A DNA stretch of 41,043 nucleotides from Deltaproteobacteria bacterium (GCA_016234845.1 JACRNP010000033.1:1-41043); one strand, 5' to 3'. Numbered from the stretch's first letter, positions 1 to 41,043 are shown. Notes: a model not told the origin generated them from the letters alone. Translations and numbers: made by a program.

Positions 1-930
1 CGGTTTACCGCCCGCCTTCGCGAAAATCTCCTGCGCCACCGGGTTGATGTCCCCCCCCAGCATCTTCCGGACGCCGTACGCCATCAGGAGCTTCGAGATG
101 CCCATCCCGGCCGCGCCCAGGCCGACCATCCCCACCGTGTCGTTCTTCACCTGCATCCCGACGTACTTGCTGGCGTTCAGCAGCGCCGCCAGGACCACGA
201 CGGCGGTCCCGTGCTGGTCGTCGTGCATCACCGGGATGTCGAGCATCTCGCTCAGCCGGTCCTCGATCTCGAAGCACTCCGGCGCCTTGATGTCCTCGAT
301 CTTGATCGCGCCGAAGGTGGGGGCGATCGAGGCGACCGTCCGGATGATCTCCTCGGTGTCCTTGCTCTGGATGAGGATCGGGATCCCGTTGATCCCGACC
401 AGGGCGTCGAAGAGGGCCGCCTTCCCCTCCATCACCGGCATGCCGGGGACCGCGCCGATGTCCCCCAGCCCCAGGATGGCGGTGCCGTTGGTGACGATCG
501 CGACCGAGTTCGGGATCACCGTGTAGTCGTACGCCAGCTCCGGCTTCCGCTGGATCAGCTTGCACACCTTGGCGACGCCGGGCGTGTAGATCTTCCGGAT
601 CGTCGAGATGCTGTCGACGGGGATCCGCGACTTGACGGAGATCTTCCCGCCCCGGTGCATCTCGAGCACCGGGTCGATGATGTCGGAGATGATGACGCCC
701 TCGACCTTGCCCAGCTCCTCGAGCACCCCCTGGAGCTGCGGCTCGCTGTCCACGAAGATCGTGACGTCCCGGGTGTTGTACTCCAGCCCGAAGCCCACGA
801 GCTTGATGTCGCCGATGTTCCCCCCCGCGTTTCCGATGGCGGTGGCGACCTTCCCGAAGTAGCCCGGCTTGTCGAGGATCATCACGCGGACGGTCTTGAC
901 GAGCTTGTCGATCCCTTTTTCGATCTGCAT
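1..930 (-). CDS. NAD(P)-dependent malic enzyme with N-terminal ACT domain (3' end cut by window edge)
   Basis: Oxidative decarboxylation of malate to pyruvate in the cytoplasm, linking the TCA cycle to pyruvate. Translating from the ATG at 930 gives 310 codons with no stop before the window edge. Residues about 10-85 look like an ACT domain (VMILDKPGYFGKVATAIG, then GGNIGDI), a regulatory module found in front of some bacterial malic enzymes. After it come malic-enzyme motifs: IYTPGVAKVC, the NSVAIVTNGTAILGLGDIG stretch, the metal-binding region IEDIKAPECFEIE, HDDQHGTAVV, and a GLGAAGMG nucleotide-binding loop near the cut. The C-terminal part of the NAD domain lies outside the window. The start codon has no clear Shine-Dalgarno sequence, and a good promoter -10 box ends only 6 nt upstream. 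NAD versus NADP preference cannot be read from this fragment. Confidence 0.93.
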   Translation of the reverse strand, partial: MQIEKGIDKLVKTVRVMILDKPGYFGKVATAIGNAGGNIGDIKLVGFGLEYNTRDVTIFVDSEPQLQGVLEELGKVEGVIISDIIDPVLEMHRGGKISVKSRIPVDSISTIRKIYTPGVAKVCKLIQRKPELAYDYTVIPNSVAIVTNGTAILGLGDIGAVPGMPVMEGKAALFDALVGINGIPILIQSKDTEEIIRTVASIAPTFGAIKIEDIKAPECFEIEDRLSEMLDIPVMHDDQHGTAVVVLAALLNASKYVGMQVKNDTVGMVGLGAAGMGISKLLMAYGVRKMLGGDINPVAQEIFAKAGGKP

Positions 931-936
931 GGCGCA

Positions 937-966
937 ATGATATGCTTCCGCGTTCTTCTTTGTCAA
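937..966 (-). promoter_or_regulatory. sigma-70-type promoter of the malic enzyme gene, predicted leaderless
   Basis: On the minus strand a consensus -35 TTGACA (966-961) is followed after 18 nt by TATCAT (942-937). The start codon of the malic enzyme is at 930, only 6 nt beyond the -10 box, so transcription should begin at or next to the A of the ATG. The -35 box overlaps the -35 of the divergent promoter. The boxes are seen directly; the start point is inferred from normal spacing. Confidence 0.55.
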
Positions 967-988
967 ACAAGGGGGTACGGTATACAAT
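960..988 (+). promoter_or_regulatory. sigma-70-type promoter of the zinc-ribbon/ino1 unit
   Basis: TTGTCA (960-965) and TACAAT (983-988) are separated by 17 nt. The first downstream ATG is at 997, 8 nt after the -10 box, so the mRNA would be leaderless or nearly so. The -35 shares bases with the divergent malic enzyme promoter, so the two probably compete for polymerase. Confidence 0.6.
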
Positions 989-996
989 CGCCCCCG

Positions 997-1179
997 ATGA
1001 TCGTCTACTGCGGCGCCTGCTCCGCGCAGAATTTCGTGTCCCCGGAGCGTCTCCAGGTCCGGGAGGCCCCGCCCCGCTGCTGGGAGTGCGGCCGGGAGCT
1101 TCCCCTCCCCGGGGGGGAGGCGGCGACGGACGGCGAAACCGATCCGAAGCCGTCGGAATCCAACGGGAGCGCGGAGTAG
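997..1179 (+). CDS. small zinc-ribbon protein, function unknown
   Basis: A 60-residue protein starting at the ATG at 997. Residues 5-8 (CGAC) and 29-32 (CWEC) form two CxxC knuckles about 20 residues apart, the pattern of a small zinc ribbon. The last 25 residues are Pro, Ser, Glu and Asp-rich and look disordered. No enzyme signature is visible. It precedes the inositol phosphate synthase by 36 nt on the same strand and probably shares its promoter. The lack of a ribosome binding site agrees with the promoter being only a few bases upstream. A role in nucleic acid or protein binding is only a guess from the fold. Confidence 0.7.
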   Translation: MIVYCGACSAQNFVSPERLQVREAPPRCWECGRELPLPGGEAATDGETDPKPSESNGSAE

Positions 1180-1215
1180 GCACATCCACGGACAATCGGA
1201 ACGGGGGCGGTCGAC

Positions 1216-2370
1216 ATGGGAAAGATCCGGATCGCGGTGGCGGGCGTCGGGAACTGCGCCAGCGCGCTGCTCCAGGGGATCGAATTCTACAGGGACGCTC
1301 CGGTGTCGCCTCCCGGCGAATTCATCCCGGGGCTCATGAACCGCGACATCGGCGGGTACCTTCCGGGCGACATCGAGATCGTCGCCGCGTTCGACATCGA
1401 CCGGCGGAAGGTCGGCCGCCCGGTGTTCGAGGCGATCTTCTCGCCGCCCAACTGCACCAAGCGCTTCGTCGACCGGATGCCGGCCGGCGGCCCGACCGTC
1501 CGGATGGGGCCGGTGCTGGACGGCGTGGCCCCGCACATGGCCGATTACCCCGACGACCGGACGTTCCTGCCGGCGCCCGAGGCCCCCTGCGACGTGGAAC
1601 GGGTCCTGCGCGATTCGCGCGCCGAGATCCTGGTGAACTACCTCCCCGTCGGCTCCGAGGCGGCGACCCGCTTCTACGCGGAGGCGTGCCTTCGCGCGGG
1701 GGTAAGCCTGGTGAACTGCATCCCCGTCTTCCTCGCGTCGGACCCGGAGTGGGCCGACCGGTTCCGCCGCGCCGGGATCCCGCTGGTGGGCGACGACGTG
1801 AAGTCGCAGCTCGGGGCGACGATCGTCCACCGGGGGCTCGCCCGCCTCTTCTCCGACCGCGGCATCCGGCTGCGGAGGACGTACCAGCTGAACACCGGCG
1901 GGAACACCGACTTCCTGAACATGCTTTCCCGATCGCGGCTGGAATCGAAGAAGATCTCCAAGACGGAGGCCGTGACCAGCGCGCTGTCGCACGACATCGA
2001 CGCGGACGACGTCCACATCGGCCCTTCGGACTACGTGCCGTGGCAGAAGGACAACAAGCTCTGCTTCCTTCGGATCGAGGGGGAAGGGTTCGGCGGGCTG
2101 CCGATCGAGATCGAGCTGCGGCTCTCCGTCACCGATTCGCCGAACAGCGCCGGGGTGGGGATCGACGCGATCCGCTTCTGCCGCCTCGGGAGGGACATGG
2201 GGCTGTCCGGCCCGATGCTCGCCCCCTCGGCCTACTTCATGAAGCACCCGCCGATGCAGTACGGGGACGACGCCGCCCGCCAGGAACTCGAGGAGATCAT
2301 GGCCTCGTTCGAATCGTGGAAACGGAAGCGAGCAGCCGCTCCCAGGAATCCGTGCACCTCTCCCACGTGA
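1216..2370 (+). CDS. ino1: inositol-3-phosphate synthase
   Basis: Converts glucose 6-phosphate to inositol 3-phosphate in an NAD-dependent reaction, the committed step of inositol synthesis. The 384-residue length and motifs match the compact prokaryotic form: VAGVGNCASALLQG at the N-terminus (Rossmann NAD site), NYLPVGSEAAT, GDDVKSQLGATIVHR, QLNTGGNTDFLNM, SDYVPWQKDNK and SPNSAGVGIDAIR. A GGGGGCGG stretch lies just before the ATG. The last about 25 codons run over the 3' end of the convergent glycosyltransferase gene by 74 nt. The product is the acceptor of MshA-type glycosyltransferases, and the neighbouring gene resembles MshA, so the two may act in one inositol-glycoside pathway; that link is inference. 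The enzyme family itself is clear. Confidence 0.93.
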   Translation: MGKIRIAVAGVGNCASALLQGIEFYRDAPVSPPGEFIPGLMNRDIGGYLPGDIEIVAAFDIDRRKVGRPVFEAIFSPPNCTKRFVDRMPAGGPTVRMGPVLDGVAPHMADYPDDRTFLPAPEAPCDVERVLRDSRAEILVNYLPVGSEAATRFYAEACLRAGVSLVNCIPVFLASDPEWADRFRRAGIPLVGDDVKSQLGATIVHRGLARLFSDRGIRLRRTYQLNTGGNTDFLNMLSRSRLESKKISKTEAVTSALSHDIDADDVHIGPSDYVPWQKDNKLCFLRIEGEGFGGLPIEIELRLSVTDSPNSAGVGIDAIRFCRLGRDMGLSGPMLAPSAYFMKHPPMQYGDDAARQELEEIMASFESWKRKRAAAPRNPCTSPT

Positions 2371-3475
2371 ACGGCGCCGCGACCGAGGGCCCGGCCACCG
2401 ACAGCCGGGCGCGCAGCGACGGGTCCGCGAGCAGCGACAGCATCGCCCCGGAGAGCCCTTCCGGATCGTCCGGCCGGTAGGCGAGCCCGCCGCCCTCCTC
2501 GCGCACCTTCTCCCCCCAGTACGTCCCCTCCGGCACCAGCACCGGGATCCCCCCCGCCAGCGCCTCCAGGGGCACCATGCCGAACGATTCGTAGAGCGAG
2601 GGGCAGACCACGACGTCCGCGGAGGCGAAGAGGACCGGCATCCCCTCGTGGGGGACGGGGCCCAGGCCGATGACCCCGGCGGAGGGATCCGACGCCTCCC
2701 CCGCCCCGCCCGCGACCAGGAGCGTCACCTTCCCCTTCCACCGTTCCCGGACCGCCTCGAACGCCCGCATCGCGGCACCGGCGTTCTTCCCCGCGTCGTC
2801 GCGCGCGGCGAGCAGGAAGATCGCCCCCGACCCGGGGAGCCCCGCGTACGAGCGGGCGACTTCCCGCGGGATCAGGCGGCGGAAGCGCCCTTCCACCCCC
2901 GGCGGGATGACGACCCCCTTGCCGGCGAGGTCCGGAAGGATCCGGACGTTCTCCGCGAGGTCGTGCTCCGTGAAGCAGACCACGCGGTCGGCCGCCCGGG
3001 AAAGGTTCGCCTCCTCCCGCCTCCGGACGGCGGACAGCGGCGCCTCCTCCGCGCCGGCCGCCGGCGCCTTGCGCGCCTCCACGGTGTGGTAGGAAAAGAC
3101 CATCGGGGCGTCGACGATCCGGCGGGCCGCCACCCCCGACATCCAGTAGTGCGCGGACACCGCGGCGGGCGCCACCCCTTCCCCCCGCAGGAGCAGCCGG
3201 GCGTTCCCGACGAAGGCGTCCACCGACTCCCACGCTCCCGCGCGCGTGGGGGGATCCGGGAAGACGCACGGGACGTGGAAGATCCGCACGCCGGGGAACG
3301 GTTCGGTGACCTCCACGGTATCCCCCGCGGCGCGCGTCAGGACGTCGGTGGAGATTCCGCGCCGGCCGAGGGTCCGGAGCAGGCCGCGAAGGAAGATGTT
3401 CATGCCCCCCGACAGCCCCTCCCCGGGCTCCTCCATCGGGCAGGTGTGGTAGGAGACGAGGAGGTGGCGCGTCAA
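2297..3475 (-). CDS. GT4-family glycosyltransferase resembling MshA
   Basis: A cytoplasmic retaining GT-B glycosyltransferase of 392 residues. The N-terminus has the nucleotide-sugar/acceptor glycine loop seen in MshA and sucrose-phosphate-synthase-like enzymes (SYHTCPMEEPGEG then SGGMNIFLRGLL), followed by SAHYWMSG and FSYHTVEARK, which match the order of conserved blocks in MshA. The C-terminal donor domain carries ESFGMVPLEALAGGIPVL, the EX7E motif. Start chosen at the TTG at 3475, which overlaps the TGA of the upstream acyltransferase gene by 4 nt (TTGA); no ATG lies near. It is the last gene of a coupled five-gene operon. MshA adds GlcNAc to inositol 3-phosphate, and an ino1 gene lies convergent to this one. 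The true acceptor could still be another polyol, a lipid or a polysaccharide. Confidence 0.85.
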   Translation of the reverse strand: MTRHLLVSYHTCPMEEPGEGLSGGMNIFLRGLLRTLGRRGISTDVLTRAAGDTVEVTEPFPGVRIFHVPCVFPDPPTRAGAWESVDAFVGNARLLLRGEGVAPAAVSAHYWMSGVAARRIVDAPMVFSYHTVEARKAPAAGAEEAPLSAVRRREEANLSRAADRVVCFTEHDLAENVRILPDLAGKGVVIPPGVEGRFRRLIPREVARSYAGLPGSGAIFLLAARDDAGKNAGAAMRAFEAVRERWKGKVTLLVAGGAGEASDPSAGVIGLGPVPHEGMPVLFASADVVVCPSLYESFGMVPLEALAGGIPVLVPEGTYWGEKVREEGGGLAYRPDDPEGLSGAMLSLLADPSLRARLSVAGPSVAAPFTWERCTDSWERLLASVSTIRTRP

Positions 3476-4458
3476 CGGGTCACCGTGATCCGGTACACCA
3501 CCCGGTCCGTTCCGCCGAGGTCGTACTTGTACCGTTCCGTCCCCCGCAGGAAGTCGTACTCCGGCGCCCCCTCGGCCGCCGCGCGCTCGATGCACCGCGC
3601 GATCAGGACGAGGCCGGGGTTGGCGGCGCGCCACGACGGGTCGTACCCCGAGTTGTACAGGAGGAGCGAACCGCCGGTCCGGAACTGGAACACGGAGGCG
3701 ACGTCCCCGCCGCCGCCCGAGAGGAACGCCAGTCGAAGCTCCCCCGAGGAGAGGAACCCCTCCGCCACCTCCCGGAAGAATCCCGCCATCCGGTCGTCCA
3801 TGAACATCCCCTTCTTCGGATCGCTCCTCCGGTGGAGGTCGATGAAGGACGGCAGGTCCCGGCCGAGCTCTTCCGGGGTGCCGGTCACGCGGTACGCGAC
3901 GCCGGGCAGCAGCTCCTCCGAGCGTCGCATCTTCCGGCGAAGCTCGTGCCGCTCCTTCTTCCCGAGCCGCCCGAGGTAATCGTCGAAGGAGCCGGAAAGG
4001 GTCACGTACGGCGCGCGGTCCATCTCCTCGACGGCGCAGGCGATCCCCATCTCCCGGCAGACGCCGGGCAGGACCGACAGCGAGGCCGCCCCCTCCACCA
4101 GCCCCGGAAGCGTGAGCGTCCCGCCGCCGATCGCCGGGAGTCCGTCTTCGAGGAACTCCCGCCAGAACGGCTCCTCCCTCCCGGGAACGACGAGGGCGTC
4201 GAGGTAATCCGCCACCTGCCCGCTCCCGAGGAACCCCCACCCCTCTCCGCGCCGGCACAGGAAAAGGAGCCCCTCGTCGGCACCGGATCCGCGCGACCAC
4301 CGCGCGACCCGGACGTCGCAATCCGCGCCGAACGAACGGTGCCAGGGGACCAGGAACCGGCGGGAGAGGAACGGGGAAGGGCGGGGCTGCGCGGCCAGCA
4401 GGGAATCCCACCGGTCGGCCGGGATATCCCCGAGGGCCCCGGCGAACGCAACGGTCAC
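3472..4458 (-). CDS. GNAT-fold acyltransferase of the CelD/BcsL-FemAB-like family
   Basis: A 328-residue protein with the two-lobed GNAT pattern of Acetyltransf_6 (CelD/BcsL) proteins, often found beside polysaccharide and glycoconjugate genes. Typical blocks are the basic YLGRLGKKERHELRRKMRR segment in the middle and the C-terminal SGYDPSWRAANPGLVLI followed by YDFLRGTERYKYDLGG. Enzymes of this group transfer acyl or aminoacyl groups to amino or hydroxyl groups of sugars or peptides; the substrate here cannot be named. Start chosen at the GTG at 4458, giving a GTGA overlap with the kinase stop. Its place between a sensor kinase and a glycosyltransferase suggests it decorates the same product as the glycosyltransferase. 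Confidence 0.82.
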   Translation of the reverse strand: MTVAFAGALGDIPADRWDSLLAAQPRPSPFLSRRFLVPWHRSFGADCDVRVARWSRGSGADEGLLFLCRRGEGWGFLGSGQVADYLDALVVPGREEPFWREFLEDGLPAIGGGTLTLPGLVEGAASLSVLPGVCREMGIACAVEEMDRAPYVTLSGSFDDYLGRLGKKERHELRRKMRRSEELLPGVAYRVTGTPEELGRDLPSFIDLHRRSDPKKGMFMDDRMAGFFREVAEGFLSSGELRLAFLSGGGGDVASVFQFRTGGSLLLYNSGYDPSWRAANPGLVLIARCIERAAAEGAPEYDFLRGTERYKYDLGGTDRVVYRITVTR

Positions 4459-6314
4459 GCCTTCTCCTTGCCGTCCGGCGCGGCGGAGTTCCCGTGGGAG
4501 ACCGGCAGGACGACGGTGAACGTCGACCCCTTGCCGACGGCGCTCGACACGGAGATCTCCCCCCCGTGCCGCATCACGATGCTCCGGCTGACGGACAGCC
4601 CCAGCCCCGTCCCCTCGCCCACCGGCTTCGTCGTGAAGAAGGGGTCGAATATGCGGCGGAGGACCTCGGGAGGGATCCCCGAACCCGTGTCCGAGATTTC
4701 GGCCTCCAGCCGCTCCCCCGACCGCCGCGTCCGCACGAACACCACGCCGCCCCCCGGCATGGCCTGGGCCGCGTTCATGACGAGGTTCGTGAACACCTGC
4801 TGCATCTGGAGCGCGTTCCCCTGGAACGGCGGGAGGGCCGGGGAGTACTCCGTCCGGAACGTCACGTTTCCCTGGCGGAGCTGGTTCTCGAGGAAGGCGA
4901 GCGTCTCCCCGACCAGGTCGTTCAGCGACTGCAGCGAGAACTCCTCCGTGGGCTGGCGGGCGAACTTCAGCATGTCGAGGATGATGTCCCTGCACCGCCG
5001 CGTCAACCCGCAGATGTTGTCGAAGTAGCCGCGCATCCGGGCCAGCTCCTGGGGCGTGAAGCTCCCGGGGTCCCGGTCTCGGAACAGCTCGATGCCCAGC
5101 TCGGAGTACCCCATCATCCCGCTCAGCGGGTTGTTCAGCTCGTGCGCGATCCCGGCGGCCACCTGCCCCATCGCGGCGAGCCTCTCCACCTCGATCATCC
5201 GGAGGTGCACCTCCTCGAGCTCGCGCTTCTTCTCCTCGACCCGGGTCTCGAGCAGCCGGTTCCAGTCGGAGATCTCCCGCATCGCGTTGTCCATGGAGAC
5301 GCTCATCCGGTTGAACGTGCCGGACAGCACCGCCACCTCGTCGTCGCCGCGCACCGGCACCGTCTCCCCGTACCGCCCCTCCGCGATCGCGGAGGCGGCG
5401 CGGGTCAGCTCCCGAAGGGGGCGGACGACCCGGGAGACGAGGAAGAGGAAGATGCACACCAGCGCGACCGTGATCGAGGCGCCGATGCCGGCCACCGCGA
5501 TGGTCGCGTTCCGCAGCGCGTTCCGTTCGTTCAGCCGGGAGCGCGACAGCGCAAGCGCCACCGTCTGCCCGTCGAAGGTGCGCAGCGGGACGGCGACCAC
5601 CGCCTGCGGCTCCGGATTGCATTCGAAGGTGAAGTAGATCGGGCGCCCCTCCTCCATCCGGCGCCACTGCTCCGCGGAGCTCATGACCTGCCGCAGGCAC
5701 GCGGTGCAGCCGAAACAGGACGACGAGGTGGCCAGCATGTCCCCCCGCTGCAGAAGGGTCACCTCCCCGCCGATGGCGCGGCTCTCCTTCCGAAGGAACT
5801 CCCGCCCGAGCGGGAGGGTCGCCGTGACGACCCGGCGGTCCTTCTCGATCCCCCCGACCGGCGAGGCGGCCACCAGGTGGACGCGGCCCGCCCCGCCCTT
5901 CACCAGGACGTAATCCACCGTCGGCATTCCCGCGAACCCCCGCTGGAGCACCGTCGCCTGGAGCTCCCGGGAATCCCCGGCGGCGACCGACTCGAGCCGG
6001 ATCCCGCGGAGACGGGTCTCCTCGACCAGCGTGACCTGGAACATGGCGCTCCCGCGGTCGGCCGCGTTCTGCTCGGAACGCTCCGCCTGCGCCCCGAGCT
6101 CCGCGAAGAGGGACGCCTCCCGGCGGTTCCGCTCGAGCGAGTCCGCCATCCGGTCCTGCATGTTGAGGAGGCTGTCGCGGGTGCCCTTCTCCAGGTCGCG
6201 CCGGACGAACTCCCGGATCACCACGGAGACCGCGATCGTGACCACGACGAGAAGGAAAGCGAAGAGTCCCGCGATGCGGGCGCCGAGCGTCCGGGGAAAC
6301 CGAAGCGGGATCAT
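4455..6314 (-). CDS. membrane sensor histidine kinase with Cys-rich periplasmic domain
   Basis: A 619-residue inner-membrane kinase. Transmembrane helix 1 is at about 13-34, a periplasmic sensor region at 35-270, helix 2 at 271-293, HAMP at 293-345, a short coiled coil at 350-378, HisKA with the phosphoacceptor His391 in GIAHELNNPLSGMMGY, and HATPase motifs (N-box [35 protein letters not shown]). The sensor region contains Cys200, Cys203, Cys206 and Cys232 in a CxxCxxC cluster, which could bind metal, thiophilic oxyanion, heme or an Fe-S cluster, or act as a redox switch. It overlaps the upstream binding-protein gene by ATGA, so the binding protein probably presents the ligand. No response regulator lies in the operon; the output partner is unknown. 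Confidence 0.9.
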   Translation of the reverse strand: MIPLRFPRTLGARIAGLFAFLLVVVTIAVSVVIREFVRRDLEKGTRDSLLNMQDRMADSLERNRREASLFAELGAQAERSEQNAADRGSAMFQVTLVEETRLRGIRLESVAAGDSRELQATVLQRGFAGMPTVDYVLVKGGAGRVHLVAASPVGGIEKDRRVVTATLPLGREFLRKESRAIGGEVTLLQRGDMLATSSSCFGCTACLRQVMSSAEQWRRMEEGRPIYFTFECNPEPQAVVAVPLRTFDGQTVALALSRSRLNERNALRNATIAVAGIGASITVALVCIFLFLVSRVVRPLRELTRAASAIAEGRYGETVPVRGDDEVAVLSGTFNRMSVSMDNAMREISDWNRLLETRVEEKKRELEEVHLRMIEVERLAAMGQVAAGIAHELNNPLSGMMGYSELGIELFRDRDPGSFTPQELARMRGYFDNICGLTRRCRDIILDMLKFARQPTEEFSLQSLNDLVGETLAFLENQLRQGNVTFRTEYSPALPPFQGNALQMQQVFTNLVMNAAQAMPGGGVVFVRTRRSGERLEAEISDTGSGIPPEVLRRIFDPFFTTKPVGEGTGLGLSVSRSIVMRHGGEISVSSAVGKGSTFTVVLPVSHGNSAAPDGKEKA

Positions 6315-8041
6315 CCACCGCCGTCCAGGCGGTACCCGACCTTCCGGGCGAGACCGTACATGCCCGCGTAGTCCTGGTCCGACGTCGGAACCATCCGGTC
6401 GGCCCCGAGGCTCCGGAGGGCGTCCAACCCCCCCGGGATCTCATGGAGGGAAAGGAGGATCCTTCGGAGGCTGGCGCGGTCCGTCTCCCCGAGGTGCTGG
6501 GAGACGACCAGCGCGTTCTCCGGAAACGTCGTGGAGAACGACAGCACGGTGAACGCTTTCCGGAGCGCGGGGCGGGACGCCGCCATCCGGTCGAGCACCA
6601 GGTCCTTCACCGCCGCGACGTCCGCCTCGCCGGAGAGGAGAAGCTCCACCGCCGTCTCGTGCGAGGACGCCCTGACCGTCCTGCCGAAGTAACCGGGCCA
6701 CTCCCCCCCCGCTTCGGACACCTTGGACTTCGCGAACAGCTCCCCCGCCGAGGTGTTCGGGACGTACGCGAGACGTTTTCCGCGCAGATCCGCGAAGGCG
6801 GCGATGCGGTCGGCCTTCCGCACCAGGATCAGGCCGTGGTACATCGACTTCCCCTGCTTTTCGGGGCGGGCCAGCGGGATGACACCGGCCCTCTGGCGCA
6901 GCTTTCCGTACATCAGGCTGCCGACGAAGGCGGCGTCGATCCTCCCCTCGTGGAACTCCTCGATCACCTGGTCGTAGGAGGACAGGTGCATGAGCCGGGT
7001 GCGGACCCCCATGCCGTCGGCGATCCGCTGGAGCACCCCGGAATACCGGTTCTCCTGCGTGATCGCCCCGAGCTCCGGCACGACGGCGAGAGTGAAGGTC
7101 CCGGCGAGGACCGACTTCTTCCCGGCGGGGAGGAAGATCCCCTCCTGCTTCCGGCAGTGGCACGCCGCCATGGATAGCCCCTTGGCGGACGGCGTCAAAC
7201 CGAGTGTGGCCAGCTCGTGTCCGCCCTCCGGAGTGAGGAAGAACCCCGCCAGCTCCTTGACCGTCTCGGGGGCGTCCTTCCGGAACATGATCCCGTACTC
7301 CACGCGCGCCGGGTATCCGTTGCCCGGGGCGGAAGGCGCCAGCGCGGGCATCCCGTCCACCGCGACGAGCACGCCCGGAATCTGCTCGACCGTGAGCCGG
7401 GACAGCGGGCCGAACCCGAAATACCCGGGAAGCCTCCGCATGGCCTGAATGGCGAGTTCGCTCGTCTCCGCCACCACCGCGTGACCCGCCGGGGGGAACT
7501 TTCCGCCGAAGAGCGCCTTCCCCAGGGAGACCCGCGTCACGGATGTCGGGGGGCGGTCCACGACGTTGATGTGCCCCGCCTTCCCGCCCACCTCCCTCCA
7601 GTCGTCGATCTCCCCGGACAGGATCCTGCGGATCTGCGAGGACGTGAGGGAGCGCACGCCCGCGTCGGGGGAAGCGATGAAGGCGATGGCGTCGTGCGCG
7701 AACGGCACGTAGCTCAGGTTCTTCCCCGCCGCCTCCGCCGGGATCCCGCCGGATGTCACCCCGATGTCGACGGACCCGGAGAGGAGCAGCTCCGGGATGT
7801 TCCTCGACTGCGTCTCGAACAGATCGAGCCGGATCCGTTTCCGCGACGCGTACGCGTCCGCCACCTTGCGGAAGAACGGGGCGGCTTCGTCCGAGGAGGC
7901 GATCTTGACGGGGGGATCTCCGGACGGGATGGGGGATTCGAGGATCTCGACCTTGTGCTTCCGGGAGTCGCACCCCGCGGCGAAGAGAACCGCGGCGAGC
8001 AGCAGCGCCCAGGCGGCGGACCGACGGCCGGGACCGGTCAT
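6311..8041 (-). CDS. lipoprotein fusing PstS-like and PhnD-like substrate-binding domains
   Basis: A 576-residue periplasmic lipoprotein: signal sequence with lipobox LFAAGC and lipidation at Cys24. Residues 45-290 match the PstS-like phosphate-binding family (SGSVDIGVTSGG; FIASPDAGVRSLTSSQIRRI followed by LSGEIDDWREVGG). Residues 310-570 match the PhnD-like phosphonate/phosphite-type family (YSGVLQRIADGMGVRTRL, IDAAFVGSLMYGKL, LILVRKADRIAAFADLRGKR, SGEADVAAVKD). A CHC triplet (294-296) sits in the linker. No ABC permease or ATPase gene follows; instead a sensor kinase gene overlaps it by ATGA, which suggests ligand sensing rather than uptake. PhnD-like proteins paired with kinases are known from arsenite sensing (AioX/AioS), so an oxyanion signal is plausible, but the ligand cannot be read from the sequence. 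Confidence 0.85.
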   Translation of the reverse strand: MTGPGRRSAAWALLLAAVLFAAGCDSRKHKVEILESPIPSGDPPVKIASSDEAAPFFRKVADAYASRKRIRLDLFETQSRNIPELLLSGSVDIGVTSGGIPAEAAGKNLSYVPFAHDAIAFIASPDAGVRSLTSSQIRRILSGEIDDWREVGGKAGHINVVDRPPTSVTRVSLGKALFGGKFPPAGHAVVAETSELAIQAMRRLPGYFGFGPLSRLTVEQIPGVLVAVDGMPALAPSAPGNGYPARVEYGIMFRKDAPETVKELAGFFLTPEGGHELATLGLTPSAKGLSMAACHCRKQEGIFLPAGKKSVLAGTFTLAVVPELGAITQENRYSGVLQRIADGMGVRTRLMHLSSYDQVIEEFHEGRIDAAFVGSLMYGKLRQRAGVIPLARPEKQGKSMYHGLILVRKADRIAAFADLRGKRLAYVPNTSAGELFAKSKVSEAGGEWPGYFGRTVRASSHETAVELLLSGEADVAAVKDLVLDRMAASRPALRKAFTVLSFSTTFPENALVVSQHLGETDRASLRRILLSLHEIPGGLDALRSLGADRMVPTSDQDYAGMYGLARKVGYRLDGGG

Positions 8042-8691
8042 CGGGAGGTTCCGCCCCCCCCCTTGTCCACCGCGGACGGGGCGGGGATCACGCGCCCCTC
8101 GAGAAGCCGCCGGGCGGCTTCCTCCGCCGCCGAGTTCGCGGCCGACAACAGCGCTTCCCGCAGGTCGTCCGGCGTGGGGAACATGTCCGTCAAGGTGGTG
8201 CCGCTGGTGACCGTGCTCTCCCAGGACGGGGGCACGCCCGGGCCGGAGGCGGTGATCACCAGGGTGACGGTGGCCTCCGTCAGGACGTTCAGGACGCCGC
8301 TCCGACGGGCGTTCACCTCGAACCGGCGGACCGATCCCGAGATCCGGACCGGGACGTCCGCGGGCGCGGGAGCGTCCGCCGGTACGCGGACCGCCGGTGA
8401 ACCGCCGTCGGTCAGCGCGCCGGCCACGAGGTCCGCCATCGCCTTGCCGGGCTCCCCCTTCCAGACGATCTGCCGAACCCGGTCGTAGTCGCGGCCGATG
8501 ACGCCGGGAGAGTCCGAGGCGTAGGAGAAATCGGCGACCGCGGCGACCGGCGCCCCCGCGGGAGGGCCCCCGGGCCGGGGCGGGCGGGAAAGCTCGCCGG
8601 GGACGTGGAGCTTGTTCCCCGGCGCGCAGGCGGCGAGGAACAGGAGCGGGACCAGGACGGTAAAGGATCCACGGAAGGTGCGCGTCACCAT
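8038..8691 (-). CDS. predicted lipoprotein of unknown function
   Basis: A 217-residue protein with a signal sequence and lipobox (FLAAC, lipidated Cys at about position 22), followed by a Pro-rich spacer and a mixed alpha/beta domain from about 45 onward that begins VAAVADFSYASDSPG. The layout resembles small outer-membrane-associated lipoproteins of the YajG or ABC-auxiliary type, but no diagnostic motif is present. The start is the ATG at 8691, preceded by GGGGG; a GTG at the next codon is an alternative. First gene of the five-gene operon; its TGA overlaps the next ATG by 4 nt. It may assist the binding protein or the kinase in the periplasm. Confidence 0.72.
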   Translation of the reverse strand: MVTRTFRGSFTVLVPLLFLAACAPGNKLHVPGELSRPPRPGGPPAGAPVAAVADFSYASDSPGVIGRDYDRVRQIVWKGEPGKAMADLVAGALTDGGSPAVRVPADAPAPADVPVRISGSVRRFEVNARRSGVLNVLTEATVTLVITASGPGVPPSWESTVTSGTTLTDMFPTPDDLREALLSAANSAAEEAARRLLEGRVIPAPSAVDKGGGGTSR

Positions 8692-8745
8692 CTACCCCCA
8701 CGAAGCGGTTGAAGTCGGCTGGGACGTCCGTCCGCTGTCCCGACC

Positions 8746-8774
8746 ACTTTATTCCATGAGCGGAAAGGATTCAA
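8746..8774 (-). promoter_or_regulatory. sigma-70-type promoter of the lipoprotein/binding-protein/kinase operon
   Basis: TTGAAT (8774-8769) and TAAAGT (8751-8746) on the minus strand with a 17-nt spacer. Predicted start is near 8739, giving a leader of about 48 nt before the ATG at 8691. No operator-like palindrome was seen around it. Confidence 0.5.
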
Positions 8775-8802
8775 CCGCCGGATGGCGCCCGATTTCCGGG
8801 CC

Positions 8803-8832
8803 TTGCGGCGACGCCGGAAAGTGGCGTATCGT
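8803..8832 (+). promoter_or_regulatory. possible sigma-70-type promoter of the aminotransferase gene
   Basis: TTGCGG (8803-8808) and TATCGT (8827-8832) with an 18-nt spacer. The start codon at 8881 would be about 42 nt from the predicted transcription start, with a GGGGGACCGGGA ribosome binding region between. Confidence 0.35.
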
Positions 8833-8880
8833 GTTCCGTCGTCACCATCGGCCTGTCGCGCCGCGATCGGGGGACCGGGA

Positions 8881-10077
8881 ATGCCCGTTGCGCCGGAGAT
8901 CCGCGAGGCGATCCGGAACGGATCGTGGATCCGGAAGATGTTCGAGGAAGGGGCGGTGCTCAAAGGAAGGCTCGGGGCGGAGAACGTCTTCGACTTCACC
9001 CTGGGGAACCCGTACGGGGATCCGCCGGCGGCGCTGGCGGCGGAGCTCGCCCGGCTGGCCTCGAATCCGCCGCCGGGCCTCCACAAATACATGCCCAACG
9101 CCGGATTCCCGGAGGTGCGCCGCGCGGCGGCGGAATCGCTGTCCGGCGCGACGGGCCTGCCGTTCCGGGAAGAGCTGGTCGTCATGAGCGTCGGGGCCGC
9201 GGGAGCGCTGAACGTGGCCCTGCGCGCCCTCCTCTCCCCCGGCGACGAGGTCGTGATCCTGGCCCCCTATTTCGTCGAATACAATTTCTACATCCGCAAC
9301 GCGGGGGGGGTCCCGGTCACGGCGGAGACCGATTCGCGGTTCCAGCTCGACCTCGATTCGATCGGGCGGTCGCTTTCGCCGAAGACCCGCGCGATCCTCC
9401 TCAACACGCCGAACAATCCCACCGGCGCGGTCTACCCGGGGGACGACCTTGCCGCGCTCGACGGGGTGCTGGCGGCGGCGGAGAAACGGTTCGGGACCAC
9501 GATCTACGCGATCTCCGACGAGCCGTACCGGAAGATCGTCTTCGAGGGAACGCGTTTCGTCCCGCCCGCGGCCTCGCTCCGGAACGCCCTCGTGGCGTAC
9601 TCCCACTCCAAGGACCTGAACCTGCCCGGCGAGAGGATCGGATACCTCGCCGTGTCCCCCCGCGCGGCGGACGCCGCCGAGGTGGCGGAGGCGTGCGTCT
9701 TCTGCAACCGGGTGCTCGGATTCGTGAACGCGCCGGCGATCCTGCAGCGCGCCGTGGCGAAGTTCCAGGAGCTGCCGGCCGACGTCTCGGTGTACCGGGA
9801 GAACCGGAACGTGCTCCTCGACGCGCTCTCCCGGGCGGGAATCGACGTCGTGCCGCCCGGCGGCGCGTTCTATCTTTTCCCGAAGTCCCCGCTTCCGGAC
9901 GAGATGGCGTTCGTCGCCGCCGCGCGGGAAGAGGGGATCCTCGTGGTGCCGGGAGCCGGCTTCGGCCGGAGCGGCCACTTCCGGGTCGCGTACTGCCTGT
10001 CGCCGGACGCCGTGCGCCGCTCGGTTCCCGCCTGGCTGCGGCTCGGGGAGAAGATCCGGGCTCGGGGGAAGGGATGA
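8881..10077 (+). CDS. class I/II pyridoxal-phosphate aminotransferase
   Basis: Cytoplasmic fold-type I PLP enzyme of 398 residues, related to aspartate/alanine aminotransferases. Visible catalytic features are NTPNNPTG (Asn178 and Asn179 region), Asp213 and Tyr216 in ISDEPYRKI, the Schiff-base lysine Lys244 in YSHSKDLNLPGERIGY, and a C-terminal FRVAYC arginine that would bind the substrate carboxylate. Start chosen at the ATG at 8881 because a strong purine-rich site (GGGGGACCGGGA) sits just upstream; an open frame reaches back to 8782 but the extra residues are unlike the family. It overlaps hisC by ATGA, so the two are cotranscribed. The amino acid substrate is not certain; an aspartate- or aromatic-type activity is possible. 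Confidence 0.88.
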   Translation: MPVAPEIREAIRNGSWIRKMFEEGAVLKGRLGAENVFDFTLGNPYGDPPAALAAELARLASNPPPGLHKYMPNAGFPEVRRAAAESLSGATGLPFREELVVMSVGAAGALNVALRALLSPGDEVVILAPYFVEYNFYIRNAGGVPVTAETDSRFQLDLDSIGRSLSPKTRAILLNTPNNPTGAVYPGDDLAALDGVLAAAEKRFGTTIYAISDEPYRKIVFEGTRFVPPAASLRNALVAYSHSKDLNLPGERIGYLAVSPRAADAAEVAEACVFCNRVLGFVNAPAILQRAVAKFQELPADVSVYRENRNVLLDALSRAGIDVVPPGGAFYLFPKSPLPDEMAFVAAAREEGILVVPGAGFGRSGHFRVAYCLSPDAVRRSVPAWLRLGEKIRARGKG

Positions 10078-10945
10078 GCGTCACGTTCCGGCGCAACATC
10101 GCGCGGATGGAAGGGTACGTCCCCGGGGAACAGCCGCGGGAGCCGGGCGTGATCAAGCTGAACACGAACGAGAACCCGTACCCGCCGTCTCCGCAGGTCC
10201 GGAAGGCGATCCTCGCGGAACTGGGAGATCCCCTGCGGCTCGACCCGGACCCCGAGGCGACCGCCCTGCGGCGGCAGGCCGCGATGACGTACGGATTCGA
10301 CCTTTCGCGGATCGTCGCGGGGAACGGTTCGGACGACCTGCTGGCCATGATCGCGAAGGTGTTCCTCGGGGAGGGGGACGCGCGGCGCTCGCCAAAGCCG
10401 TACCCGGGGTTCTCGTGATCGACGAGGCGTACGCGGACTTCTCCGACGCGAACGCCCTCTCCCTCGCCCGGGAGATGGAGAACGTGATCGTGCTGCGGAC
10501 GTTCTCGAAGTCGTTCTCCCTCGCGGGACTGCGGATCGGCCTGGGATTCGCCCACCCGCGGATCGTGGAGGGGCTGAACAAGGTACGGGATTCCTACAAC
10601 CTGAACCGCCTGTCGATCGCGGCGGGGGCGGCCGCGCTCGCGGACATCGAGTGGATGGAGCGGAACGCCGCGAAGGTCCGGAGGACGCGGGAAGCGTTGA
10701 TCGCCGGGCTCCCCGGAACGGGGTTCCTCCCGTTCCCGTCCCGGAGCAACTTCGTGCTGGCGCGACGCGCCGGCGGGGGATCGGCACGTCCCGTCTACGA
10801 CGCCCTGAAGCGCCGCGGGATCCTGGTCCGCCACTTCGACACCCCGCGGCTCGACGGGTGCCTCCGGATCTCGGTCGGGACCGACGAGGAGGTCGGGGCG
10901 TTGCTTGCGGCGATGAAGGCGATCCGCGCGAGGCGCCCCGGTTAG
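10074..10945 (+). pseudogene. hisC: histidinol-phosphate aminotransferase with internal deletion and frameshift
   Basis: HisC converts imidazole-acetol phosphate to histidinol phosphate. The first reading frame starts at the ATG at 10074 and gives a normal HisC N-terminus (VIKLNTNENPYPPSP, VAGNGSDDLLAMIAKVFLGEGD), then hits TGA at 10416-10418. The normal C-terminal half continues in another frame from about 10382 (ALAKAVPGVLVIDEAYADFS, the PLP lysine in TFSKSFSLAGLRIG, then SRSNFVL and LRISVG) to the TAG at 10943. Between the two, roughly 70 family residues are missing, including the Tyr and NPNxPTG blocks that hold PLP. The whole locus codes for about 290 residues where about 350-360 are usual. 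Either a real inactivating deletion or an assembly error. Its stop overlaps the stop of the convergent gene by 4 nt. Confidence 0.85.
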
Positions 10946-11790
10946 AGCGTCACCTCCCAGTTCCCCCCGCCTTCCCGGTTTCTCCACCCCGCCTCGTTCG
11001 CTCCGGACTTCCTCCGGGAGAGTTGCTGGAAACAGTACTCCACGCCGCCTCCGGACGGACCGAACACGTACCCTTCGAAAATCCCCGGCCGCTTCGCCTC
11101 CATCGCCGTCACGTTGGAAGCCCGCCAGGAGGAATCGCCCCACACGAGACGCGCCGACACGATCTCCCCCTCCGGGTCCCGCAGGACGACGCGCGCGCAG
11201 GCGATCTTGTCCGCCCGCAATTCGCCGCCTTCGGACAGATGGTACAGGTAATACGGCATGGGGCGCCCCTTGAGCACCGAGAGCGACTCGGGGACCCAGA
11301 CGACCGGCGCGGGACCGTTCCCCGCGTCGACCGAGGCCCTGCACAGGGAGGGCGACGGCTTCTTCCGCATCGCGCCGAAGCCGTACCGGAACACGCCGCC
11401 CGCCCGTTCCCCTTCCGCGAGGGGCAGGACCATCCGGAAATATCCCCTGCCCGGCGCCGGGCGGAGATTCCCCTCCCCGTCCTCGGGGATCCGAAAGAGG
11501 TCGGGAAGCACGTCGTCGGATGGAACGGCGACTTCGAAGAACGGCGAGCACCGCTCCTCCCCTCCCCGGACCACGGAAAACCGGTACCGCACGACGAACC
11601 GTCCGGTGCCTCCCGGTTCGGGAACCCGGATGCACGCTTCCCTCCTTCCGGGCCTTCCGGCCGGCGCGACGACGAGGGTCGTCCGCTCCGCCGTCCCCGC
11701 GGCCCCGCCCTCCGGGGCGACTTCCGCGTGCAGGTAAACGATCTCCGGGCGTTCGGCGCCGTCGTGGAATTCCCGTCTCAGAAGGAACAT
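10942..11790 (-). CDS. conserved protein of unknown function, probably all-beta
   Basis: A 282-residue soluble protein without signal peptide or membrane segment, read from the ATG at 11790, which has GGGAGG upstream. The sequence alternates short strands and charged turns (IVYLHAEVAPEGG, FVVRYRFSVVRGG, FEGYVFGPSGGGVEYCFQQL), suggesting repeated beta-sandwich or carbohydrate-binding-like folds. No catalytic motif was recognised. It is the last gene of the group behind flgM, 31 nt after the peptidase gene. Nothing in the sequence ties it directly to motility, so the functional link is open. Confidence 0.6.
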   Translation of the reverse strand: MFLLRREFHDGAERPEIVYLHAEVAPEGGAAGTAERTTLVVAPAGRPGRREACIRVPEPGGTGRFVVRYRFSVVRGGEERCSPFFEVAVPSDDVLPDLFRIPEDGEGNLRPAPGRGYFRMVLPLAEGERAGGVFRYGFGAMRKKPSPSLCRASVDAGNGPAPVVWVPESLSVLKGRPMPYYLYHLSEGGELRADKIACARVVLRDPEGEIVSARLVWGDSSWRASNVTAMEAKRPGIFEGYVFGPSGGGVEYCFQQLSRRKSGANEAGWRNREGGGNWEVTL

Positions 11791-11821
11791 CCCGAACCTC
11801 CCTTCGTCTTGTGGCGAGGCT

Positions 11822-12190
11822 TCACCTGTATCCGAGCCGGGAGAGCTCCTCCTCGTCCATCCCGAAGTAGTGGCCGATCTCGTGCAGCAGCGTGATCCGG
11901 ATCTCCCGGGCCAGCTCATCCCTTCCCGGGAAATCCTCCTCGAGCGGCCCCCGGTAGAGCGAGATCTTGTCCGGAAGGTTCCCGGAGTCCTGGAACGACC
12001 GCTCCGGCAGCGGCACGCCGTGGTAGAAGCCGTACAACGTTTCGTCCGGCGGCACGCCCAGCTCGTCGAGGAGCCAGTCGGGAGGCCACTCCTCCACGAC
12101 GACGGCGACGTTGGCCAGGGCGTCGCGGAAGACGGGAGGCAGCTCGGCGAGCGCCTTCCGCAACGCCCGGTCGAAATCGCCACGGCCCAC
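11822..12190 (-). CDS. zincin-like metallopeptidase family protein (DUF1025-type)
   Basis: A 122-residue cytoplasmic protein with a minimal zincin motif near the C-terminus: TLLHEIGHYFGMDEEEL, i.e. HExxH with a downstream acidic residue, preceded by ELAREIRI. Length and motif order match the small metallopeptidase family formerly called DUF1025. The N-terminal half contains the family's LFGFYHGVP-like segment (here YGFYHGVPL) and an LPDKISLYRGPLEE strand. Substrates of the family are not established. The gene is 9 nt downstream of the 392-residue exported protein and is likely cotranscribed. Confidence 0.82.
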   Translation of the reverse strand: MGRGDFDRALRKALAELPPVFRDALANVAVVVEEWPPDWLLDELGVPPDETLYGFYHGVPLPERSFQDSGNLPDKISLYRGPLEEDFPGRDELAREIRITLLHEIGHYFGMDEEELSRLGYR

Positions 12191-12199
12191 GTTCCCCTC

Positions 12200-13378
12200 C
12201 TACTTCCTGCGGACGACCATCCCCGGCTTGACGCGGGAGATCTGCTCCGGAGGAAGGGGCGCCGAGACCGAGACGCCCTCCGTGTCCCGCACGGATGCGA
12301 CGGCCACGGGGATCTCCCCCTTCCCGTCCTCCGGGTCGATGTGGAAGACGTCGCCCGGCCTCGCGAAGGGAGGGACGAACGAGAGGGCCGTTTCCGCCCC
12401 CGAAACGTACACCACGCTTCCCGTGTTCACGAAGGCGTCCAGCAGCACCCGGTCCGTGATGAAGGGGGTCCGGTACATCCTCATCCGCACGTACTTCTGC
12501 GCCTCGGCCCCGATCCCCTGGTGGGTGAGGTACACCGCGGTGTCCACGGCGATCGGGGAAAGGGTGACGGACGGGACGAATCCGCTCCTCGCGGCGTCGT
12601 CGATTCCCGGGGGGGGGACGATCTCGCGCACCGTGGCGGGGGAGTCGTAGACGAAGTCGACCTCCGATTCCCCCACCCCGTACTGCTGCGTGAGGATCCG
12701 GTGGATCTCCCAGTACACGACTTCCTTCGCCTGCGCCGTCGGGTCGACCCTCGCCGCCGGCGATCCGCCGCCGAACGGGTTGAACCCGATCTCCACGCGC
12801 ACGGGAGATTCGAACGGGTTGACCTCGAGGTTCCCGCCGTTGATCCGCAGGATCTCCCTTGCGAGCACGGTCCCGACCCGGTGGAACCTCTCGAGCTTGT
12901 TCAAGGTGATGCGGGAGCTCACCTTCACCGACGGGTCGCCGCCCTCCGTCAAGGCGCTCCCCAGCTCCCGCCGCAGGCGGTTCTGCTCCTGGTGGACCCG
13001 GTACAGCCGGCGGTTCAGCGCTTCCCCGGTTCGCGGAACGCGCCAGTCGACCCAGGCGATCCAGTCGGCCTCGGCGATCGCCGCGAGATCCGCGTCGGCA
13101 AGCGGTTCGGAGTAGCTGATGTCGTCGTATGCCGCCGAAACCTTCACCGCGCGGGCCTCTCCCGTCTTCCGGTTCCGGAGCCGCACCTCCTTCTCCCCGC
13201 CGAGATCGAACGAGGAAAGGGAGAAGACGAGCTTCCCGGCGGCCTTCCGGAGGATCCGGCCTTCCACCCGGACGGCGAGGTCGTCCGCGAAGGCCCACGG
13301 CGCGGCAAAAAACGGCAGGAGGAGGGCGACGATCGGACCGATCCCGGTCGAACCGCGGCCCCGCCGACCCGGCGTCAT
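12200..13378 (-). CDS. exported protein of unknown function behind flgM
   Basis: A 392-residue protein with an N-terminal signal peptide (basic start, hydrophobic stretch IVALLLPFFAAPWAFA, cleavage near residue 28), so probably periplasmic. The mature part has a beta-rich N-terminal domain, a helical middle containing LNRRLYRVHQEQNRLRREL, and a C-terminal beta domain ending in VKPGMVV. Start chosen at the ATG at 13378 because it overlaps the stop of the upstream gene (ATGA); a longer start at 13414 is less likely. The general layout is reminiscent of periplasmic flagellar assembly proteins such as FlgT, but I cannot show homology by eye. Confidence 0.6.
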   Translation of the reverse strand: MTPGRRGRGSTGIGPIVALLLPFFAAPWAFADDLAVRVEGRILRKAAGKLVFSLSSFDLGGEKEVRLRNRKTGEARAVKVSAAYDDISYSEPLADADLAAIAEADWIAWVDWRVPRTGEALNRRLYRVHQEQNRLRRELGSALTEGGDPSVKVSSRITLNKLERFHRVGTVLAREILRINGGNLEVNPFESPVRVEIGFNPFGGGSPAARVDPTAQAKEVVYWEIHRILTQQYGVGESEVDFVYDSPATVREIVPPPGIDDAARSGFVPSVTLSPIAVDTAVYLTHQGIGAEAQKYVRMRMYRTPFITDRVLLDAFVNTGSVVYVSGAETALSFVPPFARPGDVFHIDPEDGKGEIPVAVASVRDTEGVSVSAPLPPEQISRVKPGMVVRRK

Positions 13379-13995
13379 CCCCGGCCCCGCATGGCGGAGA
13401 AGAAGGCGGACCATTCCTCGAGGTTGGGAGTCACCTCCCGGTCGAGGAGTTCCGCCATCCGGCGCCAGTCCTCCTCCTTCTGCGCCGCTAGGAGCCGCTG
13501 CAGGATGTCCGCGGTGGAGCCGGGCGGACCGGGAAGCTCCTCCTTTTCCCCGTCGGCAGCGACCGGGAGGGGAAACGCCCCGCTCCGGACGCCGTTGAAG
13601 ACCGCGCCGGCGAGCTGGAAGAACGTGCCGAGGGATTCGATGCAGGAGACGTAGAGGGATTTCGCCGACGGGACGTCGCCGGAGCGGAGGGAAGAGGAAA
13701 CCTCCTTCGCGTCCCGCCGGATCGCCGCGGAGAGATCGAGGGCGCCGTCGAGCGCCTCCCGGAGGAGCGCCGCCGGCGTGGTGGTCTGCACGCGGACCAG
13801 GCCGAGCTCCGCCGCGGGGCGCGAGGACATCTCCCGCTCTTCCCGGGTGGAGATCTCCCGCCCGTCCACCTCGATCCGGTGGGCCACCCGACCCCGGGCC
13901 GCCGCCAATCTGCCGGCCTCCGCGACGACGGCGCCGAGGGTTTCAGGCGTTGAGGCGTCCAGGCGGACCTCGTTCCCGTCGATCACCAACCGCAT
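13375..13995 (-). CDS. conserved hypothetical protein, probable flagellum-associated cytoplasmic protein
   Basis: A 206-residue soluble protein starting at the ATG at 13995 (an in-frame ATG at 14013 is an alternative). Residues 1-80 form a small alpha/beta domain with VIDGNEVRLD; the rest is helical, with CIESLGTFFQLAGAVFNGV in the middle and a Trp-rich helical end. No catalytic motif. It follows flgM by 86 nt and has its own promoter candidate, whose -10 box ends 6 nt before the ATG. The helical half could bind other proteins, for example as an export chaperone, but this is only suggested by position. Confidence 0.6.
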   Translation of the reverse strand: MRLVIDGNEVRLDASTPETLGAVVAEAGRLAAARGRVAHRIEVDGREISTREEREMSSRPAAELGLVRVQTTTPAALLREALDGALDLSAAIRRDAKEVSSSLRSGDVPSAKSLYVSCIESLGTFFQLAGAVFNGVRSGAFPLPVAADGEKEELPGPPGSTADILQRLLAAQKEEDWRRMAELLDREVTPNLEEWSAFFSAMRGRG

Positions 13996-14001
13996 GGGTG
14001 G

Positions 14002-14031
14002 AAGATACGCCATCGGCGCGAGAAGAGGCAA
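14002..14031 (-). promoter_or_regulatory. sigma-70-type promoter, predicted leaderless, for the 206-residue protein gene
   Basis: TTGCCT (14031-14026) and TATCTT (14007-14002) with an 18-nt spacer on the minus strand. The ATG at 13995 follows the -10 box after 6 nt. A 7-bp GC hairpin (14057-14075) lies just upstream, between flgM and this promoter, without a T run. Confidence 0.4.
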
Positions 14032-14081
14032 CAGATTTGTGCGTCGCGGAGCCGGATCCCGCCGCGCCGGCGGGACGGCGG

Positions 14082-14285
14082 TCAGCGGGGGCGTTCCCGG
14101 AGCTCGCGGACGGCGTCGGACACCATCTTTTCGGCGACCTGGCGGCCGTCGACCCGGTAGCTCCCTTCGCGGAGCGCGACCCGGATCTCCTCGATCCGGC
14201 GCAGACGGACCGGGGAGAGGATCTCCACCGCCCGCCCCGCTTCGGCGAACAGCGCCCCCCACCCCCGGTTGTCGGATGCCTTCAC
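14082..14285 (-). CDS. flgM: FlgM-like anti-sigma-28 factor
   Basis: A 67-residue protein from a GTG at 14285 with AGGAGGGGG ten bases upstream. Residues 24-62 carry the FlgM signature of the sigma-28-binding half: LSPVRLRRIEEIRVALREG, then SYRVDGRQVAEKMVSDAV. FlgM holds FliA inactive until the hook is complete and is then exported. This copy is shorter than the roughly 90-100 residues of enterobacterial FlgM and lacks most of the N-terminal export region. A near-perfect sigma-28 promoter precedes it and a fliA gene lies 3 kb away, which supports the call independently. Confidence 0.82.
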   Translation of the reverse strand: MKASDNRGWGALFAEAGRAVEILSPVRLRRIEEIRVALREGSYRVDGRQVAEKMVSDAVRELRERPR

Positions 14286-14341
14286 AACGCCCCCTCCTGT
14301 TCCCCCGCGCCGTGGCGGCGGCGACGCCGCCCACACTGGTG

Positions 14342-14369
14342 TTATCGACCGCACCGGCGGGAAACTTTA
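14342..14369 (-). promoter_or_regulatory. sigma-28 (FliA) promoter of flgM
   Basis: On the minus strand TAAAGTTT (14369-14362), identical to the enterobacterial sigma-28 -35 consensus, then 12 nt, then GTCGATAA (14349-14342), 7 of 8 bases of GCCGATAA. The usual spacer is 11. Predicted start near 14334, about 50 nt before the flgM GTG. This places the anti-sigma factor under the sigma factor it inhibits, a known negative feedback. Confidence 0.75.
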
Positions 14370-14394
14370 CCCGGGGACCGGCTTTGGGTACACT
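14366..14394 (+). promoter_or_regulatory. possible sigma-70-type promoter of the NtrC-type regulator, predicted leaderless
   Basis: TTTACC (14366-14371) and TACACT (14389-14394) with a 17-nt spacer; the ATG at 14402 follows after 7 nt. Its -35 overlaps the -35 of the divergent sigma-28 promoter of flgM, so the two holoenzymes could exclude each other. Confidence 0.4.
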
Positions 14395-14401
14395 TGACGC
14401 G

Positions 14402-15799
<1,398 letters not shown>

Positions 15800-15804
15800 C
15801 CCCA

Positions 15805-17034
15805 TTGGACCCCGATCTCGTCGCTTCCCTCCGATCCCGGATCGAGGAGCTGTCCTCCCGCCTCCGCCACACGGAGGAGCAGCTCGCCCAGGCCCAGAAG
15901 ATGGAGGTCATCGGCCGGCTGACCGGAGGGATCGCCCACGACTTCAACAACCTCCTGACCGGAATCCTCGGGTACGCCTCCCTCCTGAAGACCGTCATCC
16001 CGGAGGACGGCGAGGGGTACGGCGCTGCCGCCTACATCGAGCGTTCGGCCCGCCGCGCCTCGGAGCTGACCCGGCAGCTGCTCGCCTATTCGCGCCGGGA
16101 GTCCCCGAAGTTCCGGTCCCTCGACATCCACCGGGTCATCGGGGAGGCGATCGAGATCCTGTCGCGTTCCGTCAACAAGAACGTGGAGCTCCGCACCGAC
16201 TTCGACGCTCCGCCCGAGCCGGTCCTCGGGGACCCGGGAACCCTGGTGCAGGCCATGTTGAACCTCGGCGTGAACGCGAACGACGCCATGCCTTCCGGGG
16301 GGCTGCTGGCGTTTTCGACCGGTTCGTTCCACTCGGACGGGAACGTCTACTTCAACGACGTCCTGGTTCCCGAGGGCCGGTACGTGTCGATCCTCGTCTC
16401 CGACACCGGGTGCGGGATCCCCGAGTCGATCCGGATGCAGGTGTTCGCGCCGTTCTTCACGACGAAGGCGCCGGGTGAGGGGACCGGGCTCGGCCTCTCG
16501 ATGGTCTACACGTGCGTCCGGTCCCACGGGGGATTCCTCCGCATGGAGAGCCGGGAGCGGGTCGGCACCACCTTCCAGATCCTCCTCCCGGTCTCGGAGG
16601 ATTCGGATCGGCAGGAGGAGCCCTCCCTCCCTTCGGCCAGCGCGCCGATGGGCCGGGAGACGGTCCTCGTCATCGACGACGAGGACATACCGCTCCACCT
16701 CCTCTGCGACCTGCTACGGTCCCTCGGATACACGCCGCTGCCCGCCCCCTCCGGGGAGGAGGGAATCGAGATCCTCCGCTCCGCCCCGGAGAAGGTGGAC
16801 CTCGTGATCCTCGACAAGATCATGCCGGGGATGGACGGGATCGAGACGATGCGCCGGCTCCGCGAGATCCGTCCGGGCCTCCGTTCGATCCTCTGCTCGG
16901 GATACACCGCGGAGGGGACGGCCGCCGGCCGGGCGTCGCACGAGTTCGACGACTACCTTCAGAAGCCTTACGAGAGGGGAACCCTGGCCCGGAAGGTCCG
17001 CTCGATTCTCGACGCCAAACCGTCAAGGATTTGA
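15805..17034 (+). CDS. soluble hybrid histidine kinase with C-terminal receiver
   Basis: A 409-residue protein from the TTG at 15805. A short coiled coil (8-32) leads into HisKA with phosphoacceptor His45 in [21 protein letters not shown], HATPase motifs ([35 protein letters not shown]), and a receiver domain from about 283 with phosphoacceptor Asp337 in [12 protein letters not shown]. No transmembrane segment or PAS domain is seen, so the signal must be cytoplasmic or come through a partner, as with FlrB/FlgS-type flagellar kinases. It starts 5 nt after the regulator stop. The extra receiver suggests phosphate feedback or a branched relay. An ATG at 15901 would remove the coiled coil and is less likely. 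Confidence 0.87.
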
Positions 17035-17057
17035 CGGCCTTAACGGTCCTTTGACGG
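17020..17057 (+). promoter_or_regulatory. FleQ-box-like palindrome plus half-site upstream of the fliA sigma-54 promoter
   Basis: CCGTCAA-GGAT-TTGACGG (17020-17037) is a perfect 7-bp inverted repeat; its core GTCA-N6-TGAC matches the FleQ box layout. A third copy of TTGACGG lies at 17051-17057, exactly 20 bp on, i.e. about two helical turns. The sites lie about 75-110 bp upstream of the -24 element, a usual distance for enhancer-bound sigma-54 activators. The palindrome overlaps the last codons of the kinase gene. Confidence 0.55.
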
Positions 17058-17129
17058 AAATTCTTCCTCCTGTTCCACCCGCTAAACAAAAAAGCACTAA
17101 ATATCGATAAGTTGTACTTCGGCCTTTCA

Positions 17130-17144
17130 TGGCACGACGCTTGC
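17130..17144 (+). promoter_or_regulatory. sigma-54 promoter of fliA
   Basis: TGGCACGACGCTTGC matches the -24/-12 consensus (TGGCACR-N4-TTGCW) at every defined position except the last, where C follows. Predicted start is near 17156, and the fliA ATG is at 17201 with GAGGAAA upstream. An A/T-rich stretch precedes the element, which would ease bending toward the upstream activator sites. Confidence 0.8.
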
Positions 17145-17200
17145 CATATTGTACGGGCAGCAGGCTATCCCCCAGCCCCTGACAAGCGAGGAAAAACGCC

Positions 17201-17983
17201 ATGATGCGAGGCCAGGCAGTGCTATCCCACGGCAGAACGAAGCCCCGCAAGGCATCCCCTCCCCGGAAGGCCCGGAAACCCAGCCGTGAAACGGTCGTGG
17301 AGGAGTTTCTCCCCGGCATCCGCATCCACGCGATGCGGATGAAGCTGCGCCTGCCCCCGCACATCGAGACCGACGACCTCGTGAGTTCCGGCGTGGTCGG
17401 CCTCCTCGACGCGCTGGACCGGTACGACGCCTCCAGGGGGATCAAGTTCAAGACCTACGCCGAGTTCCGCATCCGCGGGGCGATGCTCGACTACCTGCGG
17501 GAGATGGACTGGTTCCCGCGGTCGGCCCGGCAGCACTCCTCCCGGCTGCAGTACGCCTACAACCGGCTCGAGAACATCCTCGGCCGCCCTCCGGAGGAGG
17601 AAGAGGTGGCGCAGGAGCTCGGCATCACGATCGACGACCTGCGGAAGCAGCTGGCCATGTTCACCGGGATGACGGTGTTCTCCCTCGACGCGATCCAGGA
17701 CGAGGACGAGGAAGGGGGCGCGGGGCTGCGGCACGTGCTGGCCGACGCGGCGATGGACGAGACGCGCGAGGCGGAGCTCACGATGGAGCTCAAGGACCTC
17801 CTCGGGAAGGCGATCGACATGCTCCCCGAGCGGGAGAAGCAGCTGATCGCGCTCTACTACCACGAGGACCTGACGCTGCGGGAGATCAGCCGGATCTTCA
17901 ACCTCGGCGAGCCCCGGATCTGCCAGCTCCACTCGCAGGCGGTCCTTCGGCTGAAGGGGAAGCTTGCCCGGCACTTCAAGTAG
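17201..17983 (+). CDS. fliA: RNA polymerase sigma-28 factor for flagellar genes
   Basis: A 260-residue sigma-70-family factor without region 1. After a basic N-terminal extension of about 30 residues comes region 2 ([22 protein letters not shown], then [23 protein letters not shown], with FPRSARQ), which is diagnostic of FliA/WhiG-type factors, a region 3 ([20 protein letters not shown]) and region 4 with the helix-turn-helix [25 protein letters not shown]. It recognises promoters like those found before flgM and possibly rpfC. Two ATGs are adjacent (17201 and 17204). Transcribed from a sigma-54 promoter and downstream of the regulator/kinase pair; no flagellar structural genes lie in the window. 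Confidence 0.93.
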
Positions 17984-17998
17984 GCGTTCCGTGATACG

Positions 17999-18328
17999 AT
18001 GGGCGAATTCCCGGGTTTTCCGAGGGGTTCGCCCTTGCAGCTCTCCAAGCGGATCGCGATCCAGGGACTGAGCGTCTCGATCGCCGTCTTCACCGGCATC
18101 ACGGCCTACGGCCTCATCGGCTACCTGCAGGGGGGGCTGGACTCGGCCATCGCGGCCCCCCCGCGGACCACCCTCCTCTTCGCCGCCGCCATCGTCGTGT
18201 CGATCGCCGGAATCTGCTGGTTCGGGGCGCAGCTCGATCGCCGGAAGGCCGAGGAGCGGGTTGCCGAGGCGCGTCAGCAGGCCGAGGAAGCCGCGAGAAA
18301 AGGAAAGCGGAAGCCCGCCAAGGGGTAG
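17999..18328 (+). CDS. small membrane protein of unknown function
   Basis: About 109 residues with two hydrophobic segments ([21 protein letters not shown] and [18 protein letters not shown], roughly residues 18-40 and 60-80) and a basic, Ala/Glu/Lys-rich C-terminal helix that may be a short coiled coil in the cytoplasm. The frame can start at the ATG at 17999, which has no ribosome binding site, or at the TTG at 18035, which has GAGGGG nearby and is perhaps the better start. Lies 15 nt after fliA on the same strand and ends 13 nt before the convergent efflux gene. No family recognised. Confidence 0.55.
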
Positions 18329-18341
18329 GCGCCCCGGATCG

Positions 18342-21300
18342 TCAGCGAAGCGCCGGTTTTCCCGTGAGCACTTCCCGGACGATCCCGACGGGCGACGCCG
18401 CGGGCTTGAACGGCTGCTTCGCGTCGTACGACGCCACCCTGTCCCCCCCCAGAGTGCCGGTCGCGCGGAGGAGCGCCGCGCCGGCGACCCGGTAGTCCCT
18501 CCGCGAGCGGGCGAGGTTCCCTTTCGCCCGGCTCAGGTTCAGCTGCGCGTCGTCGACTTCCAGCTTCGTCTTCACGCCGTATTCGTACCCCTTCTCGGCG
18601 AGAGACAGCAACCGTTCCGCCTGGACGACGGTGTCCGCGATCGCCCCGACGACCTCCCCCGCCTCCCGGACCGCGTTCACCGCGTCGCGGACCTGGAGCG
18701 CGATCGCGTCCAGCAGCTGCGCCTCCTCGATCCGCAGCGTGTTCCGGTCGCTCACCGCCTGGGCCACCCGGCCCCTCGTGCGCATCCCGTCGAACAGCGG
18801 CCACGTGGCGAACAGCCCCGCGGACCACGTCTTTCCGTCCGCCCCCGCCTCCCCCTGGCGGAAATCCTTCCAGCCGGCCCCGGCCCGGGCCTCCACGCGC
18901 GGCATGCTTCCCGACCGTGCGATCTCGACCAGCTGCTCGGAAACGCCGATCCGGTGGCGCAGGTCGGAAAGTTCCGGGCGGTTTTCCACCGCCTTCGCCA
19001 GCTCGCCCTCGTACTCCGGCCACGGCGCGATCTCCGCGGCGAGCTCCCCGCGGACGTCGACCGGGCGGCCGCCCGCGCCGAGGAGGAACCGGAGGCGCTC
19101 CCGAAGCGTCACCACCTGGTTCCGCGACCGGACGATCGCCGGCTGCGCGTTCTCCAGGTCGACCTTCGCCACGAGCACGTCGTACTCGGTGGCGGTCCCG
19201 GCCGCGTTCCGCTTCCTCGTCTCCTCGAGGAACCGGGTCTTCTGGTCCCGGCTCTGGACGGCGATCGCCTCCGTTTCGCGGGCCAGCAGGATGTCGTGGA
19301 ACGCGGTCGACACGTCGAGAAGCGCCGACTGCCGGGCGATCCGCACCTGGTCGTCCGCGGTGGCCAGGCCGACGCGCGCCGCCCGGATCGCCGCCGTCAC
19401 CTGCCCCCCGGTGTAGAGCGGCTGGGACACTCCCAGCTGCGCGTCCGCGGTCGCGGACGACGGGGGAACGCCGAACACCTCCTGCGTCGCGTCCCAGCTC
19501 CGGAAACCCTCCGCCGATCCGAACAGCTGCGGCAGGGCGGCCGCCCGCTCCTCGACGTACTTCCCCTCCAGGCGGTTCCGGAGCTCCAGCGCCCTCCGGA
19601 TGTCCCGGTGGCTCTCGAGCGCGATCCGGTACGCGTCGTCGAGCGTCAGCATCTCGACCCCCGGCTCCGGCTCCGCGGCGCGCGCGGCGGGAGCGAACGC
19701 CGCCGCGCCGGCCAGCACGATCGCGACGGCCGCCACCGCGCCCGCCGGCGCCGTCTTTCCCTCCCATCGGCGGCGCAGCCGGATCCCGAGGTCGTCGAGC
19801 AGCGTGTAGACGACCGGCACCACGAGCAGCGTCAGGAAGGTGGAGGTGATGAGGCCCCCGATGACCGCCCGCGCCATCGGCGCCCGCTCCTCCGCCCCCG
19901 CGCCGATCGCCAGGGCCAGCGGGAGCATTCCGAAGATCATCGCGAGCGTCGTCATCAGGATGGGCCGAAGCCGCGTCCGCCCGGCGGCGATCACCGCCTC
20001 CGTCCGTCCCATCCCCCCCGCCTGCAGGACCTTCGCGTAGTCGACCAGGAGGATCGCGTTCTTGGTCACAAGGCCCATCAGCATGATGAGCCCGATCAGC
20101 GACATGATGTTCACCGTGTCCCCCGTGAGCAGGAGCATCCCGGCCATCCCCACCACCGACAGCGGAAGGGAGAGCATGATGGAGAACGGCTCGAGGAACG
20201 ACTCGAACTGCGCGGCCAGGATGAGGTACACGAAGATGACGGCAAGCAGAAGCGACTCGGCCATGTAGCCGAACGACTCGACCATGTCCTCCCCTTCCCC
20301 CGTGAACACGACGTGGTACCCCGGCGCCATCGTCATCCGGTCCGTCACGGCCTTGACCTTCTTCATCGCCTCCCCCAGGGGAAGCCCGTCGAGGTTGGCG
20401 GAGAGGACGACCTCCCGCGTGAGCGCCTGCCGGTTGATCTCGGACGGGGTGTTGCTCATCGCGTACCGGGCCACCTCGCGCATCGGGACGAGCGCCGCCC
20501 CTTCCGGTCCGCGGTTCACGGCGAACCGCAGCCGCTCGACCTGGGACGGGTTCTCCCGCAGCGACGCCGGCAGCCGGACGCGCACGTCCACCGCGTCCCC
20601 GTCCGAATCCTCGTACGTGGTGACCGCCTGGCCCCCCACCATCGCGCCCACGGTCCGGACCACGTTGCCGGTGGTGACCCCGAGGTCCGCCGCCCGCTCC
20701 CGGTCCACCGTCAGCCGGTACTCCGGGATGTCCTGCTCCAGCGTGACCTCGAGGTCGACGATCCCGGGGATCCGGTAGACCTCGGCCTTGAGCTGCGCGG
20801 CGTACTTCTTCAGGAGCTGGATGTCCTCTCCCCGCACCGCCACGTTGAACGGCTTCTCCCCGGTGATCCTGCCGACCTCGACGATCGCGGGCTGGATCCC
20901 GGGGATCGCGGCCAGCCGGTCCCGCACCTGCTGCTGGATCTCGTCCTGCCGGCGCGCCCGCTCCTTCTTTTCCGAGAGCTTGACGTACACCATCCCGTCG
21001 CGCACCGTCCCGGCGTCGCCCGCGCCGACGGTGGCGAAGGTGCTGCGCACCTCGGGCAGGCTCCGCACCTGGGAAAGGACCGCCTCCACGCGCCGGCGCG
21101 TCTCCTCGAGCGAAGCGTCCGGGGCGGTCTTGAAGTCGATCTGGAACTCCGCCCGGTCCACCGGCGTGAAGAACTCGGTCTTGAGCGACGCGAAGGCGAA
21201 GATGCCGCCGGCGAACGCCGCCGCCGCGATGCCGACCACCGCCAGCCGGTGGCCGAGGGCCCAGGCGATCATCCCCCGGTACCGGTCCGCCGTGCGGTCG

Positions 21301-22818
21301 AACCAGTCGTTGAACCGGTCGAGGATCCGCGCGATCCGGTGCCTCCTCCCGGTCCGGTCGATATCCGGGTCGTGCCACCGGGACGAGAGCATCGGGTCCA
21401 GGGTGAACGACACGAACAGGGAGACCAGCACCGCGAACGCCACGGTGATGCCGAACTGGAAGAAGAACCGGCCGACGATCCCCTTCATGAACGCGACGGG
21501 GACGAAGACGGCCACGATGGAGAACGTGGTGGCCAGCACCGCGAGGCCGATCTCCGAGGTCCCGAACCGGGCCGCCTCGAAGTGGTCCTTCCCGTGCTCG
21601 AGGTGGCGGACGATGTTCTCCCGGACCACGATCGCGTCGTCGATCAGCAGGCCGATGGCCAGCGAAAGCGCCATCAGCGTCATCACGTTCAGCGTCATCC
21701 CCATGAAGTTCATGACGATGAACGAGGAGATGACCGAGATCGGAAGGGTCAATCCCGTGATCACCGTGGACCGCCAGGAGTTGAGGAAGCAGAACACGAT
21801 GAAGACCGTGAGCAGGCCGCCGAGGACCAGCGTGGTCTGCACGTCGTGGACCGAGTCGCGGATCATGATCGACGCGTCCCGCACCATCTCGATCCTCGTC
21901 CCCGGGGGGAGCTCCGGCGAAAGCCTCGCGATCTCCCTCTTCACCGCGTCCACCACGGAGACCGTGTTGGCGCCCGACTGCTTCTGGATGTCCAGCGCCA
22001 CGGCGGGGACGCCGTTCACGAGCGCCAGGGACCGCTGCTCCTCGATCCCGTCCGTCACGGCGGCCACCTCCCCCAGCGTCACCGGCCGGCCGCCCCGCTG
22101 CCCGATCACCATCGTCCGGAAGCGGGGAACCGCGTCCGGCTTCCCCGAGACCCGCAGGGGAAATTCCGCCCCGCCGCGCGTCATCCGCCCGAGCGGGGTA
22201 TTGACGTTCTCCGCCGAAAGCCCCGCGATCACCTCGTCCACGCCCATTCCGAGCGCCTCGAGGCGCGACGGATCGACGTCGACGTTGACTTCCCGTTTCG
22301 ACGAACCGACGAGGTCGACCTTCCCGACGCCGGGGATGTTCTCGAAGCGGCGTTTCACCTTCTTTTCGATGAGGGTGGTGAGGTCCCGCGGGGAGAGCGC
22401 GTCGGAGCGGACCGCCAGCGACACGATCGGAGCCGCCGCGAAATCCAGCTTCCGGATGATCGGCTCCTCGATCCCCTGGGGGAGCTCCCCCCGGATGGAG
22501 GCGATCTTCGCGCGCGCCTCCTGGGCGCCGTCGTTCAGCTTCACCTCGAGCTGGAACTGGACCATGACCGTGGAGACGCTCTCCCGGGAGATCGAGAGGA
22601 CCTTCTTCACCCCGGCGATCGGGTTGACCGCCTCCTCGATCTTCTTGCTCACCTCCCGCTCGACGCTCTCGGGAGAGGCGCCGGGGAACTTCGTCACGAT
22701 CGTGACCACCGGGATCTCGACGTCGGGGAACATGTCCGAAGGCTCCCAGCGTCACCAGCGCCAGCATCATGACGGCGGCGAAGATGGGGCGACGGATGGA
22801 GAGGTCGGAGAGGAACAT
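18342..22818 (-). CDS. RND efflux pump fused to TolC-like outer-membrane factor; N-terminus frameshifted
   Basis: Proton-driven inner-membrane RND pump joined in one frame to an outer-membrane channel. The long frame (18342-22733, 1463 codons) begins inside the family at [14 protein letters not shown]. It shows the porter and TM4 blocks, with [13 protein letters not shown] carrying the proton-relay pair Asp365/Asp366, a central cytoplasmic loop, [10 protein letters not shown], and ends the RND part near residue 985 ([13 protein letters not shown]). Residues 996-1020 look like a signal peptide ending ARAAE; then a TolC domain of about 440 residues starts at [17 protein letters not shown]. The proper RND start, ATG at 22818 with GGGGGGAGG upstream, gives [16 protein letters not shown] and TM1, then falls out of frame near 22740: about seven family residues (some 20 nt) are missing. 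If this is an assembly error the protein is about 1500 residues. Confidence 0.85.
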
Positions 22819-22821
22819 CGG

Positions 22822-23979
22822 CTACCTCCCCCCGTTTCCCGCGACCTTCACGGCGTCGCCGTCGGAAAGGAGGAACCCGCCCCGCGTGATCACCGGGGCT
22901 CCGGGGGGAAGACCCGAGGGGATCTCCACGGCGCCTCCCTGGACCGCCCCCGTGGCCACCGCCCTGCGCCGGGCGACCCCGTTGTCGACGAGGAACACCT
23001 CTCCCCTGCGCCCGGAGACGTCCCAGGAGAGAAGGGACTCCCTGGGGATCAGGACGACCCCTTTCCGGGCGCCGGTCACGATCCTTCCCTTGACGAAGAG
23101 CCCCCCTTTGAGCAGCTCGGGGACGTTGCGCACCTCGGCGACCACCCGGACCGACCGGTCCGCCGGGTTGACGCCCGGGTTGATGTACGTGACCTTGCCC
23201 GCGAACTCCTTTCCCGGGAACGCGTCCGTCGTGAAGAGGAGCGGCTGCCCCGCCCGGACGGCGGCCATCTCCGCCGACGGGACGCTCGCCGTCAGCTCGA
23301 GCAGGCGGTTGTCCACCAGCCGGAAGACCACCTTCTGCATCTCCCCGACCAGGTCCCCGGCGTTCACCAGGCGCTCCGCCACCGCCCCGTCGAACGGGGA
23401 GCGGATGACCGCCTTCGACATCCTCGTGGCGGCGTGCGAGACGTCCTCCCGCGCGGCCGCGACCTGCGCCCGCGCCGCCTCGACCCGCGCGGAGGCGGCA
23501 TCCTTCTGCGTGAGGGCGTCGTCTCGCCCCTGCCGGGTGACGAGCCCCGATTCGAACAGGTTCGACGCCCGCGCGAGCTCCCGGTCGGCGCGCACGCCCG
23601 CCGCCTCCGCCTCGAGCAGGGACGCCTTCGCCATCTCGAGGGAGGCCTTCGCCTTCAGCAGGATCACCTCGCCTTCGCGCGTGTCCACCTTGAGGAGCGG
23701 GTCCCCCTTCCGAACGCGGGTCCACTCGTTCACGTAGACCTCGCTGACCACTCCGCCGTACTCCGACTTGATCTCCGCCTGGAACTTCGGGGCGAGCGTT
23801 CCGACCACCGGGATCTCCTCGGTGACGTCCCCGAGCGACGCCTTCGCGGCGTCCACGGCGACGGGCGGTTTCCCGGCGGCCGCCTCCTTCGCCGGCTTCG
23901 CGTTTCCGTTTCCGGAGCACCCCGCCGCCGCCAGCAACGCGGCGAGAACGACGGCCCCCAGGTCGAATCTCCGACTCAT
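22822..23979 (-). CDS. RND efflux periplasmic adaptor (membrane fusion protein), lipoprotein
   Basis: A 385-residue AcrA/MexA-type adaptor that bridges the pump and the outer-membrane channel. Signal peptide with lipobox AAAGC (Cys21). The lipoyl half-motif GGVVSEVYVNEWTRVRKGDPLLKVD is followed by a coiled-coil hairpin (about 105-190; Ala- and Glu-rich) and the second lipoyl half (RSPFDGAVAERLVNAGDLV), then the beta-barrel and membrane-proximal domains (LFVKGRIVTGARKGVVLIPRESLL). Start at the ATG at 23979 overlaps the tetR stop (ATGA), and the RND start lies 3 nt after its stop, so repressor, adaptor and pump are one operon. Confidence 0.92.
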   Translation of the reverse strand: MSRRFDLGAVVLAALLAAAGCSGNGNAKPAKEAAAGKPPVAVDAAKASLGDVTEEIPVVGTLAPKFQAEIKSEYGGVVSEVYVNEWTRVRKGDPLLKVDTREGEVILLKAKASLEMAKASLLEAEAAGVRADRELARASNLFESGLVTRQGRDDALTQKDAASARVEAARAQVAAAREDVSHAATRMSKAVIRSPFDGAVAERLVNAGDLVGEMQKVVFRLVDNRLLELTASVPSAEMAAVRAGQPLLFTTDAFPGKEFAGKVTYINPGVNPADRSVRVVAEVRNVPELLKGGLFVKGRIVTGARKGVVLIPRESLLSWDVSGRRGEVFLVDNGVARRRAVATGAVQGGAVEIPSGLPPGAPVITRGGFLLSDGDAVKVAGNGGR

Positions 23980-24617
23980 GACTTCCTCCCCTGTTCCCCT
24001 TTTGCCTTCCTTGCCGCCGCGATCCCCTCGAGAACGAGCTCGAGGACGCGCCGTACGCCGTCCCGGCCGATGCTCTGGGGGGGCTGGCACAGCTCCGCTT
24101 CCATCGCGATGTTGAGCGCCCCGATGACGGCCCACATCGCGTCGTGCGGGTTCACCCGCCGGAACTCCCGGTCCCGGATCCCCTCCCGGAGGACCTGGAG
24201 GACCGCCTCCTGGAATTTGCGGTGGTATGCGTCGAAGTCGATGAACGGCGCGCCCTGCGGGGGCCCGTAGTAGATGGAGTACATCACCCTCGCCGCGTCG
24301 ACGTTCTCGATGAAGATGCCGTACGCCATGAGGCAGAGCCGGAACAGCCGCTCCCTCGACGAGCCGGGCTTGCGGAGCGTCTCCTCGATCTGCGCTGCGA
24401 ACCTGCCGAACGGCTCCCGCATGAGATCGAGGTAGATCCCCTCCTTGCTGCGGAAGTAGTAGTAGAGGACCGGCTTGGTCACTCCCGCCTTCGAGACGAT
24501 TTCGCGGACGGTGGTGGCCGCGTACCCCTTCGAGGCGAACAGCGCGGTCGCGCCGGACAGGAGGCGCTCCCGCACCTCGCCGCCCGGCTCGACCTCCTTT
24601 CGCTCCCTTTTCGCCAT
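23976..24617 (-). CDS. TetR/AcrR-family repressor of the efflux operon
   Basis: A 213-residue regulator. The N-terminal helix-turn-helix is textbook: ERLLSGATALFASKGYAATT followed by VREIVSKAGVTKPVLYYYFRSKEG. The remainder is the helical ligand/dimer domain. The start at the ATG at 24617 has CGGGAGGGCGGA just upstream. Two matching palindromes flank its promoter, as expected for an autoregulated TetR protein that also controls the downstream adaptor and pump genes. The inducer is unknown; in this family it is usually a pump substrate. Confidence 0.92.
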   Translation of the reverse strand: MAKRERKEVEPGGEVRERLLSGATALFASKGYAATTVREIVSKAGVTKPVLYYYFRSKEGIYLDLMREPFGRFAAQIEETLRKPGSSRERLFRLCLMAYGIFIENVDAARVMYSIYYGPPQGAPFIDFDAYHRKFQEAVLQVLREGIRDREFRRVNPHDAMWAVIGALNIAMEAELCQPPQSIGRDGVRRVLELVLEGIAAARKAKGEQGRKS

Positions 24618-24648
24618 TCCGCCCTCCCGCCGAACTCCGGACCGAAAT

Positions 24649-24662
24649 TTACCTACCGGTAA
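24649..24662. promoter_or_regulatory. TetR operator 1
   Basis: TTACC-TACC-GGTAA: 5-bp arms around a 4-bp centre, lying over the edge of the -10 box and the predicted start of the tetR promoter. The same arms occur in operator 2, 49 bp away centre to centre. Binding here would block polymerase directly. Confidence 0.65.
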
Positions 24663-24689
24663 GTATATGGACGGGCGCAACCGTGTCAA
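24662..24689 (-). promoter_or_regulatory. strong sigma-70-type promoter of tetR-adaptor-RND operon
   Basis: Consensus TTGACA (24689-24684) and TATACT (24667-24662) with a 16-nt spacer. Predicted start near 24655, about 38 nt before the tetR ATG. It lies between two copies of the TTACC-N4-GGTA palindrome, so it should be strong when free and tightly repressed by TetR. Confidence 0.75.
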
Positions 24690-24697
24690 CAGGAAAT

Positions 24698-24711
24698 TTA
24701 CCGATCGGTAG
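24698..24711. promoter_or_regulatory. TetR operator 2
   Basis: TTACC-GATC-GGTAG, containing the perfect 12-bp palindrome TACCGATCGGTA, immediately upstream of the -35 box. Together with operator 1 it brackets the promoter. Confidence 0.65.
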
Positions 24712-24725
24712 GATTCGGGGGAGGG

Positions 24726-25145
24726 TTACGCGCCCGCGGCCTTTTTCGCCACGCGGGCGTTGAACTTCGCGAAGTCGACCGCGAACCGCTCGTGGGTCCC
24801 CTTCCCGATGACCTCGACGTCGTCCGCGGCCGTGATCTCCCATCCGGTCCGGCGGCCGTCGACGAGCGTGCAGCGGACGCGGACGGTGACGGTCATCCCC
24901 GGCGGCGTCGCCGCGGTGTGCGTCACGTTGATCATCGTGCCGACGCTCCCCTCCCCCGGTTCCATGTGCGGCGCCAGCGCCTCGATGCACGCCCACTCCA
25001 TCAAACCGACCATGTAGCCGGTGGCGAACACCTTCGGCATCTCCTGGAACAGCTTCGACTCGGGGTAGAGGTGCGGCACCGTCTTGTTCTCGGGGACGCG
25101 GTACGTGTGGATGTGCTCCTGGCCGACCTTCAACGTGTCTTTCAC
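24726..25145 (-). CDS. hot-dog-fold acyl-CoA thioesterase, FlK-like
   Basis: A 139-residue single-domain hot-dog protein from a GTG at 25145 with a near-perfect AAGGAGGT site. The family pattern of fluoroacetyl-CoA-thioesterase-like proteins is present: VGLMEWACIEAL helix, the INVTHTAATPPGMTVTVR strand with the conserved Thr/His region, and the C-terminal GKGTHERFAV. Such enzymes hydrolyse acyl-CoA thioesters in the cytoplasm. It is divergent from rpfF, whose product handles acyl thioesters, with about 216 nt between the two starts. The substrate is not known; adjacency makes a role in the supply or release of DSF-type fatty acids worth testing, but many such thioesterases act elsewhere. Confidence 0.85.
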   Translation of the reverse strand: MKDTLKVGQEHIHTYRVPENKTVPHLYPESKLFQEMPKVFATGYMVGLMEWACIEALAPHMEPGEGSVGTMINVTHTAATPPGMTVTVRVRCTLVDGRRTGWEITAADDVEVIGKGTHERFAVDFAKFNARVAKKAAGA

Positions 25146-25205
25146 GGGATACCTCCTTCGGGTTCTTTCCGTGGGGGGAAACCTTGAGTTCGCGTCGACG
25201 TTCGA

Positions 25206-25234
25206 AGGATACCGCTTTCCCCTCGCCGACACAA
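25206..25234 (-). promoter_or_regulatory. possible promoter of the thioesterase gene
   Basis: TTGTGT (25234-25229) and TATCCT (25211-25206) with a 17-nt spacer on the minus strand, giving a leader of about 55 nt. Confidence 0.4.
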
Positions 25235-25283
25235 TCACGGGCAGGCGATCACCCCGCCAATCTACAACGTGAATCCTTCTCGA

Positions 25284-25311
25284 TTGCCATTTTCCGTTTG
25301 CATAGTACAAT
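25284..25311 (+). promoter_or_regulatory. possible promoter of rpfF in an AT-rich island
   Basis: TTGCCA (25284-25289) and TACAAT (25306-25311), 16-nt spacer. The stretch 25280-25335 is far more AT-rich than its surroundings and holds further -10-like sequences (TATATT, TATAAA), so more than one start or binding of an AT-preferring regulator is possible. Confidence 0.45.
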
Positions 25312-25361
25312 ACGTCGTTATATTGGTATAAATCCATGGGGATGTGGGAGGGTTATACGTC

Positions 25362-26276
25362 GTGAGTGCGGTATCACCTTACATCTTCCCGAGCAAGCCC
25401 TCGTATAAGCACATTTCGACTCGTTTCGATTCGCAGTACGGCGCACTGTGGTGCTTCCTCGATCCGAAGCCGCGCGCCTGTTTCACGTTCGAAGTCCTGA
25501 CGGAGCTGCGCAGCTTCGCGGCGGACGTGGAGCGCATGGCCGCCGAACCGGAAGACGTGCGGCGGAATATCCGTTACTTCGTCGTCGCGTCGAAAACCCC
25601 CGGGGTGTTCAATCTCGGGGGAGACCTCGCCCTGTTCGCCCGCTGCGTGACGGAGAGGGACGAGGAGACATTGCGGAAGTACGCCCACGCCTGCATCGAT
25701 ACGCTCTATCAGTACGTCGTGGCCTTCCGCCTCCCGATCCTCACCATATCCCTCGTGCAGGGGGATGCGATGGGAGGCGGCTTCGAGCTGGCCCTGGGCG
25801 GGGACGTCCTCGTCGCCGAGCACGGCGCCCAGATGGGGTTCCCCGAAGTGATGTTCAACCTGTTCCCCGGAATGGGGGCGTACAACCTGCTCCACCGGCG
25901 GATCGGGATCCAGAGGACCGAGAGGATGCTGCTGAACGGCAAACTGTACCGCGCGGAGGAATTGCACGCGGAAGGGGTGGTCGACATCCTGGCGGAGGCC
26001 GGTCGGGGGGAAAACGCGGTGTACGAATACATCGTCCGGAACGCGGGGCGGCAGAACGCGCACGAGGCGGTGAGGAAGGTCCGCCGCCGGCTGTTCGGAG
26101 TCAGCTTCGAGCAGCTCCAGGACGTGACTGAAATCTGGGTCGACACCGCCATGCGGATCGGCCCCCGGGAAGTGCGGCTGATGGAGCGGCTGGCCCGGTC
26201 CCAGGAACGCGTGGCCCTCAAGGCGCCGTCGCCGATCGGACCCCGGGGGGTCGTCTCTCCCGTTCCGGACGCCTGA
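25362..26276 (+). CDS. rpfF: RpfF-type DSF synthase (crotonase fold)
   Basis: Makes cis-2-unsaturated fatty acid signals (DSF family) from 3-hydroxyacyl-ACP by dehydration and thioester cleavage. The 304-residue protein follows Xanthomonas RpfF closely in conserved blocks: VFNLGGDLALFARCV, LVQGDAMGGGFELALGGDVLVAE, MGFPEVMFNLFPGMGAYNLL and ITEIWVDTAM-like TEIWVDTAMRIG. The two catalytic glutamates fall at Glu142 (GGGFE) and Glu162 (GFPEV), equivalent to Glu141 and Glu161. FNLGGDL and FPGMGAYNLL separate RpfF from ordinary enoyl-CoA hydratases. Start chosen at the GTG at 25362, 9 nt after GGGAGGG; a GTG at 25344 is possible. Its stop is 3 nt from the convergent rpfC stop. Confidence 0.92.
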   Translation: MSAVSPYIFPSKPSYKHISTRFDSQYGALWCFLDPKPRACFTFEVLTELRSFAADVERMAAEPEDVRRNIRYFVVASKTPGVFNLGGDLALFARCVTERDEETLRKYAHACIDTLYQYVVAFRLPILTISLVQGDAMGGGFELALGGDVLVAEHGAQMGFPEVMFNLFPGMGAYNLLHRRIGIQRTERMLLNGKLYRAEELHAEGVVDILAEAGRGENAVYEYIVRNAGRQNAHEAVRKVRRRLFGVSFEQLQDVTEIWVDTAMRIGPREVRLMERLARSQERVALKAPSPIGPRGVVSPVPDA

Positions 26277-26279
26277 CCG

Positions 26280-28883
26280 TCACGAAACCGCGGAATTCTT
26301 CCCGCTCAGGAAGCGATCCAGGGCGACGCGGGCCCGGCCGAGCTCCTCCCGAACCGCTTCGAGGTACTCCCACCCGCTCCGTTCCAGCTCCGAAGCGCCG
26401 ATCCCCGAGAACCGGTCGCACGCCTCCATCAGCGCGTAGGCGCCGATCTGCCCGGAGTTCCCCTTCAGGGCGTGGGCGACCGTCCTCGCCTTCTCCACGT
26501 CGCATTCCGCGACCGCTTTCTCGAGGTCCCGCGTCCGCTCCCGCGCCCCTTTCAGGTAGGTCCACACGAGCCGGACCACGAAGTCGCTGTTTCCGCCCAG
26601 CTCCGCCAGCTCCCGCAGGATCTTCGGATCCAGGCACGGCGCGGCCTCCGGGGCCTTGACTCCCGCACGGCGCTCCGCGCTTCCCGCCTCCCCGTCCGGC
26701 CGGCGCGATTCCCCTTCCGGGACGCCGACCTCCTGCGGGTGACGCAGGGCCCCGGGGACGAGCTCCTCCAGCAGCTCGAACAGCTTCCGCGTGTCGATCG
26801 GCTTGGTGAGGCACGCCTCCATCCCGGCCTCCTCGCACTCCGCCCGCGCCTCGGGGGTGGCGTCCGCGGTGAGCGCCACGATCGGCATCCTGTGCCCCCC
26901 CCGGCTCATGAAACGGTACAGCTTCGCCGCCTCGACCCCGCCCATCGTCGGCATGTGAAGGTCCATGAGCGTGATGTCGAAGGAACGGGTCTTCAGCGCC
27001 TCGAGCGCCTGTTCGCCGTCGCCGGCCAGCGTCACCTCGTGGCCGGCCCGTTCCAGGATCTTGGAGATCACCATCTGGTTCGTCCGGTTGTCCTCCGCCA
27101 CCAAAACGCGCAGCTTCCTCCCCTCCGACTGCCGCTGGCGGTACCGCTCCGAGATGTTCCCGACCGAGGGGTCTCCGGCCGCCGCGTCCGGGCGGGACAG
27201 GTGGAGCGCGTTGAAGAGCATCGTCCGGTTCACCGGCGCCGGCAGGACGGCGCCGTACCCGATCCTCGCGAATTCGTCGGCGTCCTTCCACCCTTCCGTC
27301 ACCAGCACGAGCTGGGTCTGCTGCAGGGTGGGATCCGACCGGATGCCGCGCGCGAACCCTTCCAGAGCCATGTCGAGCCCCAGCTCCGCGACGACGACGA
27401 AGTCGAACGGGACCCCCACGTTCGCCGCCGACACCATCTGCGCGAACGCCTGTGCGGACCGGTCCACGGACACCGCCCGGACGCCCCACGTGGCGAGGTG
27501 GTCCCGGACCGACTCGGTGATGTCCGGGTCGGAGGAGACGATCAGCGACCTGCGCTCCGACAGCGCCGCGACCGCCGCGGCCTCCGCCTGTTCGACCCGC
27601 TGCTTCTGCATCTCGACCGTGAACCAGAAGGTGCTCCCCTGCCCGGGGACACTGCGAAGCCCGATGCTCCCCCCCATCAGCTCCACGATCTCCTTGGAGA
27701 TCGTCGTGCCCAGCCCGGTCCCGCCGTACCGGCGCGTGATCGAGTCGTCCGCCTGGGCGAACCGCTCGAAGATCCTCCGCTGCGCCTCCGGGGCGATCCC
27801 GATGCCGGTGTCGACCACCTCGAAACGCACCGTCGCGTGCCCGTGCGACTCCGACTCCAGCGCCACGCGCACGCCCACCTCCCCCTTTTCGGTGAACTTC
27901 ACCGCGTTCCCGAGGAGGTTGAGGAGCACCTGCCGAAGCAGGAGCGGATCCCCGCGGAGGAGGAACGGGACGTTGGCCGGAACGTGGCGGAACAGGTCGA
28001 GCCCCTTGGCCCGGGCCTGCGGCTCCATGATGGCGACGGTGTTCTTCACGAGCCCGTGGAGGTCGAAGTCGGACACCTGCACGGATACCTTCCCGGACTC
28101 GATCTTCGAGAGGTCGAGGACGTCCTGCATCAGGAAGAGGAGGGTGCGGGCGGAGGCGTCGACCGTCTTGGTGAGCTCCTCCTGCTCCGCGGTGAGCGGC
28201 GTCCCCTTCAGCAGGTCGATCAGCCCGATGATCCCGTTCAGCGGCGTCCGCATCTCGTGGCTCATGTTGGCGAGGAACCGGTTCTTGGCCTTGTTGGCGT
28301 CTTCGGCCCGCTGGCCGGCGGCCGTGAGCTTCTTGAGAAGCGCGGAAACGTACACCGGCAGCACGATCAGACCGATCAGCAGCCCGCCCCCCATGAGGTG
28401 CTTGTCCCGCCAGAATTCGTTCAGGGAGACGGCCACGCCGAACCCGATCGTCCCGATGACCGCGGAGACGAACAGGTACCTCCTCCCGTACCGGAACCCG
28501 TTGCCGAAGATCACCCAGAGCATGATCACGTAGAGGGGGGCGCTCGCCCCCCCGACGACCGACACGCCGTAGGCCGGAAGGCTCAGGTCCCCCACGATCC
28601 CGAGGTACCGGCGGGAGGGGGAGATCCCCGGTTCGATGGTGATCAGGAAGAAGAGGCCTACGGAGAAAACGTGGTAGAACGCCGAGGTCCAGAGGACGCG
28701 CTGCTCTTCCGGGGTGATCCGGCCGCCGTGCGTGACCTCCCAGTACACACACAGGTAGATGAAGACGATCCCCGTGATGACGACGCGGATCAGCGCCTGC
28801 TCGTGCTCCGAGTCCGGACGGCGGGACAGGTGTCCCCACGCCGTCTTGAACCTGCCGGCCAGTATCAGGCGCCAGAACCGCAA
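26280..28883 (-). CDS. rpfC: RpfC-type DSF sensor, hybrid histidine kinase with HPt
   Basis: An 867-residue inner-membrane sensor. The N-terminal part matches RpfC in detail: SRRPDSEHEQALIRVVIT, a short juxtamembrane opening, about five membrane helices (30-185) and IFGNGFRYGRRYL. Then HisKA with His209 in ANMSHEMRTPLNG, HATPase (NLLGNAVKFTEKG, DTGIGI, YGGTGLGTTIS), a degenerate receiver (445-565, acidic pocket incomplete), a true receiver with Asp641 in LMDLHMPTMGG, and a C-terminal HPt with His804 in AHALKGNSGQIGA. In Xanthomonas RpfC binds and restrains RpfF and passes phosphate to RpfG; no rpfG lies here. Start taken as the TTG at 28883, right after GGGGGTAGGGG. The additional degenerate receiver is unlike classical RpfC. 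Confidence 0.9.
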   Translation of the reverse strand: MRFWRLILAGRFKTAWGHLSRRPDSEHEQALIRVVITGIVFIYLCVYWEVTHGGRITPEEQRVLWTSAFYHVFSVGLFFLITIEPGISPSRRYLGIVGDLSLPAYGVSVVGGASAPLYVIMLWVIFGNGFRYGRRYLFVSAVIGTIGFGVAVSLNEFWRDKHLMGGGLLIGLIVLPVYVSALLKKLTAAGQRAEDANKAKNRFLANMSHEMRTPLNGIIGLIDLLKGTPLTAEQEELTKTVDASARTLLFLMQDVLDLSKIESGKVSVQVSDFDLHGLVKNTVAIMEPQARAKGLDLFRHVPANVPFLLRGDPLLLRQVLLNLLGNAVKFTEKGEVGVRVALESESHGHATVRFEVVDTGIGIAPEAQRRIFERFAQADDSITRRYGGTGLGTTISKEIVELMGGSIGLRSVPGQGSTFWFTVEMQKQRVEQAEAAAVAALSERRSLIVSSDPDITESVRDHLATWGVRAVSVDRSAQAFAQMVSAANVGVPFDFVVVAELGLDMALEGFARGIRSDPTLQQTQLVLVTEGWKDADEFARIGYGAVLPAPVNRTMLFNALHLSRPDAAAGDPSVGNISERYRQRQSEGRKLRVLVAEDNRTNQMVISKILERAGHEVTLAGDGEQALEALKTRSFDITLMDLHMPTMGGVEAAKLYRFMSRGGHRMPIVALTADATPEARAECEEAGMEACLTKPIDTRKLFELLEELVPGALRHPQEVGVPEGESRRPDGEAGSAERRAGVKAPEAAPCLDPKILRELAELGGNSDFVVRLVWTYLKGARERTRDLEKAVAECDVEKARTVAHALKGNSGQIGAYALMEACDRFSGIGASELERSGWEYLEAVREELGRARVALDRFLSGKNSAVS

Positions 28884-28927
28884 CCCCTACCCCCGCGGGC
28901 TCCGCTGACGGGAATCCACGGGGTATT

Positions 28928-28955
28928 TCATCGGATGGAAAAACGGAAAAGTTTA
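28928..28955 (-). promoter_or_regulatory. sigma-28-like promoter upstream of rpfC
   Basis: TAAACTTT (28955-28948), 12 nt, TCCGATGA (28935-28928): 7 of 8 and 6 of 8 matches to TAAAGTTT and GCCGATAA, with the same 12-nt spacer as the flgM promoter in this window. Predicted start near 28921, about 38 nt before the TTG at 28883. No better sigma-70 promoter was seen in this gap. Confidence 0.4.
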
Positions 28956-29011
28956 CCGGAAAATGTTGATTGCGGGAGAGCGGGCCGGCGGAAAATAAAA
29001 CGCGGCGGGGG

Positions 29012-31393
29012 TTACTCCACGACCACCCCTTCGTCGGCGATCCGGACCCTGACCGGGGCGCCGGCCGCCGCCTTGCGCGTCAGCTCTCCCGACGCGCTCA
29101 TCGCGCCGATGGCGCTTCCCACCCACCGGTCGATCGCCCGGGCGAGCTCCCGGACGCCGTACTCCGGACGGTACCCCTCGGAGGCGAGGAACGAAGCGGC
29201 GTCCTCGGACACGTCGAGGGAGACCCCGTGGTCCGCGAACAGGCTTTCGGAAAGGTCCCCGAGCCGGGCCGCCAGGACCTTCCGGACGTCCGCGGGATCC
29301 AGCGCCCGGAACACGATCTGCTCGTCCACCCGGTTCAGGAACTCGGGCCGGAACCGGCGCCGCGCCTCCGAGAGCGCCCCGGCCTCGGCGACGGACGGAT
29401 CGCCGGCCCCGAATCCCAACTCCTTCCGGACCCGGATGTTCCCCGTCATGATGAAGACGGCGTGGCGCGCGTCCGCGGTGTGCCCCTGCGCGTCGGTGAT
29501 CTTCCCCTCGTCGAACAGCTGGAGGAAGAGGTCGAAGACGCGCGGCGACGCCTTCTCCACCTCGTCGAGGAGGACCACGGAGTACGGCGTGGTGCGGAGG
29601 CGCGAGACGAGCTGCCCACCCTCTTCGTACCCCACGTACCCCGGCGCGGCCCCGATGAGGCGGGAAACGCTGACCTCCTCCTGGTACTCGGACATGTCGA
29701 GCCGGATGAAGGCGCGGTCGTCCGCGAACAGGTACTGCGCGATCCGCCGGGCGACTTCCGTCTTTCCCACCCCGGAGGGGCCGAGGAACAGGAACACGCC
29801 CATCGGGCGGCGCCGGTCGCCCAGCCCCGCGTGGGAGAGGACCAGGCGGCGGCACACCCGCGACACGGCCTGCTCCTGGCCGACGATGTGCCGGTTGAGG
29901 AAATCCTCGAGGCCCCGGACGCGGGACTCCGCGATCCCCCCCAGCCCGCCCCGCGCCACCTCCAGCGGGACCCCGGTCTTCTCCGCGACCACCCGCGCGA
30001 CGTATTCGGGCGTGACCACCGCGACCCCCGCCGGTTCGTGCCAATCCGGGTGCGCGGCGACGGTGAGCATCGGAACCCTGCACTCCGCGCACGCCCGGTC
30101 GAGCAGGTCGATCGCCTTGTCGGGAAGGAACCGCGTCGGCTCGAACCGGATCGCCAGGTCGACGGTCGCCTCCATCGCCTCGTCTGTGATCGTCACCCCG
30201 AAGTGGCGCTCGCGGTGCGCCCGCACTCCCTGCAGGATCTCGAGCGTCTCCTCCCGCCCCGGCTCGACGACCTGGATCGCCTGGAAGCGGCGCTCCAGCG
30301 CCGGGTCCTTCTCGACGCTGCGTCGGTACTCCGTGATCGTGGTCGCGCCGATGCACCGGAGCTCCCCGCGGGCCAGCGCCGGCTTCATGATGTTCCCGGC
30401 GTCCATCGGAGCGCCCTCGGCCCGTCCCGCTCCCGCCACCGTGTGGAACTCGTCGATGAAGAGGATCACCTCCGGGTGCGACCGCACCTCCTCGATCAGG
30501 CGGGTCAGCCGCTCCTCGAATTCGCCGCGGTACTTCGTCCCCGCGACCAGCTCCCCCATCGACAGCTCGACCAGCCGGCGCCCCGGGAGCACCTTCCGGT
30601 CCCGCCCCAGGGCGATCCGTTCCGCCAGCGCCTCGACGACCGCGGTCTTGCCGACCCCCGCCTCGCCGATCAGGACCGGGTTGTTCTTCGTGGGCATCAT
30701 CAGGACCTTGATGAGCTGGCGCAGGGCGTTGCGCGTCCGGTCGGAGTCCACGAACGGCAGCAGCCGTCCTTCCCGGGCGGCCCGGGTGATGTCCCTGCCG
30801 TACCGGTCGAGCAGGGGCGTGTCGGAGGACGGCGGCTCCTCCTCCCCCTCGCCCTGGGAGGCGATTCCCGCCTCCTCGCGCACGGGGGCCTGCCCCCTTC
30901 GCGGCTCCCGGTTCCCGAGGAGCTCCCGGCGCAGCAGCTCCGGGGCGACCCCCGCCCCGATCAGCACCGCCGAGATCACGGGGCCCGGATCCTCCATGAC
31001 GGCGGCCAGGAGGTGCCTCGCCGTGACCTCCGCGTCCGGTCCGGCGATCTCTTTCGCGCGGCGGAAGAACGCCTTGCACTCGTCGCTGCGGTGCACCACC
31101 GGCTCCACGTGGACCGCGTTTCCCGGGCGCAGCCGAGAACGGACCCCGCGCCGGAACGTCGCTCCCGTGAGGCCGAGCGGGACCAGCGCCCGCTCGATCG
31201 AATCCCCCTCGTCCCGGATCGCCTCCACGGGAATCGACTCGACGCGGGTGTACTTGAGGTAGTCGAGGACCTTCCGGAGGCTGCACAGGCCGATCAGCAG
31301 GTGCTCCCGCTCGATGAACGGGTGCCGCACCCGGGCGGCCTCAGACGCCCCGATCTCCCATGCCATCCGCGCGGCCTTGGTCACCCTGGTCAT
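29012..31393 (-). CDS. ClpA/ClpC-type AAA+ unfoldase
   Basis: A 793-residue double AAA+ ATPase. N-terminal Clp_N repeat region (1-160), an acidic linker, AAA1 with Walker A GEAGVGKT (243-250) and Walker B ILFIDEF, and AAA2 with Walker A GPSGVGKT (538-545), sensor and YGVRELARAI arginine finger region. No long coiled-coil middle domain lies between the modules, so it is not ClpB. The LGF triplet (KELGFG) after MTGNI could be the ClpP-docking loop, suggesting delivery of substrates to ClpP. Start at the ATG at 31393, 2 nt after the kinase stop, with CAGGG upstream. No clpS or clpP is adjacent. Confidence 0.88.
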   Translation of the reverse strand: MTRVTKAARMAWEIGASEAARVRHPFIEREHLLIGLCSLRKVLDYLKYTRVESIPVEAIRDEGDSIERALVPLGLTGATFRRGVRSRLRPGNAVHVEPVVHRSDECKAFFRRAKEIAGPDAEVTARHLLAAVMEDPGPVISAVLIGAGVAPELLRRELLGNREPRRGQAPVREEAGIASQGEGEEEPPSSDTPLLDRYGRDITRAAREGRLLPFVDSDRTRNALRQLIKVLMMPTKNNPVLIGEAGVGKTAVVEALAERIALGRDRKVLPGRRLVELSMGELVAGTKYRGEFEERLTRLIEEVRSHPEVILFIDEFHTVAGAGRAEGAPMDAGNIMKPALARGELRCIGATTITEYRRSVEKDPALERRFQAIQVVEPGREETLEILQGVRAHRERHFGVTITDEAMEATVDLAIRFEPTRFLPDKAIDLLDRACAECRVPMLTVAAHPDWHEPAGVAVVTPEYVARVVAEKTGVPLEVARGGLGGIAESRVRGLEDFLNRHIVGQEQAVSRVCRRLVLSHAGLGDRRRPMGVFLFLGPSGVGKTEVARRIAQYLFADDRAFIRLDMSEYQEEVSVSRLIGAAPGYVGYEEGGQLVSRLRTTPYSVVLLDEVEKASPRVFDLFLQLFDEGKITDAQGHTADARHAVFIMTGNIRVRKELGFGAGDPSVAEAGALSEARRRFRPEFLNRVDEQIVFRALDPADVRKVLAARLGDLSESLFADHGVSLDVSEDAASFLASEGYRPEYGVRELARAIDRWVGSAIGAMSASGELTRKAAAGAPVRVRIADEGVVVE

Positions 31394-31395
31394 GA

Positions 31396-32307
31396 TCAGA
31401 CCCTGAATTCGGTGAGGGAGCGGAACGCGGAGACGCGCAGTGCGATGTCCTCCTGCGACAGCTCCTCGAGGCGTCCGGTGCTGAACGCCTCCACCGTGAA
31501 CGAGGCGATCGCGCTGCCGTACATCGTGGCCAGGCGGTAATCCATCTCCGTGAGCGGCGCCCCGTCCCTCGACGCGAGGTACCCCATGAACCCGCCGGCG
31601 AAGCTGTCGCCCGCCCCCGTGGGGTCGAAGATGGTCTCCAGCGGATACGCCGGGGCGGCGAACAGCTCGCCGTCGGACAGGTGCAGGACCCCGTACTCCC
31701 CCCGCTTGATGACCACGCGCCCCGGCCCCATGTGCATCACCTTCCGGGCGGCCTTGACCAGGTTGAACTCCCCGGTGAGCTCCCGGATCTCCGCCTCGTT
31801 GATCACCACGATGTGGACGTTCCGGATCACTTCGCGGAGCAGCTGGGGGCTCTTGCCGATCCAGAAGTTCATCGTGTCGAGGGCGACGATCTTCGGGTCG
31901 CGCACCTGGGCGAGGATGTCGAGCTGGAGGCGCGGATCGATGTTCCCGAGGAACACGTACGGCGTGTCCCGCCACCCCGCCGGAAGGACCGGCGCGAAAT
32001 CCCGGAACACGTTCAGGTCGGTCCGCACCGTGTGCGCGGTGTTCAGGTCGAACTCGTAATACCCCTTCCAGTGGAACGTCTCGCCGTCGGCGACCTTCAG
32101 CCCCGAAAGGTCGATCCCGCGCGCGGAGAGCATGCCGATCGTCTCCTTCGGGAAATCTCGCCCCACCACGGAGACCAGCCGAACGGGCGCGAGGTAGCTG
32201 GCCGCCAGCGAAAAGTAGGTGGCGGACCCCCCGATCACGCGCTCGACCTCCCCGAACGGGGACTTGATGCTGTCGAACGCCATCGATCCAACGACGAGAA
32301 GGCTCAT
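31396..32307 (-). CDS. PfkB-family sugar kinase
   Basis: A 303-residue ribokinase-like enzyme that phosphorylates a sugar or nucleoside with ATP. It has the N-terminal GG pair (VIGGSATYFSLAASYL) and the anion-hole/catalytic motif DPTGAGDSFAGGFMGYLA near residue 243. VVINEAEIRELTGE marks the central domain. It lies 2 nt before the Clp ATPase gene, with which it is clearly cotranscribed. The substrate is not predictable by eye; the residues around the sugar site do not single out ribose, fructose or adenosine. Confidence 0.88.
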   Translation of the reverse strand: MSLLVVGSMAFDSIKSPFGEVERVIGGSATYFSLAASYLAPVRLVSVVGRDFPKETIGMLSARGIDLSGLKVADGETFHWKGYYEFDLNTAHTVRTDLNVFRDFAPVLPAGWRDTPYVFLGNIDPRLQLDILAQVRDPKIVALDTMNFWIGKSPQLLREVIRNVHIVVINEAEIRELTGEFNLVKAARKVMHMGPGRVVIKRGEYGVLHLSDGELFAAPAYPLETIFDPTGAGDSFAGGFMGYLASRDGAPLTEMDYRLATMYGSAIASFTVEAFSTGRLEELSQEDIALRVSAFRSLTEFRV

Positions 32308-32329
32308 CCCGGGCTCCCGGACGAAGGCG

Positions 32330-32335
32330 ATTATA
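32330..32335 (-). promoter_or_regulatory. TATAAT -10 box before the sugar kinase/Clp unit
   Basis: A perfect TATAAT on the minus strand 22 nt before the kinase ATG. No good -35 is found at 16-18 nt (GCGCTA at 17), so an activator may be needed. Confidence 0.35.
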
Positions 32336-32374
32336 AAACGACCCCCACATGATAGCGCAGGACGGGGGGCCCGG

Positions 32375-32998
32375 TCACTTGGAACCCCAGAGCTGCTTCA
32401 GCCGGGCGTCCCTCCCGCACGCCGCACGGTAGTACCGGTACCGGATCGGGTTCTTCCGGTAGTAATGCTGGTGGTACTCCTCCGCGGGCCAGAACTCGCC
32501 CGACGGGGAGATCCCGGTCACCACCTTTTCGGGGAACGGCTTCCTTTTCTCCAGATCGCGCAGCGACTCCTCCGCCGCACGCCGCTGTTCCTCCCCGTGG
32601 AAGAAGATCCCCGACCGGTACTGGTTCCCCACGTCGCAGAACTGGCGATCGGACGTGGTCGGGTCGATGTTGCGCCAGAACACCTCGAGCAGCTTCGCGT
32701 ACGGGATCTTCGCCGGATCGAACACCACCTGCACGGCCTCCGCGTGGCCGGTGCCCCCGGACGAAACCTCCTCGTAGGTCGGACTCTTCTTCCAACCGCC
32801 CGTGTAGCCGGAAGTCACCGAGACCACCCCCGCCAACTCGTCGAACGGATGTTCCATGCACCAGAAGCACCCTCCCGCGAAGGTGGCCTTCTCGAGTTTT
32901 CCGTCCGCGGCCCGGGCTTCCGCCGCGGGGGAAGCGGCCGCGAGGACGATTGCCAGAGGCGGAATCAGCGCCAGGATCCAGTGCCAATGCGGTTTCAT
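32375..32998 (-). CDS. msrA: peptide methionine-S-sulfoxide reductase, exported
   Basis: Reduces the S form of methionine sulfoxide in oxidised proteins. The 207-residue protein has a signal peptide (hydrophobic 7-25, cleavage near ARA-A at 30), so it works in the periplasm, unlike most MsrA. The catalytic cysteine is Cys44 in AGGCFWCMEHPF. Further family blocks are VTSGYTGG, YEEVSSGGTGHAEAVQV, QYRSGIFFH and EEYHQHYYRKN. A Cys near the C-terminus (AACGRD) may resolve the disulfide. It starts 28 nt after ctaB, with GGAGGAGAG upstream, and is probably the last gene of the oxidase-assembly unit, suiting a role in repairing oxidised periplasmic proteins during aerobic growth. Confidence 0.93.
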   Translation of the reverse strand: MKPHWHWILALIPPLAIVLAAASPAAEARAADGKLEKATFAGGCFWCMEHPFDELAGVVSVTSGYTGGWKKSPTYEEVSSGGTGHAEAVQVVFDPAKIPYAKLLEVFWRNIDPTTSDRQFCDVGNQYRSGIFFHGEEQRRAAEESLRDLEKRKPFPEKVVTGISPSGEFWPAEEYHQHYYRKNPIRYRYYRAACGRDARLKQLWGSK

Positions 32999-33026
32999 GT
33001 CGTTCTCTCCTCCGCGCGTTTCCTCC

Positions 33027-33935
33027 TTAGATGGCGGCGGGGAGGAGGAGATCCGCGAGCAGGGACGCCAGGACGAGGACGAGGTAGGCGATCGAGGCGG
33101 CGAACGCGCGTCCGTACCGGCGGGTGGAAACGGTGTCCCGGTAGAAGACGGCGAGGAAACCGGCGCCCAGGATCGCCGCCGCCCAGCCGAACCGGCCGGA
33201 CAGTCCCCCGAGCGCCCAGAGGGAAAGCGACACGGGCGGCAGCGCCGCGGCGTAGAGGAAGATCAGCACCTTGGTGTACGTCTCGCCGAACGCCACCGGG
33301 AGCACCGGCACGCCCGCGGCCCGGTACTCCTCCCCGTGCCGCAGCGCGAGCGCCCAGAAATGGGGCGGCTGCCACAGGACGAGGAAGAGGAAGAGGAGGA
33401 CTCCGTCGATCCCGAGGGAGGGTCGGACGGCGGCGTACCCGATCAGGACCGGCAGCGCGCCGGGGACCGCGCCGGGGATGGTCCCGTACGGCGACCGTCG
33501 CTTCCACACCAGCGTGTACAGGACGACGTAGCCGACGGCGGCGGCCGCCAGCAGGACGGAGACCGTCGGGTTGAGAAAGACGGCGGAGGCTCCGACCGAG
33601 GCGACGACCGCGGCGATCGCCACGCCGGCGGTCGTCGCGCGGCCGACCGAACGGAGCGCCCGGACGCGACCGGAGAGGCGGGGCATCTTCCGGTCCATCT
33701 CCTCGTCCAGGACCGTGTTCAGCGCCGCGGATCCCCCCGCGGCCCCGAGGATGCAGGACAGCGTCAGGGCGGCGACGCGGGCGTCGGGGAGGCCCCTCCG
33801 GGCGAGGACCATCCCGGCGAACCCGGCCAGGGTCACCGCGGCGACGATCCCCGGCTTGGCCAGCAGGGCGGCGGACGGTTTCAGAGGGGAGGAAGGGATA
33901 AGGCCGAACCTTCCGCCCGCACGGCGTTCACCCAC
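33027..33935 (-). CDS. ctaB: protoheme IX farnesyltransferase (heme O synthase)
   Basis: Adds a farnesyl group to heme b, giving heme O for the aa3 oxidase. It is a UbiA-family membrane enzyme with about eight helices; the metal/diphosphate motifs are NTVLDEEMDRKMPR and the second loop around LRHGEEYRAAGVPVLPV. YGTIPGAVPGALPVLIGY and WQPPHFWALA are typical of CtaB. Start uncertain: the GTG at 33935 is the nearest standard start in frame and gives 302 residues with a 55-nt overlap on ctaA; a CTG at 33884 would give 285 residues and overlap the ctaA stop by 4 nt as in other gene pairs here. Neither has a clear ribosome binding site. Confidence 0.9.
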   Translation of the reverse strand: MGERRAGGRFGLIPSSPLKPSAALLAKPGIVAAVTLAGFAGMVLARRGLPDARVAALTLSCILGAAGGSAALNTVLDEEMDRKMPRLSGRVRALRSVGRATTAGVAIAAVVASVGASAVFLNPTVSVLLAAAAVGYVVLYTLVWKRRSPYGTIPGAVPGALPVLIGYAAVRPSLGIDGVLLFLFLVLWQPPHFWALALRHGEEYRAAGVPVLPVAFGETYTKVLIFLYAAALPPVSLSLWALGGLSGRFGWAAAILGAGFLAVFYRDTVSTRRYGRAFAASIAYLVLVLASLLADLLLPAAI

Positions 33936-34756
33936 AGGTGGCCGAGGACCACGAGCATCCCGAGCGCCACGGCCAGGTGAAGCGCCGCGGCGGCGAAATG
34001 GAGCCGCGTGAGGACCACCGTCGCCCCGACCGCGATCTGGACGACCGACAGGAGCAGGAACGAAAGGGCCAGCCCGCGGTTCCCGCGCTGGCGCGCGTCC
34101 TTCCGGACGAAGAGGTAGAGCGACACCGCGGTCAGCAGGATCAGGCCGGCGACCAGCCGGTGGGAGAAGTGCGCCAGCACGGGCCAGGAGAAAAGCGGCG
34201 GGATCCATCGCCCCAGGCAGGTCGGAAAGTCGGGACAGGCGAGACCCGCCCCGAGGTGCCGGACGTACGCGCCCAGGGACGCCTGGGAGTAGACCAGCGC
34301 GGCCAGGCACAGGAAGACCGCGGCCGACCCGCGGAACGGGAGCGAGACGCGCCGGTACTCGCCGTCGAAGGTCATCATGCAGAACGCCAGGAGGAAGACG
34401 AGGAGCCCGGTCATGAAGTGGACCGTGGTGAGCTGCACCGGGATCTCGAGGAGAACGACCGCCCCCCCCATCGCGACCTCGGCGAGCAGGAGGAGCAGGG
34501 CCATGACGGGGATCAGCCTCGCCGCGCCGTCGTACCGCCGGTAGCGGCGGAGGGAAAGCGCGACCAGGAAGATCGAGGCGATCCCGGCGATCACCCGGTG
34601 GAGGAACTCCATGTAGATGTCCCACCGCAGGGGAGGGAGGACCTTTCCGTGGCACAGCGGCCAGTCCGGGCACGCGAGCCCGGCCTTCAGCCCCGCCACC
34701 AGGTTTCCCCACACCAGCAGCAGGAACAGCAGCCCCACGGTCGCGCGGCCGAGCAT
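33881..34756 (-). CDS. ctaA: heme A synthase (COX15/CtaA family)
   Basis: Oxidises the C8 methyl of heme O to a formyl group to make heme A. A 291-residue membrane protein with eight predicted helices in two four-helix halves, each with the expected features: Glu-His EFLHRVIAG and THVHF-like TTVHFMTG in the first half, AHFSHRLVAG and RLHFAAAALH in the second, plus two periplasmic Cys pairs (ACPDWPLC and ACPDFPTC). The ATG at 34756 has GGGGAGGGGG 7 nt upstream. It precedes ctaB in the same unit. Confidence 0.92.
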   Translation of the reverse strand: MLGRATVGLLFLLLVWGNLVAGLKAGLACPDWPLCHGKVLPPLRWDIYMEFLHRVIAGIASIFLVALSLRRYRRYDGAARLIPVMALLLLLAEVAMGGAVVLLEIPVQLTTVHFMTGLLVFLLAFCMMTFDGEYRRVSLPFRGSAAVFLCLAALVYSQASLGAYVRHLGAGLACPDFPTCLGRWIPPLFSWPVLAHFSHRLVAGLILLTAVSLYLFVRKDARQRGNRGLALSFLLLSVVQIAVGATVVLTRLHFAAAALHLAVALGMLVVLGHLWVNAVRAEGSALSLPPL

Positions 34757-34793
34757 CGGCGCACCCCCTCCCCGTTTCCGTCCGGATACGTGG

Positions 34794-34822
34794 ATTATCC
34801 CCGCACGGAGGGATCAGCGCAA
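34794..34822 (-). promoter_or_regulatory. possible promoter for ctaA-ctaB-msrA
   Basis: TTGCGC (34822-34817) and GATAAT (34799-34794), 17-nt spacer, on the minus strand. The -35 lies inside the end of the subunit IV gene, so heme A genes may be expressed apart from the oxidase genes. Confidence 0.45.
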
Positions 34823-35092
34823 CTGCGTGTCGACGAGGGTGCCGAAGAGGATGAGGAGGAGGAACGCGATCGGCGCGAGGGCGAACCCCCACACGAGGCG
34901 GCTCTCTCCCCGAAGGTGCATGAAGTAGAGCGCCACCAGCGACGCCTTGAGGGACGCGATCAGGAGCGCCACGACGACGTTCAGGATCCCCAGGTCCGCG
35001 TACGACACGAGCACGGTGGCGACGGTCAGGCAGAGGAGAGCCCCGAACACCGCCAGGTACTTCCGGATTCCTCCGTGCGCGCCGCTTCCCAT
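34814..35092 (-). CDS. coxD: cytochrome c oxidase subunit IV (prokaryotic type)
   Basis: A 92-residue protein with three membrane helices (about 9-31, 37-58, 68-90) and ASLKASLVALYFMHLRGESRL, the hallmark of the COX4_pro family. It stabilises the oxidase. Start at the ATG at 35092 with GAGGGGAGAG upstream, 8 nt after the subunit III stop. Confidence 0.9.
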   Translation of the reverse strand: MGSGAHGGIRKYLAVFGALLCLTVATVLVSYADLGILNVVVALLIASLKASLVALYFMHLRGESRLVWGFALAPIAFLLLILFGTLVDTQLR

Positions 35093-35100
35093 CTCTCCCC

Positions 35101-35694
35101 TCACCCGGCGAGGTACAGCAGCGGGAACAGGTAGATCCACACGAGGTCCACGAAATGCCAGTAGAGCCCCGACATCTCGACCGGGGTGCGGTACTCCTCC
35201 GAATACCGCCCCCGACCTGCCATGACCAGGACGTACGCGAGCACCCCCATCCCGAGGAGGACGTGGATCCCGTGCAGCCCCGTCAGCATGAAGTACAGGG
35301 AGAAGAAGATGTTGGTCCCGGGGTGGAGGCCGTGGTGGAACTTCTCGCCGTACTCGACGTATTTCACGCCGAGGAAGACGGCCGCCAGCAGGATGGTCGC
35401 GCCGTAGTACGCCTGGAGGAGCCGCATCCTCCCCCTCCGCGCGGCGTCGACGCCCAGGACCACGGTGAGGCTGCTCGTGATCAGCACCACCGTGTTCGCG
35501 GCGCCCAGGACCCGGTCGAGCTTCTCGTGCTCCGCGTGGAACAACGCCGGGAATTTCAGCCGGAACACCGCGTACGCCGTGAACAGGGCGCCGAAGAGGA
35601 GCACCTCGGTGGCGAGGAACGTCCAGACCCCGAGCTTCGCCGACTCGAAGGCGACCGCGGGATCGTGCCGCTCCGCCGGGTGCGCGTCGCCCAT
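35101..35694 (-). CDS. coxC: cytochrome c oxidase subunit III
   Basis: A 197-residue, five-helix form of subunit III, shorter than the seven-helix mitochondrial type and typical of bacterial oxidases. Marks: SAKLGVWTFLATEVLLFGALFT, the acidic helix residue Glu in that block, TGLHGIHVLLGM and the C-terminal YWHFVDLVWIYLFPLLYL. Starts 11 nt after coxA. Confidence 0.93.
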   Translation of the reverse strand: MGDAHPAERHDPAVAFESAKLGVWTFLATEVLLFGALFTAYAVFRLKFPALFHAEHEKLDRVLGAANTVVLITSSLTVVLGVDAARRGRMRLLQAYYGATILLAAVFLGVKYVEYGEKFHHGLHPGTNIFFSLYFMLTGLHGIHVLLGMGVLAYVLVMAGRGRYSEEYRTPVEMSGLYWHFVDLVWIYLFPLLYLAG

Positions 35695-35705
35695 CAGTCG
35701 CGACC

Positions 35706-37295
<1,590 letters not shown>

Positions 37296-37308
37296 CCCGT
37301 CCCCCGCC

Positions 37309-38250
37309 TCACCGGAGCGTCTTCAGGTACTCGACCACGGCGCGCACCTCTTCGGCCTTCATCGACGTCTTGTAGGTGGGCATCACGTTGGGGTACCCCT
37401 TCACGACCTTCGCCCCCGGATCGACGATCGACTCCCGGAGGTACTCCTCGTCCGCGGAGACCGTCGTCCCCCCCTCCAGCGGGACCTTCGACCCGAACAG
37501 CCCGGAGAAGTTCGGCCCGATCTTCTCCTTCCCCGAGACGGCGTGGCAGTTGAGGCACCCGGAGGCGCCGACCAGCCGTTCGCCCCGCTTCGGCAGCGGC
37601 TCGTCCGCCCTTCCCGCCTCCGCGGCGCCCCGCTCCCACGCCGCGTACTCCGCCGGCTCCATCACGATCAGGGAGCCGTTCATGTTGGAGTGCCCGTCCC
37701 CGCAGTAGACCGTGCAGTGGATCGCGAACGTCCCCGCGCGGTCGGGCGAGAGCCACAGCGACGTGATCCGGCCGGGGATCGCGTCCATCTTCACCCGGAA
37801 TTCCGGCAGGTAGAACCCGTGGATGACGTCCGAGGAGGACAGGAGGAATTTGACCGGCTTGCCCCTTTGCACCCGGATTTCGTTGATCGCCGTCCGCCCC
37901 CCCGGGTACCGGATCTCCCACATCCACTGCTTCCCCGTGACGTGGACCTCGGCGGCCCCCGGTCGGGGGATCCTCATGTCGGAATACACCTTCCAGCCGT
38001 AGTAGAAGATCGCCATGACGACGATCGTCGGAACGAGGATCCACACGATCTCGAGGAGATGGTTCCCGGTGATCCGCGGCGTCTCGTTGTCGCGGCCGGC
38101 GGCGCGCCTGCGATACCGGACGGCGAAGTACACCAGCAGCCCCTGGGTGAGGAGGAAGAAGAAACCGCAGATGACCGCGATCAGCAGGAAGACGGCGTCC
38201 ACCTTCCCGGCCTCGCCGGACGCCGCCCCGAACGACTGTATGCTGTTCAT
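37309..38250 (-). CDS. coxB: cytochrome c oxidase subunit II with fused cytochrome c domain
   Basis: A 313-residue periplasm-facing subunit that takes electrons from cytochrome c. Two N-terminal membrane helices (17-42, 66-86), WMWEIRYP, and the CuA site HCTVYCGDGHSNM (two Cys, His and Met ligands). A class I cytochrome c domain follows, with the heme-binding CLNCH at 232-236 and Met in NVMPTYKTSM as the likely axial ligand. This is a caa3-type layout that keeps a donor heme attached. The ATG at 38250 overlaps the SCO stop (ATGA). Confidence 0.95.
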   Translation of the reverse strand: MNSIQSFGAASGEAGKVDAVFLLIAVICGFFFLLTQGLLVYFAVRYRRRAAGRDNETPRITGNHLLEIVWILVPTIVVMAIFYYGWKVYSDMRIPRPGAAEVHVTGKQWMWEIRYPGGRTAINEIRVQRGKPVKFLLSSSDVIHGFYLPEFRVKMDAIPGRITSLWLSPDRAGTFAIHCTVYCGDGHSNMNGSLIVMEPAEYAAWERGAAEAGRADEPLPKRGERLVGASGCLNCHAVSGKEKIGPNFSGLFGSKVPLEGGTTVSADEEYLRESIVDPGAKVVKGYPNVMPTYKTSMKAEEVRAVVEYLKTLR

Positions 38251-39065
38251 CGGTCCCCTTCGCCTCCCCCCGGACCCGCTCCCGTCCCGTGCCGCCTCCA
38301 CAGGAAGACCAGCAGCCCCGCGAGGAGGATCGCCGTGGCGGCCCCGGCGATCCGCATCACGTTCCGGGCGTACAGGATGTACTTCCTTCCCGCCGGATCG
38401 TACCGGAAGCAGTACATTAGAAGCGTGTTTCCCGCCGACGATGCGCCGATTTTCCCGTCCGCCGCCTCGATCAGGGCGAGTTTCAGGTCCCGGGGCGGAA
38501 TCTCGATCCCGTACAGGTACCTGGAAACGGCGCCCGACGGGGAGAGGACAACTGCCGCGGAGGGGTGCGCGAACTCCGACCCCACCTTCCGGTACCGGAA
38601 TCCCACCGCCTCCGTCAGCCGCCGGATCGACTCCGGGTTTCCGTACAGGAAGGGCCATCGCGCGTCGGGTTCCGGAACTCCCGGCACGAGGGCGTGCGTC
38701 TCGTTCGCCTTCGCGCGGACGATCTCGGGGATCTCCCCCGGATCGATGCTGACGGTCACCACGCGGTAATCCTTCGCGAGGGAGAGCCCCTGGATCCCGT
38801 CCATCGTCGCGGCGAGGCTCCGGAACGTCAGGGGGCAGAGCATCGGGCAGGTGTAGTAGTTGAGCGTGAGGATCACCGGGCCGGCGCCGAGGTACTCCCC
38901 GAGGCGGACCTCCCTGCCGGCGGCGTCCGTGAACGGCAGTTCCGCGGGGACCTTCGCGCCGAGACGCTCGTCGACCCCCGCCTCCCGCAGCATCCGGTCC
39001 TGCGGGTCCTCGGCGCGGGCGGGATCGGCAAGGAGGGAGAGGAGGGCGAGGAGAAGCGGGATCAT
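38247..39065 (-). CDS. SCO1/SenC-family copper chaperone for the CuA site
   Basis: Delivers copper to, or keeps reduced, the CuA cysteines of coxB. 272 residues: signal peptide (1-18), thioredoxin-like domain with the copper-binding CPMLC (Cys73, Cys77) in LNYYTCPMLCPLTF, a distal His in EFAHPSAAVVLSP, and a C-terminal membrane helix (GAATAILLAGLLVFLW) that anchors it, an uncommon position since most SCO proteins are anchored at the N-terminus. The start ATG overlaps the stop of the RNase-like gene (ATGA) and its stop overlaps coxB, so it is coupled on both sides. Confidence 0.92.
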   Translation of the reverse strand: MIPLLLALLSLLADPARAEDPQDRMLREAGVDERLGAKVPAELPFTDAAGREVRLGEYLGAGPVILTLNYYTCPMLCPLTFRSLAATMDGIQGLSLAKDYRVVTVSIDPGEIPEIVRAKANETHALVPGVPEPDARWPFLYGNPESIRRLTEAVGFRYRKVGSEFAHPSAAVVLSPSGAVSRYLYGIEIPPRDLKLALIEAADGKIGASSAGNTLLMYCFRYDPAGRKYILYARNVMRIAGAATAILLAGLLVFLWRRHGTGAGPGGGEGDR

Positions 39066-40462
39066 AGCGGGATGGGAGTCCCGGGGGTGGGAACCTCCGC
39101 GTTCCAGCCGAGCTTCGACCGGAGCACCCCGGCGAACTCGAGGGAGACCGACTCCTCTCCGTGGGCGACCAGCGCCACCCCCGGGGGAGACTCGAAGCGG
39201 CCGGCCCACGACAGCAGGTCCTCGCGGTCGGCGTGGGCCGACAGGCCGCCGATGGTGTAGATGTCCGCCGCCACCACGACGTCCTCCCCCAGCACCTTCA
39301 CCCGTTTCTCCCCGTCGACGATCCGCCGGCCCAGCGTCCCCCGGGCCTGGAACCCGACGATCACCACGCTGCACTCCTTCCGCCACAGGTTGTGCTTCAG
39401 GTGGTGCTTGATCCTGCCCGCGTTGCACATCCCGCTGCCGGCCATGATGACCGCCCCGCCGCGAAGCGAATTGAGCGCCATCGACCCCTCGACGTCCTTC
39501 ACCACCACGACCTTCAGCGCGTCGGGGTGGGCGTCCTGCCACGCGAAGAGCTCCTTCGCCTCCTCGTCGAAGCATTCGGGGTGGCGGCGGGTGATCCGCG
39601 TCGCCTCCGCCGCCAGCGGCGAGTCGATGTAGACGGTGACCCCCCCGATGCGCCCCTTTCGCGTCAGCTCCGCGAGAAGGTAGAGGATGTCCTGCGCGCG
39701 GCCGACCGCGAACGAAGGGATGATCACGTTCCCCCCCTTCCGCCGGAGCGTGTCGTTCACCGCGTGAACGAACTCTTCGACCGTCTCGCCCATCCCCTTG
39801 TGGACCCGGTTCCCGTACGTGGACTCGATCACCACGGCGTCCGCCCCGGAAACCGGCGAAGGGTCCCGCACGATCGGAAGCCCCGCGTGCCCCAGGTCGC
39901 CAGAGAACACGAGCCGCCTCGGGCGTCCCTCGTCCGCGAGGTCCACGATCACGATCGCGGAGCCCAGGATGTGCCCCGCGTCGACGAAGCGGACCGACAC
40001 CCCGGCCGCCGGGGAGAACGGCTCGTCGTACCCGCGCGGCCGAAGGCGCGGAAGGACCGCGAGCGCGTCGGCCTCCGTGTAGAGCGGCGTCACGCCCCGC
40101 TTTCCGGAGCGCCCGCGCTTCCGGTTCTCCCACTCCGCCTCCCGCTCCTGGATGTTCCCGGAGTCCGGCAGCATCACCTTCAGCAGGTCCGCCGTCGCGG
40201 CCGTGCAGTGGACCGGTCCGCGGAACCCGTCCCGCACCAGCTTCGGCAGCAGCCCCGAGTGGTCGATGTGCGCGTGGGTGGAGAGGACGAAGTCGACCGA
40301 GCCGGGAGGGACCGGCATCCTCCGGGCGTTCTTCCGGTCGCTCTCCCCCCCGCCCTGGAACATCCCGCAGTCGACGAGGAACCGCGCCTTCCCCGCCTGG
40401 ACGTGGATGCACGACCCGGTCACCTCCCGGGCCCCGCCGTGGAACGTCACCGTGACGCTCAC
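39062..40462 (-). CDS. metallo-beta-lactamase/beta-CASP RNase-like protein
   Basis: A 466-residue cytoplasmic protein from a GTG at 40462. The metallo-beta-lactamase core has HAHIDH (63-68), GHILGSAIV and VFSGDLG; the beta-CASP insertion has ESTYGNRVH, IPSFAVGRAQDILYLL and MAGSGMCNAGRIKHHL; then GFQARGTLGRRI and LSAHADREDLLSW complete the RNA-processing (Zn-dependent KH-less CPSF-like) family. It should cleave or degrade RNA, though no target is known. It is coupled by GTGA and ATGA to a membrane protein upstream and SCO downstream, an odd position for an RNase. Confidence 0.92.
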   Translation of the reverse strand: MSVTVTFHGGAREVTGSCIHVQAGKARFLVDCGMFQGGGESDRKNARRMPVPPGSVDFVLSTHAHIDHSGLLPKLVRDGFRGPVHCTAATADLLKVMLPDSGNIQEREAEWENRKRGRSGKRGVTPLYTEADALAVLPRLRPRGYDEPFSPAAGVSVRFVDAGHILGSAIVIVDLADEGRPRRLVFSGDLGHAGLPIVRDPSPVSGADAVVIESTYGNRVHKGMGETVEEFVHAVNDTLRRKGGNVIIPSFAVGRAQDILYLLAELTRKGRIGGVTVYIDSPLAAEATRITRRHPECFDEEAKELFAWQDAHPDALKVVVVKDVEGSMALNSLRGGAVIMAGSGMCNAGRIKHHLKHNLWRKECSVVIVGFQARGTLGRRIVDGEKRVKVLGEDVVVAADIYTIGGLSAHADREDLLSWAGRFESPPGVALVAHGEESVSLEFAGVLRSKLGWNAEVPTPGTPIPL

Positions 40463-40797
40463 GTCACCACCCTCGTGAGGATCCAGGAGACCGCCGAGAG
40501 GAGGACGGAGCCGGCCACCGCGCCGAGGAAGCCGTTCACGTGGAAGCCGGGAACGACCGCCGTGACCAGCCAGAGGAGCAGCCCGTTGATGACCAGCAGG
40601 AAGAGCCCGAGGGTGAAGACGGTGACGGGAAGGGTGAGGAGGACGAAGAGCGGCCGGACGACCGCGTTGACCAGGCCGAGGACGAACGCGGCGGCGAGGG
40701 CGGCCATCACCCCGTCCGCGGACACGACCTGCGGCAGCAGGTACCCGATCAGCAGGATCGCGATCGCGTTCGCCACCATCCTCACGAGGAACGGCAC
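40459..40797 (-). CDS. phage-holin-4-like (DUF360) integral membrane protein
   Basis: A 112-residue protein made almost entirely of four hydrophobic helices, with the family blocks AIAILLIGYLLPQVV, LGLVNAVVRPLFVLLTLPVTVFTLG and LLVINGLLLWLVTAVVPGF. The family name comes from weak likeness to holins; members are common chromosomal proteins of unknown role. Start chosen at the GTG at 40797 (AAGGGGGCC upstream); an ATG at 40779 is possible. First gene of the oxidase operon. Confidence 0.87.
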   Translation of the reverse strand: MPFLVRMVANAIAILLIGYLLPQVVSADGVMAALAAAFVLGLVNAVVRPLFVLLTLPVTVFTLGLFLLVINGLLLWLVTAVVPGFHVNGFLGAVAGSVLLSAVSWILTRVVT

Positions 40798-40823
40798 GAA
40801 GGCCCCCTTGAACCGTGGGTGGG

Positions 40824-40874
40824 CAGGGGACACACTTTCCCTGCATCCCGAGTTTACACCAAGTATGTCCCCTG
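40824..40874. repeat. REP-like imperfect inverted repeat in the oxidase operon leader
   Basis: CAGGGGACACACTT (40824-40837) and AAGTATGTCCCCTG (40861-40874) pair at 13 of 14 positions around a 23-nt loop. A second nested CCCTGCA motif occurs at 40840 and again at 40892. Sequences with GGGGACA arms of this type are typical of REP elements mobilised by RAYT transposases; no transposase gene is nearby. It is transcribed ahead of the holin-like gene and could fold in the mRNA. Confidence 0.45.
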
Positions 40875-40953
40875 AAAGCGCCTGCACCCTGCAGGGACCT
40901 GCTCCTGCCGTACTATACGCAGCAAAGATCCCTCTGTGGCTGGTGTCGGGTAT

Positions 40954-41043
40954 TCAATGCGCCTTCGGTTTCGGCATGCGGAAGAAGGTGAGCGGCAGCG
41001 ACTTCTCCTCCCCCCCGCGGCGGACCGACACGTCCGCCTTGTC
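40954..41043 (-). CDS. C-terminal end of a protein, possibly PDZ-domain protease (5' part outside window)
   Basis: Only the last 29 codons are in the window, ending in TGA at 40956-40954. The peptide contains DVSVRRGGEEKSLPLTFF, which resembles the final strands of a PDZ domain (V-x-V-x-R-x-G-x-x-x-x-L-P-V-T), as in HtrA/DegP or S41 proteases, and a short basic tail. Too short to decide. The frame is open to the window edge. Confidence 0.4.
   Translation of the reverse strand, partial: DKADVSVRRGGEEKSLPLTFFRMPKPKAH

Follow-up and report, generated by a model that had tools for sequence, protein, structure and literature searches.

A probable RpfF/RpfC-type DSF signalling pair, with a presumably unlinked output, in an uncultured deltaproteobacterial lineage

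The window (the whole 41,043-nucleotide stretch of DNA analysed here, JACRNP010000033.1 of the deltaproteobacterial assembly GCA_016234845.1) encodes an RpfF and an RpfC side by side, each with its signature residues (Table 1). The two genes are convergent, with stop codons 3 nt apart exactly as the original prediction described, and a terminator scan of the gap between them found nothing. A gene for an FlK-like thioesterase lies on the other side of rpfF, while upstream of rpfC, where Xanthomonas carries rpfG, there is instead a gene for a Clp-family ATPase.

Table 1. Genes, sites and candidate elements of the rpfF/rpfC region (positions counted from the first nucleotide of the window).
Feature	Position	Strand	Basis and remarks
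FlK-like hot-dog thioesterase	24726..25145	-	139 aa; GTG 25145 after GGAGG; Pfam FlK E=1.5e-32; neighbour, judged to lie outside the DSF system
Sigma-70-like promoter match upstream of rpfF	25284..25311	+	TTGCCA-16-TACAAT; 10/12 consensus positions; consensus match only
rpfF, putative crotonase-fold DSF (cis-2-unsaturated fatty acid) synthase	25362..26276	+	304 aa; GTG start; PRK08788, 3m6m, tree, Foldseek; activity predicted from sequence and modelled fold
RpfF Glu142, catalytic glutamate 1	25785..25787	+	invariant in 20-sequence RpfF alignment
RpfF Glu162, catalytic glutamate 2	25845..25847	+	invariant in 20-sequence RpfF alignment
rpfC, hybrid sensor kinase	26280..28883	-	867 aa; TTG start; five TM, HisKA-HATPase-degenerate receiver-receiver-HPt; Pfam, 3m6m_D, tree
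RpfC His804, HPt phospho-transfer site	26472..26474	-	AHALKGNSG motif; Hpt 772-851
RpfC Asp641, receiver phospho-acceptor	26961..26963	-	LMDLHMP motif; Response_reg 593-705
RpfC His209, autophosphorylation site	28257..28259	-	SHEMRTPLNG motif; HisKA
RpfC residues 22-29 (RPDSEHEQ), DSF-sensing signature	28797..28820	-	equivalent to Xcc R15-Q22; alignments

The rpfF reading frame opens at a GTG (25362) preceded by a GGGAGG box and ends at 26276, a start that gives exactly the residue numbers E142 and E162 for the two glutamates. These, together with the FNLGGDL block (from residue 83) and the FPGMGAYNLL block (from residue 168, with F168-A173, FPGMGA, invariant in the 20-sequence RpfF alignment), are all present as originally proposed. 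The best curated NCBIfam match of the protein is PRK08788 (345 bits against a cut-off of 177), and its similarity to the Xcc RpfF of structure 3m6m is far beyond chance (E=2.6e-52); the generic Pfam family ECH_1 is matched too. On the NCBIfam RpfF model NF053515 the protein scores 209 bits, below the 550-bit cut-off of that model, against which Xanthomonas RpfF scores 591, a Thiohalocapsa protein 240, a Beijerinckiaceae protein 210 and the structurally solved Burkholderia synthase BCAM0581 just 185. Because a solved synthase falls so low, the cut-off covers the Xanthomonadaceae only and is too narrow to serve as a membership test for DSF synthases: the protein cannot be called an 'NF053515 RpfF' but can still be called a DSF synthase.

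Phylogeny and predicted structure place the protein among DSF synthases. A maximum-likelihood tree sets 34 RpfF sequences, that of the window among them, apart from five crotonases encoded by the same genome (100/100 support), so that RpfF does not group with ordinary crotonases; the RpfF clade takes in the Xanthomonadaceae proteins and BCAM0581, the latter on a long branch whose exact placement is unsure. When the predicted structure (pLDDT 85.9) was compared with the PDB using Foldseek, the 12 best chains, from five entries, were all DSF synthases (3m6m/3m6n, 7zq7, 5fus and 6dgn, corresponding to RpfF, Rpf-1, DfsA and Cronobacter RpfF), with TM-scores by target of 0.91-0.94, rmsds of 1.6-1.9 and a best E of 1e-26. 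Ordinary hydratases rank after these at E 8e-16, a gap of almost ten-million-fold. Sequence and modelled fold together support the assignment of RpfF as a DSF synthase.

RpfC runs from a TTG start at 28883 to a stop at 26280, begins with SRRPDSEHEQALIR and displays five hydropathy peaks, centred near residues 39, 72, 116, 145 and 174; the proposed N-terminus, five helices, kinase, Asp641 and His804 are all borne out by domain, motif and hydropathy analysis. Its input domain shares 33-42% identity with those of most Xanthomonadaceae RpfC proteins compared, and the true receiver matches the RpfC receiver in 3m6m_D with E=4.4e-28. Residues R15, D17, S18, E19 and Q22 of Xcc RpfC are needed for DSF sensing (Cai et al. 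2017, PMC5391125), and in our alignment the window protein is identical at all five equivalents. At the equivalent of Xcc Ala21 it carries a Glu; the Xcc A21D substitution brings the response down to 52% (PMC5391125), and the Glu could alter ligand preference. About 145 extra residues (430-575) separate the ATPase from the true receiver; they are receiver-like in sequence but lack the phospho-acceptor Asp, and a Pfam search of RpfC gave no receiver match there. This segment, which looks like a degenerate receiver, is present in the compared RpfC proteins from outside the Xanthomonadaceae and absent from those within.

Comparison with the rpfF/rpfGHC cluster of Xanthomonas campestris highlights a common RpfF fold, common catalytic glutamates and convergent rpfF and rpfC, as well as an RpfC with the same five TM helices, DSF-sensing residues and HisKA-HATPase-REC-HPt order. 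The differences are the cluster's want of rpfG, rpfH and rpfB, the extra segment in RpfC, and an RpfF with about 37% identity in the region that matches. A locus from the same phylum (G194, L158) has RpfF 47% and RpfC 44% identical and the same convergent order, but differs from the window in having an RpfG directly upstream of rpfC that is 47% identical to Xanthomonas RpfG. Leptospirillum (Nitrospirota) likewise combines a DSF synthase with an RpfC, in its case outside the Pseudomonadota, and DSF-family compounds have been reported from its cultures; its rpfFCG cluster differs in being a unidirectional operon that includes rpfG (PMC8357829). Burkholderia BCAM0581 and Cronobacter RpfF share the DSF-synthase crotonase fold (5fus, 6dgn); their receptor, in contrast to the RpfC of the window, is no sensor kinase but the PAS-GGDEF-EAL protein RpfR (PMC4504480).

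RpfF is rare in the phylum, where 12 of 395 genomes sampled have it and four of the 12 lie outside the window's family, but it is present in 11 of the 24 species of that family; the rpfF contig of one genome (G014) matches a contig of the deltaproteobacterial MAG CTSoil_087 (L031), which favours a deltaproteobacterial origin. The convergent arrangement is found again in G022, G020, G001, G008, G004 and G019, as well as in Thiohalocapsa, alphaproteobacterial MAGs and the Xanthomonadaceae, and linkage recurs in gamma-, beta- and alphaproteobacteria; in G003, a single contig, rpfF and rpfC are about 1 Mb apart. Within the 24 family genomes, rpfF is accompanied by an RpfC with an intact sensor tip in ten, both are missing from 12, and one genome falls on each side: G017 has rpfF only and G018 rpfC only, and in both the contig ends at the site where the partner would be expected. 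Six genomes lacking rpfF (G006, G007, G010, G011, G012 and G016) nevertheless encode RpfC-like kinases, five of them adjoining msrA, whose tip reads T/E-x-S/G-P-E-x-D-Q, with Arg15, Asp17 and Ser18 replaced. Fisher tests of co-occurrence give p=9e-5 and 6e-4, values that overstate the evidence, since the orphan kinases form one clade in the RpfC tree (100/99) and loss of the sensor tip is therefore one evolutionary event.

On the output side, the window's rpf cluster contains no rpfG, rpfH or rpfB, and the original prediction correctly noted the absence of rpfG and rpfB from it. The genome does encode HD-GYP proteins (12, alongside 15 GGDEF proteins) and several RpfB-like acyl-CoA ligases. A search of the assembly, which is 95.8% complete and in 213 contigs, nevertheless turned up no clear orthologue of RpfG, and none of the ligases is an evident RpfB orthologue. 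The best full-length REC-HD-GYP protein (G000:C36, 32% identical to Xanthomonas RpfG) was considered as an unlinked RpfG and adjoins the best RpfB-like ligase, a promising position; however, it belongs to the family's core gene set, with close orthologues in 22 of 24 genomes regardless of rpfF and none found in the rpfF-bearing G001 and G008, and is therefore unlikely to be a dedicated RpfG. Elsewhere the regulators linked to rpfC differ: rpfG is found, besides G194, in Thiohalocapsa (50%) and a betaproteobacterial MAG (51%), alphaproteobacterial loci carry a REC-PAS-GGDEF-EAL gene beside rpfC, and in genus g10 of the window's own family (G019, G018) HPt and REC-GGDEF genes are divergent from rpfC. 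Evidently, therefore, the output side of DSF systems is exchangeable.

The thioesterase gene was initially suggested to act in the DSF circuit, assisting RpfF by adjusting acyl pools or the release of the signal. Its position gives some grounds for this, as it is divergent from rpfF at a distance of 216 bp and adjoins rpfF also in G014 (the genome matching L031) and G022, and in G194 another 4HBT thioesterase adjoins rpfG. The protein matches solved FlK structures over its whole length (E~1e-52) and resembles the Streptomyces cattleya fluoroacetyl-CoA thioesterase in keeping the equivalents of Thr42, Glu50 and His76, which we take to be the catalytic residues of FlK; it differs in having Met at the Phe36 equivalent, with no sign of fluoroacetate metabolism, and its sequence is consistent with an ordinary short-acyl-CoA thioesterase. 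Its phyletic pattern is independent of rpfF: of the 24 family genomes, 17 carry an orthologue (about 75-91% identical), and rpfF is present in eight of these and absent from the other nine (Fisher p=1); of the family genomes with rpfF three lack the thioesterase gene and five have it away from rpfF, so that only the window's genome, G014 and G022 join the two. A survey of gene neighbourhoods found the same TetR-HlyD-RND genes beside it in the window and in the rpfF-less G009, G010, G006 and G016. Since RpfF has a thioesterase activity of its own (PMC4504480), a partner enzyme is moreover not required. We regard a functional partnership as highly unlikely; the thioesterase gene is a family core gene in an efflux neighbourhood and an unrelated neighbour of rpfF. 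The simplest reading is that rpfF and rpfC were placed between the Clp-family gene and a pre-existing FlK-TetR-HlyD-RND block.

It might still be argued that RpfF is a metabolic enoyl-CoA hydratase/isomerase lying by chance next to an unrelated hybrid kinase, as its crotonase fold and both glutamates are common to ordinary hydratases and the ECH_1 match is generic. The full separation from the crotonases of its own genome in the tree, the Foldseek ordering, an RpfC input domain that is homologous to those of the Xanthomonadaceae and carries the DSF-sensing residues, and a convergent arrangement that recurs across phyla make such a coincidence very improbable. A different objection accepts the pair as intact and supposes that it serves self-restraint of RpfF or eavesdropping, the response regulator of a full quorum circuit having been lost. 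In favour of this, the cluster has no rpfG and no clear RpfG orthologue turned up in the assembly, yet every phosphorelay residue is kept, including the terminal His804 of the HPt domain, REC-HD-GYP and GGDEF proteins are present, and an output regulator could be missed in an assembly of this completeness and fragmentation; we consider this reading unlikely. The tree, the modelled fold, the signature residues and the recurrent convergent arrangement instead all favour the DSF synthase/sensor reading first proposed, and we put at roughly 0.85 the probability that the window holds a genuine RpfF/RpfC-type DSF signalling pair of an uncultured deltaproteobacterial lineage, with an unlinked output and an unrelated FlK-like neighbour. 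Points counted against the DSF pair were the 209 bits on NF053515, the Glu at Ala21, the cluster's lack of rpfG, the long branch of BCAM0581 and the single-event nature of the co-occurrence.

Gene identity, signature residues and linkage come from the present analysis, and catalysis, signal identity, DSF binding and the restraint of RpfF can be sketched by analogy with the Xanthomonas and Burkholderia proteins. RpfF would take 3-hydroxyacyl-ACP from fatty acid synthesis and dehydrate it to cis-2-enoyl-ACP, from which its own thioesterase activity would free the cis-2-unsaturated acid. The acid would build up outside the cell, where RpfC would bind it through its membrane helices and the short periplasmic segment at its N-terminus, leading to autophosphorylation at His209 and a putative phosphorelay through Asp641 to His804. 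The true receiver of RpfC probably also binds and restrains RpfF, and the HPt domain most likely hands its phosphate to a regulator encoded away from the pair, which probably acts on c-di-GMP.

To our knowledge, work on DSF signalling has been confined almost entirely to gamma- and betaproteobacteria and Leptospirillum, and a search of the open-access literature on DSF in Deltaproteobacteria or Desulfobacterota returned no relevant paper. As a tentative extension, which we hold to be possible rather than probable, the conserved RpfF/RpfC input of this phylum may have been plugged into differing outputs (HD-GYP in G194, HPt and REC-GGDEF in g10, unlinked in the window), so that DSF might raise, not lower, c-di-GMP in some species, and the RpfC-like kinases of the six rpfF-less relatives may read a different signal. 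The locus is of interest for the breadth and natural variation of the system rather than for any new mechanism: with an RpfF/RpfC pair in a poorly sampled lineage of uncultured deltaproteobacteria, fatty-acid quorum sensing would reach into environmental lineages, and the family offers a natural comparison between relatives with and without rpfF, whose RpfC tips differ at the very residues that sense DSF.

In alphaproteobacterial rpfF/rpfC loci (L034, L036, L037 and L083) the position of rpfG, the Xanthomonas REC-HD-GYP output gene, is occupied by a REC-PAS-GGDEF-EAL regulator gene, and the DSF-sensing RpfC tip carries Leu in place of Gln22. Within the window's own family, genus g10 (G019, with identical gene order in G018) has HPt and REC-GGDEF genes oriented divergently to rpfC, a candidate diguanylate-cyclase output for DSF. 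The 784-residue GGDEF-EAL protein encoded after rpfF in L156, which has a probable membrane N-terminus, is possibly a different receptor type. RpfF has an arginine-rich C-terminal tail in L155, L156 and L157, loci that belong to families f10 and f43 within the window's phylum.

Features located in the window and in the compared loci
Feature	Location	Context
Near-identical palindromes TTACCTACCGGTAA / TTACCGATCGGTAG	window 24649-24662 and 24698-24711	5' of TetR gene
HPt and REC-GGDEF regulator genes (domain search)	L091:11092-12503 and L134:2358-3721	divergent from rpfC
REC-PAS-GGDEF-EAL regulator gene	L034:7403-9550; equivalents in L036, L037, L083	alphaproteobacterial rpfF/rpfC loci
rpfC with broken reading frame	L135:6054-7907 (G003)	break past kinase start
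4HBT hot-dog thioesterase gene	L158:2325-2840 (G194)	divergent from rpfG
Conserved protein, ~170 aa	L085:4349-4855; also L112, L114, L143, L144	

The window's two palindromes flank a strong promoter-like site and are likely TetR operators of the tetR-hlyD-RND efflux operon; the pattern that matches them was composed post hoc, with the sites already in view. The thioesterase of the same-phylum genome G194 and the window's FlK belong to separate families.

Relatives encode the ~170-residue protein, which starts near SPASRKNVDR and has a weak NMD3-like match, in the interval from clp to rpfC, and rpfF-less genomes encode it close to clp or pfkB; the window's 129-bp clp-rpfC gap contains no such gene. 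In G003, a single-contig genome, rpfC lies ~1 Mb from rpfF, and its broken frame reflects either a pseudogene or a sequencing error.

Six rpfF-less relatives (G006, G007, G010, G011, G012 and G016; loci L128-L133) retain RpfC-like hybrid kinases as orphans, adjoined by msrA in five of the six. Their DSF-binding tip is changed to T/E-x-S/G-P-E-x-D-Q, and these kinases may perceive a different signal.
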